64,000 nucleotides of DNA from Rhodococcus sp. OK302 (GTDB lineage Bacteria > Actinomycetota > Actinomycetes > Mycobacteriales > Mycobacteriaceae), in contig NZ_NPJZ01000001.1 of the NCBI RefSeq assembly GCF_002245895.1, forward strand, positions 4,314,501-4,378,500, read 5' to 3'. The notes beneath the pieces are model-generated. The model saw only the letters and a program-made list of their open reading frames with translations, searched no databases and was not told the origin of the DNA. The stretch's first letter is position 1; each line of letters begins with the position of its first letter. Made by a program: the position numbers and the translations under genes. Shown here piece by piece: positions 1-64,000 of this stretch.

Positions 1-451
1 CATAAAGGTATGACTGCGTACCGTCCAGCTCCCATCGCCACCCATGAAACGGGCACACAATCTGCTTGCCACTGAACGAGCCACAATCGAGCGCGAGTTG
101 TGTGGCACGATGTGGGCAGACGTTATGGAAAACCTTAATGGTCTCCTCATCGACCCGCACAACCATCACAGACTCTTCGGCGACTTTGTACTCCATGTAG
201 TCGCCAGGTAACTGGACGTCCTCCACCCGGACTGCCCACTGCCACGTGTGCATCCACAGCTTACGGTTCTCGAGATTCGTAAATTCTTGGTCGTAATAGC
301 GTTCAGCAGGGATATGTATCCCATCCACCATACGGAACGGAACCTCGGACGTGTCCACATCGGGATCCGGGAGACACGGATTTACCTCCAAATCTGGTAG
401 CGGCAATTCGCCATCTCCGGCCAAATTTGTTTGCTCGATCTGAGTAGTCAA
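1..451 (-). CDS. Rieske [2Fe-2S] oxygenase alpha-subunit-like protein, N-terminal part
   Basis: The reading frame runs off the left edge, so only about 150 N-terminal residues are present. It contains a Rieske cluster motif, CPH followed by 18 residues and CPFHGW, which ligates a [2Fe-2S] cluster through two Cys and two His. Upstream are the features usual before it in ring-hydroxylating oxygenases (IPAERYYDQEF, KLWMHTWQWA, VQLPGDYMEY). The family uses electrons from a reductase to hydroxylate aromatic or other substrates; the substrate cannot be read from this part. I chose a TTG start at 449-451 because GGAAGG lies 7 nt upstream and no ATG or GTG is better placed. The mononuclear-iron catalytic domain lies outside the window. 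Confidence 0.8.
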   Translation of the reverse strand, partial: MTTQIEQTNLAGDGELPLPDLEVNPCLPDPDVDTSEVPFRMVDGIHIPAERYYDQEFTNLENRKLWMHTWQWAVRVEDVQLPGDYMEYKVAEESVMVVRVDEETIKVFHNVCPHRATQLALDCGSFSGKQIVCPFHGWRWELDGTQSYLY

Positions 452-702
452 AACATATCCTTCCAGCTATTTTCAACCCACCTGGTAAGCACTGCTTCTA
501 GAGATTTCTTTGCTTCATCGAAGATTCGGCACCGTTTCGAAGCCCACAATCACGGCGCCATAATCGGTTTGTTGCTCCACTATGACATTCCTTCTGACCA
601 TGAGACTCCTTCTGATAAGGCCGACAAATCGAAAGCGCCGAAAACCCGTACAAAGAACCAACCTGAAACAAGAACTCCCGACGCCTCACTCTCATGAAGA
701 GT

Positions 703-760
703 GCGTTTCACAAGCATTCAGGAGCCAATAGGCATTTCACAAACATCCCGGAATCGATAG
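703..760. repeat. two imperfect 29-bp direct repeats
   Basis: Positions 703-731 and 732-760 are adjacent copies of a 29-bp unit with 22 of 29 identical positions; both contain TTTCACAA, a GGA core and end in ATAG. Serial repeats of this size are known at the ends of IS21-family elements, so this may be a solo IS end, but no matching transposase or second end is visible nearby. Confidence 0.5.
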
Positions 761-943
761 GACATGTCAAGGGGTATCGACCATCATCTGAACCGTAACG
801 GCAAATTTTGCCAAAAAGGTGTAAGCGGATCGAGGGAGTATCAGAAAAACGGTGTAAATTTCCGATCCGGTTGCTGAATTCTTTTGAGCCCCAGTCAGCT
901 GACGAGGTGATCACGAAGGCGTTGGGCGCAGATATGAAGCTGC

Positions 944-1009
944 AGTTCCGTCGATGCCTACGACAATGCGCTGACAGAGACCGTGGCTGACGCGTACAGA
1001 CCGAACACA
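944..1009 (+). pseudogene. possible IS3-family transposase remnant
   Basis: One frame from position 950 reads VDAYDNALTETVADAYRPNT. This resembles the YDNALAETVNGLYK segment around the last acidic residue of the DDE catalytic triad in IS3-type OrfB transposases. There is no continuing open frame on either side, so only a scar remains. The match is short and made by eye. Confidence 0.35.
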
Positions 1010-1129
1010 CGGGCAGCCGCCCCCCATTAAGGACCGCAAACCCCTCGCGACGTCGAGTTCTCCACTCTTACATCGAAGTTTCAGCTCACGTGGAAACGGT
1101 CGAGAACCCAAACGGTTCGATCTGCGCTG

Positions 1130-1462
1130 TTATGTCTCTTCAGTGTCGCAGAACATGAGGCACCCACTATGCGAACGCCTATTGTACGGCTCTCCGCCGA
1201 TTCGACGGTCACAGATAGCGAGCATCGCAGCCCGTACCGATTCGTCTGGAACCAGGCCGGCTTGAGTGATGAGAAGATTCGCGAGCCGCGTGAAGTAGAT
1301 GCACGACGGCACTCCGAAGGTAGTGAAAATATCTTCGTCAGTTCCGCCGCCGTACGGCGCCCAAAGTTCGCCGAACTGGATTAGTTCCGCGGACCGGAGT
1401 GCGGCGGCAGACCCGCCGGAAACGCCGCCGAGTTCGACGACATCTGCGGAAGGTATGGACAT
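1130..1462 (-). CDS. small conserved-looking protein downstream of lipA
   Basis: This encodes 110 residues starting MSIPSADVVELGG. The central segment FGELWAPYGGGTDEDIFTTFGV followed by YFTRLANLL resembles the short helical DUF3263-type proteins of actinobacteria, but I cannot assign it firmly. The ATG has GGAG 6 nt upstream. It lies 63 bp after lipA on the same strand, so the two are probably co-transcribed. No catalytic motif, signal peptide or membrane segment is visible. Function unknown. Confidence 0.55.
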   Translation of the reverse strand: MSIPSADVVELGGVSGGSAAALRSAELIQFGELWAPYGGGTDEDIFTTFGVPSCIYFTRLANLLITQAGLVPDESVRAAMLAICDRRIGGEPYNRRSHSGCLMFCDTEET

Positions 1463-1525
1463 GGGAATCTCCTTGTACGGGGACGGAAGTGCAGGGACGG
1501 AAGTGTGAAATCGTGTGGGGTGGAT

Positions 1526-2494
1526 CTAGCAGGATGAGGTGGCGGCGACAGCCTCCGCATGCAGGCGGCCGGCGCGGTAAGAGGACCGGACCAGCGGGCC
1601 GGACATGACGCCTAAGAATCCGATCTCGCGCGCGATCTGTTCGAGGTGGGTGAACTCCCCGGGCTCAGCCCATCGCTCTACCGGATGGTGCCGGGAAGAC
1701 GGTCGCAGATACTGGGTGATCGTGATCAGCTGACAACCGGCGCCATGCAAGTCGTGCAAGGCCTGGATCGCCTCATCGGTGTTCTCACCCAACCCGAGGA
1801 TGAGGTTCGACTTGGTTATCAGGTCCTCCTCGCGAGCCCGAGTGATCACCTCGAGCGACCGTTCGTAGGTGAATGCTGGTCTGACCCGCCGAAATACTCG
1901 GGGTACGGTTTCCACGTTATGTGCCAACACTTCTGGCCTCGTGTTGAACACCTCTCGCAGTTGGGCGGGATCCGCATTGAAGTCCGGGATAAGCAGTTCG
2001 ACACCGGTGTCCGGACACAGTTGGTGGATCTGACGCACAGTTTCGGCATAGAGCCAGGATCCGCCGTCCGGGAGGTCGTCGCGGGCAACGCCAGTCACCG
2101 TCGCATATCGAAGGCCCATCGAGCGGACGGATTCGGCGACCCGTCGTGGCTCATCGCGGTCCAGATCGACGGGTTTACCAGTATCGATCTGACAGAAGTC
2201 GCAGCGCCGCGTGCACTGGTCCCCACCGATAAGGAAGGTTGCCTCACGGTCCTCCCAGCATTCGAAAATGTTGGGGCAGCCTGCTTCCTGACATACGGTA
2301 TGCAAGTTCTCTCGTTCGACGAGCGCAGTGAGCGCGCGGTACTCCGGTCCCGTACGCACCTTGACCTTCATCCACGGAGGCTTCCTCTCCACCGGGGTCT
2401 GGGCATTGCGAACCTCGAGTCGGAGGAGTTTTCGGCCCCCAGCGGATGCTCCGGGGATGCCAGGCACAGTGGGGGATGCGGGGTCGATGCTCAT
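1526..2494 (-). CDS. lipA: lipoyl synthase (radical SAM)
   Basis: LipA inserts two sulfur atoms into octanoyl groups on the lipoyl domains of 2-oxoacid dehydrogenases and the glycine cleavage H protein. The 322-residue protein has both expected iron-sulfur sites: the auxiliary cluster cysteines C68, C73 and C79 ([12 protein letters not shown]) and the radical-SAM motif C94-x3-C98-x2-C101. The conserved C-terminal RSSYRAG supplies the serine ligand region. Length and motif spacing fit an intact enzyme. The frame is open further upstream, but the ATG at 2492-2494 has AAGGAG 6 nt before it. The gene is not next to lipB here, so it may be a second copy or a relocated gene. Confidence 0.93.
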
Positions 2495-3153
2495 GTGAAA
2501 CTCCTTCGTTCGCCGGAACCGGCGAGAGTTCGCCCGAAGACTCCGACTGCTGTGCGATGACGTGACGTCACCGGCGATGTGAGACCCGGACAGTCTTGAT
2601 CGGGAGCCGCACCCACGGCGACACGTTGCGCCGACCGATGGGATCTGACCTCGATAACCTGTGCACGACTTAATATTTGGGAGACAGCTAGTAGACCGCA
2701 CATGCTCGGATGGATGCGTTCACAGCTGAGCAAGATCCAAACCCGAGGATGTCAAACGTCTCAGCATTTGGCAAGGGAGTGCGGAGACTCATCAAGAAAT
2801 GCGCTGATTTCCGAGGACCGCCGCCGACAATGACTACGTTATCTACAACCCTTGAGTCCGATGCACTCGTGCACCCGAATTCGCCGATGAGTCAACTAAA
2901 CCGGCCACTCGTGCGCCTGCAGGTTGAATAGCCGGCACCAACAGACTCCAACCCTTCATCATGAACCTCACCGACGAACTCCTGCCCGCAGTCCTTGTGG
3001 CCGCCAGAGCCTTGACCTGCAGGTACGGTCAGTTGCCTCCCCTCCAACTCACGCTCGCGTAGCCCGACCAGTTACACCCTTTTCCCGGCACTCCCCCGAA
3101 AACTGTTCACCCGTCATTGATTTCGAAGAATCTGTCATCTAACTTTCAGCCGT
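2495..3153. other. intergenic, no supported gene
   Basis: I see no gene with coding character. Short frames exist, for example a 33-codon frame from ATG at 2961, but none has a ribosome-binding site or recognisable content. The stretch next to 2494 must hold the lipA promoter. Confidence 0.4.
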
Positions 3154-3480
3154 ATGGAACAAGGAATCCTTTACGTCACCTCCCGCCCGAGCTCTCGCGA
3201 GCGAGAAGCCGAGTACAACGAGTGGTACGGCCTACATCTGCGCGAGGTCTGCGCAATACCGGGATTTACAGGAGCCCGGCGATTCGCTCCGGTGCAGGAT
3301 GACGGCCCGTACGTTGCGGTGTACGACATTGAGGCCGAAGACATAACCGAAGCGCTGGCTGGTCTTTACGCCGCAACCGCCAAGGAGGGACAGATGCAGC
3401 TCTCGGATTCCATGCAAATGGATCCACCTCCCACGATTCGACTTCTCAGACTGTGTGGGACCCACGCGGTGAATCGCTGA
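3154..3480 (+). CDS. small EthD-like (dimeric alpha-beta barrel) protein
   Basis: This encodes 108 residues. The start GILYVTSRPSSREREAEYNE, the WY.LHLREVCAIPGFTGARRF segment and the later VAVYDIEAEDITEA fit the small ferredoxin-like alpha-beta barrel fold of EthD-type or DUF4286-type proteins. Such proteins often accompany steroid or aromatic degradation genes as accessory or isomerase-like factors. No signal peptide or membrane segment is seen. There is no strong Shine-Dalgarno before the ATG. It stands alone between two non-coding stretches, so context does not identify a substrate. Confidence 0.7.
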   Translation: MEQGILYVTSRPSSREREAEYNEWYGLHLREVCAIPGFTGARRFAPVQDDGPYVAVYDIEAEDITEALAGLYAATAKEGQMQLSDSMQMDPPPTIRLLRLCGTHAVNR

Positions 3481-4052
3481 CTGCCTGGTGCGCGGCGGAC
3501 TGCAGGGCCAAGAATGCAGTTCGCGGCTACCGGCATTCTCCGGGATCGGAATGAATGACATCGCAAGCTAAGCGTTCTGCGGAGTGGTGCGGCGTCGGTC
3601 CGCGTTGCCCAGCAGAGTGATCCGACGCCATCCCATCCTCATGGACAGCAGGCGAGTGTGCGGAAGCAAGAACGGCCGAAAGAATACGACGAAGCGACCT
3701 AGTTCACCACTGCGACTAGTCCCAATTAAGAACGACGAGGCTTGAGACGCCAAGCGGCCCTGAAGAACCTGCACGCAGCTCCTCGCGAAACCCTGACTTG
3801 CCGCGTTCCCTCATACAACGTCACGATCGACAACCACACAGAATCCGTGATCGATCGAGGACTCTTCCAGGACCCTATCCTCCTGATCGATCCGGGCCGT
3901 CGTCCCCCAACACCACTGGCCGTCGAACTCAATCTTCTTCATCGACTCGGCACACCTGGATCAGAGGCCACAGGGGCGGCTCAATCCTCAACGAGGACAG
4001 TCCGCTCGGACTTCGACCGTGGCATCGGAGGCCACACGGCAAGGGTCGCGGT
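3481..4052. other. intergenic, no supported gene
   Basis: Long open frames cross this stretch on the plus strand but have no domain-like content and continue antisense into the TetR gene at 4053, so I treat them as chance. No hairpin, tRNA or repeat stood out. Confidence 0.4.
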
Positions 4053-4754
4053 TCAGTCCGACGTCAATACACCCTTGAGGACTCGGCGCACTACGGGCTC
4101 GAACATGTCGCCCGGCTGGTCGGCGCCTGGATCCGAAATATGGAGCGCCGCCGCAAGATACGGATGATCGCCGACCGCGGCCGTCTTGTGCAAGTACATC
4201 ACCTGAGAGATTCGACGCTCCCGACTTGCCGTTCCGCCACCGACCTCGGCGCGGGCGAACTGCTGGACAAGCGTGTTCAGAACGGCGATCGCCTGCAGCT
4301 TCACCGGCCCCGGCACTTCGACCACCGCCATAGCGCGCAGCGCATACTCGAGAAAGTCGATTCCGCGAGGGCCGACGCGCATCGCCTCGACCGGAATATC
4401 AAGCAGCCACGGGTATCTCACGTGGACGCTTCTCGCGCGAGCCGCGAGGGCGGTGAGGTCGTCGATCGCCTCGCCGCGCAGCGCCACATCGAGGTCGATC
4501 TCGCCGGCAGCGGCATCCACCATGAGGTCGAACACTTCGTCGTGCCCCGCCACGTAACGGTACAGAGCCGACTGACTCACCCCGAGTTTCTGCGCGATCC
4601 GGCGGGTGGAGACTGCGGACAATCCCCCCTCGTTTGCAAGTTCGATCGCCGCGTCGGCGACATCGTTGCGACTATGGGCCGGCGCCGGACCGCGTTTGCC
4701 GTACGAGCGGTCCCACACTGTCGTGTGCGGTTGCTCCATTCCGGACTGTGTCAC
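4053..4754 (-). CDS. TetR/AcrR-family transcriptional regulator
   Basis: This is a 233-residue protein with an N-terminal TetR helix-turn-helix at about residues 28-75: IELANEGGLSAVSTRRIAQ then LGVSQSALYRYVAGHDEV. The remainder is a helical ligand-binding and dimerisation domain of the TetR_C type. It is divergent from the alpha/beta hydrolase at 4838, with an 83-bp gap that contains a near-perfect palindrome at 4802-4822, so it very likely represses that hydrolase and possibly itself. The GTG at 4752-4754 has GGAGAG 9 nt upstream; an ATG five codons further in is an alternative. The ligand is unknown. Confidence 0.88.
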   Translation of the reverse strand: MTQSGMEQPHTTVWDRSYGKRGPAPAHSRNDVADAAIELANEGGLSAVSTRRIAQKLGVSQSALYRYVAGHDEVFDLMVDAAAGEIDLDVALRGEAIDDLTALAARARSVHVRYPWLLDIPVEAMRVGPRGIDFLEYALRAMAVVEVPGPVKLQAIAVLNTLVQQFARAEVGGGTASRERRISQVMYLHKTAAVGDHPYLAAALHISDPGADQPGDMFEPVVRRVLKGVLTSD

Positions 4755-4801
4755 TCGACGCCACTCTCCATTCGTTGCTGTCTGTCGTGACCTATACTAA
4801 A

Positions 4802-4822
4802 ACTGCGTTCAGTGAACACAGT
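4802..4822. promoter_or_regulatory. TetR operator between divergent genes
   Basis: This 21-bp inverted repeat has arms ACTGCGTTCA and TGAACACAGT around a central G, with 9 of 10 arm positions matching. It begins 4 bp after a TATACT hexamer at 4793-4798 that can serve as the -10 box for the hydrolase gene. A repressor bound here would therefore cover the transcription start. The size and position are typical of TetR-family operators. Confidence 0.7.
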
Positions 4823-4837
4823 AAAGGGAGGTTCAAA

Positions 4838-5755
4838 ATGGCACTCGACAACGCATGGGGACCGCGGCGATGGGCACAGAACGAATCGGTACGTCTCGCG
4901 TTCGATCAATTCCGGCCGGAACTCAGCGGAGAACCGTTACTGATCGCCACCGGACTGGGCGTCAATCGCCACGCAGTTCCCGACGGGTTCTGTGAGCAAC
5001 TGGCCGAACACGGTTTCGCTGTCGTGCGGTACGACCAGCGTGACGGCGGAGAGTCGACTCACCTGCCGCCGACGGCCGTACGAAACCCGATCGCCGCGCT
5101 GCTGGCCAAACGCGGTGAGGCATACACCGCCGAAGACATGGCGGACGATGCAATTGCGGTGATCGACGAACTCGGCTGGAGCTCGGCGCACGTGCTCGGA
5201 GTCTCGCTCGGTGGCGCCCTCGCGCAACGCGTCGCCCTTCGGCATCCCGACCGAGTGCGTTCTCTCACGTCGGTCGCGGCCGTCCCGGGCGACGTCACCG
5301 GGTTGCGCACATTCCGCTACATCCGTTTGCGTACTCTCTCGAAGTTTGCGCGCCTCAAGTTTCCTGATACCAGAGAGGGCGCGATCGAGGCCGGCCTCGC
5401 GGTCGCACGGTTGCTGGCGTCTCCGCGCCGCGAGTTCGACGAGGCCGCAATGCGAGCACGATTGGAAAGCAGTCCCGACCCTGGGGTTCACGACCAGGAG
5501 GCACAGAGCCGACAGATCGGCGCTCAGTGGAGCGGACCACCGATCACCGCAATCACACAGCCCACCCTGGTGGTGCACGGTGAGGACGATCCTCTGATCA
5601 AACCCAAAGCCGCGCATGCCATCACGGCCAGGATTCCCGGGTCACACATGCTCATCCTCCCCGAAGTCGGGCACGACCTGCCTGAGCACTCATGGAAACC
5701 ACTCGCTGCTGCAATCCGCGAACATGTAGGCGGCCTGACGGTGCTGGGCGCGTGA
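4838..5755 (+). CDS. alpha/beta-fold hydrolase
   Basis: This 305-residue protein of the alpha/beta hydrolase superfamily has the nucleophile elbow GVSLGG with Ser123, an acid-containing HGEDDPLI segment and a late histidine in EVGHDLPEHS, giving a complete Ser-Asp-His triad. FAVVRYDQRDGGES matches the conserved strand-turn after the oxyanion region. Family members act as esterases, epoxide hydrolases or C-C hydrolases; nothing here fixes the substrate. ATG at 4838 is preferred over earlier in-frame starts because AAAGGGAGG lies just upstream and the operator at 4802-4822 would otherwise sit inside the gene. It is probably controlled by the divergent TetR protein. Confidence 0.88.
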   Translation: MALDNAWGPRRWAQNESVRLAFDQFRPELSGEPLLIATGLGVNRHAVPDGFCEQLAEHGFAVVRYDQRDGGESTHLPPTAVRNPIAALLAKRGEAYTAEDMADDAIAVIDELGWSSAHVLGVSLGGALAQRVALRHPDRVRSLTSVAAVPGDVTGLRTFRYIRLRTLSKFARLKFPDTREGAIEAGLAVARLLASPRREFDEAAMRARLESSPDPGVHDQEAQSRQIGAQWSGPPITAITQPTLVVHGEDDPLIKPKAAHAITARIPGSHMLILPEVGHDLPEHSWKPLAAAIREHVGGLTVLGA

Positions 5756-5778
5756 TCCACCACATCGATCACGCGCCC
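5746..5778. terminator. bidirectional hairpin terminator
   Basis: A perfect 12-bp stem (GGGCGCGTGATC at 5746-5757, complement at 5767-5778) with a 9-nt loop lies between the convergent hydrolase and phosphatase genes. It overlaps the hydrolase stop codon. There is no long T run, as is common in high-GC actinobacteria. Confidence 0.7.
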
Positions 5779-5817
5779 ATCAGTTTTCAATTCACCTCAC
5801 ACGACCCCGACGGCACC

Positions 5818-6744
5818 TCAGACGAGTCCGACGAGAAGCTTCAGCTTCAGGTTCGCGATCGTTGCCATGTCAAGCCCGAGCCCGTCAACAAGATAGCGGT
5901 CGAATGAACCGTAGGTGCTGTCCAATTCGTCGAACGCTGCCTGCAGATAGCTGGAGTCGACGCCGAGAAGCTGACGGTAGACCTCCGCGTACTCCGGTCC
6001 TTTCGCTGCGGCGATCCGAGCTAACTTTGCCTCGATGGCTGCCGCAGAGTACTCATTCGTGAGCAGATAGTCCGCCATGATGGTCTCTCGCGGGACACCG
6101 GCGATGCTCAGCAGCAGTGCCGATCCCCATCCGGTGCGGTCTTTGCCGGCGGTGCAGTGAAATACCTGCGGACCCGGGGTGTCGGCGAGTTCGGTCAACA
6201 GCTGACCAAATCCGGCGCGGGAGACGGGATCGCTGACGGTGGACCGGTATCCCGACTGGACATACTCGAGGGCTTGCTGCTTCGTGGTGATGGAGGCGAC
6301 GTCACCGCTCGGATCAGCGGCGAGGACCTGAATCTTCTCGTAGCGAACGCCGTCGGGCAGGGTGTTCGGGTTCGCGGCAATCTCGCCCTCGGTGCGCAGG
6401 TCGTATACCGCCGTCAGATGCAGCGTTTCGAGGGTCGCCAGGTCTTCGGCGTTTGGGGTGATCGCGTTTGCGCGGTAGAACACGCCCTGGCGTACATGCA
6501 GGCCGCCGGTGCCGACGTAGCCGGATCCTGTGCCTGCGACATCGCGGAAATTGTCTATCGATGCAAGTCGTGGTGCCACAACGGCGGACGGTGCACTCGA
6601 GCCGAAGTCCGACGACCCGAATGACGGGAGGGTGCTCGGCTCGGCGGTAGCAACAGTGGTGCCGGCGAGCAGGAATGAACCTGCCGCAGCGAGTGCGACG
6701 CACGTCCGGGCTTGTTGACGCAAGGCGAATGGTCGGTGTGGCAT
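5818..6744 (-). CDS. secreted tyrosine-protein phosphatase (PtpB-like)
   Basis: This 308-residue protein begins with a Sec signal peptide: a basic start, a hydrophobic stretch at about 13-30, and a likely cleavage after Ala34 in VATA-EPS. The mature part carries SIDNFRDVAGTG and a catalytic loop H196-C197-TAGKDRTG, the HCxxGKDRTG signature of the tyrosine and dual-specificity or lipid phosphatases related to mycobacterial PtpB. Cys197 is the expected nucleophile. AVYDLRTEGEI before it is also typical. The ATG at 6742-6744 has GGAAAGG upstream; earlier in-frame starts lie in a region without coding character. Exported phosphatases of this kind act outside the cytoplasm; the substrate is not known. 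Confidence 0.88.
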   Translation of the reverse strand: MPHRPFALRQQARTCVALAAAGSFLLAGTTVATAEPSTLPSFGSSDFGSSAPSAVVAPRLASIDNFRDVAGTGSGYVGTGGLHVRQGVFYRANAITPNAEDLATLETLHLTAVYDLRTEGEIAANPNTLPDGVRYEKIQVLAADPSGDVASITTKQQALEYVQSGYRSTVSDPVSRAGFGQLLTELADTPGPQVFHCTAGKDRTGWGSALLLSIAGVPRETIMADYLLTNEYSAAAIEAKLARIAAAKGPEYAEVYRQLLGVDSSYLQAAFDELDSTYGSFDRYLVDGLGLDMATIANLKLKLLVGLV

Positions 6745-7256
6745 CGAGTGAAGCCTTTCCAGTAGCGTAGATAGATTCCGTAGCAAGCCGTGTTTTCTAG
6801 ACCTCAAGATGTTTCGCGCCCAGTGGATTGCACTCAATCGCACCAGCCTCGGCGGGTTGGATTCGTGCGCACCTAATGGCACCTCCGGTCCTACGCAATA
6901 GTGCAGGAAACTCAGTGACCGAAAAGGGCGTTGCCCGTTCACCGAGACGTAGAAAGTCGAATATTCGTCGGATAGAGATCATTGATTCCGACCTCATCCC
7001 GATCTCCCACACCACCGCGCCGTCACGTGCCTGCTGTGAACCCAGAACAACCGTGACCCATCGCTGTGACCGAGTCCAGAAGAAACAAGAAAAGTCCCCC
7101 GAGCATCGCAGAAATCGGTGAGGTCTGCCGCAGCGGCAGCAATCAAAGGCTACCTGCTACTCTGCGGAGCGCACGTCGAATTCGCTTACATACGTGCATG
7201 TTCCATCCCAAGCTCGGCCGACACACCTGATTGCCTTACCACGCCAAGGAGATCCG
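6745..7256. other. intergenic between divergent genes
   Basis: This 512-bp stretch should hold promoters for the phosphatase (minus) and the SnoaL-like gene (plus). I found no convincing operator, RNA gene or additional coding frame. Confidence 0.4.
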
Positions 7257-7742
7257 ATGACCGAAATTGCCGCGCTAGTCAACTCACTGCTCGAGCGAGT
7301 GCAAATACTCGAAGATGAGATTGCGATCCAGAAGCTCATCACCGCGTACGGTCCCGCCGTCGACGCCGGAGAGGCAGACAAGGTCGGCGCCATGTGGACC
7401 GAGGATGCCGTGTACGACATCGATATTCGTAACCTGAACGGCCGCGCCGAGATCATCGAGATGGTCCGCACTAAACCCCACCAGGACTACATCAACACCG
7501 GTTGCGGTCATCTCCTGGCCCCGCTCAACATCGTCGTCGACGGAGACAAGGCTACTGCGACAGGCCATTCTCAGTTGCTACGACGAAACGAAGGCGACGA
7601 TTCGTTCCGCGTCTGGCGTGTCGCAGCGAACCGATTCGATCTTGTGAAGGTCCTGGGCGAGTGGAAAATCAAGCAACGCACCACCCGACTACTCGACGGA
7701 AGCTCTCCCGCTCGTGATTTGCTTGCCCGGGCCGACAACTGA
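7257..7742 (+). CDS. SnoaL-like / NTF2-fold protein
   Basis: This 161-residue protein of the nuclear-transport-factor-2 (SnoaL, ring-hydroxylating dioxygenase beta-like) fold has an N-terminal helix EDEIAIQKLITAYGPAVDAG, then MWTEDAVYDIDI, then GCGHLLAPLNIVVDGDKATA and a C-terminal strand EWKIKQRTTRLLDG. Members are small cone-shaped cyclases, isomerases or dehydratases, or beta subunits of oxygenases. No partner gene lies beside it. The ATG at 7257 has AAGGAG 7 nt upstream, which rules out the earlier in-frame start. It appears to be a single-gene unit. Confidence 0.8.
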   Translation: MTEIAALVNSLLERVQILEDEIAIQKLITAYGPAVDAGEADKVGAMWTEDAVYDIDIRNLNGRAEIIEMVRTKPHQDYINTGCGHLLAPLNIVVDGDKATATGHSQLLRRNEGDDSFRVWRVAANRFDLVKVLGEWKIKQRTTRLLDGSSPARDLLARADN

Positions 7743-8450
7743 TCAGGATCTCTGGGCTGTAGCTACGCTCAGTCGGCAAGGATAATGATTTGTGTTGGAT
7801 CGTCCGAACTTCCCGACCACGTCTCTCCCCAGTTTTGCCGCGATTCACCCAACGCGGGCGATTTACACCCGCGACATTGGATACGGTCGGACAAAGACGG
7901 CGTCACCGCGAATATTGACATCGGCACCGCCATCGAAATATCGTCCATCCGGTGACGTCCGAGTTCTCTTCACCACACGGATACCCACTATCTGAGTGCA
8001 CTGCTCCCCTGCCGTTGGACTGAGAAATCCAGTTCCGAGGGGCTGTTTATAGCTCCTCTAATGAGAGCTATCGGACTCCGTATGAGGCACGGTGGGGTCG
8101 GTGGTCGCCGATCCAAGTACCGGGCCGGGAATTCCATCCCCCGACCCAAGGCGGGAGCAGGCTATGAAACGCTTCACATCGGTCGCACACGCGCAACGTT
8201 CCCGTCCGCGTACAGCTCGATCTCACCGCATTTCCGGCCCTGCCAGCATCGACTGACCGCGCCCGAGATGGCCAACCGATTCGCGGTCTGGCCGGAAGTC
8301 ACCGCGAGCGGTGTTGCCTCCTGAAACGTGAACAACCCCAACGGGATTACATCGCCGCTCACTCCAAACGACGACGCCGCCAGTTCTTTCAATCAACGTG
8401 ACAGTGCTCGCAAGAGGTGCGCCGCCGCGCGCGGCGAAGTATATGAGCGT
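7743..8450. other. intergenic, no supported gene
   Basis: No frame in this 708-bp stretch has convincing content. A minus-strand frame of 72 codons (8174-8392) ends in ELYADGNVARVRPM and could be the tail of a lost gene, but it has no recognisable domain. Confidence 0.35.
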
Positions 8451-9050
8451 TCAAGGGTCGAGACTGCTCTGGGCGAGTGCCGCATGTGACTCGAAGGCTT
8501 CGTCGAGGATGGTGACCCAGTCGAGAGCCCCCTCGTGCGCGCACCACTCATCGTCGGCGAAGCTGACAATAGCCAACGCGATAGCGGCGGTGAGTCGGAC
8601 ATTACGGTCGCCGGGGGACGCGACCTGCCGTTGAGACAGGCCTGCGGCGACCTCGTGCTGCCATCGTGCGGAGACCTCGTGATACCGACCACGCAACACC
8701 GGAGTCGCGGCCACAACACGATGCTGGCGAAGTCGGCGTTGTGGATCGTCGTGGGGATCTTCGCGCACATGGAAAGTGCGCATCACCTGGCGGATCGCCT
8801 CGAGATCCGGCTCATCTGCCGGCCGAGCCGTGAGCGCAGCGCAAAAGTCCGGGGTCGCGCTGTCTGCGTCGATGAAGAGGATCTCGTCCTTAGACCGGAA
8901 GTATCGGAAGAAGGTCGTCACCGACACCTGGGCGTCGGCAGCGATTTCCTCGACTGTGGTTGCGTCGTAGCCGTTTTCGGCGAATCGGCGTAGCGCGGCA
9001 TCGACGAGGCGATTGCGCGTTGCAAGCTTCTTACGTTCTCGTAGGCCCAT
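8451..9050 (-). CDS. TetR-family transcriptional regulator
   Basis: This 199-residue TetR protein has a helix-turn-helix at about residues 8-55 (KLATRNRLVDAALRRFAENG, VEEIAADAQVSVTTFFRYFRSK). The remainder is a mostly helical sensor domain in which no ligand can be predicted. It is divergent from the TauD-like dioxygenase at 9404, and a 20-bp palindrome at 9149-9168 lies between them, so it is the probable repressor of that gene. The start is the ATG at 9048-9050. Confidence 0.88.
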   Translation of the reverse strand: MGLRERKKLATRNRLVDAALRRFAENGYDATTVEEIAADAQVSVTTFFRYFRSKDEILFIDADSATPDFCAALTARPADEPDLEAIRQVMRTFHVREDPHDDPQRRLRQHRVVAATPVLRGRYHEVSARWQHEVAAGLSQRQVASPGDRNVRLTAAIALAIVSFADDEWCAHEGALDWVTILDEAFESHAALAQSSLDP

Positions 9051-9403
9051 AGTGGCTCCAGACTACGGCTGACCGAGGGGCACCTCGGCGTGAGCCGACG
9101 CGGAGCTGACGGCGGCGTCCTCGGCGCACCCGCCACAAAACTGGTAGTTGACTAACATATGTGAGTCAGCTTACTCTTTGGCGGCGGCCCGAAGACCCAG
9201 CACCGGAGATGACAGCGCTGGGGCCAACCCGAGGCGTGGTGCTCCATATCGGACGGCTGACCGGCAGGGCAGGACTCGCCCGGCGCCAACCACTGATGGC
9301 GAGAAGGCGCCGAGCCCTCGCTAGGGGCGCGCTTGTAGGTGCCACTGGACGTGGATACCGGAGCTCGCTATTGAAGTGATCAATTTCCAAGAAGGAGATA
9401 ACA
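9051..9403. other. promoter region and long leader of the dioxygenase gene
   Basis: The gap contains the palindromic operator and promoter at 9148-9176. It is followed by about 225 nt of leader before the dioxygenase start. A 72-codon frame begins with GTG at 9161, inside the operator, and has no recognisable content; I do not call it a gene. Confidence 0.45.
9149..9168. promoter_or_regulatory. TetR operator overlapping a plus-strand promoter
   Basis: The arms TGACTAACA and TGTGAGTCA flank a central TA and match at 8 of 9 positions. TTGACT at 9148-9153 and TTACTC at 9171-9176, 17 bp apart, form a plausible -35/-10 pair reading toward the dioxygenase. The palindrome covers the -35 box and spacer, so binding would block RNA polymerase. 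Confidence 0.65.
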
Positions 9404-10327
9404 ATGAATTCGTCTCAACTGGCCAGTGATCCGCAGGTCCTCGATCCTCATCAAGGCAGAAATCTGCGCGTGACGCCGTTGAACGCCAACATTGGGGCGA
9501 TTATCGAAGGGGTGAGTCTCAGCGACCTGAGCGATGATGAGTTTGCCGATCTTCATCAGGCCTTGCTCAAACACCATGTGGTCTTTCTCCGCAATCAGCA
9601 CCTCTCCGAGGATGACCACGTCGCCTTGGCGAAACGGTGGGGCACTCCCATGGCAAACCCGGTGGCGCAGCTCATGGGCGACGATACGGTGCTGCATTCT
9701 GTCGAGAACACCGCGACGAAGCGGCCAGCCGCAGATGGATTCCACACGGACCTAACCTACTGGCCGGAGCCGCCCAACCTGGCGATCCTCTGTGGCCTGG
9801 ACATCCCGCCCGTCGGCGGTGACACCCTCTGGGCCAGCCTGTACGCCGTCTACGACAACCTCTCTGACGAGATGAAGCGGATCTGCCAGAGCCTGCGCGC
9901 TCTGCATAAGCCCTCCGAGCACTTCATTGAGGCGAGCGTGGAGGTGTACGGCCGGGAAGCAGAGCAGATTATCCGGGAGAAACTCAAGGGCTCCGTAATG
10001 CCGTTGGTCCGCACCCATGAGGAGACTGGGGGTCAGGCGCTGTTCCTGAGCTCTTTCATTGATCAGATCGTCGGCATGCGCAAGCCTGAGAGCGACGTGC
10101 TGCTCGGATATCTGAGCAATCTCGTGGAAAACCCCAACTACCAAGTCCGCTGGCGTTGGCAAGCCGGTGACGTCGCGATTTGGGATGAGCGCTGCACAAA
10201 TCATCGTGCACTGTCGGATCACTACCCGCAGTATCGGCTGATGCGCCGTTGCACGGTCGAGGGCGGGCGTCCCTCCTACCGTCCGGACGGAGCGTCGGAG
10301 CCCTTGTTTGAAGGAACCTTCGCCTGA
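9404..10327 (+). CDS. TauD/TfdA-family 2-oxoglutarate-dependent dioxygenase
   Basis: This 307-residue non-heme iron dioxygenase uses 2-oxoglutarate and O2 to hydroxylate a small substrate (taurine, alkyl sulfonates or sulfates, or phenoxyacetates in known relatives). The iron triad is visible: H114-x-D116 in FHTDLTYWPEPP, and H267 in CTNHRALSDHY. The 2-oxoglutarate-binding arginine is in RLMRRCTVEG (about 281-282). The length is normal for the family. AAGAAGGAGATA before the ATG is a very strong ribosome-binding site. It stands alone, without the usual sulfonate ABC transporter, and is probably induced through the divergent TetR protein. Confidence 0.92.
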   Translation: MNSSQLASDPQVLDPHQGRNLRVTPLNANIGAIIEGVSLSDLSDDEFADLHQALLKHHVVFLRNQHLSEDDHVALAKRWGTPMANPVAQLMGDDTVLHSVENTATKRPAADGFHTDLTYWPEPPNLAILCGLDIPPVGGDTLWASLYAVYDNLSDEMKRICQSLRALHKPSEHFIEASVEVYGREAEQIIREKLKGSVMPLVRTHEETGGQALFLSSFIDQIVGMRKPESDVLLGYLSNLVENPNYQVRWRWQAGDVAIWDERCTNHRALSDHYPQYRLMRRCTVEGGRPSYRPDGASEPLFEGTFA

Positions 10328-10691
10328 CAACGGTTCACTCTTTAGGCGAACTGCGCACAATTTCTCAATTGCTGGTGCGAGGTCGGGTCGTGCCGATACG
10401 CACGGCCCGACCTCGCACCAAAGAAATCGTCCGAACTTGTAAACCACAGGTCACAGGCAGGCCCGAAAAGCTCGACGTAACACTGTTGATTGAAGGTTGT
10501 GAAGCAAACCGCCCAAGGTCACATGCGCCTACGTGCTGGCCTCGCTCGGAAAACTCTCATCCTGGCTAGCTGTCGATCCGCCGCGAATGAATCGAAACCT
10601 GACAGTGACTGCGCTGCAACAGATTTAAGTCAGGAATGACATTGGCGACAAAGTCTTTACCGTCTGTGTTGCCAGACACCAGCCGGAAAGA
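10328..10691. other. intergenic, terminator then untranslated leader
   Basis: Apart from the hairpin at 10374-10419 I see no gene or repeat in this 364-bp gap; its right part should hold the promoter of the gene at 10692. Confidence 0.4.
10374..10419. terminator. long hairpin terminator
   Basis: GGTGCGAGGTCGGG at 10374-10387 pairs with CCCGACCTCGCACC at 10406-10419, and an inner GTGC/GCAC pair extends the stem. It lies 46 bp after the dioxygenase stop and is the only clear structure between 10328 and 10691. No T tract follows. Confidence 0.65.
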
Positions 10692-11999
10692 ATGGAATTC
10701 CAGATGAAACGAATGGAAACATCGATTGACGTCGATTATGTGGGCGCCCTCGCTACCCCAGTTCAACGCGAAGGTGAAGAACTGACCCGAAGGATTCTGG
10801 AGACAGACGCCTACCGCAACGCAATTCGACATGTCGAGATGCTCTACGCGGCGGACCCGCAGGGCTCGACACCGGCCGGAAAAGCGACGATCAGCAGGGC
10901 TGCCCATTCCCTCGCTACCGCAGTGACCCAATACGCTATTTGCGCAGACCCCGGTGATCCGAGGCTCATGTGGGGCGTAACCGCTCCACACGAGTTTCAA
11001 GGACTGAGTTCCCCGAGGTCCGGTTTCGGAATCGAGAACCCAGACAATGTTTACCGGCACGCAGCCATATCGGGCGCCTCGACCTACGAGATTCGCGGGA
11101 AGGTCAACTATCCGGGACCGACAGAGCAGCACTTCGAGATGCGCGACGCTGTCCCCGGGACCACCGCCCTCACCACCGAAGGCGGCACACAGCTCGCAGG
11201 CCTGCACAGCGATGACATCGTGGCCACGGCAGACGGCTCCTTTGTCATCACACTGGACGCCCAGCCTGCCAACGGGCGGAGTAACCACATCCAGATCCCC
11301 GCAGAGCAGGATTCGTTCTTGATCGTCCGGGATCTCTTCAACGACTGGTCAACCGAGAATGTTGTCCGACTCGATCTGGTCAGGACTGCAGGTCCTGCGG
11401 CTCGCGAGCCGCAAAGCTTGGAACAGCTCACTACACGTTCGGTGGAGTTGCTGACGCAATTAGCGCCGTTCTGGCTCGACTACTTCAACCAGTACTTCTA
11501 TACCGAGGCAGCGAACCATGTTCGGTCAGCCCGCCGCCGTCCCGCAGGTCGCGGACTGTCAACGGGGGGATGGTTTGACGTGAACGATGGAGAAGCGTTG
11601 GTTGTCACCGTCGATCCTCTGGGTGCTAAGTCCCTCGGTATTCAAATCTCTGACCCGTGGGGCGTAGCGTACGAGTACATCCACCGAACGAGTAGCCTGA
11701 ATACTGTTCAAGCAGAAGCCAATTCGGATGGAACGTACTCGTTCGTCATCTGCCGTGAGGATCCGGGCGCCTACAATTGGCTCGACCCCGAAGGTCATAA
11801 TTCGGGGATGGTTGCAGTCCGTTGGCAGTCCCTGCCAGCGGAGGCTGCCATCAACTTGGCCGTCCGCAGCGTCGAGATTGTAAAACTTGAACAGCTTGTC
11901 AAGCGAATGCCTGCAGGTACTTCCTTCCTCACAATGCAGCAACGTGAACAACAGCAGTCTTCGAGAGCCAACGACTACGTACGTCGGTACACCGGATAG
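10692..11999 (+). CDS. DUF1214-like protein, paralog of the gene at 14349
   Basis: This encodes 435 residues without signal peptide or membrane segment. Its C-terminal third (DGTYSFVICREDPGAYNWLD followed by PEGHNSGMVAVRW) resembles DUF1214-type beta domains, in which a W-[LI]-x-x-x-G-H or G-x segment recurs. The N-terminal half aligns by eye with the protein at 14349: both have a DP....W or DP....Y start, an ENPDNVYRHAAI-like or QLYDACPVSSEY-like segment, a Y.I.G stretch, and THEGG- or ED-type turns. The biochemical role is unknown. The two paralogs flank an oligopeptide-type binding protein. Confidence 0.65.
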   Translation: MEFQMKRMETSIDVDYVGALATPVQREGEELTRRILETDAYRNAIRHVEMLYAADPQGSTPAGKATISRAAHSLATAVTQYAICADPGDPRLMWGVTAPHEFQGLSSPRSGFGIENPDNVYRHAAISGASTYEIRGKVNYPGPTEQHFEMRDAVPGTTALTTEGGTQLAGLHSDDIVATADGSFVITLDAQPANGRSNHIQIPAEQDSFLIVRDLFNDWSTENVVRLDLVRTAGPAAREPQSLEQLTTRSVELLTQLAPFWLDYFNQYFYTEAANHVRSARRRPAGRGLSTGGWFDVNDGEALVVTVDPLGAKSLGIQISDPWGVAYEYIHRTSSLNTVQAEANSDGTYSFVICREDPGAYNWLDPEGHNSGMVAVRWQSLPAEAAINLAVRSVEIVKLEQLVKRMPAGTSFLTMQQREQQQSSRANDYVRRYTG

Positions 12000-12471
12000 C
12001 GCAACTATCGGTTCCGGATCGAGCCGATTGGGTCGCACGTTGTGATCGACTTGTCGGATCGACCTTGCGGGCAAGACCCACCGCGGGACTCGATTCGTCT
12101 CTTCATAATCGAGCGCTGCCAATCTCAAAAGTAGTTCATACCAAAAGCACTTCGATCACCGCGGTACCGGCCGGGATGAATCGCCGCGACCAGTTGTCGT
12201 TCGATTCACACGCTGCACACAATCACGAATCACTCTCTCCGCCAATTTGTTCGGTCAGTCTCCCTGCGGGCATCAAGTCAGATGACTGCAGCAGGAACTT
12301 GGAACAGTCCCACGGATGATTGTGAGTTCTAACGCGGATGCTGTCCTCAATCGGGTCCGATGTCCGCCACATTCCGATGAGCGAGACAACACGACATTCA
12401 TCATGATCCACATCACACAATGGGGAATCTTCGCGGAAGATTTCACCGATTATCCTATCTGGAGGCGTCAC
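12000..12471. other. intergenic upstream of the binding-protein gene
   Basis: No gene is supported in this 472-bp gap. An open frame from 12316 leads into the binding protein but has no coding character before 12472. No clear hairpin or operator was seen. Confidence 0.4.
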
Positions 12472-14082
12472 ATGACTCGTAGATCCCCTCGCCGCCGATT
12501 GACCGCGGTCACCCTGGCGGTCACCGCAAGCATGTTCCTGGCGTCGTGCGCCGACAACGGGTCGAGCGGCGGCGGTGAAACCGTCGAGTCGGGTTCCGCG
12601 CTCGAGATCGGTTTGGTCAACGAGCAGGCTGACCCTGGCACCCCCACCAAGGGTGGCACGTTGACGTTCAGTGGCTTCTCTTCGGTGACGACGCTCGACC
12701 CCGCCAAGAGCCAGGTCGCGGGAGCTGCCGGTGGCAGCGAACTCGGCGCGATCTACGACTCGCTGGTGCGCTACGACCCCATCGAGAAGACATTCGCGCC
12801 GCAGTTGGCGAAGTCGCTCGAGCCGAGCGTCGACAGCAAGACCTGGACATTGAAGCTTCGTGACGGCGTCAAGTTCAGCGACGGAACACCTTTCGACTCG
12901 AAAGCCGTCTCCGACAGCATCACTCGTTACGTCACCAACAAGGGACCGCAGTCCAGCCTCTGGGCTGCCAAGGTCGCCTCGATCGACACCCCGGACGCGA
13001 CGACGGTTGTCTTCAACCTCGTTGATCCGTGGACCGGCATTCGGTCGATGCTCGCTACCGGACCGGGCATGATCGTCGCCCCCACCGCACAGAAGGGTGA
13101 CCAGTTCACCCCGATCGGCGCCGGCGCCTTCACCCTCGAGAAGTTCGCCCCCAACGAGGAACTCGTCCTGGCAGCTCGCCCCGACTACTACGGCGGCGCA
13201 CCGAACGTCGACAAGCTCAAGCTGATCAGCATCGTGGGAGCTCAGCCCACCGCTGAAGCTCTCAAGTCGGGCGGCATCGACGCTGCGTACATGCGTACGC
13301 TCGCCCCGATCCTGGATCTGATCGAGAACGGTAACCCGGGCTTCATCGACATCCCGTCGCTCGGTTACATTGCGAACCTGAACATGGCTCCGGGTCGCCC
13401 CGGCGCGGATCTGCGCGTTCGGCAGGCGATGGCGCTGGCCATCGACCCGGAGACGCTGAACACCCGCGTCAACAACGGCAAAGGCCTTCCCGGACAGGTC
13501 ATCTTCCAGGACACCTCGCGCTGGCACAACGACGTCGCACCGATCGGTGTCGACACGGCCAAGGCGAAGGAACTGCTCAATCAGGCCAAGGCTGACGGCT
13601 TCGACGGCAAGGTCACGTTCCTCTCCATCCAGGAACCGTCCTCACAGGCAACAGCTCTCGCTGTACAAGCCATGCTCAACGCAATCGGATTCGACGTACA
13701 GATCGAATACGTCACCGGAGCAAGCGACGTCACCAAACGCGTGTTGGTCGATCATGACTACGACATGGCTACCGGCGCGCTCAGCCTCTCCGAAGCCGAC
13801 CCGTTCGAACGGCTGTACGCGAGCCTCAAGACTGGTGGCCGCAACAACGCCACCGGCTACTCGGATGCCCAGATGGACGTTCTGCTCGATCAGCTCGGTG
13901 TCGCCACCACCGACGAGGACAAAACGGCCGTCCTCGCCAAGATCCAGCAACGTGCCACCGAGACCGTGCCGTGGCAGATTTGGGGCAACGTTCCGACCTT
14001 CGACGTGTGGAACCAGAACGTTCACGGCCTCATGCAGAGCATCGACGGCATCATGCTCTTCGACGAAGCATGGAAGAGCTGA
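12472..14082 (+). CDS. family 5 (peptide/opine/nickel) ABC substrate-binding lipoprotein
   Basis: This 536-residue exported lipoprotein has an n-region TRRSPRRR, a hydrophobic core, and lipobox L23-A-S-C26, so Cys26 should be lipidated on the outer face of the membrane. The mature protein has the SBP_bac_5 pattern: KGGTLTFSGFSSVTTLDPAK at the start, LAKSLEPS then WTLKLRDGVKFSDGTPF, and later LRVRQAMALAIDPETL. Such proteins capture oligopeptides or related solutes for an Opp/Dpp-type importer. No permease or ATPase gene adjoins it; only an OppF C-terminal stump remains at 16167. The start at 12472 is supported by TCTGGAGG upstream. Confidence 0.9.
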   Translation: MTRRSPRRRLTAVTLAVTASMFLASCADNGSSGGGETVESGSALEIGLVNEQADPGTPTKGGTLTFSGFSSVTTLDPAKSQVAGAAGGSELGAIYDSLVRYDPIEKTFAPQLAKSLEPSVDSKTWTLKLRDGVKFSDGTPFDSKAVSDSITRYVTNKGPQSSLWAAKVASIDTPDATTVVFNLVDPWTGIRSMLATGPGMIVAPTAQKGDQFTPIGAGAFTLEKFAPNEELVLAARPDYYGGAPNVDKLKLISIVGAQPTAEALKSGGIDAAYMRTLAPILDLIENGNPGFIDIPSLGYIANLNMAPGRPGADLRVRQAMALAIDPETLNTRVNNGKGLPGQVIFQDTSRWHNDVAPIGVDTAKAKELLNQAKADGFDGKVTFLSIQEPSSQATALAVQAMLNAIGFDVQIEYVTGASDVTKRVLVDHDYDMATGALSLSEADPFERLYASLKTGGRNNATGYSDAQMDVLLDQLGVATTDEDKTAVLAKIQQRATETVPWQIWGNVPTFDVWNQNVHGLMQSIDGIMLFDEAWKS

Positions 14083-14259
14083 ACCTCCTGCCTCACGGAC
14101 TCCGCGAAGCCAACGGGCATTCCGATGTCGTGGCTGTGAATCGATGCCCGGAAAGTAGGGACACTCCCACCAGTTCAGAATATTCACCTGGCCCGTTGCA
14201 CCCATTTCGACAGTATTGAGATTTCGACGAAGACGGACACAGAAAAGGGACACACGACC

Positions 14260-14352
14260 TTGAGACGACTACCCGCAAGCACAACCCGGTCTGTCACCGT
14301 CCTTGCCGTTCGAGTGCTCGGCAGTTGCGCCTCGCCGGAGATTCCCTCATGA
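14260..14352 (+). CDS. 30-residue lipoprotein-signal mini-ORF, probably a gene remnant
   Basis: A TTG at 14260 with AAGGGA upstream opens a 30-codon frame that has the layout of a lipoprotein signal peptide: basic RRLPASTTR, hydrophobic VTVLAVRVL, lipobox L-G-S-C, then only seven more residues before TGA. The stop overlaps the ATG of the next gene as ATGA, so the two could be translationally coupled. I infer that it is the 5-prime remnant of a second binding-protein gene, or a start region fused by deletion to the DUF1214-like gene. It could also be non-translated. Confidence 0.45.
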   Translation: MRRLPASTTRSVTVLAVRVLGSCASPEIPS

Positions 14353-15476
14353 TTTCGCCGGAGCGCGTTCACCTGCCGGTCGAGGCATTCACCTTTCTTG
14401 CCGACACGATCAGGGATTTCCCCGAGAAATTCGCGCAACTGCCGATGCCGGAGCATGCCATCGATGCCGCCGAAGGAAGTCGACTGTTCCTACGATACCT
14501 ATCGATCGGGATCGATCAATTTATCGAGTATGCCGACCCCGCCTACCCCGACTTCTATCAGAAGACGCGTGCAGGTGTGCGAAAGTTTGCGGGCGACAGC
14601 CCTGCACAGTTATACGACGCGTGCCCCGTGTCGTCGGAGTACCAGTACATCGTCACCGGAAACATGCTCGAGACGAAGCTCATCGAGTTCACCGTCTACT
14701 CCGGCGATTTGAGCGGCGCGAACAAAACACCCCGCCGTCTCATCGATGCGATCACAGAAGAAGACATCGATACCGGACCGGACGGCAACTTCACCCTCAC
14801 AATTGCCGCCGGACATGTCGGAGGCAACGGGCTGAGGCTCGACGACGATGCCAGCTCCCTTTCCGTTAGGCGCTATCTCCGTGATCCACGCCTCGACAAG
14901 CCGCGGCCGTTGTCGATTCGCAGAGTCGGTGGTCCGGTGAACCCGCCGCCTGTCACCGCCGATACCCTGGCAGTAGGTCTCGAGCGCGCCGCACAGTTCG
15001 CCTGGTTCAACACTCGGATCTGGGCGGAGTGGGTTAGCAAAGACAAAGCAGAGAAGCTGAATCAGCTCACTCTCATGCACGACTCGGGCGACATCTTCAC
15101 CCCAGCCGGTCACAAGTACCTGAACGGCTATTGGTCGATTCCGGAGGGACACGCGCTACGCATCTCGTTCACGCCACCAGGTGGCGCGTACTGGAGCTTC
15201 GTCCCGATGAACTACTGGATGGAGTCCCTCGAGTGGCGCTTCGGAAACCGCGTATACGCGACCAGCTTCGACACCAAAGCGGACAAAACCGGACGCATCG
15301 AATTGGTTCTGGCGCACAGGGACCCGAAGATTCCGGGCGCAACCTGGTTGGAGACGTTGGGACACAGCGAGGGAGCAATGGCGTTCCGATTCGCGCGCTG
15401 CGACAACGAGTTACCGGACACGACGGTGGAACTCTTTCGCCTCGAAACAGATTCAGGAAAGGGGCGTAATCGCTGA
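14349..15476 (+). CDS. DUF1214-like protein, paralog of the gene at 10692
   Basis: This encodes 375 residues, cytoplasmic by appearance. The C-terminal domain reads PEGHALRISFTPPGGAYWSF, NYWMESLEWR, GRIELVLAHRDPKIPG and ATWLETLGHSEGAMAFRFAR, the strand pattern of DUF1214-type proteins. The N-terminal half is helical (FTFLADTIRDFPEKFAQLP). Together with the 10692 gene it brackets the substrate-binding protein. The ATG at 14349 has GGAG 8 nt upstream and overlaps the stop of the mini-ORF at 14260; an in-frame TTG at 14325 is a weaker alternative. No activity can be assigned. Confidence 0.7.
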   Translation: MISPERVHLPVEAFTFLADTIRDFPEKFAQLPMPEHAIDAAEGSRLFLRYLSIGIDQFIEYADPAYPDFYQKTRAGVRKFAGDSPAQLYDACPVSSEYQYIVTGNMLETKLIEFTVYSGDLSGANKTPRRLIDAITEEDIDTGPDGNFTLTIAAGHVGGNGLRLDDDASSLSVRRYLRDPRLDKPRPLSIRRVGGPVNPPPVTADTLAVGLERAAQFAWFNTRIWAEWVSKDKAEKLNQLTLMHDSGDIFTPAGHKYLNGYWSIPEGHALRISFTPPGGAYWSFVPMNYWMESLEWRFGNRVYATSFDTKADKTGRIELVLAHRDPKIPGATWLETLGHSEGAMAFRFARCDNELPDTTVELFRLETDSGKGRNR

Positions 15477-16166
15477 AGTTGGGGCGATACCGACGAATCA
15501 GCGTGGTCGGCTCGCTGGGCGGACCGTAGTTAACACGGGTACCCGGCGGCAGTCCCGGTTCAGCTCGGGAACTGATGTCGATGGAAAGTCTTGCGCCAAC
15601 ACGACTTTCCATCAGCACGGCAAACTCCTCGATGTGACGACACAGTAATCGAGGAGTTGTCATGACTCGGGCGTAGAAGTGGTGGAGTTCTGCATCCCAC
15701 CGTGGCCGGCGCGACGGCCCCTGAATGGTCCGACAAAGTCACCGGCCCGGCCACGGAACAATCACCTTCGGTCAGCCCGAGTACCCCGGTCATCGCGCCC
15801 GATACTGTGGACTCCCCGCACCGATGGCCGAATCGATGAAAGCCGTTGCTACAAACCATACATACTCAAAGTGTCCGGCAAACCCCCTGTCGATCACGCC
15901 GGGATACCCGGCAGTCGCCTGTATCCGAAAGCTATCGTCGGTAGCGGGAATGCGCCGGGCCGGCTCATAGCCTCCGGCGAACATCCCACCGCCATGGATC
16001 GTGCGGCAGATGCAAATCGTGGAATCGGCCCAGCGCCGATAGACAACACACCCAATGTCTGCAGAGACAGCGTGCCGAATCCTCTTTCAATGAGGACTGT
16101 CAGAACTCCCCCACGACCGTGACTACCTGCTCCACCGCTACACCATCGGAGTGGACGCAGATCTCC
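15477..16166. other. intergenic with two hairpins, no supported gene
   Basis: Beyond the paired hairpins at 15580-15658 I see only open frames without recognisable content up to the OppF stump at 16167. Confidence 0.4.
15580..15658. terminator. two consecutive hairpins after the DUF1214-like gene
   Basis: The first stem is GATGGAAAGTC/GACTTTCCATC (15580-15590 and 15603-15613), the second AACTCCTCGAT/ATCGAGGAGTT (15623-15633 and 15648-15658); each is 11 bp and perfect. They sit about 100-180 bp after the stop. Tandem stems of this kind can terminate transcription, but the distance also leaves room for a structured RNA. Confidence 0.45.
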
Positions 16167-16514
16167 TCAATCTTCATTAGCTTCAACAGCATTGACCGAA
16201 GCAGAACCTCCTTGAAACCCGCGTGTATCAATCACAGGTAATAATTCCAGTAGTGTCAGCTCCGACGAAGCAGGTAACGGGTGGTGACAGGCGACCTCAT
16301 GATCTGCCGACACGTCTTCCAAAACCGGCTCCCTCTCCGTACACAGTGCATCCACGCGAGGGCAGCGGGTGTTGAACCGACAACCGCTGGGTGGATTGAT
16401 CGGCGAGGGAAGTTCTCCCTTCAACCGGACGGTTGCCAGTGATGCACCTGGGTCTGAATGAGGAACGGAGTCCATGAGCGCTTTGGTGTACGGGTGCCGC
16501 GGATTGAGGGCGAC
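16167..16514 (-). pseudogene. C-terminal stump of an oligopeptide ABC transporter ATPase (OppF/DppF-like)
   Basis: The stump reads NPRHPYTKALMDSVPHSDP, then LKGELPSPINPPSGCRFNTR and CP, the standard C-terminal oligopeptide/dipeptide transporter ATPase domain that follows the nucleotide-binding domain. Walker A, Walker B and the signature motif are all missing. The gene is cut where it meets the truncated transposase on the same strand. It was probably part of the same lost transporter as the binding protein at 12472. Confidence 0.75.
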
Positions 16515-16795
16515 CAAAAATGGTTGCCCCACAAGTATTTGCGAATATGTTCCGGAAACTCTTGCCGTAGGTATCGGGCAGAGACGCCTTTGAGACTGTT
16601 GACCAACGTGGAGAGCTGAACGGTCGGCGGATAGTGAATCAGAAGGTGCACGTGATCGGATTCGCCGTCAAATTCGGTGAGCGTAGCGCCGAACTTGTCG
16701 CACACCTCTGCCATGATCGATTCGCACCGTGTCAGCATCGGGTCAGTGAAAGCTCCCCGACGATATTTGGTGACTAGACCACATGGGCGTGAGTG
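16515..16795 (-). pseudogene. tnpA: truncated, frameshifted IS200-type Y1 transposase
   Basis: The surviving part reads VTKYRRGAFTDPMLTRCESI, then FDGESDHVHLLIHYPPTVQL, STLVNSLKGVSARYLRQEF and LWGNHFWSPS. The H-x-H of DHVHLLI is the metal-binding HUH motif. The catalytic tyrosine helix that should follow (YFAAS...Y...Q) is missing because the frame runs into the OppF stump. Near 16774 the preceding segment HAHVV is in another frame from VTKYRR, consistent with loss of one base. Both lesions make it non-functional. Confidence 0.75.
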
Positions 16796-16817
16796 GTGGA
16801 GAGGGGGTGGGTGCGAG

Positions 16818-18020
16818 GTGAAACGGATTGTCGTGGTCAAGCTCGTACCCACGCCCGAGCAGTTCGCTGCACTGGAATCGACGCTGGTGTTGTGCAACGA
16901 CGTTGCCAACGAGGTAGCAGGGTTGGCGCAGTCGATGAAGCTGCGGTCACGTCGGGCTTTGCAGGTTGCGATGTACCCGATGGTGAAGGCGCGGGGATTG
17001 TCGGCGCAGCCGTCGTTGCATGTTCTGCGGAAAGTTGCCGACGCGTACGTCGCCCGAGCTGCGAACCTGACCAACGGGAACTACGGGCGTCCGGGGTCGA
17101 AACGGTATGTGTCAGTGGCTGATACTGCGATCGGATTCCGGTCGAATGCTGCGCAGCCGTTCGACGACTGGTGCCTGTCCTGGAAGATCGATTCCTCGAC
17201 CGTCTCCATCTGGACGAGCTCGGGCCGGATGCAGGGTGTGCGGTTCGTGTGCGCGCTGTGGCAACACAAACTCCTCGCAGACCGCCAGGGTGAGTCCGAT
17301 CTGGTGTACCGCGACGGCGCGTTCTACATGTATGCCACCGTCGATCAACCGGCGCCGACACCGGGTGTGCCGGTGAAAGATCCGATAGATGGTTGGTTGG
17401 GAGTGGATCTGGGGATCGTGAACCTGGCGGTCACCACCGACGACGATCCGAAGGCTCTCGATGTCCGGTGGTCCGGCGGTGCCGTCACCGCCCGCCGGAA
17501 AAAGAACCAGGTCATGCGGACAGCCTTACAGAAGGTGGGTACCAAGTCCGCGAAACGGAAGTTGAAGACACGGCGACGGAAGGAACAACGGTTCGCCACC
17601 GACATCAACCACCAACTGTCGAAAACAATTGTCGCTGCGGCACAACGCACCGACCGGGGTATCGCGATAGAAGATCTATCGGGGATCCGCGATCGGGTAC
17701 GGCTGGCCAAGAAACAACGAGCACAGGTGCATTCGTGGGCCTACGCCCAGTTGCGGGACTTCGTCACCTACAAGGCGGAGATGACGGGAGTCCCAGTGCA
17801 GGTAATCAACCCGCGCAACACCTCCCGCACCTGCTCTCAGTGTGGGTTCTGCGATGAGAAAAACCGCCGCAGTCAAGCTAGGTTCGAGTGCCGAGAATGT
17901 GGGTGGACCGCACATGCGGATCACAATGCTGCCCGCAATATTGCCGCGCTCGGGCATGAAAAGCATTGGGCCGCTCAATCAACCGTGCCTATAGCAGCCA
18001 CCGCTCTAGCATCCAGCTAG
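16818..18020 (+). CDS. tnpB: TnpB, RNA-guided RuvC nuclease of an IS200/IS605 element
   Basis: TnpB proteins are RNA-guided DNA nucleases related to Cas12 that help the element persist. This 400-residue copy has the full RuvC set: D197 in GVDLGIVNLAVT, E285 in GIAIEDLSGI and D368 in ADHNAARNIA. The zinc-ribbon cysteines are C339-x2-C342 and C358-x2-C361. The N-terminal OrfB helix-turn-helix domain (VKLVPTPEQFAALE, CNDVANEVAG) is complete. The GTG at 16818 begins the conserved KRIVVVKL start; longer upstream starts run antisense through tnpA. The nuclease looks intact although its partner TnpA is destroyed. Confidence 0.9.
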   Translation: MKRIVVVKLVPTPEQFAALESTLVLCNDVANEVAGLAQSMKLRSRRALQVAMYPMVKARGLSAQPSLHVLRKVADAYVARAANLTNGNYGRPGSKRYVSVADTAIGFRSNAAQPFDDWCLSWKIDSSTVSIWTSSGRMQGVRFVCALWQHKLLADRQGESDLVYRDGAFYMYATVDQPAPTPGVPVKDPIDGWLGVDLGIVNLAVTTDDDPKALDVRWSGGAVTARRKKNQVMRTALQKVGTKSAKRKLKTRRRKEQRFATDINHQLSKTIVAAAQRTDRGIAIEDLSGIRDRVRLAKKQRAQVHSWAYAQLRDFVTYKAEMTGVPVQVINPRNTSRTCSQCGFCDEKNRRSQARFECRECGWTAHADHNAARNIAALGHEKHWAAQSTVPIAATALASS

Positions 18021-18323
18021 GTTGGTGAGCAGCAAACCCGGCCCTTTAGGGCCAGGTAGTTGATTAACATGACAAAGCCACACTGCCCGGTCAGCAGCGG
18101 TTCGCATTCTTTCGATTCGCCTCTGCCGAGTGGACTTCCGGTTCCCACTTGCCTGCGCGACGGCGTGAGCACGTTCGCTTACCGAATCACCGAACCGGGC
18201 ACAGTCCTCCGAAATCAACACGGTCGTCGCAACCCCTCATGTGAGAATGTCGCGACCACCGTGTTAACCACAATTCACGCTGTGGGGCCTTCATCGTTCT
18301 CGTCCGACTAGTTCTGAGTCCGA
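18021..18323. other. intergenic: IS right end then no supported gene
   Basis: After the hairpin at 18038-18056 the remaining DNA shows no coding character. It separates the transposon from the first immunity-type gene. Confidence 0.4.
18038..18056 (+). other. IS605-type right-end hairpin and possible guide-RNA 3-prime scaffold
   Basis: CCGGCCC (18038-18044) pairs with GGGCC-A-GG (18049-18056) around a TTTA loop, leaving one bulged A. Imperfect hairpins with such bulges mark the right end of IS200/IS605 elements. In TnpB systems the omega RNA scaffold ends here and the guide comes from the adjoining flank, so the guide would start a few bases after the hairpin, around 18060-18065. Confidence 0.6.
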
Positions 18324-18665
18324 CTAATCAAGTTCGGAAATCGCGACCAGTCCGCCGAGATACCCAGCATCGGAATACGCCTTGGCGAGAAGGATTCCGA
18401 GCTCACTGAGCGCTTCGTGGTCGCCGCCGTATGCAACAAACATCCCGGCTTCGGGATCGGTGCTGAATCGGCCTTCCAGATTCGGCGCATCGCGTCCGAC
18501 CACTGCGTGAGCCACCGAAGCCCAGTCGTATCCACCCCCCTCGAACCCTTCAACTTGCTCGAATACAGCTGCGACTCTGCCGAAGTGCTGGTCCGTGAGC
18601 ATCAGTGACCATTTTCCCGGTGACGTCTCGAAAAGCTGCAGAGGTTCGATCGAAGGTGATGTCAT
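18324..18665 (-). CDS. Imm51-type immunity protein
   Basis: This is a 113-residue cytoplasmic protein. The core FEGGGYDWASVAHAVV together with GRFSTDPEAGMFVAYGGDHE and LGILLAKAYSD matches the pattern I know for the Immunity-51 family, small proteins that neutralise toxins of polymorphic toxin systems. Its N-terminus (SPGKWSLMLTDQHFGRVAAV) fits the same family. No toxin gene lies beside it. It is the first of several immunity-type genes up to 23 kb. The start is the ATG at 18663-18665. Confidence 0.75.
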   Translation of the reverse strand: MTSPSIEPLQLFETSPGKWSLMLTDQHFGRVAAVFEQVEGFEGGGYDWASVAHAVVGRDAPNLEGRFSTDPEAGMFVAYGGDHEALSELGILLAKAYSDAGYLGGLVAISELD

Positions 18666-18841
18666 GCGTGCATTGAATCAGATCCGACTGACAGTGTGTT
18701 TCGATTGCCCACGGATTGAGCGAATGCAACGGCGACGAGGGAGAGCCGTTCTCGGGTATAGGTTTCCGGATCATTGACAGTCAACCCGCCCGAGCGTTGC
18801 CACGAAGGCAACATGGTGTGATGCGCTCAAACTCGCCCCAA

Positions 18842-19048
18842 CTACCGCGCCGCGATCTGCCTCGCAGCGACCCTGACCTGGATCAACTCTTCTACTTGAT
18901 CGCGGAACCACGTAGGTGATGCGTCAAGGTACGCCTCACCATCAGGTGCCACTACCGATATCCAGTCGGGGCCATGCACATATGAGATCACCTGACCGAC
19001 CTCACCCCCAGAACCCGGGTTCGTCGCGACCATGAGCGTTTTCAGCAC
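18842..19048 (-). pseudogene. SMI1/KNR4-type (SUKH) immunity protein, C-terminal fragment
   Basis: This frame of 68 codons reads GSGGEVGQVISYVHGPDWIS, then VVAPDGEAYLDASPTWF. SUKH-superfamily immunity proteins end in just this way (G..GQV..W.H.......A.SF..FL). The N-terminal half of the domain (W..LP..Y..FL...NG) is missing, and I could not find it intact upstream, so the gene is probably truncated or frameshifted. It may still be translated from the ATG at 19046-19048. Confidence 0.5.
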
Positions 19049-19553
19049 GGCAGAAGTCGATCCCCCGTCGAGACGAACCGACGGTTCGATACCCAGACAG
19101 CGATGATGGAGCCGAGGTTGAGTCGCCGTCCGGCGAATAACACTTCAGCGTGCTGGGCTTGCGTCAGCGAGGGGAGCAGTTCACCGCTCACAAGAAGCGT
19201 CCGGTGTAGCCAATGTTGCCGTCGCCAGAGAGATGACGGGGTGGCGTTGACGGCTGGCGATTGTCGACGACATGCTCTACGAGTTGCCTTTCCCCTCGAT
19301 TTCAGTCGGCAGACGCGGTGGCGGTGTAACGGTAACGCGAGGAACGATCCGCGAAACAACTATGGCAACAACAGAATTCGTAATCGAAATCAATATGGCA
19401 CCGACCCTAGAGCAGCAGCGCCGTTCCTGCCGAACAATCGTCCTGCGGTAACCGACGTATGCCGCCCTGACGGCCTGTCGCGAACATCCACGCCAGTGAG
19501 CGTGCCGCCCGCAGCCCGGCGTGCAGACGGCAGTCGGGAGCCAACCCGGCTCC
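19049..19553. other. intergenic, possible decayed coding DNA
   Basis: This 505-bp stretch may include the lost N-terminal part of the SUKH gene, but no single frame supports it. No repeats or RNA genes were noticed. Confidence 0.35.
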
Positions 19554-19925
19554 TCAGCCCTCGCGCCTCGCCACCTCAGTCAGTTGGTCGAAAGTTCGCA
19601 CGAGCACCTCGCGTCGTTGCACCTTGTGGTCAGGCTTAGGCTCCAACCCGTCGATCGCCCCGTCCCACACTGCCAGGAACCGGTCTTTCCAGCCGACGAT
19701 GGTCTCCGGGTCGGGCAGGCAGACCCCGACATAACGCTGCTGCGCGATCAAGTGGAGTAACTCCAGGTTGCACGGCACTGCAACGCCCCAGTACTCGTCC
19801 GGCTCGATATCGACCAGGTCGCCGGACATAGCCGTGGTTACCTCGTCGACGAGCCTGCCGGTCAGGTCCGAAAGATGATCGGCGGCGGTGTCGTCGTCGA
19901 AGTTACCGCTGCCCCAGGTCCCCAT
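19554..19925 (-). CDS. DUF4259 domain protein
   Basis: This 123-residue protein opens with MGTWGSGNFDDDTAADHLSD, the hallmark of DUF4259 proteins (MG.WG.G.F.ND.A.D). The remainder is helical, with CLPDPETIVGWKDRFL typical of the family. DUF4259 proteins are often found in immunity-gene arrays, and the neighbours here (Imm51, SUKH fragment, DMP19) agree. The biochemical role is unknown. The start methionine is fixed by the family motif. Confidence 0.8.
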   Translation of the reverse strand: MGTWGSGNFDDDTAADHLSDLTGRLVDEVTTAMSGDLVDIEPDEYWGVAVPCNLELLHLIAQQRYVGVCLPDPETIVGWKDRFLAVWDGAIDGLEPKPDHKVQRREVLVRTFDQLTEVARREG

Positions 19926-20229
19926 GGTGTCCGTACCCTCCCGCGTCCGATTCTGGCGATATTAAACCAGACGGCCCCGACGTTCCGCTGATCGGCGGGC
20001 CCCGCCCCGGGGGAATCGCACGCAATCGCGTACTACCCGTTCGCGCGTGCCGTCTGGACCACTCATCAGTCCGCGAGGACGGAGACGGTCATCGACGCCG
20101 GACGCCACCGTGCGCGGCACGGTCGATCTCGGTAGTTAGGCGGGAAATGTGGTCATCGACTGGCCGCCCCGGCGCTGGACCCAAGAACGTATAATCACCC
20201 CAGTTCAGGACGCCGACTAGGATCTCCGC

Positions 20230-20976
20230 GTGACAGAGAAACGATTCGACGCCAACGTAACGTACCGCGTCACCGGCGTCGACCTCACTGATACCGCCAT
20301 CGTCCTGACCCTTGCCGATATGCAAACACTCACGGAGCCGTTCCGGCGCCATGTTCGACTGGAAAAGGCGACACCCGCAGAGCGAGAGCAGTGGCGGCTG
20401 ACCGATGACGGGCACGGCGTGAACTGGCCGAAGCTGTGGGAGCCGAGCTCTGAGGGAATGGTGAGTGTGTGGGCGATCCTGCAGGATCGCCTCTACGACG
20501 CCGCACTGGCCCGACTCAAGACCGCCGATTGGAACATGGATGCAATCTCGCCGCGTGACTGCGATCTGGTCGCTCTGTGGCGAGCGGAGGCCGACATCAA
20601 CAACGGAGGGTTTCTGCAGTTCCTCGGAAACTGGGGTATCTGCAATCATGACACCGCAGTCGCCGCACTGGAGGCCATCGGCGCCACGGTGGCCGCCAGC
20701 ATCCTGCGGAGGATGTTCAATGTCGTTGAACTGCACTTCGCCGTCGGCGGGATCGAGTCGATCTCGGACATCCACGACCGTCTTACCGAGGTCGACAAGG
20801 AACATCTGGAGAAGTTGGACGAGGCATTCTGGGAATTCCCCGACCCGCTCACCCGCCTCGTTGTGCAGCACTACGGCCGTGAGCAAGCGTCGGGTGAAGG
20901 GACGCGCATGATCACGACCACTGAGATCACGAGCCGGACGGACAGCCACCGGTTGCCGCAGCTGCCAGCAGGGTAG
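20230..20976 (+). CDS. DUF2442-DMP19 fusion protein
   Basis: This 248-residue protein has two recognisable parts. Residues about 5-75 look like DUF2442 (YRVTGVDLTDTAIVLTLADM, then ATPAEREQWRLTDDGHGVNW, P). Residues about 85-215 look like DMP19/DUF4375, with the key EADINNGGFLQFLGNWG at about 120-136, followed by ALEAIGATVAASILRRMF. DMP19 of Neisseria is reported as a DNA-mimic protein; the family is also common in immunity arrays. The C-terminal tail after about 220 is low-complexity. Start GTG at 20230 with AGGA upstream. The fusion of these two domains in one chain is notable. Confidence 0.75.
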   Translation: MTEKRFDANVTYRVTGVDLTDTAIVLTLADMQTLTEPFRRHVRLEKATPAEREQWRLTDDGHGVNWPKLWEPSSEGMVSVWAILQDRLYDAALARLKTADWNMDAISPRDCDLVALWRAEADINNGGFLQFLGNWGICNHDTAVAALEAIGATVAASILRRMFNVVELHFAVGGIESISDIHDRLTEVDKEHLEKLDEAFWEFPDPLTRLVVQHYGREQASGEGTRMITTTEITSRTDSHRLPQLPAG

Positions 20977-21188
20977 GTCCGAGCACATAAAACAGGCCCC
21001 ACGACCAGGGGGTGCAGGGCCGCGAGCAACTCCTCGCCCCAAAGTTCGCCGTGGGCAACGCCACATGCTTCGCACTGAGGGGTGTGGGTACTGGGCGGTG
21101 CTGTGTCCAAGACGAAAGAGCGGCGCGGTTCCGGTCAACGCGAGTCCTCCTCAATCCCTGTGGGGTGGTGCGCAGTTCGGCGTCGACC

Positions 21189-21443
21189 TCAGGCCGGCAG
21201 GCGGGAAACTCGGACGGGCCTGGTCCGCGACGTGTCCTCGGCAAGTGCCACTGTCGGAGTGGGGGGCATAGCGAACGCGACGGCCGCGCGTCCGGCTCGA
21301 ACTCGCTTTCGGCGGCCAAGCGGGGCGCCGCCAAGCATGGAGGACAAACCAAAGCCCAGCGCGAGGGCTACAGAAACTTGGATAGCTCCCGTTCGCCGAT
21401 TCTGCCGCTGTAACCGCGCGGCGACGGGGTCGACTGTACTCAT
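21189..21443 (-). CDS. short hypothetical protein with one hydrophobic segment
   Basis: This encodes 84 residues, starting MSTVDPVAARLQRQNRRTG and then IQVSVALALGFGLSSMLGG, a basic start followed by a transmembrane-like stretch. After about residue 43 the composition changes to Arg/Pro-rich and looks out of frame, so a frameshift or a chance frame is possible. The start codon lies inside the first copy of the 23-bp repeat. No homology is recognised. Confidence 0.3.
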   Translation of the reverse strand: MSTVDPVAARLQRQNRRTGAIQVSVALALGFGLSSMLGGAPLGRRKRVRAGRAAVAFAMPPTPTVALAEDTSRTRPVRVSRLPA

Positions 21444-21483
21444 GCGCTCATCTCAGCACGACTCATGCGCTCATCTCAGCACG
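21438..21483. repeat. perfect 23-bp tandem duplication
   Basis: Positions 21438-21460 and 21461-21483 are identical (unit begins ACTCATGCGC and ends CTCAGCACG). On the minus strand each copy carries an ATG, so the duplication doubles the possible start of the small frame at 21443. It looks like a recent slippage or repair product. Confidence 0.85.
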
Positions 21484-21612
21484 CCGAGCGAACCTTCATC
21501 CGCTAGTTGCCTTCCCTGCACTTTGCAAAATGGGCGCGGACGTTCGTCGTGGGCAGTGTGCTGAGCTCTGCGAGAAACGTCGGCAAGATTGGTGATCCAT
21601 CCGCCAAAAAGC

Positions 21613-21626
21613 TGTAACGTGTTACG
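21613..21626. promoter_or_regulatory. KstR/TetR-like operator before the thioesterase
   Basis: GTAAC-GT-GTTAC forms a perfect 5-bp inverted repeat around two bases, and the core AACnnGTT is that of KstR-type operators controlling sterol and lipid genes in Rhodococcus and Mycobacterium. It lies 45 bp before the thioesterase start. The outer consensus position at the right end differs, so the identity of the regulator is a guess. Confidence 0.4.
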
Positions 21627-21670
21627 TTTTTACTATTCGAGTGGATGAACTGAAAAGGAAGCCGGCAACG

Positions 21671-22462
21671 ATGGTCAGTTTCTTCACTAAGCACGGGGAC
21701 CTACTCACAGCGGAAGCGTTGGCGGTCAGCGCCTGGGCGCCGACCCAAGTGGGCGGTCACGCCGTGTGTGGTCTCCTTGCTCGCGAGCTCGAGACTCACT
21801 GTCCGCCCGGGTTCGTCCCGGCCCGGCTGACGGTGGACCTCTTCAAGCCGGTCTCGAACGCCCCGATCGAGGTGCGCAGCGAGGTCGTCCGCCAAGGCAC
21901 GAGAATCACCGCCGCGGATGCTTTCATCGTCCAAGACGAGCAGGTGCGGGCACGAGCCTCGGTGGTGTTCTTGACAACCGGAGCCGAGCCGGCGGGGCAG
22001 GTGTGGAGTCCGGAGGTGGACCTTCCTGTGCCTCCGGAAGGATGCGTCTCTCCACTGGGATCTCCGCCGCTGTTCAAGAGCAGCGACCGCGAGTGGACAC
22101 ACGATTTTGCGGCGAATCAGAACGCCGACCGCAAAATCTCGTGGTACAGCCTGCCCGCGCTCGTCGACGGTGAACCGATTTCGCCGTTCCAGCGCGCGGC
22201 GGTGCTCGGCGACACCACGAACCTCGTATGTCACTGGGGATCCGAGGGTGCCGGGTACATCAACGCGGACATGACCCTCACGTTGTCGCGACTGCCTCTC
22301 GGTTACGAACTGGGCCTGCGCGCGGACAACACTATTGCCACCGAAGGCATCTCGATCGGCACTGCAACGCTCTACGACAGGACCGGCCCGCTCGGCACCT
22401 GCGTGGTCACCGCAGTGTCTAACGCCCGTCGGCAGATCGACTTCGCTTCCTCTCAGCTCTGA
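21671..22462 (+). CDS. acyl-CoA thioesterase-family protein (TesB-like double hotdog)
   Basis: This encodes 263 residues. Two consecutive hotdog-like halves are visible: FVPARLTVDLFKPVSNAPIE and the VRSEVVRQGTRI region in the first, and HWGSEGAGYINADMTLTLSR with GISIGTATLYDRTGPLGTC in the second. This is the layout of TesB/YbgC-type acyl-CoA thioesterases that hydrolyse CoA esters. A related protein is encoded at 48527. The ATG at 21671 is preferred over GTG at 21641 because AAAAGGAAG lies upstream. A KstR-like site upstream suggests a lipid- or sterol-linked function. Confidence 0.75.
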   Translation: MVSFFTKHGDLLTAEALAVSAWAPTQVGGHAVCGLLARELETHCPPGFVPARLTVDLFKPVSNAPIEVRSEVVRQGTRITAADAFIVQDEQVRARASVVFLTTGAEPAGQVWSPEVDLPVPPEGCVSPLGSPPLFKSSDREWTHDFAANQNADRKISWYSLPALVDGEPISPFQRAAVLGDTTNLVCHWGSEGAGYINADMTLTLSRLPLGYELGLRADNTIATEGISIGTATLYDRTGPLGTCVVTAVSNARRQIDFASSQL

Positions 22463-22577
22463 GCAAGCGGCCCTCGTCCTGATATCAGGAAGGCGAATCA
22501 TGGGACCGGGTTCACCAGACAAGGTCAGTGCGTCCAGGCAGAAGCACCGTTACTGAAGACAACCCCGGGAGCCGGCT

Positions 22578-23084
22578 TCAGCTCTCCCAGCTAACGCTTC
22601 TCACCGTCCGATCCGGCATGAACTTGACTGTCAAAACTTGGTCCGACTCGAACGGCGGAAGGATGAAGTCGATCCAGCAGGCCAATTGGTTTGAATCATC
22701 ACGCATCACGACGAACGCGTGCGGAGTGAACTGTGTGATGAGTTGCCTTGCGCCGATGCTGCCGGTACGGAACTTCTGCAGGACAGAGTCCAGATAGGGG
22801 CGGGGAAGTTCCTCGGTGTGGAACTCGACGAAGGGAAGTGCTTGGCCACCATCGGCGATATCGCCCTCGAGAGCTCCCCTACCGGCTTGCAGTAGTTCGG
22901 GAAAAGCATCCAGAACACCGCTGACCCGGCTAAGAAGGGTGTCGTCTTCGCTGGCATTTTCGAAGATATGCACCCAAACCTGCACAGGACCGTGATCGGT
23001 GTGGAAGGTGACGTCACCTGCATACCCCTCGAAAGTATCGAAAGTGAGTTGTCCGGCTCGTCGCGTAGTGATGGTCGTTTCCAT
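22578..23084 (-). CDS. uncharacterised protein, DUF2004-like
   Basis: This 168-residue soluble protein contains FDTFEGYAGDVTFHTDHGPV followed by QVWVHIFENASEDD. That segment recalls DUF2004-type proteins, which are found in immunity-gene neighbourhoods, but the match is weak. The C-terminal half (TPHAFVVMRDDSNQLACWID) is a predicted beta-rich part with no known motif. It lies close to the immunity-type genes at 18-21 kb and may belong to that group. Start ATG at 23082-23084, with GTGAGG nearby upstream. Confidence 0.6.
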   Translation of the reverse strand: METTITTRRAGQLTFDTFEGYAGDVTFHTDHGPVQVWVHIFENASEDDTLLSRVSGVLDAFPELLQAGRGALEGDIADGGQALPFVEFHTEELPRPYLDSVLQKFRTGSIGARQLITQFTPHAFVVMRDDSNQLACWIDFILPPFESDQVLTVKFMPDRTVRSVSWES

Positions 23085-24230
23085 GCCTCACTATCCCATT
23101 GAGCCTGGGCGACGCCCGCTGCGGCAAAGTCGGGGCGACGGGTTTGCCGGAGTGCCTGAGTGCCGGTGTGTCTGGGTATGGGTAGAGACCAGAGTGTTGA
23201 CACGGAATCGCTGGATGGTGCCATGCCGAGGGTTCCCTGTCCGATTGTCAGATGACCGTAGGAGGTTCATTCGTCGCTCTGCACTCCATTGCCGTGCATC
23301 GTTCAGTCATCCAACGTTTCCTCGATGATCGGTTCGAGAGCGCGATTGGCTTCGGGTGAAAGGTTTTTCGGTCAGAGCGTCGACGGCGTCGAAGAGTTCT
23401 TCGCGTTCCAGGGTATAGAGAAATTGGTGCTTACGGTTGATGCAGCGCATTCTGTTCATCATCTCCGGTTGAGTGCTGAGCTTGGCCCTCAGTGCCGTCG
23501 CCGTGCGCCTCGGCTTGCACTGGGCAGACACTTTCCCTTACAGCAGCGCGTCCGAGTGGCGCTACTTCGGCATTGCAATCGCCGCCGTGATCGTGGCGAT
23601 CGGAGGGTCGGCCACGACGGTGTTCGTGTGCGGGTTTTCACACCAGGGTTCAGCAAAATGCGTTGCACAACAGGGCAATGCCGGATTCGCAGTTGCCGAT
23701 CCCCCGCTCGCATTCCTCGAGCGTGGGGCCGAGACGATCACGCCTGGGGTCCGCTCGAGCAGCAAATCAATTGTCTCGGCAACCGAGTCCCCGGCATCAG
23801 CGGTCACCTCCGGAGTCACCCCTGCCGCACGTATGCCCGTAGAGCTGACAACCGCTCCCCGCCCGAATGTGATCGCGTAGGTCCGAAGTCGGAATGCCTT
23901 CAGCTGTTCGAAGAGCAGCCCAAGCCGGTCATCGCCACCAGTGGTGCCACAGTGCGACAACCTCAGCCGCACGATCGGGCGTCGTCGTTGGCGAGGCCAC
24001 TCAGGCGGAAGATCCATGCGTAGAACGTGCCAGCATCTCCGGAAAATCGCTATTACACCATCTCCTGAAAACCACTCTCAGGCAAGGATGTTCGCTCGAC
24101 CTCCGCAGTGACACCGTTGCCCGCTTCATCCGAGGCGCCGGTGTGGATATCGCAACTGGTTTCGGACGAGCCCAGCGGAAGGATTAGCTGGAATGTAACA
24201 ATTCGTCACTGAGACTCGATCTCTTTTCCT
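23085..24230. other. long stretch without a convincing gene
   Basis: Both strands carry open frames (for example minus 23562-24017, plus 23289-24023), but none has a recognisable domain, and frames on opposite strands overlap fully. A hydrophobic run on the plus strand near 23560-23630 is probably chance. This may be decayed coding DNA. Confidence 0.4.
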
Positions 24231-25898
24231 GTGACTAGCCTTCCCCATCGCAACCGCCTCTGCGAGATCCCCATTCGTTCATCGGCCCTCTGCGCGGTAA
24301 TGACGGCCGCCCTGCTGGCATCCGCCCCTGCCGCAATCGCCGCTCCCGCAGCCGACGCTCCCGCGGCCTGCGTGCCATTCGGCACCGCGCAGTTACCGCC
24401 TGGGCTTCCGTCCTTCGGCAGTCGTGATGGACTTACCAACCTCCCGGTGTTCAATGATCAAACCGCCCCGACCAGCATCGAACTGCGAACGCAGACAACA
24501 CAGTTCAACAGGTTCTGGGACTACGCACTCGTCGACCACGCGTTGCTGACGCGGCCCCGGGTGTGGAACGGACCCAACCTCGAGCCGTGGCGTTACGCGC
24601 CGCTGCCGGAATGCATGCGGGATCGCCTCGTTGGGATCTCGGTGGACGATGACGAGCTGATCGCCGTCGACGAGTCCGGCTGGATCTACACCATGGACAA
24701 TGCGTCACAGCAACCAACTGTGTGGAACTGGACGTCGGCGTTCGGCGCCCCCATGTGGACCGGTAAAGGCAAGCAGCTACCCGGCGGCGATCCAGGCACA
24801 TGGGCGCTGAGCGTCGGCTCCCCGTGGGACAACCAGACCTACGCCGACGTCGCGGGTCGACTCCACTACTTCGGGCTGGCGAAGATGACGATGATTCCCG
24901 CGCTCACCGGCGACGGCAGCCGCATCACCTACGCGGACCCGTGGCTGCCCGACGACTCCAGCTATGAAATCGGCGGGCCCGTAGGGGGCCGGTTCCAGTC
25001 GATGGCGCTTTCCTCATCGGCCTCGACGACCTTCGTCACGAATAAATACGGCGACATGTACACCCGCAACTTCGACATCGACTCCTCCGGAGGCGACTCG
25101 GTATTCTTCCGCTACAGCTGGGACGACCAGACGGGCAAGCCCACCGCTCCCAACTCCGCCTTCGAAGCGTGGTTCAAGAACTACGCCGCAATCCAATTGC
25201 CGGCGCAGGACTGGGTCCACCAGCCCAAGATCCCGGGCGAGATCACCTCGGCGATCAGCGTGCACTCCACCGGGGTCGGCCCGAATCGTCGGGAGCTGCG
25301 CGTGGCCGGGAAGCAGGACGGACGCACCGGGTTCTGGCACAAGGATCTGACCGCCCCGGTGTGGGAGTTCACGCCCACCGACGCTCCGCTGCCCGGCACC
25401 GAGCTGGCGAACTCACCGGCCGACCGATCCTCGGACACGCTCGCGCCCGCAGTGCCGTGGAACCTGTCTGCAACCCTGCCTGCCCGCGACACCCTCGTCG
25501 ACGGGCAGTTGCTCGTCGACTGGCAGGTTCCGTATTCGATTCTCGATCCACGCCTGCTGGACGAGGCCGGACTGAAGGCGGGGCCCTCCGGGTACCGACT
25601 CTCGGTGGAGCACTTCGATCCCGTGGCCACCACCCGTCCTGGGACAGTGACGACGCCGGACGGAAAGACTCTGCCGGTGCTGATACACACCGCGGACGGG
25701 CTCCGGGTCGCTCCACGCGGTGCTGGTCTGGACGATCAGCCGCGGCAGCTGGTGGGCGCCATCGAGATTCCCCGTGCGGCCTTCGATTCGCGGAGCACCG
25801 ATCCGGCCCTCGACACGTTCATCCGCGACTGGGGTCGGGGTAAACGGATCGTGCCGATCACCCTCAGCGCTACGGATCACGACCTGGTAGTGCGGTGA
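24231..25898 (+). CDS. large secreted protein of unknown function
   Basis: This encodes 555 residues. An N-terminal export signal is visible (ALCAVMTAALLASAPAAIAA, cleavage near residue 38-42, after which the chain is Ala/Pro-rich). The mature part has repeated short aromatic-rich turns (LVGISVDDDELIAVDESGWI, YADVAGRLHYFGLAKM, SSASTTFVTNKYGDMY) that would suit a beta-propeller, but I recognise no named family. GTG at 24231 is the first start; no good ribosome-binding site is seen, and an ATG 23 codons in is an alternative that still leaves a signal peptide. It is followed by a gap before the broken gene at 26253. Confidence 0.7.
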   Translation: MTSLPHRNRLCEIPIRSSALCAVMTAALLASAPAAIAAPAADAPAACVPFGTAQLPPGLPSFGSRDGLTNLPVFNDQTAPTSIELRTQTTQFNRFWDYALVDHALLTRPRVWNGPNLEPWRYAPLPECMRDRLVGISVDDDELIAVDESGWIYTMDNASQQPTVWNWTSAFGAPMWTGKGKQLPGGDPGTWALSVGSPWDNQTYADVAGRLHYFGLAKMTMIPALTGDGSRITYADPWLPDDSSYEIGGPVGGRFQSMALSSSASTTFVTNKYGDMYTRNFDIDSSGGDSVFFRYSWDDQTGKPTAPNSAFEAWFKNYAAIQLPAQDWVHQPKIPGEITSAISVHSTGVGPNRRELRVAGKQDGRTGFWHKDLTAPVWEFTPTDAPLPGTELANSPADRSSDTLAPAVPWNLSATLPARDTLVDGQLLVDWQVPYSILDPRLLDEAGLKAGPSGYRLSVEHFDPVATTRPGTVTTPDGKTLPVLIHTADGLRVAPRGAGLDDQPRQLVGAIEIPRAAFDSRSTDPALDTFIRDWGRGKRIVPITLSATDHDLVVR

Positions 25899-26252
25899 AT
25901 TCACACCAGACGATCTGAGACGGTTTGCGTCGCCCCGGCTCGAACTGGTTAGCCTCATACGTGCTCGCCTGGAGTTGCGGGTGGCGGGTATGGCCCAGGT
26001 CTCCTTGCCGCGTTGGACGGCTCGAGGGGAATGGCCGCCCGCTACCCGCCGATAACTCGACCGCTGATACGAAAACCGGGGTGAGGTGCGCCCGCGCGGT
26101 TATCGACACGGCCAACGAAAATGGCCACGGAGCGGAGGGAAGGACACCTCGGAACGGGCCGCCGCCCTGTGCGGGGCCGCACCAGTCACCGCTCATGAGA
26201 GCGTCAAGAGACAGGCCCCGCGGAGGTGTCTTCTGCAGTTGTCGGAGGCACC
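25899..26252. other. intergenic, no supported gene
   Basis: Nothing with coding character is visible in this 354-bp stretch between the secreted-protein gene and the convergent broken dehydrogenase gene. Confidence 0.4.
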
Positions 26253-27043
26253 TCACCGCCGCGGCAGGGTTTCGGTAAGGGCACACTCGACCAGGACACT
26301 GCCACGCCCGGTGCCGCGACCGATGACCAGGTCCAAATCCTGAAAGAAGCGGTCGGGGTCGATTACGGTTTCGGGCGCGTGAACACCGGGACGGGCGGCT
26401 GTACCGTCGACGAGCTGAGACAGGCCGAGCGCCAATGGGATTCCGGTTGCCTCGGCCATGTTCGCCATCAACGACGAGGTCGGCGAGTTCACCTCCGAGC
26501 CGCCCGCCAGGTGAGCGAGGACCGTGAGGTGCGCGTTCCCCTTCGCGCCGGTAGCCGCCGCGAAGAAGAGCGGCAGCGAACCGGGCGAGGCAGACTTGGT
26601 GGCACCTGCCATCGAGCGGAGCGCGCGTCGCAGTGTCGGCTTGGCCAGATCGGCAGCAGCGGACTCGTTGGTGAGTCGGCCCCTGTCGATATCGGAGCGA
26701 AGCACGTCGAGATAGGCGACAGTTCCCGGCGTGATGACCATCAGATTCGCAGCGTTGCCGCTCGGCGAATGGCTTCGGTGCAGAGTGACGGGCTCGAGAT
26801 GGCCGACCGTGTAGGCGGTGCCGCGGCGCCTGCCCGGCAACGAAAGGGTAACCGGACGAAGCGGGGCCTGCTGAATGAGGGTGCCGCCGTGCACGACTGC
26901 TACCGTTCCGCTGATCTGCTGCATCCAGTGCACCGCCGCCGCTGTCGGGCCAGCCGGACCGGCCAGCTGCGCATCGGCGTCTACCTGGTCGCCGGTGCCG
27001 GGAACGTCGACGGGCCAGGCCCACCCAGAGCCAGCACCTTCAT
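26253..27043 (-). pseudogene. saccharopine dehydrogenase-like gene with an internal deletion
   Basis: The ATG at 27041-27043 has GAGGAAA upstream and begins MKVLALGGPG, the nucleotide-binding start of saccharopine-dehydrogenase-like oxidoreductases. The frame then stops after 20 codons. The downstream part continues in another frame (AAAVHWMQQISGTVAVVHGG, then HLEPVTLHRSHSP and NLMVITPGTVAYLDV), which resembles the C-terminal half of such proteins. Most of the Rossmann domain is absent. The gene follows the membrane hydrolase by 15 bp on the same strand, so both probably formed one operon before the deletion. Confidence 0.6.
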
Positions 27044-27058
27044 CGGTTTCCTCTTTCT

Positions 27059-28135
27059 CTAGGGACGGTTCTGGAGAGCCTCGACGAAGTGGCGCTGGTC
27101 GGTCAGGAAGCCGTCGGCGAATAGGGAGCGGGGCGCGACGGTCGCGACAACCACGGTCTTCACGTCGCTGTCCTCGATGTCCTTACGCACCAGCGAATGC
27201 GTCGCGTCCGGATAGTGTTTGACAGACAACTGCCCCGGCTCTCGCAACAGTGCCCGGTACGTCGCCTCGGTATCGACTACGTCGACGTTCTGATCGTGGC
27301 CCGCCACGATCAGCAGTACCGGGATCCGCACCGCGACAAGGTCGGCCGACGCGTCCGAGGTGTAGTTCTCGGCAATGAACCGCCACCGGTCGGCCGTCAG
27401 TCCGTCGGTGGCGCCGCCGGCCGCCGCAAACTCCTCGAACGTCGCGCCCGTGCGCAGTTGGTTCAAGGTGGCCTCGCTCCTCGACAGCGCCGCCTCGACT
27501 TCCGTCGACGAGGCTCCCGCGGCGCGGCTTTCCGCGAGGGTGTTGTAGCGGCCCTGCTGCAGCCAGTTGACAGCGGGTGAGACGGCAATCATGAACTGCA
27601 GGCTCGGATCCTGCGCGGCCACCTTGGGGAGGACCCAGCCGGCCTGACTGGCTCCCCAGAGTCCGATGCGGTGCGGATCGATCTCCGGCCGCGACCTGGA
27701 CCAGGCGATGGCCGCGAGAGCCTCGGCCGCGCGGTCGTCCATACTCTGGTCCAGCCAATTGCCGGGAGCGCCGTTGACACCGGGCTTGTCCCAGGACAAA
27801 GACGCGTAGCCGGCTCGTGCGAGCGACTCCCAGATCGGCCGGTAGAAGGTCTCATGAGTCGCGTCGATCGGCCCGTCGCCGTGCACGAATACTACGAGTC
27901 CGTATGGCCCCGCGCCGGTTTGGGGCAGCGCCAGCACTCCCTGCAGCGGCTGCGGACCGCCGGTGATGGTGACAGTTTCTTCGCGTATCTCGTAGCTGTT
28001 CTGGTCGAGAATCCATCCCGCCGCGCCGACGACGAGCAGCACCACGCCCAGCAGGGCGCCCAGCAACCAGGTGAGCCGCCGCCGCGGCGGGCCGTCTGTT
28101 TCCGGGCGTTCAGATCGGGACACGTCAGGATTCAC
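27059..28135 (-). CDS. membrane-anchored alpha/beta hydrolase
   Basis: This encodes about 358 residues: a short basic N-terminus, one transmembrane helix (LTWLLGALLGVVLLVVGAAG), then an extracytoplasmic alpha/beta hydrolase domain. GPYGLVVFVHGDGPID gives the oxyanion strand, GLWGASQAGW the nucleophile elbow with Ser, and LLIVAGHDQNVDVVD with DATHSL the acid and histidine. The fold resembles acyl-CoA thioester or bile-acid hydrolase (BAAT-like) and dienelactone-hydrolase relatives. GTG at 28133-28135 has GGAAG 5 nt upstream; a GTG four codons earlier (28147) lacks one. It is divergent from the PaaX-type regulator. Confidence 0.85.
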   Translation of the reverse strand: MNPDVSRSERPETDGPPRRRLTWLLGALLGVVLLVVGAAGWILDQNSYEIREETVTITGGPQPLQGVLALPQTGAGPYGLVVFVHGDGPIDATHETFYRPIWESLARAGYASLSWDKPGVNGAPGNWLDQSMDDRAAEALAAIAWSRSRPEIDPHRIGLWGASQAGWVLPKVAAQDPSLQFMIAVSPAVNWLQQGRYNTLAESRAAGASSTEVEAALSRSEATLNQLRTGATFEEFAAAGGATDGLTADRWRFIAENYTSDASADLVAVRIPVLLIVAGHDQNVDVVDTEATYRALLREPGQLSVKHYPDATHSLVRKDIEDSDVKTVVVATVAPRSLFADGFLTDQRHFVEALQNRP

Positions 28136-28155
28136 GGAAACTTCCACCTCGTTGA

Positions 28156-28187
28156 ACTATCAGATCATAAACGGTCGTATTGATAGT
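28156..28187. promoter_or_regulatory. inverted repeat in the divergent hydrolase/PaaX promoter region
   Basis: ACTATCA at 28156-28162 and TGATAGT at 28181-28187 are perfect inverted copies 18 bp apart, with a related ACTATAGTT just after. The AT-rich gap between the two genes is the likely promoter region for both. PaaX-type regulators bind extended imperfect palindromes, so this is a candidate autoregulatory site. Confidence 0.45.
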
Positions 28188-28251
28188 GAACGTACTATAG
28201 TTGAACGAATTGCGGTCGGGAGGAATCCCGCAGGACAGGCAGGAGTGACGA

Positions 28252-29127
28252 GTGGACGAGTGGTCCCACGACAAGGTTGAGGTGCCGACCCGCGTTCTCG
28301 TGGAGAGCATGGTCCGGGCGGACGCCACGGTCGATGCGGGTGAGCTCTACTCGGTCGCGGCAGCGCTCGGAATGACCGATCAGCAGGTCCGACTGTGCAT
28401 CAAACGGATGGTCGCCGACGGGCAGTTCACGCAGGAAGGCCGTGGGCGCAGGGCGATCCTGCAACCGACCGAGGATACGCGCCGTTCGATCGAACCCGAT
28501 GTCGAGTTCCTGCGTTACATGTACCAGCAGGACCGCGGCGCGGCGCCGTGGGATGGCAACTGGCACCTGGTTGCATTCGCAGTTCCCGAAAAAGCCAGAA
28601 TCGCACGAGATTCATTGCGCGACACCATTGTCCACCTCGGCGGGGCACCGATCCAAGGCGGCCTGTATGTCTCGGCAAACCACTGGGAACCCCGAATCGA
28701 GGACGCGGCGATCCAGCTCGACGTACTCGACCACCTCACATTCTTCACCACCTCCGAACTCCGCACCGGCCGAACCGACACACCCACAGAGGTGGCCGCA
28801 CGACTGTGGCCGCTGGACGCGATCGCAGCAGGCCATCAACGCCTCACCGACGTCGCACAACGCCGCCTCGACCGCCTACGCGGCGGAGGACTGACGCATA
28901 CCGAGTTGCTCACCATCACAATCGAACTGGCTGCAGAGTTCACCCGAGCCATGAGCCCGGACCCCCTACTGCCTGCCGAGTTGCTCCCACAGCCCTGGAG
29001 CGGAACACAAGCCCGCACCCTGGTCGCCGACTGCTGGTCACACCTGCTGCGCACCAACACCCCTGCTGCATCGCCGCGGTTGTTCCGCACCTACTCCGAC
29101 GTGATCCGAGAAGTGACGGACGGATGA
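28252..29127 (+). CDS. PaaX-family transcriptional regulator
   Basis: This 291-residue regulator has an N-terminal winged helix (VAAALGMTDQQVRLCIKRMV, then QFTQEGRGRRAIL) and a PaaX-type central and C-terminal part (PWDGNWHLVAFAVPEKARIA, PIQGGLYVSANHWEPRI, then LARLWPLDAIAAGHQ-type segment). PaaX proteins sense CoA thioesters such as phenylacetyl-CoA. Start GTG at 28252 with AGGAG 6 nt upstream. It faces away from the membrane hydrolase and probably controls it. Confidence 0.85.
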   Translation: MDEWSHDKVEVPTRVLVESMVRADATVDAGELYSVAAALGMTDQQVRLCIKRMVADGQFTQEGRGRRAILQPTEDTRRSIEPDVEFLRYMYQQDRGAAPWDGNWHLVAFAVPEKARIARDSLRDTIVHLGGAPIQGGLYVSANHWEPRIEDAAIQLDVLDHLTFFTTSELRTGRTDTPTEVAARLWPLDAIAAGHQRLTDVAQRRLDRLRGGGLTHTELLTITIELAAEFTRAMSPDPLLPAELLPQPWSGTQARTLVADCWSHLLRTNTPAASPRLFRTYSDVIREVTDG

Positions 29128-29885
29128 TTCGACGGGCAGACTGGGCTCATAGCCACCCGCGAGTACAGACACGGCGAACAACGCAGCTCCCGCCCTGAGT
29201 GCCTCGGAGTCATGGACCATCGCAGCTCCCCTTATGGCGGCTCGCTCGACAGTGCGCACGCCAAGTGGCCACGCAAAGTTCAGCAGAACCAGGATCGTTC
29301 GAAGGAGCGTTCGGGAAGCTCTCCCGACGACAGCCAAACGCGCGTACTCATCACTGGTCGCGCTGGCATAGCTATGCGGAAAATCAGAGCGACTGTTCCA
29401 ACCAATCTCGGAGATACCGACCCCGGTCGCTGCCGCCATATGAAAACTCCCCGGACCGCGTAAACGATAGAAGATCAAAATCATTCTGCAGCAATGCTTC
29501 TCGGGCCTGTCACGTTGCCCGAGTGTGGCAGTAACGGTTCCAGGATCACCCACTGGGCGTCGGCCCACAACGACGACGGATGCACCGCACAGCAAAGCCT
29601 GCACGACGGATCGGGCAGGACGGGCACATCATGCTCGGCAATGATGGCATTCGTGGCCTCCTGGACGCGGGTCAGCGACATTGGTAATCACTGTTCAACG
29701 CAGGAGAGGAGCCCACCAATCGTTCTGGCCCACAGCACCGGCTACGATCACGAGTTCTCAACACGTTCTTAGCCTTCACTACCCGACCGACAAAGTGCTG
29801 ACATCGCTCATTCCCTGAACGGAATCTCGCAGGCTTCCTGATGATTTCGCAGACCTGAAGAACGAAAGTTCACGCTATGTGGTCT
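29128..29885. other. intergenic with an IS5-family transposase scar
   Basis: The only recognisable content is the broken transposase segment at about 29385-29586. The rest shows no gene, hairpin or operator. Confidence 0.4.
29385..29586 (-). pseudogene. IS5-family transposase N-terminal remnant, multiply frameshifted
   Basis: Three frames in succession read like the start of an IS5-type transposase: WADAQWVILEPLLPHSGN, then RPEKHCCRMILIFYRLRG, then WRQRPGSVSPRLV. The intact family pattern is L.DAQW..LEPLLP....GRP.KH.R...DAI.Y..R.G..WRQLP.DFPPW.TV. At least two frameshifts separate the pieces, and nothing of the DDE core is left. Confidence 0.55.
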
Positions 29886-30590
29886 TCATGACGCGTGAGA
29901 CGCCGTTATCCCGTTCGACAACGATTTGGAGATATCACCAGGATTCTCGGGATCAAACCAGACGGTGACCTCGTCGTCGATATTGATCGGCTGGGCAGGA
30001 ATCTGGTAGGCGGTCGGCGTGAGCCATCGCTCCACGCCTGAGTTGTCGATGAACCGCACCGTGATGTTTGCAAGTTTCGGGTTCGGAGTCTTCGGAAAAC
30101 CGGCCAGTCCATCGTCAGTGACGACTCCGATCGATCGCATGCCTCGATTGCGTTGCTTTTCAATCGAATTCCGACTCACTCGGCGTGCCACAAACGCGAC
30201 GACCGCGAGAAAGGCCAGCAAGCACGTAAACGCGATCAGCACTCTGCCAACCAGTTTCGGTGCTTCGCTCATATCTTCGGCTACCAAGATCGCCCCGGCT
30301 ACAACGGAAGCGCACCCGAGATACCCCAGTGGCCCGATTACTGTGCGTACACGTCCACTCACGGAGGAATTTAGCCGCCACGAAGCAGTGGCGATGAATC
30401 CGAGAAAGAACAAAGGTAGTGGTGGGATCAGCCCGATCAGCCAAACTGGTTCGACGATTCGAGTGCCTGAGAACGCCATAATGGTAGCGCAAGCAGTGCC
30501 CATCGCCAGAATTAGGAACTGCTTGGTCGTCGACGGGCCTCTTTGTGTCGCTTTGTGAAACCTCTCGTGACGATTCATCGTCGGGGGCAT
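29886..30590 (-). CDS. DUF3592-like integral membrane protein
   Basis: This 234-residue protein has about four transmembrane helices (FLILAMGTACATIMAFSG, VWLIGLIPPLPLFFLGFIA, LGYLGCASVVAGAILV, VLIAFTCLLAFLAVVAFVAR). These are followed by a soluble C-terminal domain with ITVRFIDNSGVERWLTPTAY and EVTVWFDPENPGDISKS. That last pattern (V.V.YDP.NP) is typical of DUF3592 proteins, small envelope proteins of unknown function. ATG at 30588-30590 is chosen because GGTGAG lies 4-6 nt upstream; a second ATG four codons later is possible. It is a single-gene unit. Confidence 0.7.
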   Translation of the reverse strand: MPPTMNRHERFHKATQRGPSTTKQFLILAMGTACATIMAFSGTRIVEPVWLIGLIPPLPLFFLGFIATASWRLNSSVSGRVRTVIGPLGYLGCASVVAGAILVAEDMSEAPKLVGRVLIAFTCLLAFLAVVAFVARRVSRNSIEKQRNRGMRSIGVVTDDGLAGFPKTPNPKLANITVRFIDNSGVERWLTPTAYQIPAQPINIDDEVTVWFDPENPGDISKSLSNGITASHAS

Positions 30591-31366
30591 TGTGCTCACC
30601 GACTCATCCTGCCAAATTCGGTGCTCATTGGAGAAGCGAAATCGCAAGAGTGGTCTATGTTCCTCTGTGGGCACCGTATGACCGCCACCGATCACCGTGC
30701 CGAAATGCGCACCCGATTTCAGGTGTTTGGTCAGGTCGCCGAGCCATTCCCAGCAGCATGAACTCCGGTCCAAGAATTCCCCATTGCACCCGAAACCCGC
30801 TACATCCCAACAACTTGACAGTGCCTGCCGCCGCCCATCACGCTTCGTTTCCATTTGCGGAGAATGAGAAGAATTCGTGGTCAAGCACGTCTCTCGACGC
30901 ACACCGAGATCAGTTCGACCCGATCTACCGAAAATATCGACGCATTCGACACCGCGCACTGCACCTACCCACTGCACCTACCCACTGCAGCTTCCCCTTC
31001 TCAAGGATTCCGGATGACCTATCGACATTGAATCCTGTTCTGTAGCAACGAAACTGCGGTACGCAAATCGGCCGTTCCCACAGAGCCACTGAGGCAATCC
31101 CCCGCCATCTCACAGTAACCTGCAACGAATTCACAATTCGTCGCTTCACCAATTACAGCCACGAACACTAGGACCATCACCAAGGCCACGTCCCAACCGA
31201 GCAGAGCCATTTCAGATGGCGAGTGCCAGATTTTCCAAGGCAACCCAAGACATTGACCATTGCCGGAACTGGCTCGCGTTTCCGCAGTTCAGACCCGGTT
31301 CAACGGGCAGGATCTTTATCTGCGATTTCTGCTCCGCATCGGTTGGGGTTTGTTATCGTGGCACAC
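30591..31366. other. intergenic, no supported gene
   Basis: Long chance frames cross this 776-bp stretch without domain content. A 13-bp unit, ACTGCACCTACCC, is repeated in tandem at 30958-30983 (two copies and a partial third). The right end should contain the promoter of the five-gene cluster that follows. Confidence 0.4.
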
Positions 31367-31915
31367 ATGGTCGCATCTGATCGCGGAGTGCCACAGCCGG
31401 GCCTGAGTGTCGGTCCGACCAGCGAGTTCAGTCTGTTCTTTCGCCTCAAGCCGGGCCAGGGGCCGTCATTGCGCGCTGCCCTCGTCGACTTGCAGGACAC
31501 GCCTGGGTACCGGCCCGGTGACTACGGGATGGCGGTCCAGACAATCCACGAGGCGCGGTTCGTCATGTTCGACGACGACACACGGCTGGCGTTCGTGACC
31601 AGCTTCGATGGGCCGTGGGACGCCTACATGGAGGACTTCTTCACCTCTGGGCCCACACTGGCGCTGTTCGACGTCATCTTTCGTCACGTCGAGGGATACG
31701 ACGGGCTTCCCGATCTGGCCGCCCTGCGCGCCTTTATCCTCGACGCCGAGCAGTCGGCAGTCGCATACGCCCGGAACTACGGCGGCACCGTCAAAGAAAT
31801 TCGGAAGGCTCAGCGAGTAAACGAGCGCTTCCAACAGGTTCTCGACCACCCCCAGGCCGCAGAGATTCTCCAGCACCCGGCGCTAAAGCCGCTGGTGGAC
31901 GAGGCCGGCGACTAA
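31367..31915 (+). CDS. ferredoxin-like alpha-beta-barrel protein, first gene of the DyP cluster
   Basis: This encodes 182 residues. EFSLFFRLKPGQGPSLRAAL, then YGMAVQTIHEARFVMFDDDT and LAFVTSFDGPWDAYMEDFF have the strand-helix pattern of dimeric alpha-beta barrels, the same fold that makes up DyP peroxidases. It lies 22 bp before the DUF4331 gene, on the same strand, so it likely acts with the peroxidase or DUF4331 protein. I know no named function. The ATG at 31367 has only a weak ribosome-binding site; GTG three codons earlier is an alternative. Confidence 0.7.
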   Translation: MVASDRGVPQPGLSVGPTSEFSLFFRLKPGQGPSLRAALVDLQDTPGYRPGDYGMAVQTIHEARFVMFDDDTRLAFVTSFDGPWDAYMEDFFTSGPTLALFDVIFRHVEGYDGLPDLAALRAFILDAEQSAVAYARNYGGTVKEIRKAQRVNERFQQVLDHPQAAEILQHPALKPLVDEAGD

Positions 31916-31937
31916 CCGCTTCAGAGACGGGAACCCT

Positions 31938-33062
31938 ATGTCGGACCACATCTCCGGGCCGCGCGCCCTGTCCAACCCGATCGCGGACATCACGGACGTG
32001 TACACATTCCCGAGCCCCGAGAAGCCGGGTTGTCTCGTGCTGGTCTTGAATACCATGCCGATGGCCAAGCCCTCCGACTTGTTCTCCGATGGTCTGCTGT
32101 ACCGCTTCCGGCTGCGGCCACTCCACCCGCCGAGTCCGAACGATGCCGGGTGGGGGTTCGTCCCAGGCGAGGAGGAGATCGTCGTGGATTGCGTCTTCGT
32201 CGCCCCGGGTGCCGGCGACCGGCAGCAGCAGGGCACCTGCGTCAGTCCGTCGGGAGAATCGATCCCCTTCTTCGTCAACGATTTGGAGGGCGGCTCTGGC
32301 CGCGGCGTGCGAGTCTTCGCTGGCACACGCTGGGATCCGTTCATCATGGATGCCCGCGCCGCCTTGGCGACGATCGCGAACCGCGAGCTCGCTTTCACCG
32401 ATCCCGGGTCGATCTTCCTGGACGGCAAGAACGTGCTCAGCATCGTCGTTGAGATCGACACCAGCTTCTTGTGGGGTCGGGATCTCGTGGGCGTCGTCGC
32501 CGAGACCCTCACCCGGGGAACTTTCAACGTCAGGATCGAACGGGTGGGCCGCCCCGAGGTGAAGAACATGATGCTCGCCCCGAAAGAGTTCGACCCCGTG
32601 AACCGGGATCTGGAGATCCGCGACCTGTACAACATGGAGGACGCGTTCCACCTCGGCGACTCTTACCAAGGCGCCTACCGCGCGCGACTGGACGCCAACC
32701 TCGCCTTCTGGGATGGCTTGGACGGAAAGGTGGACTGGCATGCCGAAGCGAACGGCAGCCACCCGCTCACGGACCTCATCCTCGCCGACTACCTGATCGT
32801 CGACGTCACGAAGCCCTATGTCGAGCACGGCACGTTCCTCGAGATCGAGCTCGCCGCGCGGCGCGGCGAGGCTCACCAGACGTGCGGGGGGCGGACGTTG
32901 AACGACGACGTGATGGACACGATCTTCACCCAGCTGGTCAACGCCGGCCATGGCCCCACCATCCGCGACGGCGTCGACTCCGCCACCCGACCGGCCACCC
33001 GGAACTTCCCCTACCTGGCGACGCCGAACCCGAACCCGCCCGAACCCCCTGAGCACCACTGA
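31938..33062 (+). CDS. DUF4331 family protein
   Basis: This 374-residue protein opens SDHISGPRALSNPIADITDV followed by YTFPSPEKPG, the conserved start of DUF4331 proteins (D.aDITDvYaF.SP). Later KNVLSIVVEIDTSFL and LILADYLIVDVTKPY are also typical. Most DUF4331 proteins known to me carry export signals; none is visible here, so this one is probably cytoplasmic. The activity is unknown. It sits second in the cluster, 21 bp before the DyP peroxidase. Confidence 0.8.
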   Translation: MSDHISGPRALSNPIADITDVYTFPSPEKPGCLVLVLNTMPMAKPSDLFSDGLLYRFRLRPLHPPSPNDAGWGFVPGEEEIVVDCVFVAPGAGDRQQQGTCVSPSGESIPFFVNDLEGGSGRGVRVFAGTRWDPFIMDARAALATIANRELAFTDPGSIFLDGKNVLSIVVEIDTSFLWGRDLVGVVAETLTRGTFNVRIERVGRPEVKNMMLAPKEFDPVNRDLEIRDLYNMEDAFHLGDSYQGAYRARLDANLAFWDGLDGKVDWHAEANGSHPLTDLILADYLIVDVTKPYVEHGTFLEIELAARRGEAHQTCGGRTLNDDVMDTIFTQLVNAGHGPTIRDGVDSATRPATRNFPYLATPNPNPPEPPEHH

Positions 33063-33083
33063 GAACTAAGAGCGGATGGGACG

Positions 33084-34424
33084 GTGACCGACATGACAGG
33101 CGTAACCCTCGAACTCGACGACATCCAGGCCGGCGTGTTGTCCGAACGTCCCTCCCCGTACGTCGGAACCTACCTCCTGCTACGCATCGACGACCGCGCC
33201 GACGGCCGTGAGCTCGTCCGACGGCTGCACGGGATCGTCAACCTCGCCGGAGCCGCCGACACCCCGGACAACACCTCACTCACTGTCGCCTTCACGTACC
33301 ACGGACTGAAAGCCCTCGGGGTACCGCAAGGGTCACTGGATAGCTTCGCACCGGAGTTCAGGCAGGGGATGGCTGCCCGCGCAGCGGTGTTGGGCGACGT
33401 CGGCGAGAGCGCCCCCCACCACTGGGAGAAACCCCTCGGCTCCGCCGATGTGCACGTTGCAATCGCTGTTCTCTCATCCGACAAGGAGCAGCTCGCCGCA
33501 GCTGCCGAGAAGGCCCGCCGCGCCCAGATCGAGCTTCCAGGCGTTCAGCTGATCTGGCGTCAGGACTGCTACCAGCTCGCTACGGGCCGAACCTCCTTCG
33601 GCTTCAAGGACGGGATCGGCCAACCCTCCGTCGAGGGAAGCGGTCGCCCTCCCACCAATCCCCGTGAGCGACCACTCAACGCCGGCGAGATCGTCTTGGG
33701 CTATCCCGACGAGACGGGCGAGCTGCCACCGATGCCCACCCCCGAGGTGTTGGGCCGCAACGGCACCTATGTCGTGTTCCGAAAGCTGCACACGAAGGTA
33801 GCGGCCTACCGGACCTACCTCCACGCCAAGGCGGCCAGCCGTGAAGAGGAGAACCTCCTCGGCGCCAAGATGGTCGGGCGCTGGCAGAGCGGCGCCCCGC
33901 TCGCACTCTCCCCCGACCAGGACGACCCCGAGCTGGGGAGCGACCCACAGCGCAACAACGACTTCCTCTTCGGCGATGACCCACGCGGCTTCAAGTGCCC
34001 GGTGGGAGCCCACGCACGCAGGGCAAACCCACGTGACGCGCTGGACCAGGACGGCAGCGTGGACGTCCGGCGCCACCGGATGATCCGACGCGGCACCAGC
34101 TATGGACCGATGCTCCCCGACGGCGTGGTCGAGGACGACGGGAGCGACCGCGGGATCGTTTTCGTCTTCGCGGGCGCCAATCTCAAACGCCAGTTCGAGT
34201 TCGTCAAGACCCAGTGGCTCAACGACGGCATCTTCATCGGCGCTCCGCTCGAGTCCGACCCCCTGGTCGGACCGCACGACGGGTCCAGTGGTTTCACCAT
34301 CCCTCAACGGCCGATCCGGCGCAGGCTGCAGAACCTGCCACCGTTCGTGGTCACTCGCGGCGGCGAGTACTGCTTCGCCCCCAGCCTGCGGGCGCTGCGC
34401 TGGCTCGCCGAACTGGACACATGA
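33084..34424 (+). CDS. DyP-type heme peroxidase
   Basis: DyP peroxidases use H2O2 to oxidise dyes, lignin-related phenols, Mn(II) or unknown physiological substrates. The 446-residue protein has the GxxDG motif GFKDG with the distal Asp176, the proximal heme-ligating His310 in GAHARRANPRD, and the distal Arg336 in MIRRGTSYG. A C-terminal FVFAGANLKRQFEFVKTQWL segment completes the second barrel. No Tat signal is present, so it acts inside the cell unless packaged in an encapsulin, for which no gene or C-terminal targeting peptide is seen. GTG at 33084, with GGATGGGA upstream, is preferred; an ATG three codons later is possible. Confidence 0.92.
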   Translation: MTDMTGVTLELDDIQAGVLSERPSPYVGTYLLLRIDDRADGRELVRRLHGIVNLAGAADTPDNTSLTVAFTYHGLKALGVPQGSLDSFAPEFRQGMAARAAVLGDVGESAPHHWEKPLGSADVHVAIAVLSSDKEQLAAAAEKARRAQIELPGVQLIWRQDCYQLATGRTSFGFKDGIGQPSVEGSGRPPTNPRERPLNAGEIVLGYPDETGELPPMPTPEVLGRNGTYVVFRKLHTKVAAYRTYLHAKAASREEENLLGAKMVGRWQSGAPLALSPDQDDPELGSDPQRNNDFLFGDDPRGFKCPVGAHARRANPRDALDQDGSVDVRRHRMIRRGTSYGPMLPDGVVEDDGSDRGIVFVFAGANLKRQFEFVKTQWLNDGIFIGAPLESDPLVGPHDGSSGFTIPQRPIRRRLQNLPPFVVTRGGEYCFAPSLRALRWLAELDT

Positions 34425-34448
34425 CAAGTCCATACCCCGAGAGGAAGC

Positions 34449-35312
34449 ATGATGAGCACATCAAGCACAGACCGTTGGGCAGCGCTCGACTTCGGCCCGC
34501 CGGCGCCCGACGTCGAGGAGACCGAGGCGCCGGTGCTGCTGGACTACCTCTCCGACGGCCGAGTAGCCCTGATCACCCTTAACCGACCCCACGCCGACAA
34601 CGCGATCACAACCGAGATGGGCGCCCTGCTGACCGACGTCGTCGAGGAGATCGCCGTTCGCACCGCGGTACGCGTCGTCATCTTGACCGGCGCCGGAGAC
34701 CGCGCCTTCTCAGTCGGCAGCGACCTGCGCCAACGCAAAGCCATGACCAAGGAGGACTGGCTGCGGCAACGCCAAGCCTTCGACCGCACCCTCTACACAG
34801 TTCGCCAGCTCCGCAAGCCGATCTTCGCCGCAGTCAACGGGATTGCCTACGGCGGAGGGTGCGAGCTCGCCCAGAGCACCGACTTCGTCATCGCCTCCGT
34901 CAACGCGACCTTCGGCCAACCCGAAGCCATGCTCGGCCTAGCAGCCGGCGGCGGATCACCGGCACTGCTGCCCCGCCTCCTGCCACGCGGCAAGGCACTG
35001 CAGATGCTCATGACCGGGGACGCAGTATCTGCACAGGAGGCATACCGACTCGGCATGGTCAACGAGCTGCACGATCCCACCCAGCTGATGTCCGCAGCCA
35101 AGCAGGTCGCCGACAAGATCGCCAGCAACTCCCCGACCGCTGTCCAGGCCGTGAAGCGCGCGGTGCACCTGGGCGAGGGCCAGCCGATCGAGGAGGCGAT
35201 CGCGATCATGATGGACGCCCACTGGCGCTCCGCTGTCCATCCCGACCGCGTCGAAGGCATCGGAGCCTTCAACGACGGCCGCGAGCCCACCTTCAAGGAC
35301 TCCGACTTCTAA
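34449..35312 (+). CDS. enoyl-CoA hydratase/isomerase (crotonase) family protein
   Basis: This 287-residue crotonase-fold protein has both catalytic glutamates of the hydratase: Glu139 in GGGCELA and Glu159 in FGQPEAMLG. The oxyanion-hole segment FSVGSDLRQ is in the first half. Such enzymes add water to 2-enoyl-CoA esters or carry out related reactions on acyl-CoA. The first 35 residues are an extension compared with typical members. GAGAGGAAGC precedes the ATG. It is fourth in the DyP cluster, 24 bp after the peroxidase and 41 bp before the molybdoenzyme, an odd pairing with redox enzymes. Confidence 0.88.
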   Translation: MMSTSSTDRWAALDFGPPAPDVEETEAPVLLDYLSDGRVALITLNRPHADNAITTEMGALLTDVVEEIAVRTAVRVVILTGAGDRAFSVGSDLRQRKAMTKEDWLRQRQAFDRTLYTVRQLRKPIFAAVNGIAYGGGCELAQSTDFVIASVNATFGQPEAMLGLAAGGGSPALLPRLLPRGKALQMLMTGDAVSAQEAYRLGMVNELHDPTQLMSAAKQVADKIASNSPTAVQAVKRAVHLGEGQPIEEAIAIMMDAHWRSAVHPDRVEGIGAFNDGREPTFKDSDF

Positions 35313-35353
35313 GGAACCAACTCTGTTCTTGACCTGCCCAAGGAGGCTGAGCC

Positions 35354-36433
35354 ATGACCGTCGCCCATAATCTCGATGCGGCACGCGCCGCGTTAGTGAT
35401 GATCAACCCCGCGCCCTACAACGCCGAGGCGCCGCCCGAGGCGCTCGCCGGCAATATCACGCCGACCGAGCTCCACTATGTGCGGAGCAACTTCGCGGTG
35501 CCCGCTCACGACGGCACCCTGGAGATCGGTGGCGCGGTGGGCCATCCGACCGTCCTGACTCTCGACGACCTGCGCGCGATGCCGGCCCACGAACACACTG
35601 TCACCCTGGAATGCGCAGGCAATGGCCGCCTGGACATGCGGCCGCTGCCGACCGGTGAGCCCTGGGGTGACTACGCCGTCTCCACTGCACGATGGAAGGG
35701 CGCGCTCCTCCACGAGGTACTGGCGAAGGTCGAGCCATCGGCGCAGGGGGTGGAAATCCTCACCCAGGGGGCCGACCACGGGCCCTACCACCTCCAGGCG
35801 ATCCTCCCCGACACTGACCAGGAGAACCTCACCTTCATCCGTTCCCTGCCACTCTCGCTCGCCACGGACCCGGCGTCGGGAATCCTCATCGCCTATGAAA
35901 TGAACGGGGAGCCTGTGGGTTCCGACCACGGCGCGCCTTTCCGATTGATCGTGCCCCATTGGTACGCCGTGGCGTCGGTGAAATGGTTGAAGCGGATCGA
36001 TGTGCTCACCGAGCCCTACACCGGAGAGTTCCAGACCGGCCATTACATGTACGAGTGGCCGGACCGACCCCACGAAGCTGTGACCCTGATGCGGGTACGC
36101 GCCCGCATCACCGACCCAGCGCCGGGCTCGATCATCGGCTCCGGGGCATACACAGTCCGGGGGAAGGCATGGTCAGGAACCGGCCCCATCACGCGCGTCG
36201 ACGTCAGCGTCACCGGAGAAGGCGACTGGCAGCCGGCCCAGCTGGAACCATCCCGAAGCGGATACCACTGGCAGGCCTGGACGTTCGACTGGGAGCCGAG
36301 CCACGTCGGGAGGCACACCCTGAGAGTCAGAGCGACCGACGCCGCGGGGAACGTACAACCCGACGTTCCGCAGTGGAACCGGCTGGGCTACGGAAACAAC
36401 GCCATCGAAGTCATCTATGTCGATCGTCGATGA
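35354..36433 (+). CDS. sulfite-oxidase-fold molybdopterin enzyme
   Basis: This 359-residue protein has the sulfite-oxidase molybdopterin domain. The molybdenum-ligating cysteine is Cys87 in LECAGNGR, LPTGEPWGDYAVSTARWKG follows, and GSDHGAPFRLIVPHWYAVAS carries conserved cofactor contacts. A C-terminal Mo-co dimerisation (immunoglobulin-like) domain (YTVRGKAWSGTGPITRVDVS) completes the usual architecture. No signal peptide is present. The enzyme could oxidise sulfite or act as another oxotransferase. CAAGGAGG lies before the ATG. It is the last gene of the cluster. Confidence 0.9.
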   Translation: MTVAHNLDAARAALVMINPAPYNAEAPPEALAGNITPTELHYVRSNFAVPAHDGTLEIGGAVGHPTVLTLDDLRAMPAHEHTVTLECAGNGRLDMRPLPTGEPWGDYAVSTARWKGALLHEVLAKVEPSAQGVEILTQGADHGPYHLQAILPDTDQENLTFIRSLPLSLATDPASGILIAYEMNGEPVGSDHGAPFRLIVPHWYAVASVKWLKRIDVLTEPYTGEFQTGHYMYEWPDRPHEAVTLMRVRARITDPAPGSIIGSGAYTVRGKAWSGTGPITRVDVSVTGEGDWQPAQLEPSRSGYHWQAWTFDWEPSHVGRHTLRVRATDAAGNVQPDVPQWNRLGYGNNAIEVIYVDRR

Positions 36434-36996
36434 CCTACGGAGGAGAGGATCCAGCGCTGTCGTTGCAGCCCTCGGCTCGATGCTTTCGTTGATACTCGGT
36501 GTCCCACGAACATCGTTCGCCGGCCCGAGACGGCGCATCTTCCCCACACCTTGACTGAGGTACATCCGAGATTCGGAGTCCGCATAGCGCCGAGTTAGTT
36601 GTCGGGATAGTCGTAGCGATTCTGGCGGCCACCACCAGCATGAGAACTCGCCTGCGGCTGGTGTAGGCGCAGCAGTCGGGCACCGTGTGCGGTCCGGCGA
36701 CGCCCCCGCTGGACGAGTGGGAAGGACCCGCCCTCCGGCGAGTGACAGCCGGAGAGCGGGTCAGGCGCGGCGGAATCTGCCCACAGATTCGCCGCAGCAA
36801 GCCTTAGGTGCCCAGCAGACTGACTGTGTAAACCCGTTGCACGACAGAAGCCCCCAACCTTTCGAGGCTGAGACATTTGCCGCTTCCAGGAAAAGGTAGG
36901 CCAGCCGGTACGTTCTATGCTCGCAGATTGCCCCGGGTGGCCTAACATTCTGGCGACGAACGCACGCGGCGAGTTCGCGCAACCACTGTCGAAAAC
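36434..36996. other. intergenic, no supported gene
   Basis: This 563-bp gap lies between two convergent transcription units. No clear terminator hairpin, gene or repeat was found; overlapping frames on both strands lack content. Confidence 0.4.
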
Positions 36997-38172
36997 CTAC
37001 ACCGGAACTCTGGCACCGCTTTCGCGGTGAACTCCTCCGAGCGCCAACCGGGCGGTGATTGTCATCAGCCCGAGTACCGCGAACAGCACTCCGGCCCAAA
37101 CCAATTGACGCGTTCCCAGGTGTCCGAGAAACCATCCGCCGACCATCGTCCCCACCGTGATCCCCAGATTGGAGAACGAGATGAACAAGCTGTTGCCGAA
37201 TTCAGGTGCATCTACGGCATCCCTTCCCATCCAACTCTGCGAGACGACCAGCCCGCCCGAATGCACCACTCCCCAGATCAACACACCGACAATCATCGGG
37301 ACGGAGTGCGGACCCACGAGATAAATCAGCACGTACACCACGACGTACAGAACCGGAAAGGCTACAACCGTTCGTACAACGCTCTTCCCGAGCATCGCTC
37401 CGAACACGAAGTTCCCGAAGATCATCACAACACCGAAAGCCAAGAGCATCGCGCTGATCCACGATCCACTCATCCCCGTCACGTCACCGAGATACTCGGC
37501 GAAATAGCCGTACACCGAGAACATGGCAGAAAAGACGAACATAACCGAGATAACCGTCAACCACACTCGCGGCCGTCGTAGGATCCCGACCTGCGCACCG
37601 TACGACATCTGTTGCGTCACCGGCGACGAGGGCAGGAGTGCCATGATTCCCACGAACGCGAGAACGTTGATTCCGGCACCGAAGACAAACGCCGTCGACA
37701 CCGAGAAGTTCTCGGCCAGATACGACGTCAACGGCACACCGAAGGCGAATCCGACTGTGACACCGGCAAACACCTTCGTCGTCGCAGCGGCGGCCTTCTC
37801 CGGCGGCACCGAACGAACCGCACTCGCAAGTGCGACCGCGAAGAAGACCGGATGCGCGACGGCGGGAATGATTCGGAAAGCGAACATCACCTCGAAACTC
37901 GATGTCGTCGCGTAAACCAGATTGGATACCGCGAACACCGCAATCGCCACCAGCAGAACGGTTTTCCTGTTGATTCCCGATGCGACGAGCGTCATGAACG
38001 GACCCGTCACTGCCACGACAAGTGCGAATACACCGACCAACCATCCCGCACTGGATGTGCTGATGCCGAACTTCTCGGAGATCTGGGGCAGAACCCCGAT
38101 GATCCCCATCTCGGTCGTGATGATTCCGAAGACGCCCAATGCCAGGACCGGAATCAACAATTTCGACTTCAC
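36997..38172 (-). CDS. MFS transporter (DHA1/AraJ-like)
   Basis: This 391-residue transporter has about 12 transmembrane helices. LALGVFGIITTEMGIIGVLP and SAGWLVGVFALVVAVTGPFM at the start match the DHA1 drug:H+ antiporter branch (AraJ, SotB, Cml-like). The loop 2-3 segment SGINRKTVLL is the motif A region. It probably exports a small toxic molecule or sugar. GTG at 38170-38172 has GGAGG 8 nt upstream and starts VKSKLLIPVLALG; the earlier in-frame ATG at 38205 has none. It lies downstream of the ArsR-type regulator with a palindrome and repeated TAGATATG between them. Confidence 0.9.
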   Translation of the reverse strand: MKSKLLIPVLALGVFGIITTEMGIIGVLPQISEKFGISTSSAGWLVGVFALVVAVTGPFMTLVASGINRKTVLLVAIAVFAVSNLVYATTSSFEVMFAFRIIPAVAHPVFFAVALASAVRSVPPEKAAAATTKVFAGVTVGFAFGVPLTSYLAENFSVSTAFVFGAGINVLAFVGIMALLPSSPVTQQMSYGAQVGILRRPRVWLTVISVMFVFSAMFSVYGYFAEYLGDVTGMSGSWISAMLLAFGVVMIFGNFVFGAMLGKSVVRTVVAFPVLYVVVYVLIYLVGPHSVPMIVGVLIWGVVHSGGLVVSQSWMGRDAVDAPEFGNSLFISFSNLGITVGTMVGGWFLGHLGTRQLVWAGVLFAVLGLMTITARLALGGVHRESGARVPV

Positions 38173-38216
38173 GACAATTTCCTCCCACCGTGCCACACCG
38201 GGCACTTCAAAGATAA

Positions 38217-38237
38217 ATATCTAGATATGTAGATATG
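38217..38237. promoter_or_regulatory. palindrome and tandem TAGATATG sites before the MFS gene
   Basis: ATATCTAGATAT at 38217-38228 is a perfect 12-bp palindrome. It overlaps two adjacent copies of TAGATATG at 38222-38229 and 38230-38237. The same 8-mer recurs at 38641, upstream of the regulator. I infer that it is the binding site of the ArsR-type repressor. Confidence 0.6.
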
Positions 38238-38285
38238 TTTGCTCCAAAACTTGTCAACATAAAGACCGCCGACGGAAACGAACTG

Positions 38286-38597
38286 TCACAGTTCGTCGCG
38301 AACAAATTTCCGAAACTCGTCGATCATGGCTTCGTTTCGCCGGTAGTACGTCCACTTCCCGACACGGTCGGACTCGAGCAGGCCCACGTCCTTCATGGCC
38401 TGCAGATACCCAGAGATCACCGACTGCGCAAGGCCGGATCGAGCCTGGATATCACCGACGCAGACGCCAATATGGAATCCGAGATCCTGCTGGGTGTACG
38501 AATCCTCGTCGAAGTACTTTGCTGGATACTTCAGCCACTCCATGATCTGCAGGCGGGTGGGGTTGGACAGCGCCTTGAAGATCGCCAAAGCATCCAC
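38286..38597 (-). CDS. ArsR-family winged-helix regulator
   Basis: This 103-residue repressor-type protein has the ArsR fold: ALAIFKALSNPTRLQIMEWL at the start, the recognition helix around RSGLAQSVISGYLQAMKDVG, and the wing GKWTYYRRNE. There is one cysteine (GVCVGD) but no CxC metal site of the ArsR or SmtB kind, so the signal need not be a metal. GTG at 38595-38597 has GGGAGG 8 nt upstream; a GTG three codons earlier sits directly on that site. It precedes the MFS gene on the same strand and most likely regulates it. Confidence 0.85.
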   Translation of the reverse strand: MDALAIFKALSNPTRLQIMEWLKYPAKYFDEDSYTQQDLGFHIGVCVGDIQARSGLAQSVISGYLQAMKDVGLLESDRVGKWTYYRRNEAMIDEFRKFVRDEL

Positions 38598-38945
38598 TGA
38601 CCACACCTCCCCGCCACCAACCGGAACGCATCTACTTTCATAGATATGTCTGACGAAGTCAAGCCTGAAAGGTGCAATGAGGGATGTGCGTCACGCGACA
38701 GGTAATGAAGTGGGCTACGACACTCGCACTTCGGCAAACCTACGAGAAAAAAGTCGTGGCCCTTCGCTGGCGCCGGGGAAGACCGGCCTCGGTCGTGCGC
38801 GATGCGCGTGTGCCGGTCGACCAAGGCCACCGCCGACCGCCGACTGCCGACTGCCGGCTGCAGTAACACTGGGATATCACGTCGCCTGACGGGGATTGGA
38901 TGAGATCGCCTGGTCGCCAAGTAAGCCAACGCGATTGACAGGCGA
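38598..38945. other. intergenic between kinase and regulator genes
   Basis: Apart from the TAGATATG site, this 348-bp stretch holds only a short GC-rich repeat (CGCCGACTGC-like units near 38830-38860). No gene is supported. Confidence 0.4.
38641..38648. promoter_or_regulatory. third TAGATATG copy, upstream of the ArsR-type gene
   Basis: This 8-mer is identical to the tandem pair at 38222-38237 and sits 44 bp before the regulator start, where an autoregulatory site would be expected. Confidence 0.5.
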
Positions 38946-41255
38946 CTACGGAGACGCCGACACCTCGAGGGACACGACGCGCAGCAGTGCACGGAGATCA
39001 CTCTCGATCCGTCGAAACAGTTGGTATACAACGATGAATCCAGCGATCCCGCCCAGACATAACACACGGACGGTTGCGTTGAGTTCCTCGCCGGCACCCG
39101 AACCGACAAAACTTAGCCCCGCGATTCCCACCAGAGGAACCGACGCCGCCACCGCGAGGTACCGTGTACTGCTCCGACCCAGCGATCGAATATCGCGTCC
39201 GTCGTCGCTTCGTAACTCGCCGTGTGACAACAAGATCGGATACAGACAGCGAACCGAGTAGTAAGTCAGGATGAAGAACGGATACGCGACTGCGACGGCG
39301 CCGCAGACGGCCAGCGACGACATCAGGTGCACGTAGGCGCGCTGCGGAATACCTCCGGCAGCAATCTGCAGTGCTACTGGATATGCGATGCCGGCCAGGA
39401 CCCACAGACCGAAAGCGATCACCACCGCACGGTGGCCGACATTCAGCGTCGCGGTACGCGCCTTGTTCAAGACCTCCGCGCTGTACGTCTGCCCGCTACG
39501 CAGTCCATGAGGCACGGTGAGCGCGAGCCGGCACCAATACAGGATCGCCGCGGCGCCGAGAGAGAACGCAGCCACCCCGATGACGAGATGAACCTGCTCG
39601 AGGTGCTGCTGAGCCTCAGGCGAAAGCCCCGAGATGATCAGCATCTTGTTGTAGTAGTAGTTGTAGCCCGCCGCCATGAGATTCGGAATTCCGATCGCGG
39701 CGAGCAGGATCGGCAGCGCCCACTTCCACAATGTGGAACGTGGGCTCCCTTCCGGTGGGTCGACCAGATTGCGGGCAGATCGGTCCAGACACAGCGCGAA
39801 CTGACGGGCCAGCTTTCGTCCACCAGACCACCTTCCGTCTCTCTCGGGAGAGAGAGACTTCACCAGAACTCGACGCAGCGCCGGCGGACAGTCATCAGGT
39901 AACCGGGCCTCGGGATCAACTCTGCGGCGGCGGGCCTCGAGTGCCATCTGGGGCGACGGCGGCTTCTCCCCCGTTCCGTCGTCCGTGAAAGGCCTACTCC
40001 CAGTGAGGAGTTCCCAGAGCATCACGCCGAGTGCATAGATGTCACTGCGGGTGTCGAGCGTGCCAGGCGCCCCGACCGCACAGGCCTCCAACTGCTCCGG
40101 AGACATGTAGGCAAGCGAGCCTCCGACAAAACATGCAGCGTCCTCGGTCGAGACCTCCTCGCTCGAGCTGACGTTGAAGTCGGCGAGTTTGGGGATGCCT
40201 TCGACGCTGAGAAGTACGTTCGCCGGCTTGATGTCCCGATGCAGTACGCCGTGCTCACGCGCGTACTCCAGGGCATCCGCCAGTCTCATTCCCATCCAGG
40301 CCACAGTCTCCGGCCACGACATCGCCGCGACCTCGCTCCGTAAACTCGTCTCGCTCGGCTTCATCTCTCCCTTCGTCGCCAAAGTCTGATCGATGGCATC
40401 GAGAAGAAGTTGTCCGGATCGCTGCGCTGGCGGTGTCAGGCGGACAAGTTTGACCACATCGAGCAGGGTCCCACCTGGCACGTATTCCATGAACAGGACT
40501 CGCAGTGCGCGTTCCTCGAGCAGTCGTTGATCGAAGACGCGAACGATGTTGGGATGGTCGAGTTGGGCGAGAGTCTGCGGCTCGACTCCGACGTTGCGCG
40601 AGATCTTCAACGCAACCCATCGCTGCATCGAGAGTTGCCGCGCGAGGAACACTCGGGCGAACGCGCCGTGCCCGAGTTCCAACACCAGTTCGAAATCGTC
40701 CAGGTGCTGTCCGATCTCGAACTCGCCGAAACCCGAGAGTCCCAACATCATGACGTCTTCCCGACCAGCCATCGAATCACGGTCGAACAGTTTCTCGAAA
40801 CTCTCTGCCTGCAAAGGGAACTCGGTGAGATACTCAGCCGCCACGACACCCTCGCCGCCCTGCTTCCGTAGCCGGAACTCCTCGTACAGGAGCTCGGCCG
40901 GTAGTGGTACTTCAAGCAATTCCGGATACTCGGCGCAATATTCCGTTAGCCGTTTCGGGCGATCACTTTTCAGCCAGCGGTATTCCAGATCGATACCGAC
41001 CAGAGCGATCAGCGCGGCCCGACGAATCTTGGCGGGATCGGGCAGATAGTCGCTCAGGTCGGACGGAGTTCGTCCTGCCTCCCAGTCCCCGACCAGCCGA
41101 CCCAGTCCGTCAGATCCGTTGAGCCCGTCAGTATCGACAAGTCCCGAACTCACCGCTGTCGGTGTGGACGGACGCAACTCGGTGACGGTGCCCCGTTCGG
41201 TCAGGGGCCCGCTTGCGACTGTCGCGTCACTGGCCTGCGCACCACGTTCATTCAT
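38946..41255 (-). CDS. membrane-bound Ser/Thr protein kinase of planctomycete-like architecture
   Basis: This encodes 769 residues. Residues about 75-160 hold an N-terminal helical region (LEYRWLKSDRPKRLTEYCAE, LLYEEFRLRKQGGEG) like that before kinases of planctomycetes. The kinase domain spans about 188-480: LELGHGAFARVFLA (glycine loop), Lys217 in VALKIS, H339-R-D341 in the catalytic loop, D359-F-N361 in place of DFG, and SPEQLE. The C-terminal 280 residues carry about six transmembrane helices and no extracellular sensor such as PASTA. Asp359 is kept, so activity is likely. The ATG at 41253-41255 is preferred over one 14 codons upstream. Confidence 0.88.
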   Translation of the reverse strand: MNERGAQASDATVASGPLTERGTVTELRPSTPTAVSSGLVDTDGLNGSDGLGRLVGDWEAGRTPSDLSDYLPDPAKIRRAALIALVGIDLEYRWLKSDRPKRLTEYCAEYPELLEVPLPAELLYEEFRLRKQGGEGVVAAEYLTEFPLQAESFEKLFDRDSMAGREDVMMLGLSGFGEFEIGQHLDDFELVLELGHGAFARVFLARQLSMQRWVALKISRNVGVEPQTLAQLDHPNIVRVFDQRLLEERALRVLFMEYVPGGTLLDVVKLVRLTPPAQRSGQLLLDAIDQTLATKGEMKPSETSLRSEVAAMSWPETVAWMGMRLADALEYAREHGVLHRDIKPANVLLSVEGIPKLADFNVSSSEEVSTEDAACFVGGSLAYMSPEQLEACAVGAPGTLDTRSDIYALGVMLWELLTGSRPFTDDGTGEKPPSPQMALEARRRRVDPEARLPDDCPPALRRVLVKSLSPERDGRWSGGRKLARQFALCLDRSARNLVDPPEGSPRSTLWKWALPILLAAIGIPNLMAAGYNYYYNKMLIISGLSPEAQQHLEQVHLVIGVAAFSLGAAAILYWCRLALTVPHGLRSGQTYSAEVLNKARTATLNVGHRAVVIAFGLWVLAGIAYPVALQIAAGGIPQRAYVHLMSSLAVCGAVAVAYPFFILTYYSVRCLYPILLSHGELRSDDGRDIRSLGRSSTRYLAVAASVPLVGIAGLSFVGSGAGEELNATVRVLCLGGIAGFIVVYQLFRRIESDLRALLRVVSLEVSASP

Positions 41256-41530
41256 GACACTTCTGCTCCGCACCTCGAGCACGATGAATCGAGGCAATTC
41301 ACTTCAGCGTAACCCCGGCGGTACCGTGACCCCAGCGAATCTATTCGGCGTAATCCGGCGGATTCGTGCCGATCAGCCCGACGGCGCCTCTCTTCATCCA
41401 TCCGGTCGCGAACAGGCCACGATCACGATTCCGAGGATTTGCGCGTCGATGGGACCGTTCTCGGCAGTGGCGGCATCGTAGCGCCGTACTGATTCCATTT
41501 GTGCGGTCGAGCGCGTGCCCACTCGGGGCG

Positions 41531-41917
41531 CTAGTTCGTCATCGCGCCGATGGCCCCGGTGAAGTAGGGAACCAGCCAGATCGCCCAGACGACCAGGCTG
41601 AACTTGTGGAACTTCGCCTTCTCGGAGGGTCGATCCCGGAGCAGGACAATGACAGCCCACACCAGGTGAATGGCCATAAGCGCGATGGCTATTGCCCCGG
41701 TGACGATCATGATGTTGTTGAAAGTGGACGTTCCGGTATCCGGCGACTCATCGGAGATTCGGCTCATCAGGACGGTGCCGGTTGCGTCGCAAATCAGGCC
41801 GAGCGCGAATGCACCGGCATGCCACCACTTCAGGGTCTTCTGGATGCGTTCAGACCAAACACCGATCGAGTAGAAAACCAGGGCAAACGTAATGACGATG
41901 ATCGCTGCGGCCAACAT
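41531..41917 (-). CDS. HsmA-family membrane protein
   Basis: This 128-residue integral membrane protein has four transmembrane helices (AAAIIVITFALVFYSIGVW, AGAFALGLICDATGTVLM, NIMIVTGAIAIALMAIHLVW and LVVWAIWLVPYFTGAIGA). WWHAGAFALGLICDATGT and FHKFSLVVWAIWLVPYFTGA are the segments I associate with the HsmA family. The molecular function is unknown to me. It is a single-gene unit downstream of the M23 peptidase terminator. Confidence 0.75.
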   Translation of the reverse strand: MLAAAIIVITFALVFYSIGVWSERIQKTLKWWHAGAFALGLICDATGTVLMSRISDESPDTGTSTFNNIMIVTGAIAIALMAIHLVWAVIVLLRDRPSEKAKFHKFSLVVWAIWLVPYFTGAIGAMTN

Positions 41918-42010
41918 GTCCTGAGACTAACTCGCGCCAATGTGCGATGCGCGGATGCACTCGGGTCTGCGTGTCGAATGGGACAAATCCCCTCCGACAA
42001 AAAAGTCAAC

Positions 42011-42056
42011 GCTGGACTAGAGCGCATGAAGGTTGTTCACCGCGCCCTAGTCCAGC
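42011..42056. terminator. hairpin terminator downstream of the M23 peptidase gene
   Basis: GCTGGACTAGAGCGC at 42011-42025 pairs with GCGCCCTAGTCCAGC at 42042-42056 with one mismatch in 15. It lies 17 bp past the stop of the minus-strand peptidase gene; reading on that strand a T run (TTTTTT) follows closely, as for an intrinsic terminator. Confidence 0.8.
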
Positions 42057-42072
42057 ATCGAATTCTCTACTG

Positions 42073-42981
42073 CTACAGATTGATTACGTCGCCCACGAAG
42101 ATGCTGTCGGGGTGATCGATCTGCGGGTTCATGGCCCAAACTTCCTGCCAAGTGAGCCCTCGTGCTGAACCGAGGTCGAACAACGTGTCTCCGGCTGAAA
42201 CGACGACCGCTTCGCCCGACACAACAGTCTCCGCTTCCGGAATGCTCTCCACCGGTGAGGCCTCAGTCGGACCAGGCTCAAAAACGGGAGCAATTTCAGT
42301 TGCTATTGCAGGCTCAGGTGCGACTGCAATTTCAGGCGCGGATTCAGGTATTACTGCAGGTGCAGGCTCAGACACTGCTTCAGGCTCAGGTACCACTGCA
42401 GGTGCGGGTTCAACCACTGCCACAGGTTCAGGTGCTGCCACAGGTTCAGGTGCAACGACACTACTCGAACCGGTGTTGCATGCGCCGACCGATTTCAGGA
42501 AGGACATGGGATCGACCGCCCCGGCACCGTGAATGCGGAGATGCAAATGTGGTCCGGTAGAGCTGCCGGTGTTACCCGTGGCCCCGATCTGCGCGCCGAC
42601 CTCCACGTGCTGCCCTACATTGACCCAGGTTTCGGAGAGGTGACCCATCTGGATCTGCTCGCCTGAATCGGCTTCCAGCTGGATGTAGGTTCCATATCCG
42701 CCGGGATCATTCGGTCCGGCAACAGAAATTGTGCCCGAGGTCGGCGCATTGAGCACGGTTCCGACGTTGACGGCGAAGTCAACGCCGTCATGTCCTCCGT
42801 GGTAGCCCTGCGACAGCGATCCCTCAACAGGCCACTCCCAGCTGCAACTTTGCGACCAGCCTTGTGCGGAGGCCGTACCAGCGCTCACTACCACGCCGGC
42901 GCCTACGAGCGAGCCCAATCCTGCAGTGACTGCGATAAATCGTTTCGTGTTGGAAGCCTTGCTATTGCTGTGTTTACTCAT
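42073..42981 (-). CDS. secreted M23 peptidase with C-terminal LysM
   Basis: This encodes 302 residues. A Sec signal peptide ends near A39 (AGTASA-QGW). The M23 (LytM) domain follows, with H-x-x-x-D in YHGGHDGVDFAVN and the H-x-H in GPHLHLRIHG, both zinc ligands of the peptidoglycan endopeptidase site. A linker of PEPV/PAPA repeats follows, then a LysM-like domain (SAGDTLFDLGSARGLTWQEV, WAMNPQ) that binds peptidoglycan. The protein should act in the cell wall, either cleaving cross-links or, if inactive, activating other hydrolases. The ATG has AAGGAAAC upstream. Confidence 0.9.
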   Translation of the reverse strand: MSKHSNSKASNTKRFIAVTAGLGSLVGAGVVVSAGTASAQGWSQSCSWEWPVEGSLSQGYHGGHDGVDFAVNVGTVLNAPTSGTISVAGPNDPGGYGTYIQLEADSGEQIQMGHLSETWVNVGQHVEVGAQIGATGNTGSSTGPHLHLRIHGAGAVDPMSFLKSVGACNTGSSSVVAPEPVAAPEPVAVVEPAPAVVPEPEAVSEPAPAVIPESAPEIAVAPEPAIATEIAPVFEPGPTEASPVESIPEAETVVSGEAVVVSAGDTLFDLGSARGLTWQEVWAMNPQIDHPDSIFVGDVINL

Positions 42982-43365
42982 GTTTCCTTGACTGATTCGA
43001 CCGGGGCAGTTGCAGTCTTGATCACGCTGACACAACTGAGTACGTGCTCCGCCGCATGGGCGTACAGCACGGAACCCCGTGGGATGAACACTGAGAACGC
43101 GCCGTCGCAACGACGGCTCTCGCGTGCCACTGACACTTGGATATCTGCGATGCCCGACACACAGCCCGAATCAATTACGGGCCGGTGCCTACCGGGATGT
43201 CTGGAACGACGGGTTGGAACATGCAGATCCTTGCGTTGCGAATGGCAAATTACCTACACACCATCTCGCGTCGCGACCCCTGCACGCGACGGCCGAATTA
43301 CCCGAAAACATACCTAGATCGGGTTCCCACCCGACCGATCGATATCCAAATTGCGGCATCCGCAA

Positions 43366-43842
43366 CTATTGCGGCGGACGCAGTTCACCCAGTTGCCCGG
43401 TGAGGGCTGCCAATCCCACTCCGAGTAGGCCGACGGCCATGAACCCGCAGATCAGTGCCAGCACACTGACGATCAGAAACTGAGCGACGACTCCACGCGA
43501 ACGTGTTGTGCCGAGCGGACCCATCTCGCCTTTGCAGAATCCCTGGGCCGGCGCCGAATACTCCACTATCCGAGCGGGCCCGGGAGAAATGACGTCGGTG
43601 CAGCGTCCGATAGTCGATTTCAGCGATTTCGACCTTCGCTCATTGACATAGACATCGATCGACAGAGGCTGTGTGTCCGGAATCGCCAGACGGTGCTCGC
43701 CCCAGGGAAGTACTTCGGTTTTGCCGTTGATCGTGACTATCGGATGATGTGAGGCGCCCCACAAGAGAGCAATCTTCGACCGCTTCAAAACAATCAGAAC
43801 AGTCCCGGGAACCGGCCCCGTCAGGGGATGAGACTCGATCAC
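43366..43842 (-). CDS. uncharacterised protein with one C-terminal membrane helix
   Basis: This encodes 158 residues. The N-terminal 110 residues appear beta-rich and soluble (TVLIVLKRSKIALLWGASHH, EVLPWGEHRLAIPDTQPLSI). A single transmembrane helix follows near the end (FLIVSVLALICGFMAVGLLG). This topology puts the soluble part on one side of the membrane with a short tail. No family is recognised. It sits where dop/pup genes might have been expected after mpa but has nothing in common with them. Confidence 0.6.
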   Translation of the reverse strand: MIESHPLTGPVPGTVLIVLKRSKIALLWGASHHPIVTINGKTEVLPWGEHRLAIPDTQPLSIDVYVNERRSKSLKSTIGRCTDVISPGPARIVEYSAPAQGFCKGEMGPLGTTRSRGVVAQFLIVSVLALICGFMAVGLLGVGLAALTGQLGELRPPQ

Positions 43843-43921
43843 GTCAGCGTTCCGTTCCGTTCTGTTCTCGGGTGGTCTCGACTGGGAGGATCCGCGCCAT
43901 CAACCATATCCGCGACACACG

Positions 43922-43961
43922 TCGGGTCGGCAACTCCCACAATAGGGAATTACCGACCCGA
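43922..43961. terminator. hairpin terminator downstream of mpa
   Basis: TCGGGTCGG-c-AA-c-TCCC (43922-43938) pairs with GGGA-a-TT-a-CCGACCCGA (43945-43961) around a short loop, two mismatches in 17. It lies just past the mpa stop at 43976, reading on the minus strand. Confidence 0.7.
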
Positions 43962-43975
43962 GTTGTCTCTACCGA

Positions 43976-45751
43976 CTACAGATACTGACCCGTGTTCGAC
44001 TCCGTGTCGATTGCGCGGCTGGCACTGGCATTCTTGCCGGTGACGAGGGTGCGAATGTAGACGATCCGCTCCCCCTTCTTTCCTGAAATACGTGCCCAGT
44101 CATCAGGATTGGTGGTGTTAGGCAGATCTTCATTCTCGGCGAACTCGTCGACAATCGAATCGAAGAGATGCTGAACCCGCAACCCGGGTGCACCGGTGTC
44201 GAGGACCGACTTGATTGCGTACTTCTTGGCACGGTCGACGATGTTCTGGATCATGGCACCCGAGTTGAAGTCCTTGAAGAAAAGAACTTCCTTGTCACCG
44301 TTGGCGTAGGTGACTTCGAGGAACCGATTCTCCTCACTCTCCGCGTACATCCGATCGACGACGCGCACGATCATTGCCTTGAGGCACGCCGTACGGTCTC
44401 CACCGAACTCGGCGAGGTCGTCGGCGTTGATCGGCAATTTGTCCACCAGGTACTTCGAGAAAATATCCTGAGCGGATTCGGCGTCGGGACGCTCGATCTT
44501 GATCTTCACGTCGAGTCGGCCCGGACGCAGGATGGCAGGGTCGATCATGTCTTCGCGGTTGGACGCACCGATCACGATGACATTCTCGAGACCTTCGACG
44601 CCATCGATCTCACTGAGCAACTGCGGAACGACCGTCGTCTCCACGTCGGAGGAAACACCCGAACCGCGGGTCCGGAAGATCGAGTCCATCTCGTCGAAGA
44701 ACACGATGACGGGGGTACCTTCGGAAGCCTTCTCGCGCGCACGCTGAAAGATCATCCGAATGTGACGCTCGGTTTCACCGACGAACTTGTTGAGAAGTTC
44801 CGGTCCCTTGATGTTCAGGAAGTAGGACTTGGCGTCCTTGCTGTCCTGTCCGCGGGCTTCGGCGATCTTCTTAGCCAACGAGTTGGCAACGGCCTTCGCG
44901 ATGAGCGTCTTTCCACAACCGGGCGGTCCGTAGAGCAGTACTCCCTTCGGCGGCCGGAGCGAGTACTCGTGGAACAGATCCTTGTGCAGGAAGGGCAATT
45001 CGACGGCGTCGCGAATCTGCTCGATCTGACGACCGAGACCACCGATGTCGTCGTAGTGAACGTCCGGAACTTCTTCGAGGACCAAGTCCTCGACCTCCGC
45101 CTTGGGGATGCGTTCGAAGGCATACCCGGCCTTGGAGTCGACAAGGAGCGAGTCGCCGGGTCGGAGTTTGCGGGTTGGAGAATCCGCGTCGTAGGCGATG
45201 ATGTCGGCCTGGGGATCCGCGAAGACAGCGGCCAGCGGCGCCGCGAGCCACACGATCCGCTCCTCGTCCGCGTGTCCGACGACCAGTGCACGCAGGCCGT
45301 CGTCGAGCACTTCACGCAACGTGCTGATCTCACCGACCTGCTCGTACGTTCCGGCCTCGACGATGGTGAGCGCCTCGTTGAGTCGCACCGTCTGCCCGAG
45401 CGCGAGGGTTTCAGTGTCAATGTTCGGTGAGCACGTCAGCCGCATCTTGCGGCCAGAGGTGAACACGTCGACAGTCTTATCCTCGTGGACCGCGAGGAGT
45501 ACTCCGTAGCCGCTGGGCGGCTGCCCGAGTCTGTCGACTTCTTCGCGCAGCGCGATGAGCTGCTGGCGAGCTTCTTTCAGCGTGTCCATCAACTTGCCGT
45601 TGCGGATGGCGAGCGAGTCAAGTTTCGACTCCAACTCCCGCACCTGCTCCGGTGACTGTGCAAGCTGACGGCGCAGAACCTGAAGTTCCACTCGTAACGC
45701 GTGAAGCTCTTCTGCTGCCGCAACCGAATCCGGGTTCTCTGTCGAGCTCAT
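43976..45751 (-). CDS. mpa: proteasome-associated AAA+ ATPase (Mpa/ARC)
   Basis: Mpa (called ARC in Rhodococcus) is the hexameric ATPase that recognises pupylated proteins, unfolds them and feeds them into the 20S proteasome. The 591-residue protein has the N-terminal coiled coil that binds Pup (about 11-76), two OB-like domains, and one AAA domain: Walker A GPPGCGKT and Walker [11 protein letters not shown]. The C-terminus ends GQYL, with the penultimate Tyr needed to dock on the proteasome. The ATG has GGGAGG upstream. dop, pup and prcBA are not in this window. The lipoprotein gene diverges from it. Confidence 0.95.
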
Positions 45752-45881
45752 GTGCGTCTCCTCCCAGTGCGATGCATCAACGCTACCGGCATCAGGGCCC
45801 AAGTGTCGCCAGACACGGTGTGGGAGTGAGATTTCACTGCTGCACATTTGTCCCGGTTGCCAGTACTGACCCTCAAGTAGG

Positions 45882-45900
45882 TCATGTTAGCCTTGCCTAC
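45882..45900. promoter_or_regulatory. candidate IdeR/DtxR iron box
   Basis: On the minus strand the 19 bases from 45900 to 45882 match the iron-box consensus TTAGGTTAGGCTAACCTAA at 14 positions by my count, including the central AGGCTAAC. It sits 46 bp before the lipoprotein start and 131 bp from the mpa start. IdeR/DtxR represses genes under iron sufficiency in actinobacteria. Confidence 0.45.
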
Positions 45901-45945
45901 AAGATGGAGACAGCGCCTGTCTCTACTACAACGAAAGGTCACGCT

Positions 45946-46446
45946 GTGATCATCCGCAAGACTCTTGTCAGCGCTTGTGCCGTCGCTGCAGTTCTCGCCC
46001 TCGGCGCCTGTGGCTCCGACGACTCGAAGGACACGGCTGCTGCCACCTCGACTTCTGTAGCTGCCGCCACCTCCGCGAAGTCGACGTCCGCATCGACTGC
46101 TGCCGCACCGACCGCCGACGAGCTGAACGCCGCACTGATCACGCTCATCGATCCGGCAAAGCCGATCGCCGAGAAGACCGCACTCGTTGTCGACGGCTCC
46201 GCACGCCAGGCCAACATCGACACCATGGGCACGGCACTTGGCGCCAACCCCGCGTACAAGATCACGTTCACCGTCGAGAACGTCAAGGTCGACGGTGAGA
46301 CTGCAACTGCTGACGTCGCTATCGTCAGCCCGCACGGAACCATGCCCGGCACTCAGTGGACATGGGAGCTCGAAGACGGTTCCTGGAAGCTCGCCGATAC
46401 CTCCGCGTGCACGCTGTTCGAAATGGGTCGCGCGCCCTGCGCATAA
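45946..46446 (+). CDS. lipoprotein, LppK-like by position
   Basis: This encodes 166 residues. The start VIIRKTLVSACAVAAVLA, with lipobox L19-G-A-C22, marks it as an exported lipoprotein. A Ser/Thr/Ala-rich linker leads to a small folded domain (ADELNAALITLIDPAKPIAE, KITFTVENVKVDGETATADV, WTWELEDGSWKLAD). It sits between mpa and trmI where I recall M. tuberculosis carrying lppK, so it is probably the counterpart; sequence comparison is needed. GTG at 45946 has GAAAGG upstream; an in-frame ATG 14 codons earlier is less suitable for a signal peptide. A candidate iron box lies upstream. Confidence 0.75.
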   Translation: MIIRKTLVSACAVAAVLALGACGSDDSKDTAAATSTSVAAATSAKSTSASTAAAPTADELNAALITLIDPAKPIAEKTALVVDGSARQANIDTMGTALGANPAYKITFTVENVKVDGETATADVAIVSPHGTMPGTQWTWELEDGSWKLADTSACTLFEMGRAPCA

Positions 46447-46458
46447 GCCTTTGAAACA

Positions 46459-46498
46459 AAAAGAACGGCGATCCGGAATCTCGGATCGCCGTTCTTTT
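46459..46498. terminator. bidirectional intrinsic terminator
   Basis: A perfect 17-bp stem (AAAAGAACGGCGATCCG at 46459-46475 with its complement at 46482-46498), a 6-nt loop, and A and T runs at either end lie between the convergent lipoprotein and trmI genes. It can terminate both. Confidence 0.9.
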
Positions 46499-46511
46499 GT
46501 TCTGCCAGTGA

Positions 46512-47621
<1,110 letters not shown>

Positions 47622-47635
47622 CTAGCCTGCCAGGT

Positions 47636-48526
47636 GTGAGCTCTGCAGAACTGCCAGCCCCCTCCCAAACGGGTGCAACGTCACAGGAGCGCCCGCGCAG
47701 CCGGCCCGCACTGTCTCCTTCGCGTGCAGGTGACTACAAACAATGCCCGTTGCTCTACCGGTTCCGGGCCGTCGACCGAATCCCCGAAGCTCCCACACGA
47801 GCGCAGGTCAGAGGCACTGTTGTTCATGCTGCCCTCGAAGCACTGTTCGGATTACCCACGGGCGAGCGTGTTCCGGATCGTGCAGCCGAATTGGTAAAGC
47901 CTGCGTGGGAGCGCGTGAGCACCGAATCTCCCGAGGTAGCAGAGTTGATTTCCGCCGACAATCTTGACGAGTTTCTCGCCGAAGTAGGCAAGTTGGTCCA
48001 GACGTATTACACCCTCGAAGATCCGACGCGTTTCGACGCCGAAGCCTGCGAGGTCTACGTAGAAACCGAACTCGACAACGGTGTACCGCTGCGCGGATTC
48101 GTCGATCGGATCGACGTCGCATCCACCGGAGAGGTCCGGGTGGTCGACTACAAGACCGGCAAGGCGCCCCGCGAGTTCACGGAGTCCAAAGCGATGTTCC
48201 AGATGAAGTTCTATGCGCTGGTTCTCCTACGGACCCGCGGAATCGTCCCGGCTCAATTGCGCCTGATCTACCTGGCCTCGGGATCGATCCTCACGTACGC
48301 GCCTGATCACGACGAACTCGTTCGGTTCGAACGCACACTGTCGGCAATCTGGAAGGCGATCCTGGAGGCAGGTGCGAGCGGAGACTTCCGCCCCAAGCCT
48401 GGCAAACTGTGCGATTGGTGCAATCACAAGGCCCTGTGCCCCGCCTTTGGCGGCACCCCACCGCCGTACCCGGGTTGGCCCGATCTACTCAGCACCGAAG
48501 TTGTTGCTGCAAAGGAGAATACGTAG
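47636..48526 (+). CDS. RecB-family PD-(D/E)XK nuclease with iron-sulfur cluster
   Basis: This encodes about 296 residues. LSPSRAGDYKQCPLLYRFRA begins a Cas4/AddB-type nuclease domain. The catalytic strand is GFVDRID then VRVVDYKTGKAP, with the motif D...D.K and the QMKFYALVLL helix. A first Cys (QCPL) and three late ones (CDWCNHKALC) are placed as the four ligands of a [4Fe-4S] cluster. Such enzymes are DNA exonucleases or helicase-nuclease parts in repair. No helicase domain is present. GTG at 47636 is a reasonable start, but there is no strong ribosome-binding site; the N-terminal 30 residues are low-complexity. Confidence 0.85.
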   Translation: MSSAELPAPSQTGATSQERPRSRPALSPSRAGDYKQCPLLYRFRAVDRIPEAPTRAQVRGTVVHAALEALFGLPTGERVPDRAAELVKPAWERVSTESPEVAELISADNLDEFLAEVGKLVQTYYTLEDPTRFDAEACEVYVETELDNGVPLRGFVDRIDVASTGEVRVVDYKTGKAPREFTESKAMFQMKFYALVLLRTRGIVPAQLRLIYLASGSILTYAPDHDELVRFERTLSAIWKAILEAGASGDFRPKPGKLCDWCNHKALCPAFGGTPPPYPGWPDLLSTEVVAAKENT

Positions 48527-49336
48527 ATGATCGACAGTTCGTACTACCGCTTTCTGGGCGCTACCGAGGAAGGCCACGAGCGGTTTGCGAGTACGCAGGC
48601 CACGGTAAGCAACTGGGGACCAACGCTCCAGCACGGCGCTCCCCCGTCGGCACTTCTGGTGCGCGCGCTCGAGCGTTGCGGTGCCCGCGAGGGAACCCGC
48701 CTGACGCGGGTTGTCGTGGAGATTCTCGGACCGATCCCCATTGCGGAGATCGAGGTTCGCTCCTGGATCGAACGTCCCGGCCGCAAAGTCGAATTGATCG
48801 TTGCCGAACTGTGGGCGAGCGCTCCGGACGGGTCCTCACGCGCAGTGGCCCGCGGTACGGCGTGGCGCATGGAAACCACGGACACTGCCGACGTCGTACA
48901 CGTGGTGGATCCGCCACTGGAACCACGCGAGAGCGGAAAATCCGTCGACCTCACCGGCATGTGGAAGGGTGGCTACCTGGACACCCTCGACTGGTCCTGG
49001 ATCGCCGAAATCGGTTGCGCGGGAACCGGAAAGGTCTGGGCAAAGCCCAATCCTGCGCTAGTCGAAGGCGAGGAGTTGACGGCTCTCGAACGCCTCTTCG
49101 TCATCGCCGACATCTCCAACGGCGTCGGAGCAAAACTCGATCCCGACCACTGGACCTTCCTCAACACCGATCTGACCGTCCATATTTTCCGGGTACCGGA
49201 AGGTGAATGGATCGGAGTATCCGCTGAAACAACCACCGGGCCCGACGGCGTCGGTATGTGCGCCGGAGTGCTCTACGACGAGCTGGGCGCAGTCGGCCGC
49301 ATCGCCCAGACATTGCTGATTCGCGCCCGTTCCTGA
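48527..49336 (+). CDS. acyl-CoA thioesterase-family protein
   Basis: This is a 269-residue double-hotdog protein. GPTLQHGAPPSALLVRALE, RLTRVVVEILGPIPIAEIEV and VELIVAELWASAPDGSSRAV form the first half; DHWTFLNTDLTVHIFRVPEG and WIGVSAETTTGPDGVGMCAG the second, where TFLNTDLT holds the usual catalytic Asp region. Members hydrolyse acyl-CoA esters. The ATG directly follows the stop codon of the RecB-like gene, and AAAGGAG lies inside the end of that gene, so the two are translationally coupled. Related in fold to the protein at 21671. Confidence 0.82.
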   Translation: MIDSSYYRFLGATEEGHERFASTQATVSNWGPTLQHGAPPSALLVRALERCGAREGTRLTRVVVEILGPIPIAEIEVRSWIERPGRKVELIVAELWASAPDGSSRAVARGTAWRMETTDTADVVHVVDPPLEPRESGKSVDLTGMWKGGYLDTLDWSWIAEIGCAGTGKVWAKPNPALVEGEELTALERLFVIADISNGVGAKLDPDHWTFLNTDLTVHIFRVPEGEWIGVSAETTTGPDGVGMCAGVLYDELGAVGRIAQTLLIRARS

Positions 49337-49377
49337 GAACTGTCGCATCACGTCCGCGAGGCCTGGCGCAACCATCG

Positions 49378-49419
49378 GTCTCTGCAGGCATGAGGAAACC
49401 TGCTCATGCCTGCAGAGAC
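49378..49419. terminator. bidirectional hairpin terminator
   Basis: A perfect 17-bp stem (GTCTCTGCAGGCATGAG at 49378-49394 with its complement at 49403-49419) and an 8-nt loop lie between the convergent thioesterase and patatin genes. Confidence 0.85.
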
Positions 49420-49436
49420 GATTGGGTTCGCGGGCG

Positions 49437-50429
49437 TCAGCGCCAGAATTCGGCGAGCTGCTCGGCAACGGCGCTGCCTTGCTCGTAACCCGCTCGAGCG
49501 GCGGGCGGACGCAGCGACAGATCCATCGCATTTGCGCCGAACAGGTGCTTGGAGCTGCTGTCCGGGAAGATCGTCTCGACTCTGCTGCCGCGTGCGCGTA
49601 GTTCGTCGACCTGCGCCGCGAGCTGCATGCCCCAGTCCACCGGTTGCAGTGCCCTGCCACCAAAGGGTGACAACACCAGGACCCGCCCGTATCCGCCTGC
49701 GAGATCAGCATTCTCATTACGTCGGTAGCCGCCGTCAATGTATCGGTTGTCCCCGATTCCGTAGGGAAGGCCACTGGCACAGCTGGCGGCGACGGCGTCC
49801 GCCAGGTCGACTCCGCTGTGGCGGTCGAACACGGCTGGTTCACCGGTATGCGCATCGACCGCCGTGATGAGCACCGTTCGTTTCGGCCAGCGCTGACTGG
49901 GCAGCCGGGAAGCGACGGTGGCGCGCCACTGCGTTTGCCAGGAGCCGTCTGACGCCGCATCCATGGCGAGTGCCGACGCACCCATTCTGCGGCGCATGTC
50001 GGCCGCATCCTCAGCGGCGGCGATGATCTTGCCTATCCGCTCCAGGTGGTCCGACACCGGCCTGATCGGAACGCGTCCTCCGCCGGATCCGACCGCACCG
50101 GGCCCTTGTTGAGGGGCGGCGGCAAGTATGGCGGCAAGCAGCTCGGTCGGGGTCGCGCCGGCTAATTGAGCTGCGGCCGTCGAGCCGGCGGACGTCCCGA
50201 TGGTCAGGTCGGCCGTGGTCACGTCCAGCCCGGCATCGAACAGGCCGGCAATGACGCCGATCAACCAGGCGTTGCCTGTCGATCCGCCGCCACCGAGGAC
50301 CAACGCTCGCTCGCCAACGGCGCGTACTCGTCTTGTGGTGTCGACTTGCGACTGATTCTGTTCGGACCTCGGCAGGCCGGAGGCCGTCGTCGAAATGGTG
50401 TGCAGAGACGAAGTAGATGTGGTGTTCAT
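49437..50429 (-). CDS. patatin-like phospholipase/acylhydrolase
   Basis: This 330-residue protein has the patatin features: oxyanion hole LVLGGGGSTGNAW, nucleophile Ser80 in IGTSAGS, and Asp232 in the DGG motif YIDGGYRRN, making the Ser-Asp dyad complete. Family members hydrolyse acyl groups from phospholipids or other lipids. No signal peptide or membrane segment is seen; the first 35 residues look disordered. The ATG has AAAGG 9 nt upstream. A 17-codon frame with a very strong ribosome-binding site lies 51 bp upstream and may be a leader. Confidence 0.9.
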   Translation of the reverse strand: MNTTSTSSLHTISTTASGLPRSEQNQSQVDTTRRVRAVGERALVLGGGGSTGNAWLIGVIAGLFDAGLDVTTADLTIGTSAGSTAAAQLAGATPTELLAAILAAAPQQGPGAVGSGGGRVPIRPVSDHLERIGKIIAAAEDAADMRRRMGASALAMDAASDGSWQTQWRATVASRLPSQRWPKRTVLITAVDAHTGEPAVFDRHSGVDLADAVAASCASGLPYGIGDNRYIDGGYRRNENADLAGGYGRVLVLSPFGGRALQPVDWGMQLAAQVDELRARGSRVETIFPDSSSKHLFGANAMDLSLRPPAARAGYEQGSAVAEQLAEFWR

Positions 50430-50480
50430 GGGAGTCGCCTTTCGCGAATTGCCTGGCGGGCGCTCCCAGCGGCGACTAAC

Positions 50481-50534
50481 TCAGTCGCGCAATCGTGGAC
50501 TGCAGGGAGCACCCAGTGCGGATACTGCGTTCAT
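50481..50534 (-). CDS. 17-residue putative leader peptide upstream of the patatin gene
   Basis: ATG at 50532-50534 is preceded by AGGAGGTG with 6 nt spacing, stronger than the site of the patatin gene itself. It encodes MNAVSALGAPCSPRLRD and stops 51 nt before the patatin ATG. Short, efficiently initiated upstream frames in actinobacteria can regulate the next gene by translation or attenuation, or simply mark leadered transcripts. No run of one amino acid gives away a signal. Translation has not been shown. Confidence 0.45.
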   Translation of the reverse strand: MNAVSALGAPCSPRLRD

Positions 50535-50588
50535 GGGTTTCACCTCCTGCCAATGGATTACGATCGCCAACACGTTAGCATGCCGGCG

Positions 50589-50630
50589 ACGTAAAACGCT
50601 CGGCAGGGATCCCTGCCGAGCGTTTTACGT
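50589..50630. terminator. perfect 42-bp palindrome, terminator of the his operon
   Basis: The 21 bases ACGTAAAACGCTCGGCAGGG-A at 50589-50609 are exactly mirrored at 50610-50630, centred on GGATCC. It lies 56 bp after the hisG stop on the minus strand and upstream of the leader frame, so it should end the metH-hisG operon. T-rich ends (GTTTTACG) support intrinsic termination. Confidence 0.8.
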
Positions 50631-50685
50631 GATAGCTAATTCGGTTGTGTAACAACGACTCTTCGAATTCGAGTCAGTCACACAA

Positions 50686-51537
50686 TCAGAAAGCGCGTAC
50701 CGAGCGGATGTTCGACGCGAGGATGGCCCGGGCACCGAGTTCGGCCAGGGCATCCATCACCTGATTGTGATCCTTGATGGCAACCATGGCGCGTACCGCG
50801 ACCCAGTCCGGATCAGCCAGCGGCGAGAGCGTCGGCGATTCCATGCCCGGCGTCATCTTGATGGCTTCGTCGAGGATGCTGCGCGGGCAGTCGTAATCGA
50901 TCATCAGGTTCTGCTGCGCGAAGACGATTCCGCGGACACGCTCGATCAGCAAGTTGCGGGCGGCGTCGTCCTGCGGAGAGCCAATGCGTTCGATCAGGAC
51001 GCCTTCCGAATCGCACAGCGAATCGCCGAAGGCGACAAGGTTGTGCTGACGGAGCGTACGACCGGAACCGACAACGTCGGCGATGGCGTCGGCGACACCG
51101 AGCTGGATGGAGATCTCGACGGCACCGTCGAGGCGAATAACCGTCGCCTCGATGCCGCGAGCAGCGAGGTCCTGACGAACGAGGTTCGGGTACGACGTGG
51201 CGATGCGCAGGCCCGCCAGATCTTCGACAGTCCAGTCCTTGCCGGCGGGTGCGGCGTAGCGGAACGACGAACGGCCGAAGCCGAGTGACAGCCGCTCGGA
51301 AACCTGAGCACCCGAGTCGCCGGCCAGATCGCGACCGGTAATACCCAGATCGAGTTCACCCGATCCGACGTAGATGGCAATGTCCTTGGGACGCAAGAAG
51401 AAGAACTCGACCTGATTAGCCGGATCGAGAACCGTCAGGTCACGGGAATCGGTGCGACGACGGTAGCCGGCTTCGCTGAGGATTTCGGCGGCAGACTCGG
51501 ACAGCGAGCCTTTGTTGGGAACTGCGACGCGCAACAT
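50686..51537 (-). CDS. hisG: ATP phosphoribosyltransferase (HisG, long form)
   Basis: HisG joins ATP and phosphoribosyl pyrophosphate, the first step of histidine synthesis, and is inhibited by histidine. The 283-residue chain is the long, hexameric form: an N-terminal catalytic domain ([51 protein letters not shown] with the PRPP loop) and a C-terminal ACT-like regulatory domain from about residue 210 ([20 protein letters not shown]). AAAGGA lies upstream of the ATG. It follows hisE by 75 bp as the last gene of the metH operon. Confidence 0.96.
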
Positions 51538-51612
51538 CAGTGAACGTCCTTTCGGAAGGTGATGGGTCAGACGTGGGAAATGTGAACTCGGAACCGTCGG
51601 GTCAGATCCGAT

Positions 51613-51876
51613 TCACAGATGTCGGTACACGTCTTCGAGGGTCAGCCCACGGCCGACCATCAACACCTGCGTCCAGTACAAAAGCTGGGAAATTTCTTCG
51701 GCTAGCTGTTCATCGCTCTGGTACTCCGCAGCGATCCACACTTCACCGGCTTCCTCGATGACCTTTTTGCCCTGTGCGTGAACACCAGCATCGAGGGCGG
51801 CGACAGTGCCGGACCCCTCGGGACGGGTGGCAGCACGCTCGGTCAACTCGGCGAACAAGGATTCGAAGGTCTTCAC
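51613..51876 (-). CDS. hisE: phosphoribosyl-ATP pyrophosphatase
   Basis: HisE hydrolyses phosphoribosyl-ATP to phosphoribosyl-AMP and pyrophosphate, the second step of histidine synthesis. The 87-residue chain has the all-helical MazG-like fold with [15 protein letters not shown] carrying the metal-binding EE..E and [20 protein letters not shown]. It is a separate gene rather than fused to hisI, as in mycobacteria. Start GTG at 51874-51876 fits the VKTFE start; the ribosome-binding site is weak and another GTG lies six codons upstream. Confidence 0.93.
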
Positions 51877-51934
51877 AGGTAGCCATTCTTTCACGAGAGG
51901 GGAACTGGTTTTCACAGGGCCACGCACGAGTCCG

Positions 51935-52849
51935 TCACAAGCCCATGTCGAGCGCGCGGGAGCTGACGAACCGGCGTGTGTGCCCGGTGATCGGGTCCGG
52001 GTACTCCAGCGCCCGAGCCAGGAGCCGCAGAGGCGTAGTGAAGTCACCCGGTGCCGACGGGCGGTAATGCGGGTAGTAGTTGTCGCCGACGATGGGGACC
52101 CCGAGCGAATTCAAATGCAGCCGAAGTTGGTGGGTGCGCCCGGTCCGCGGGAACAACCGGTATCGGCCAAACGTCGCACCTGCGGAATCAGTGCCGGTCG
52201 AGGTCAGCTCGATGCGGGTTTCACTGTTCGGTTCACCCTCCACCTCGGTAGCCGTCATCTCGCCGTGCACCTTGTTGATCCGGCTGCGGACCGTCCGGGG
52301 AAATGTCAGCTCCGGATCAAAACCGGCGATCGCTTCGTATTCCTTGACGATCCGCTGCTGCGCAAACAATTCCTGGTACGGCCGACGCAGATCTGGCGTC
52401 ACGGTGAACACGATGACTCCGGCGGTCATGCGGTCCAGCCGATGGACCGGGGCGAGGTCAGGTAGGTCGAGGTCGCGCCGCAGCCGCACGACCGCACTTT
52501 CCACGATGTGCGCCCCACGCGGAATGGTCGCGAGGAAATGCGGCTTGTCGATCACCAGGATCTGCTCGTCGCGATGCAGGATCTCGATCTCGTGCGGAAC
52601 CGGAATCTCGGGTGCCGGCTCGCGGTAGAAGTACACGAAACGCGTGGGCTGATACCGGGTGTCCGACGAGATGGTTCGGCCGTGCTCGTCTACTACGCCG
52701 CCGGTGTCGACAAGATCGGTCCACAGCGCCCGTTCGTCCGGAAACTCACCGGTGAGGTACTCCAGAACTGTGCGCGCCTCGGATTCCCGGGGCATCCGCA
52801 ACCGATCCGGCCCGAGCCCGTTTCGGATCGGCAGCGGCGCCTTAGGCAC
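51935..52849 (-). CDS. RluA-family pseudouridine synthase
   Basis: This 304-residue RNA pseudouridine synthase has the catalytic Asp in [14 protein letters not shown] (RLD motif), plus [16 protein letters not shown] and [20 protein letters not shown], which are motifs of the RluA/RsuA catalytic fold. No S4 domain is visible. The target (23S rRNA or tRNA) cannot be told. The ATG starts 3 bp past the stop of trhO, so it is translated in the same operon, followed by hisE 58 bp on. Confidence 0.9.
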
Positions 52850-52852
52850 TTC

Positions 52853-53713
52853 TCAGGCCTGTTCGAGGTCGGGTGAGCAACTCTCGCACAGCAATTCGAG
52901 GGTGCGACCGTCGCCGTCGATTCTGTTGCGGAATCTAGGTGTCGGCGTTCCACAATCAACACACACGCCGATAGTTTTTGCCTCCGACGAGAATTCGATG
53001 TTCATGCGCTTGTCGAAGACGTAGAGCGAACCGTCCCACAAGCCCTTGTCACCGAACGTCTCGCCGTAGCGGACGATCCCGCCGGCAAGCTGGTATACCT
53101 CGCCGAATCCACGTGACCGCATCATCGACGAGAGCACCTCGCAGCGCACTCCCCCGGTGCAGTACGTGACAACTGCTTTCCCCTTGAGGTGGTCGTACTT
53201 GCCGCTGTCGAGTTCATCGACAAAATCCCGCGTGGTCGTCACGTCCGGAACTACAGCGTCGCGAAAACGGCCGATCTCGGCTTCGAACGCGTTGCGGCCG
53301 TCGAAGAAGACGACGTCGTCGCCGCGACTGTCGACCAGCTCGTGAAGTTCCTTCGGCGCCAGATGAACTCCGCCGCCGACAACACCGTCCACGTCGACCT
53401 CGAGTTCGTCGGGCGCACCGAACGTCACGATCTCGCTGCGCACCTTGACGGACAGCCGCGGAAAATCATTGCCGAGACCGTCGGACCACTTGATGTCGGC
53501 CATTTTGAAGGGCGCATAACTGCGGGTGCCTTTTACGTACCGTTTGACGCCTTCGATGTCGCCACCGACAGTGGCATTGATCCCGTGCTTCGAGATCAAG
53601 ATTCGTCCGGTCAGATTGTTGGACTCGGCCAAGCTGTGCTGCCACAGCTTGATCGCTTCCGGATCAGCCAATGGCGTGAACTGGTAGAACAGAACAATTT
53701 TCGGAATAGACAC
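52853..53713 (-). CDS. trhO: tRNA uridine-34 hydroxylase TrhO (rhodanese-like, YceA family)
   Basis: TrhO forms 5-hydroxyuridine at position 34 of certain tRNAs in an oxygen-dependent way. The 286-residue protein has the acylphosphatase-like N-terminal domain ([34 protein letters not shown]), then a rhodanese domain with active-site Cys in [18 protein letters not shown]-terminal stretch [11 protein letters not shown] and LLCESC forms a two-CxxC zinc-binding tail as in many YceA proteins. Start GTG at 53713; the upstream site is weak. It is 13 bp after the HAD gene in the metH operon. Confidence 0.9.
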
Positions 53714-53726
53714 CAGTCACACCAAC

Positions 53727-54417
53727 CTAACGCGACACAGACGAGTGAACGTCGTGAAGATCATGAACAGACAAACCCGCCAAGGACTCTCGGAACACCC
53801 GGCCGGGTCCGGTAGCGACATCGACCTCACACGGAACTACCAACACGGCACATCCCGCAGCAGTCGCCGACGCCGTTCCGGTCGGTGAATCCTCGATGGC
53901 CAAACACTGCGCCGGATCGAGCCCGAGAAGGTGAGCGCCCCGCAGATACGGATCGGGAGCGGGCTTTCCCGCCGGCACCTCGTCGCCGCACACGGAATGG
54001 TCGAAGAATTCACGGCCGAGCATCCCGAGCGCGCGTTCCACCAGTACCCGCTCGGTGTTGGTCACCAGTGCCGACCGAAGACCGCCGTCCCGAACGGTTG
54101 CGAGAGCCTCCTGTGCACCGGGCCGCCACGTCACGCCGTCCTCGAAGAGGTCGCCGACGCGGGTGTACATCCAGTCCTTCGCCTCGGCAACAGCCTCCGG
54201 ATGCTGCTCGAGGTCGAGCGAATCGAAGAGCGTCGCCAGCGCGAACGGGCTGGATGCGCCGATGACGGCAACACGAGTCGCCTCCGTCATCGGCCCACCC
54301 AGACGCAGCGACAACTCACGAAGCGCGATGTCCCACAGCTTCTCCGAATCGAGCAGGGTGCCGTCCATATCCCACAGGACACCACCGAGCGTCGATCCGG
54401 GGACCTCGGTCAACACA

Positions 54418-54425
<8 letters not shown>
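53727..54425 (-). CDS. HAD-superfamily hydrolase
   Basis: This 232-residue HAD phosphatase has the catalytic motif I in LWDMDGTLLDSEKLW, motif II in LVTNTERVLVERAL, Lys in CGDEVPAGKPAPDPYL and motif III in AIEDSPTGTASATAAG. A helical cap domain sits between motifs I and II, the beta-phosphoglucomutase/phosphoglycolate type. The substrate is not predictable. The ATG overlaps the stop of metH by 8 nt, so the two are translationally coupled. M. tuberculosis has a similar gene next to metH as far as I recall. Confidence 0.92.
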
Positions 54426-57987
<3,562 letters not shown>

Positions 57988-58038
57988 GCCGTCCAGAGTA
58001 GTGGGCGTACCGACATGCTCTGGCCGTAGGCTAGGTGG

Positions 58039-58986
58039 GTGAGTCCAAGTGAGTTCCCCGTCACTCCCGACGGCCCGGTCGATTTCGACGATTCCGCGGC
58101 CTTCGAGAGTCCTGATCGCCCTGAGGGCGACATCCCCGTGCTGCGCGATCCCATTCTTGTTGCGGCATTCGAAGGCTGGAACGACGCCGGTGACGCCGCC
58201 AGTGGTGCGGTCGAGCACCTCGGACTGATCTGGGACGCGCAACCGCTGGCCGAGCTCGATTCCGAGGACTACTACGACTACCAGGTCAACCGCCCCACGG
58301 TACGTCAGATTGACGGCGTCACCCGCGAAATCGTCTGGCCTGCTACACGTTTGTCGGTCTGCTCGCCTCCCGGCAGTCAGAGCGACATCGTTCTGCTTCA
58401 CGGCATCGAACCGAATATGCGCTGGCGAAGCTTCTGCGAGGACCTGCTCGAACTGATCGACCAGCTCAACGTCAAAACTGTCGTCATCCTCGGTGCACTA
58501 CTCGCGGACACCCCGCACACTCGGCCGGTTCCGGTCACCGGAACGGCCTACAGCAGCGAATCCGCGGCTCGATTCAACCTCGAACAAACCCGATACGAGG
58601 GCCCGACCGGAATCACCGGAGTTCTCCAGGACGAGTGCGTCCGCGCCGGTGTACCGGCCATTTCCTTCTGGGCGGCAGTGCCGCACTACGTGTCTCAGCC
58701 TCCTAACCCCAAAGCTACGGTGGCACTGCTGCAACGAGTCGAGGACGTTCTCGACATCGAGGTTCCGCTCGGCGGACTTCCGGCCCAGTCCGAGGACTGG
58801 GAGGAGGCAGTCAACGAAATGACCTCCGACGACGAAGAAATCGGCGAGTACGTCCGCACTCTCGAGGAGCGCGGCGACGCCGAAACCGACATCACGGAAG
58901 CTATCGCAAAGATCGACGGCGACGCGATCGCAGCCGAATTCGAGCGGTACCTGCGTCGACGGGGCCCGGGCAGCTTCGGGCTGTGA
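58039..58986 (+). CDS. PAC2-family protein
   Basis: This 315-residue PAC2 protein has the typical PVLVAAFEGWNDAGDAASGA-like start (here ILVAAFEGWNDAGDAASGAV), VVILGALLADTPHTRPVPVT, and PTGITGVLQDECVRAGVPAI. PAC2 proteins are proteasome-assembly-chaperone relatives; in actinobacteria their role is unknown, though a link to the Pup-proteasome has been proposed. GTG at 58039 is used. It is divergent from metH, as in M. tuberculosis Rv2125, and overlaps the next MFS gene by 4 bp. Confidence 0.9.
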   Translation: MSPSEFPVTPDGPVDFDDSAAFESPDRPEGDIPVLRDPILVAAFEGWNDAGDAASGAVEHLGLIWDAQPLAELDSEDYYDYQVNRPTVRQIDGVTREIVWPATRLSVCSPPGSQSDIVLLHGIEPNMRWRSFCEDLLELIDQLNVKTVVILGALLADTPHTRPVPVTGTAYSSESAARFNLEQTRYEGPTGITGVLQDECVRAGVPAISFWAAVPHYVSQPPNPKATVALLQRVEDVLDIEVPLGGLPAQSEDWEEAVNEMTSDDEEIGEYVRTLEERGDAETDITEAIAKIDGDAIAAEFERYLRRRGPGSFGL

Positions 58987-60155
58987 GCAAGAACACAACC
59001 AATGGCAACGCGAACCATCCCCGGTCGATCCGCCTTCGCCTGCAACTGATCGCGCTGTACGCCGGCGGGTTTCTCGGCCCGTTCGGCGGCGGCGTCGTCG
59101 TATCCACGCTCCCCGAGATCGGCGACGATCTCGGGGTCGGACCGTCAGCGGCCGCGTCGTCGCTCACCGCGTATCTGTTGCCGTTCGCGGCACTGATGTT
59201 GGTGTCGGGAACGCTCGGTTCCCGGTGGGGCAAGGTTCGGACCGTCCGCATCGCCTACGGGGTGTACGTCATCGCGTCCGTGGCATGCTTCCTTGCTCCG
59301 ACGCTGGAAATATTCCTCGCAGCCCGCGTTCTACAGGGCTCCGCAAATGCGTTCACCACTCCCCTGTTGCTCGCATCATTGGCGGCCGCCACACCGCAGG
59401 CGCGCCTCGGTCGCGCACTCGGAGCCTTCGGCGCATTTCAGGCCGCCGGCCAATCATCAGCACCGCTGATCGGCGGCTTGGCTGCCGAATTCGATTGGCG
59501 TTTGGCATTTCTCATCATCGCCGTCGTTGCCGGCCTACTCGGGGCCATCGGGTTACCGACCGCCGACAAGGCAACCGCCACCACCCCTGCACGGCTACGC
59601 GACGCTCTCCGCCCCGAAGTTCTCCGCATCGGCATCGCCGCCCTACTGGGCTGGGGCGCACTCGGCGGACTGAGCTTCCTGATCGCCTTCCGCTTCGAGG
59701 ATGAATTCGCACTCACACCGACCGTCCGAGGCCTCCTGCTGACGCTCTTCGGTCTCGCAGGCATCCTGTGCGCGCGGCCGATCGGAATATTGATCGACCG
59801 CATCGGTGCCCGATCCTCGGTGCTCATCGGTGCGATCGGCGGTTCGATCCTCGTGACCATCGTCGGGTTGGCCACCGTCATCCCTGCCATCGCGATCGCC
59901 TGGTTTGTTGCCGGCATAGCCAGCCAGTTCGTCCTCGTCGGAGTCAATGCGGCAGTACTGGGTTCACAAGGCCCCAACCGAGGCGGCGCCGTGTCTGTCG
60001 TCCAAGCAATGCGCTTCGGCGGCGCCGCGTTGGCACCCATCGCCTTGACCCCCGTCTACGACGTGTCACCCGTCGCCAGCTTCTTGATCCCCGCGGCGCT
60101 CCTTGCGCTGGTGACTCCCCTGGTGATGCCGAAACCACGCTCGAAGGCGAAATGA
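58983..60155 (+). CDS. MFS transporter
   Basis: This 390-residue transporter of the major facilitator superfamily has about 12 helices. The first helix pair (LIALYAGGFLGPFGGGVVVS, TLPEIGDDLGVGPSAAASSL), motif-A-like loop GSRWGKVRTVRIAYG and LAARVLQGSANAFTTPLLLA resemble drug/sugar efflux carriers of the DHA1 group. The substrate is unknown. GTG at 58983 overlaps the TGA of the PAC2 gene (GTGA), so translation is coupled. Confidence 0.88.
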   Translation: MSKNTTNGNANHPRSIRLRLQLIALYAGGFLGPFGGGVVVSTLPEIGDDLGVGPSAAASSLTAYLLPFAALMLVSGTLGSRWGKVRTVRIAYGVYVIASVACFLAPTLEIFLAARVLQGSANAFTTPLLLASLAAATPQARLGRALGAFGAFQAAGQSSAPLIGGLAAEFDWRLAFLIIAVVAGLLGAIGLPTADKATATTPARLRDALRPEVLRIGIAALLGWGALGGLSFLIAFRFEDEFALTPTVRGLLLTLFGLAGILCARPIGILIDRIGARSSVLIGAIGGSILVTIVGLATVIPAIAIAWFVAGIASQFVLVGVNAAVLGSQGPNRGGAVSVVQAMRFGGAALAPIALTPVYDVSPVASFLIPAALLALVTPLVMPKPRSKAK

Positions 60156-60306
60156 ACCCCGGACCTCTGTGCTTGTTCGGAAATTTTGAGTTGCAGGTCG
60201 TGAGTTTCTCGAATTGGTGAGGGCTGTTGGTTGATGCTCGACGGATTAACCAATATTCGGAAAATCTGTGGTTTCCGTCAACGACAGATATTGATACCAT
60301 TGGAAC

Positions 60307-61392
60307 ATGAGCGAAGCTGAGTCGGAACCGGAACGCCCCATCGACATTTTTCGTCGATCCGTCGAGATCATCGAAGAAAACTTGCCCGCCACCTGGTCTT
60401 TGTCCACGAAGCGCTCCCCCGACCTCTCCGAAGCGCCCCTTCGTCTCGATCTCCGCTCCCCAGACGGCTCGGTCGCACAGTTCGGCGTCTACGCCGCACA
60501 CGGAGTCCTGAGCAGCGACGTTCCCGGAATCGCCGACCGCTTCCCCGCCGGCCAGTCCGGCTTCGTCTGCGCCAAATACCTGTCCGAACCCGTGCGCCGC
60601 CAACTCGACGCCCACGCTCTCTCCTACGCCGATGCCACCGGAAACGTCTCCCTGACGGCCGACCGTCCCGCAGTGTGGGTGCGCGGCCGGGGCGCCGACG
60701 CAGATCCGTGGCGCGGCCCCGGCCGTCCGTCGGGCCAGCTCAGCGGCGATCCGTCGGCTCGCGTCGTACGAGCCCTGGCCGATTTCGCCCCACCGTTGGC
60801 GATCACTGCCCTGGTGCGCTTGGCCGGCGCGTCGACCGGCGCAACATATCGAGTTGCGCAGACACTGGCAGATCGTGAATTGGTGACCAGACTCCCCCGC
60901 GGCGGAATCGCTGACGTCAACTGGCCGAAAATGCTGCGTGCGTGGGCTCAGGAATCGGTAGCCAAAGCTCCCACACCCCACGGCTTTCATGCCCCCGACG
61001 GCCTCGAGGCTCTCTTCGGGCAACTACGCCAACTCAGTGGACACATCTATGCCGGCACCGCGTCGGTCGCCGCCGCACCCTTCGCACGGTACGCACCCAC
61101 ACAGCGCGCGCATTTTCACGCGGACAACGTCGACCAATTTGCCGACGCTCTGGGCCTGCGACGCGTCGAGAGTGGCGCCGACGTCTGGGTCACCGCTCCG
61201 CTCTCTCCATCGGTGTTCGACAGAATCCTCACCCGGGACGGCATCCGGATCGTCGCACCGAGCCAGGCGTACGCCGACCTCCTCGCGGGCCCGGATGCCA
61301 ACGAAGAGGCTGCCGAGTACCTGTTGTCCTGGATGATTGCCAACGAATCGCAGTGGCGACGCGCCGCCTCCCCTGCTACGGACAGACCGTAG
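60307..61392 (+). CDS. winged-helix protein of unknown role beside the Wadjet genes
   Basis: This encodes 361 residues. Residues about 145-200 (ARVVRALADFAPPLAITALV, RLAGASTGATYRVAQTLADR, LVTRLPRGGI) read as a winged helix with a wing-like basic hairpin. Residues about 80-125 (FVCAKYLSEPVRRQLDAHAL, SYADATGNVSLTADRPAVWV) resemble the start of AbiEi-type antitoxins. The rest is unassigned. It ends 33 bp before the DUF2397 gene on the same strand, so it is probably in that operon and may regulate it. An inverted repeat ATCTGT...ACAGAT (60264-60289) lies just upstream. The ATG has no strong site. Confidence 0.7.
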   Translation: MSEAESEPERPIDIFRRSVEIIEENLPATWSLSTKRSPDLSEAPLRLDLRSPDGSVAQFGVYAAHGVLSSDVPGIADRFPAGQSGFVCAKYLSEPVRRQLDAHALSYADATGNVSLTADRPAVWVRGRGADADPWRGPGRPSGQLSGDPSARVVRALADFAPPLAITALVRLAGASTGATYRVAQTLADRELVTRLPRGGIADVNWPKMLRAWAQESVAKAPTPHGFHAPDGLEALFGQLRQLSGHIYAGTASVAAAPFARYAPTQRAHFHADNVDQFADALGLRRVESGADVWVTAPLSPSVFDRILTRDGIRIVAPSQAYADLLAGPDANEEAAEYLLSWMIANESQWRRAASPATDRP

Positions 61393-61425
61393 GAAAATTC
61401 GCGGGGCACTCTCGCCTACCCTGTC

Positions 61426-62949
61426 ATGGTGAACGAAACGCCTACTCGTGATGCAACAGCGTCGACACGTGCACCGGCGTACGCCGATACAAACCGATTG
61501 AAACTGTTTTCGTTCACCGTCGCGGAGAAGCGGGCGGAGTACCTCTGGGTGCTTCGGGCTTTCGACCACGCGCGTGCCAACTACACCGTCCTGCTCCATT
61601 CCGGGACTGTGGCGCAGATTCTCGAGAAGATCGGCGGCGGGGATCCCGCCGCACAGTTGTCGTCGGCCGAGGTCGCTCCACTGTTGGATCAGCTGCACGT
61701 GTGGGAAATCCTCGAACGCAGCTACGACGGCACCCGCGCCGCGTCGCTGGCCGAGTACCGCAACCGGCATTTCGTTTACCAGTTCGGCCAGGCCGGCTAC
61801 CAGGTGTATCGATCCGTCGAAGACGTCCTGGCTGCCCGCCTCGACAATTCGTCGCTGTCACGATTGGCGCTGGCCGATCTGCTCGCCGACATGTCGGAAT
61901 TGGCCGAGGCCAATCGGACGTCGGACGGCGACCTCATCTTCCGCAAATTGAAGCGCCTGGACTCGACGCTGTCCGACATGGCCGATCGCGCTGCACACTT
62001 CTATCTGACGCTCGGCGATCTTGTCCGAACCACCGAAGTCACGCCGCAGGCGTTCTTGAGTCACAAGGACGCGCTGTTGACGCACATGCGCGAGTTCAGC
62101 TCTGACCTTGCGCGTTATGCACCCAAGCTCAAAGAAGCGATCGAGCATGTCGAGTCGACCGGTGTCGATCGGATGATCCGCCTCGCGGCGGCCAGTGACG
62201 AGCGGGTGTTCGTTCCGATGGCCGAACGCGAAGACGACTGGATGGCCCGCTGGCGCGGTTTGACCGCGTGGTTCGTATCAGCTGAATCGGGGATCAGCGA
62301 GTCGGAGCGTCTGCGCGAAGGAACCATGAGCGCCATCGCCGCAGTCCTCGCATTGTTGCGCCGGGTGACGGAAACCCGCAAAGGCGGGGTCAGTCGCGAA
62401 AGCCAGTTACGCCATCTTGCAGGGTGGTTCGCGGCGACGCCGTCGGAGGATGCTGCTCACGCGCTCTTCCAGGCGGTGTTCGATCTCGGACGTCCCCGGC
62501 ATCTGTCGATGGTGCATCCGGATGCCGACATCATCTCGCACAACCGTTCCTGGTGGGACGCGCCGCCGGTCGAGATTGCCCGCACTCTCGCCGAAACGGG
62601 CCGTCCGCCGTCACCGGGCCTGCCCGGCAAGGTCGCGCGCAACGACGGCAGTATCCGTCGACTCCGCGAAGAGCAGTTGGCTACCCAGCGAACCCGCAGT
62701 GCCGCAGCACAATCGCTGGCATCGAACGGCGTCTACGAACGTGAACTCAACGAGCAGGAGACCGAAGTTTTGCTGAGTCTGCTCAACGCAGCACTGACAG
62801 CCCGCGTGCCCGTCGTCGGCCGCGTCAAGAGTTCCACCGGCAGCGAGAACGGGGTCAAGCTGACGCTGAGCCCCTCCGATGGTTCCACCACCATCAAGAC
62901 TGCCCGCGGACGCATGCACCTCGACGGCATCGAGGTCAGCGTCCGATGA
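61426..62949 (+). CDS. jetA: DUF2397 / TIGR02677 protein, Wadjet type II JetA-like
   Basis: This encodes 507 residues. RLKLFSFTVAEKRAEYLWVL, RAFDHARANYTVLLHSGTVA and LSSAEVAPLLDQLHVWEIL are the conserved N-terminal pattern of DUF2397/TIGR02677. The C-terminal half (RHLAGWFAATPSEDAAHALF, GRPRHLSMVHPDADIISHNR) is also typical. In Wadjet anti-plasmid systems JetA is the kleisin part of an SMC-like complex that extrudes and cleaves small circular DNA; in type II systems it carries this domain. The next gene is the matching DUF2398 partner, overlapping by ATGA. The identification rests on recognised family pattern, not on a search. Confidence 0.82.
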   Translation: MVNETPTRDATASTRAPAYADTNRLKLFSFTVAEKRAEYLWVLRAFDHARANYTVLLHSGTVAQILEKIGGGDPAAQLSSAEVAPLLDQLHVWEILERSYDGTRAASLAEYRNRHFVYQFGQAGYQVYRSVEDVLAARLDNSSLSRLALADLLADMSELAEANRTSDGDLIFRKLKRLDSTLSDMADRAAHFYLTLGDLVRTTEVTPQAFLSHKDALLTHMREFSSDLARYAPKLKEAIEHVESTGVDRMIRLAAASDERVFVPMAEREDDWMARWRGLTAWFVSAESGISESERLREGTMSAIAAVLALLRRVTETRKGGVSRESQLRHLAGWFAATPSEDAAHALFQAVFDLGRPRHLSMVHPDADIISHNRSWWDAPPVEIARTLAETGRPPSPGLPGKVARNDGSIRRLREEQLATQRTRSAAAQSLASNGVYERELNEQETEVLLSLLNAALTARVPVVGRVKSSTGSENGVKLTLSPSDGSTTIKTARGRMHLDGIEVSVR

Positions 62950-64000
62950 GAGCTCGCGAGATCACTCCCCTGGCCCTCGATTCGTATCAGCGTGCGGCGC
63001 GAATCATCCTGTCCAATCACTTGGTCACCACGTCGTATCCGGATCGCGCGGCGTTGCCACTCCTGCGTCGGTGGGCTACCGAACTGCGCGACGACCTCCT
63101 CGAACTGTTCGGCTACCGCCTCGAAGTCACCGAGACGACGGCCCGGTTGTTCACGGTCTCGGACCGCCTCAACCCGTCGGCACCCGCTCGCACCGCGACC
63201 GAGCGCACGTTCGACCGCACCCGGTACTCGTACCTGGCACTGTGCCTGGCTGCTCTCGGCCGCGCCGGCAACCAGATCACGTTGTCGGAGTTGGCCGATC
63301 ACGTTGCCGCCGATGCCGCTCAGGTGGACGGCGTCGAATTGTCCACCGATCGGGCGTCGGACCGAGACGCGTTTGTCGACGCGGTCGGCTGGCTCGGTGT
63401 TCGCGGCGCCATCGCTCTCGCCGACGGCGACGCCAATGGCTGGGCGTCCAATCCCGAAGCGGGAGAGGCTCTTTACGACATCGACCGATCCGTCGTCGTT
63501 GCGCTGTTCCGCCCACCCCGCGCCCTGCAGCACCTGCATTCCATTCGAGGTCTTCTCGCCGCCGAGACATCCACGGCATCCGAAGAAGACGGAGTTCCCG
63601 TGGACGCCAAGGAGATCGGGCGACGGGTACGTCGGGCGCTCGTCGAACGGCCCGTCGTGCTGGCCGGCGAACTCGACGAACATGAACTGATCGCGCTCGC
63701 CCAGCCCAAAACCGCTGTGGAAGTAGAACTGCTGACCGGACTGATCGCCGAGCGTCGGGCCGAGGGTATCGCGATGATCGATCCCACCGGACGTTTGTCG
63801 GACGTGCGCTTTCCCAGCACCGGCACCATCGCTCAGGTCGCGTTACTGTTGGCGGGCGAAATTTCCGATCGAATTCTCGACGTCGACGCCCCGGAACTGG
63901 CGAAGCTTCCCATCCCCCATGAATCCGATGAGTACCTGATCGAACAACTCGATGCAGCGATCCCTGAAGCCGGAATCTTCGAAGACCTCGCCGACGAAGA
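62946..64000 (+). CDS. jetB: DUF2398 / TIGR02678 protein, Wadjet type II JetB-like, 3-prime end beyond window
   Basis: The visible 351 residues begin MRAREITPLALDSYQRAARI, then ALPLLRRWATELRDDLLELF, GYRLEVTETTARLFTVSDR, and TFDRTRYSYLALCLAALGRA, which is the DUF2398/TIGR02678 signature (RRY..LCL.LA.L). JetB is the KITE-like winged-helix partner of the SMC complex. The ATG at 62946-62948 overlaps the TGA of the preceding gene, showing translational coupling. The gene runs off the right edge. The SMC-type jetC and nuclease jetD should follow if the system is complete. Confidence 0.82.
   Translation, partial: MRAREITPLALDSYQRAARIILSNHLVTTSYPDRAALPLLRRWATELRDDLLELFGYRLEVTETTARLFTVSDRLNPSAPARTATERTFDRTRYSYLALCLAALGRAGNQITLSELADHVAADAAQVDGVELSTDRASDRDAFVDAVGWLGVRGAIALADGDANGWASNPEAGEALYDIDRSVVVALFRPPRALQHLHSIRGLLAAETSTASEEDGVPVDAKEIGRRVRRALVERPVVLAGELDEHELIALAQPKTAVEVELLTGLIAERRAEGIAMIDPTGRLSDVRFPSTGTIAQVALLLAGEISDRILDVDAPELAKLPIPHESDEYLIEQLDAAIPEAGIFEDLADE

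Follow-up and report, generated by a model that had tools for sequence, protein, structure and literature searches.

The locus at the right edge of the window encodes the JetA, JetB and JetC subunits of a type II Wadjet system, in a Rhodococcus genome in which we found no JetD nuclease. As far as its presumed role goes, the best reading is not a plasmid-cleaving Wadjet but a vertically kept, nuclease-free JetABC that would still work on DNA, in line with what is proposed for MksBEF; we consider it somewhat probable that this JetABC lost its JetD and persists as an SMC machine free of the nuclease. More tentatively, and with rather less confidence, we suggest that type II Wadjet may have become a standing nuclease-free SMC complex in repeated, parallel events within the Rhodococcus-Nocardia family, with JetD lost many times and JetABC held under constraint, in which case many 'Wadjet' calls in Rhodococcus would not denote plasmid cleavage.

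The window is the whole stretch of 64,000 nucleotides that was analysed (G000, contig 1, 4314501-4378500; genome of 6,790,176 bases in two contigs), and the reading was continued past its edge as L002, in which a coordinate equals the window coordinate minus 57500. The gene jetA (DUF2397, TIGR02677) is complete at 61426..62949 on the forward strand and encodes 507 aa, which match PF09660 (461 bits, cut-off 28.5), TIGR02677 (245 bits, cut-off 165.85) and PADLOC JetA2 (615 bits). On the same strand, jetB (DUF2398, TIGR02678) occupies 62946..64000, where it is cut by the window edge, and ends at extended position 64376 (L002:5446-6876). Its 351 visible codons score 202 bits with PF09661, while the whole gene of 476 aa scores 219 bits with PF09661, 131 bits with TIGR02678 (cut-off 124.65) and 718.5 bits with JetB2. 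These JetA and JetB scores are far beyond chance, and HMM searches thus confirmed the two family assignments proposed in an earlier note on this DNA. The SMC/SbcC-like ATPase that it predicted downstream is also present: jetC lies outside the window at extended 64373-68560 (L002:6873-11060) and encodes 1395 aa with matches to PADLOC JetC2 (1430 bits), TIGR02680 (721 bits) and, at the protein's end, SbcC_Walker_B (72 bits). All three proteins are covered nearly end to end by their type II Wadjet family models. By its relation to Wadjet, JetA would be the kleisin-like subunit; a 12-row JetA profile matched chain E, 'JetA', of PDB 9qe0 with an E value of 1e-26. JetC has intact Walker A (GPNGSGKT), signature (LSGGE) and Walker B (LLALDEA) motifs, located with patterns that we take to be characteristic of them. 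Because jetA overlaps jetB, and jetB overlaps jetC, by 4 bases each, the three genes presumably form one operon.

The fourth gene is missing. The earlier reading of the locus as the four-gene type II set, with a DUF2399 nuclease gene immediately downstream, stands for the JetA, JetB and JetC families and fails for JetD: no DUF2399 gene follows jetC at the locus, and the genome as a whole (6.79 Mb) gave 0 matches with TIGR02679, with an 11-row JetD profile and with PADLOC JetD2 (PDLC00557), searches that all do detect JetD in other genomes. PF09664 also had 0 matches in this genome, but the control genomes were likewise without a match, so this model alone is no proof of absence. A search with PF09983 (JetD_C) for a JetD of type I/III gave no match in this genome either. 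With neither the downstream stretch nor the rest of the genome yielding a DUF2399 gene, the four-gene plasmid-cleaving set is not present.

We compared the distribution of JetA and JetD at several taxonomic depths. Within the genus, JetA is found in 26 of 28 genomes, those without a match being G011 and G008 (only 75% complete), and type II JetD in two (G006 and G020). Five of the 48 family genomes with JetA, searched within 151 relatives, have JetD: these two, G068, G081 and G090, and in G090 it goes with a second, divergent locus (L094), the main-lineage locus (L095) having none beside it. In the rest of the order, JetD is present in 12 of the 14 genomes with JetA, with G114, whose JetA is a fragment, and G140 as exceptions; the difference between the family and the rest of the order has a Fisher p of 2e-7, a descriptive value given that the genomes are related. 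A draw of 396 genomes from the phylum, in which a JetA match was required to span at least 60% of the model (dropping G287, G325, G327, G392 and G528), contained 27 genomes with JetA outside the family, of which 24 have a TIGR02679 match and three (G341, G468 and G477) do not; three family genomes with JetA were also drawn, none with a JetD match. The JetD2 search returned strong matches in the same five family genomes, and weak partial matches in G077 and G082, both without a JetA match.

JetD_C was matched in seven of the 28 genus genomes, one of which (G006) is a weak cross-match at its type II JetD. The other six (G001, G002, G018, G023, G024 and G026) belong to the 24 genus genomes that have JetA without type II JetD. 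The JetD_C protein encoded elsewhere in them could in principle act in trans, a point against our reading that does not extend to the genome studied here, which has none. The remaining 18 of the 24, among them our own, gave no match for JetD of either kind.

The JetD-less state is also present in named strains of Rhodococcus, Prescottella, Antrihabitans and Nocardia. Among 265 confirmed relatives, 80 loci of named genomes were kept, from these four genera and Rhodococcoides, the closest being that of Rhodococcus sp. IEGM 1379 (98% in JetA), which makes the host very probably a Rhodococcus close to R. erythropolis. JetD, sought within the fetched stretch rather than in the whole genome, was found in 22 of the 80 and not found in 49, and nine are cut by a contig end. 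Altogether 141 loci were fetched, 118 of them distinct by JetA, and the main lineage comprises 67 loci without JetD, 26 with it and 10 cut by a contig end.

The space between jetC and mshC, measured between their coding parts with stop codons included, records the difference. It amounts to 1230-1291 bp, filled by JetD, in 22 loci with the nuclease, and to 13-70 bp, with an inverted repeat within several of these short gaps, at 19 of the 32 measurable loci without it, where there is consequently no room for JetD. At the remaining 13 of the 32, including our own, the gap is 508-4166 bp, with other genes inside where we looked. Two sister pairs differ in this respect: L140 has JetD while L055 lacks it (gap 70 bp), and L122 has it while L121 does not (gap 61 bp).

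A JetC tree of 78 rows implies at least seven changes of JetD state; when only losses are allowed, the number rises to 17, or to 14 once seven rows on long branches are removed. Since regain of JetD is possible alongside loss, the count of losses depends on the model. This is a quick tree with seven or eight rows on long branches; it omits 15 of the 80 named loci, whose JetC is truncated at a contig end, is split or has an incomplete best domain, adds 13 of 61 others, and scores L161 and L079 as JetD-less though only 733 and 571 bp of contig remain behind their jetC. L161 matches the place of the locus of G022; neither G022 nor G054 appears in the TIGR02679 or JetD2 matches. Twenty of the 22 named loci with JetD fall into one clade, together with the JetD-less L121, and the two outside it are L140 (R. 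tibetensis) and L177 (Rhodococcus sp. SMB37). The main groups of the JetC tree, namely clades of 8 and 12 rows and the association of L140 with L051, recur in the JetD tree, which has 26 rows. In the JetD tree, L177 and L083 are long and differently joined, and details within the 12-row clade differ; local replacement of JetD may account for such differences between the two trees.

The three retained genes are intact and constrained. Of the 67 main-lineage loci without JetD, 66 encode JetC in one uninterrupted frame, and L119 (R. jostii NBRC 16295) has it broken into two. The same 66 frames, and 26 of 26 JetC frames from loci with JetD, contain Walker A, signature and Walker B, as judged with a Walker B pattern that had been widened after a stricter version missed the variant LLGLDEA. 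We estimated dN/dS as pairwise Nei-Gojobori medians on frames trimmed to guide proteins; pairs outside a dS of 0.05-1.5 were dropped, in the second JetD-containing clade only. The medians are 0.033 for JetA, 0.069 for JetB and 0.052 for JetC in our own clade (mshC 0.047, PAC2 0.011); 0.055, 0.100 and 0.095 in the opacus clade (mshC 0.077); 0.084, 0.176 and 0.123 in the JetD-less Prescottella clade (PAC2 0.087); and 0.107, 0.141 and 0.118 in the JetD-less Nocardia clade (PAC2 0.043). In two clades with JetD they are 0.048/0.056 for JetA, 0.095/0.103 for JetB, 0.063/0.076 for JetC, 0.105/0.131 for JetD and 0.042/0.056 for mshC. Thus, JetABC is under strong purifying constraint in all six clades, and constraint in our own clade is as strong as where JetD is present, while it is weaker in the Nocardia and Prescottella clades without JetD than in the clades with it. 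In three triples of a locus with JetD, one without and an outgroup, JetC has 147 changes on the JetD-less side versus 106 on the other (binomial p 0.012), JetB 65 versus 47 (p 0.11), and JetA 30 versus 31. JetC may accordingly be slightly relaxed or adapting on the JetD-less side, while JetA gives no such sign. This excess, together with the higher dN/dS in Nocardia and Prescottella, makes some relaxation or change of role possible.

The upstream block that the earlier note had named as metH, PAC2 and MFS is supported by Pfam for the last two genes and recognised by eye only for metH (frame 54418-58401, reverse strand). The PAC2-family gene (58039..58986, forward strand; PF09754, 228 bits) is a left-hand neighbour rather than a component of the system and is on the same side of the locus in many relatives; the MFS gene follows at 58983-60155. 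Between this block and jetA lies a gene for an IclR-type HTH protein of 361 aa (60307..61392, forward strand; PF09339, 22.6 bits, cut-off 22), whose stop is 33 bp before jetA and which has no NCBIfam or PADLOC match. It is a possible co-transcribed regulator of jetABC. Of 26 genus loci, 22 carry a homologue on the upstream side of jetA, one of them as a fragment of 80 aa only; the homologue directly adjoins jetA in our own clade and in L072, L081 and L090 of another genus. On the 3' side, jetC is followed by a hairpin-containing stretch of 298 bp and then by an Rv2466c-like gene, a DJ-1/PfpI gene and, further on, a sortase-domain gene on the opposite strand and an mshC/cysS-like synthetase. 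A terminator scan behind jetC returned nothing on the forward strand, and the visible hairpin is equalled in folding by 25 of 200 shuffled versions of that stretch (z -1.2). A promoter scan gave one match, on the reverse strand, at chance level.

The surroundings of the locus do not bear out the suggestion that the insertion site is a defence hotspot, which we rejected. JetA is nearly ubiquitous in the genus, and the locus tends to hold its place: it adjoins PAC2 and/or mshC in 22 of 26 distinct loci with JetD and in 51 of 67 without, and both genes lie within the fetched stretch in 20 and 19 of these loci, respectively. The flank genes that were scanned, a part of the total, are mainly metabolic, transport, envelope or unknown.

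We also looked for a nuclease standing in for JetD. Clustering the flank genes of the 80 named loci gave 35 clusters with at least three members, one of which is JetD itself, and no family among them occupies the place of JetD across clades, so a replacement nuclease beside jetABC was rejected. Ten flank proteins were scanned, one representative each of nine clusters and one further frame, the other clusters being judged by place and spread. They comprise a DUF2127 membrane protein, a chitinase-like protein, Nramp, MspA, a nitrite-reductase-like protein and five without a Pfam match, with no nuclease among the ten. Behind the divergent jetC of L078 there is a 567-aa gene for an AMP-binding enzyme, and behind the jetC of L103 (G140, outside the family) one for a 418-aa DUF222 protein with an HNH endonuclease domain, which may serve as a stand-in nuclease in L103 alone.

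These results bear on several other accounts of the locus. JetABC could still restrict plasmids with a nuclease supplied in trans, which might be a JetD of type I/III or some general host nuclease that attacks the extruded plasmid. The six genus genomes with JetD_C elsewhere would allow for this, as would the report that C. glutamicum MksG cleaves DNA in vitro without MksBEF (PMC10123090), but the 18 genomes without either kind of JetD, our own among them, the absence, among the flank clusters, of a gene family consistently in JetD's place, the lack of a nuclease among the ten flank proteins and a 5.9 kb circular plasmid reported in R. erythropolis NI86/21 (PMC12915292) all argue against it, and we regard it as unlikely. 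We likewise see only a small chance that JetABC without JetD limits plasmids uncut, for example by compaction, lowered copy number or segregation. Such an activity would retain the ancestral target and would explain why the motor subunits are conserved, and the intact ATPase motifs would fit an active motor; however, deletion of mksG in C. glutamicum is reported to affect a plasmid in the same way as deletion of mksB or mksF (PMC10123090), so that the motor alone appears insufficient, at least in that species.

Decay of the whole operon, with JetD gone first and JetABC to follow, is quite improbable. The two genus genomes without a JetA match, the split JetC frame of R. jostii NBRC 16295 and the mild excess of JetC changes on JetD-less branches are in line with a relic, but the uninterrupted JetC frames with their motifs in 66 of 67 JetD-less loci, median dN/dS values of 0.033-0.176 for the three genes in four JetD-less clades, JetA and JetC values near that of mshC in our own clade and the near universality of JetA in the genus are not; intact frames and dN/dS well below 1 are the trend so far. 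Finally, a type II JetD might have escaped detection through strong divergence or because it is split. JetD does evolve faster than most of JetABC (0.105/0.131 versus 0.048-0.103 in median dN/dS), and L177 and L083 have long branches in the JetD tree. Against this, several models, with positives at the level of order and phylum, indicate that the searches reach diverged JetD, the gap of 13-70 bp contradicts the idea at 19 of 32 measurable JetD-less loci, and the stretch behind our own jetC is occupied by the Rv2466c-like and DJ-1 genes. We therefore hold an overlooked JetD to be very improbable.

In the reading that we prefer, a JetABC kept as a nuclease-free SMC machine, JetD would have been lost and jetA, jetB and jetC retained intact. 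The complex would load on DNA, hydrolyse ATP and extrude or compact loops, presumably with no cut. The benefit would lie in organising or segregating the chromosome or large replicons, or in controlling their copy number, as proposed for MksBEF, with JetABC working beside the ordinary Smc-ScpAB; ScpA is present in this genome. Since JetABC is constrained over the long term, it presumably does something useful.

The field discusses, as an open idea, a descent of genome-organising SMC complexes, MksBEF among them, from defence systems that lost their nuclease (PMC10586767). If type II Wadjet did lose JetD many times in the Rhodococcus-Nocardia family, the family offers a natural, replicated series from a plasmid-destroying SMC complex to a chromosome- or replicon-organising condensin of the kind proposed for MksBEF. 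Sister species with and without JetD share the chromosomal locus and are cultured, which makes the step from defence to a nuclease-free SMC complex directly testable. Defence tables that score JetABC as 'Wadjet II' may include systems unable to cut plasmids (compare Table 4 of PMC12915292, and PMC10482375, a comparison at the level of the tables rather than strain by strain). For the plasmid-bearing R. erythropolis NI86/21, a 'Wadjet_II' of three proteins is given in Table 4 of PMC12915292, and the passages on this strain there carry no remark on a missing nuclease. In a survey of 97 Rhodococcus genomes, 73% are reported to carry Wadjet alongside an RM system plus one of two additional systems (PMC10482375). 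Among the top-ranked titles and abstracts listed by our search of the open literature, which leaves most subscription papers outside and is no proof of novelty, there was no report of JetD-less type II systems in the Rhodococcus-Nocardia family.

Among known systems, the locus is closest to Wadjet type II (JetA2-JetB2-JetC2-JetD2; DUF2397/DUF2398/TIGR02680/DUF2399), whose first three families, gene order and overlapping genes it shares and whose solved relatives are named JetA and JetC in PDB 9qe0/9qe1; type II has JetD as its defining nuclease, whereas our operon and genome have no JetD match. In descriptions of Wadjet, the SMC complex JetABC is driven by ATP and confers specificity for circular DNA, with JetD as the cutting subunit, and in C. 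glutamicum the nuclease is reported to bind the kleisin subunit (PMC10586767, PMC10123090). The type II JetABCD systems of Rhodococcoides relatives (e.g., L122 and L141) and of R. tibetensis (L140), with JetA 73-76% identical, are in the same PAC2-mshC locus and keep JetD between jetC and mshC, which our genome does not. EptABCD of Mycobacterium smegmatis and MksBEFG of Corynebacterium glutamicum are actinobacterial Wadjet-type SMC systems acting on plasmids, and both are described with a fourth subunit, unlike our JetABC (PMC10586767, PMC10123090); MksG of C. glutamicum is reported to be of the DUF3322/DUF2220 kind (PMC10123090). PF09983 has matches in C. glutamicum. MksBEF of P. aeruginosa, by comparison, has three subunits without a nuclease, as does our locus. 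MksBEF belongs to a lineage other than type II, and our complex, unlike it, consists of type II protein families. MksBEF has been proposed to derive from JetABCD by loss of JetD (PMC10586767), and this proposed origin is the very state in which our locus is found.

Among the 15 divergent JetABC loci, which fall outside the mostly JetD-less main lineage, JetD was present in eight and absent from the fetched stretch in five, while two loci were cut by contig ends. JetD was not found in the fetched stretches of L078, L082, L088 and L091 (genomes G053, G067, G076 and G085, respectively) or of L103 from G140, a genome outside the family; JetD-less JetABC sets may therefore occur in several lineages. 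The gene that follows jetC in L103 encodes a DUF222/HNH protein. G090 carries a second, divergent JetABC locus (L094, G090:C1:8335844-8350453), on an 8.35 Mb contig and close to its end, where jetD lies 5' of jetA, not 3' of jetC.

Two reading frames make up jetC in L119 (R. jostii NBRC 16295) and L066 (G023), which could be a genuine break or an assembly error.

Ahead of jetA, window positions 60307-61392 encode a possible regulator of 361 aa whose IclR-type HTH match is borderline; the gene stops 33 bp 5' of jetA. Of the 26 genus loci, 22 have a homolog 5' of jetA, which in one case is a fragment of 80 aa; homologs immediately adjoin jetA in the clade of the window's locus and in L072, L081, and L090. 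The opacus-type loci place a 387-aa gene (L049:6520-7680) between the HTH gene and jetA; its product had no match in Pfam or NCBIfam, and it weakly matched PD-T4-6 in PADLOC (E 5.5e-4).
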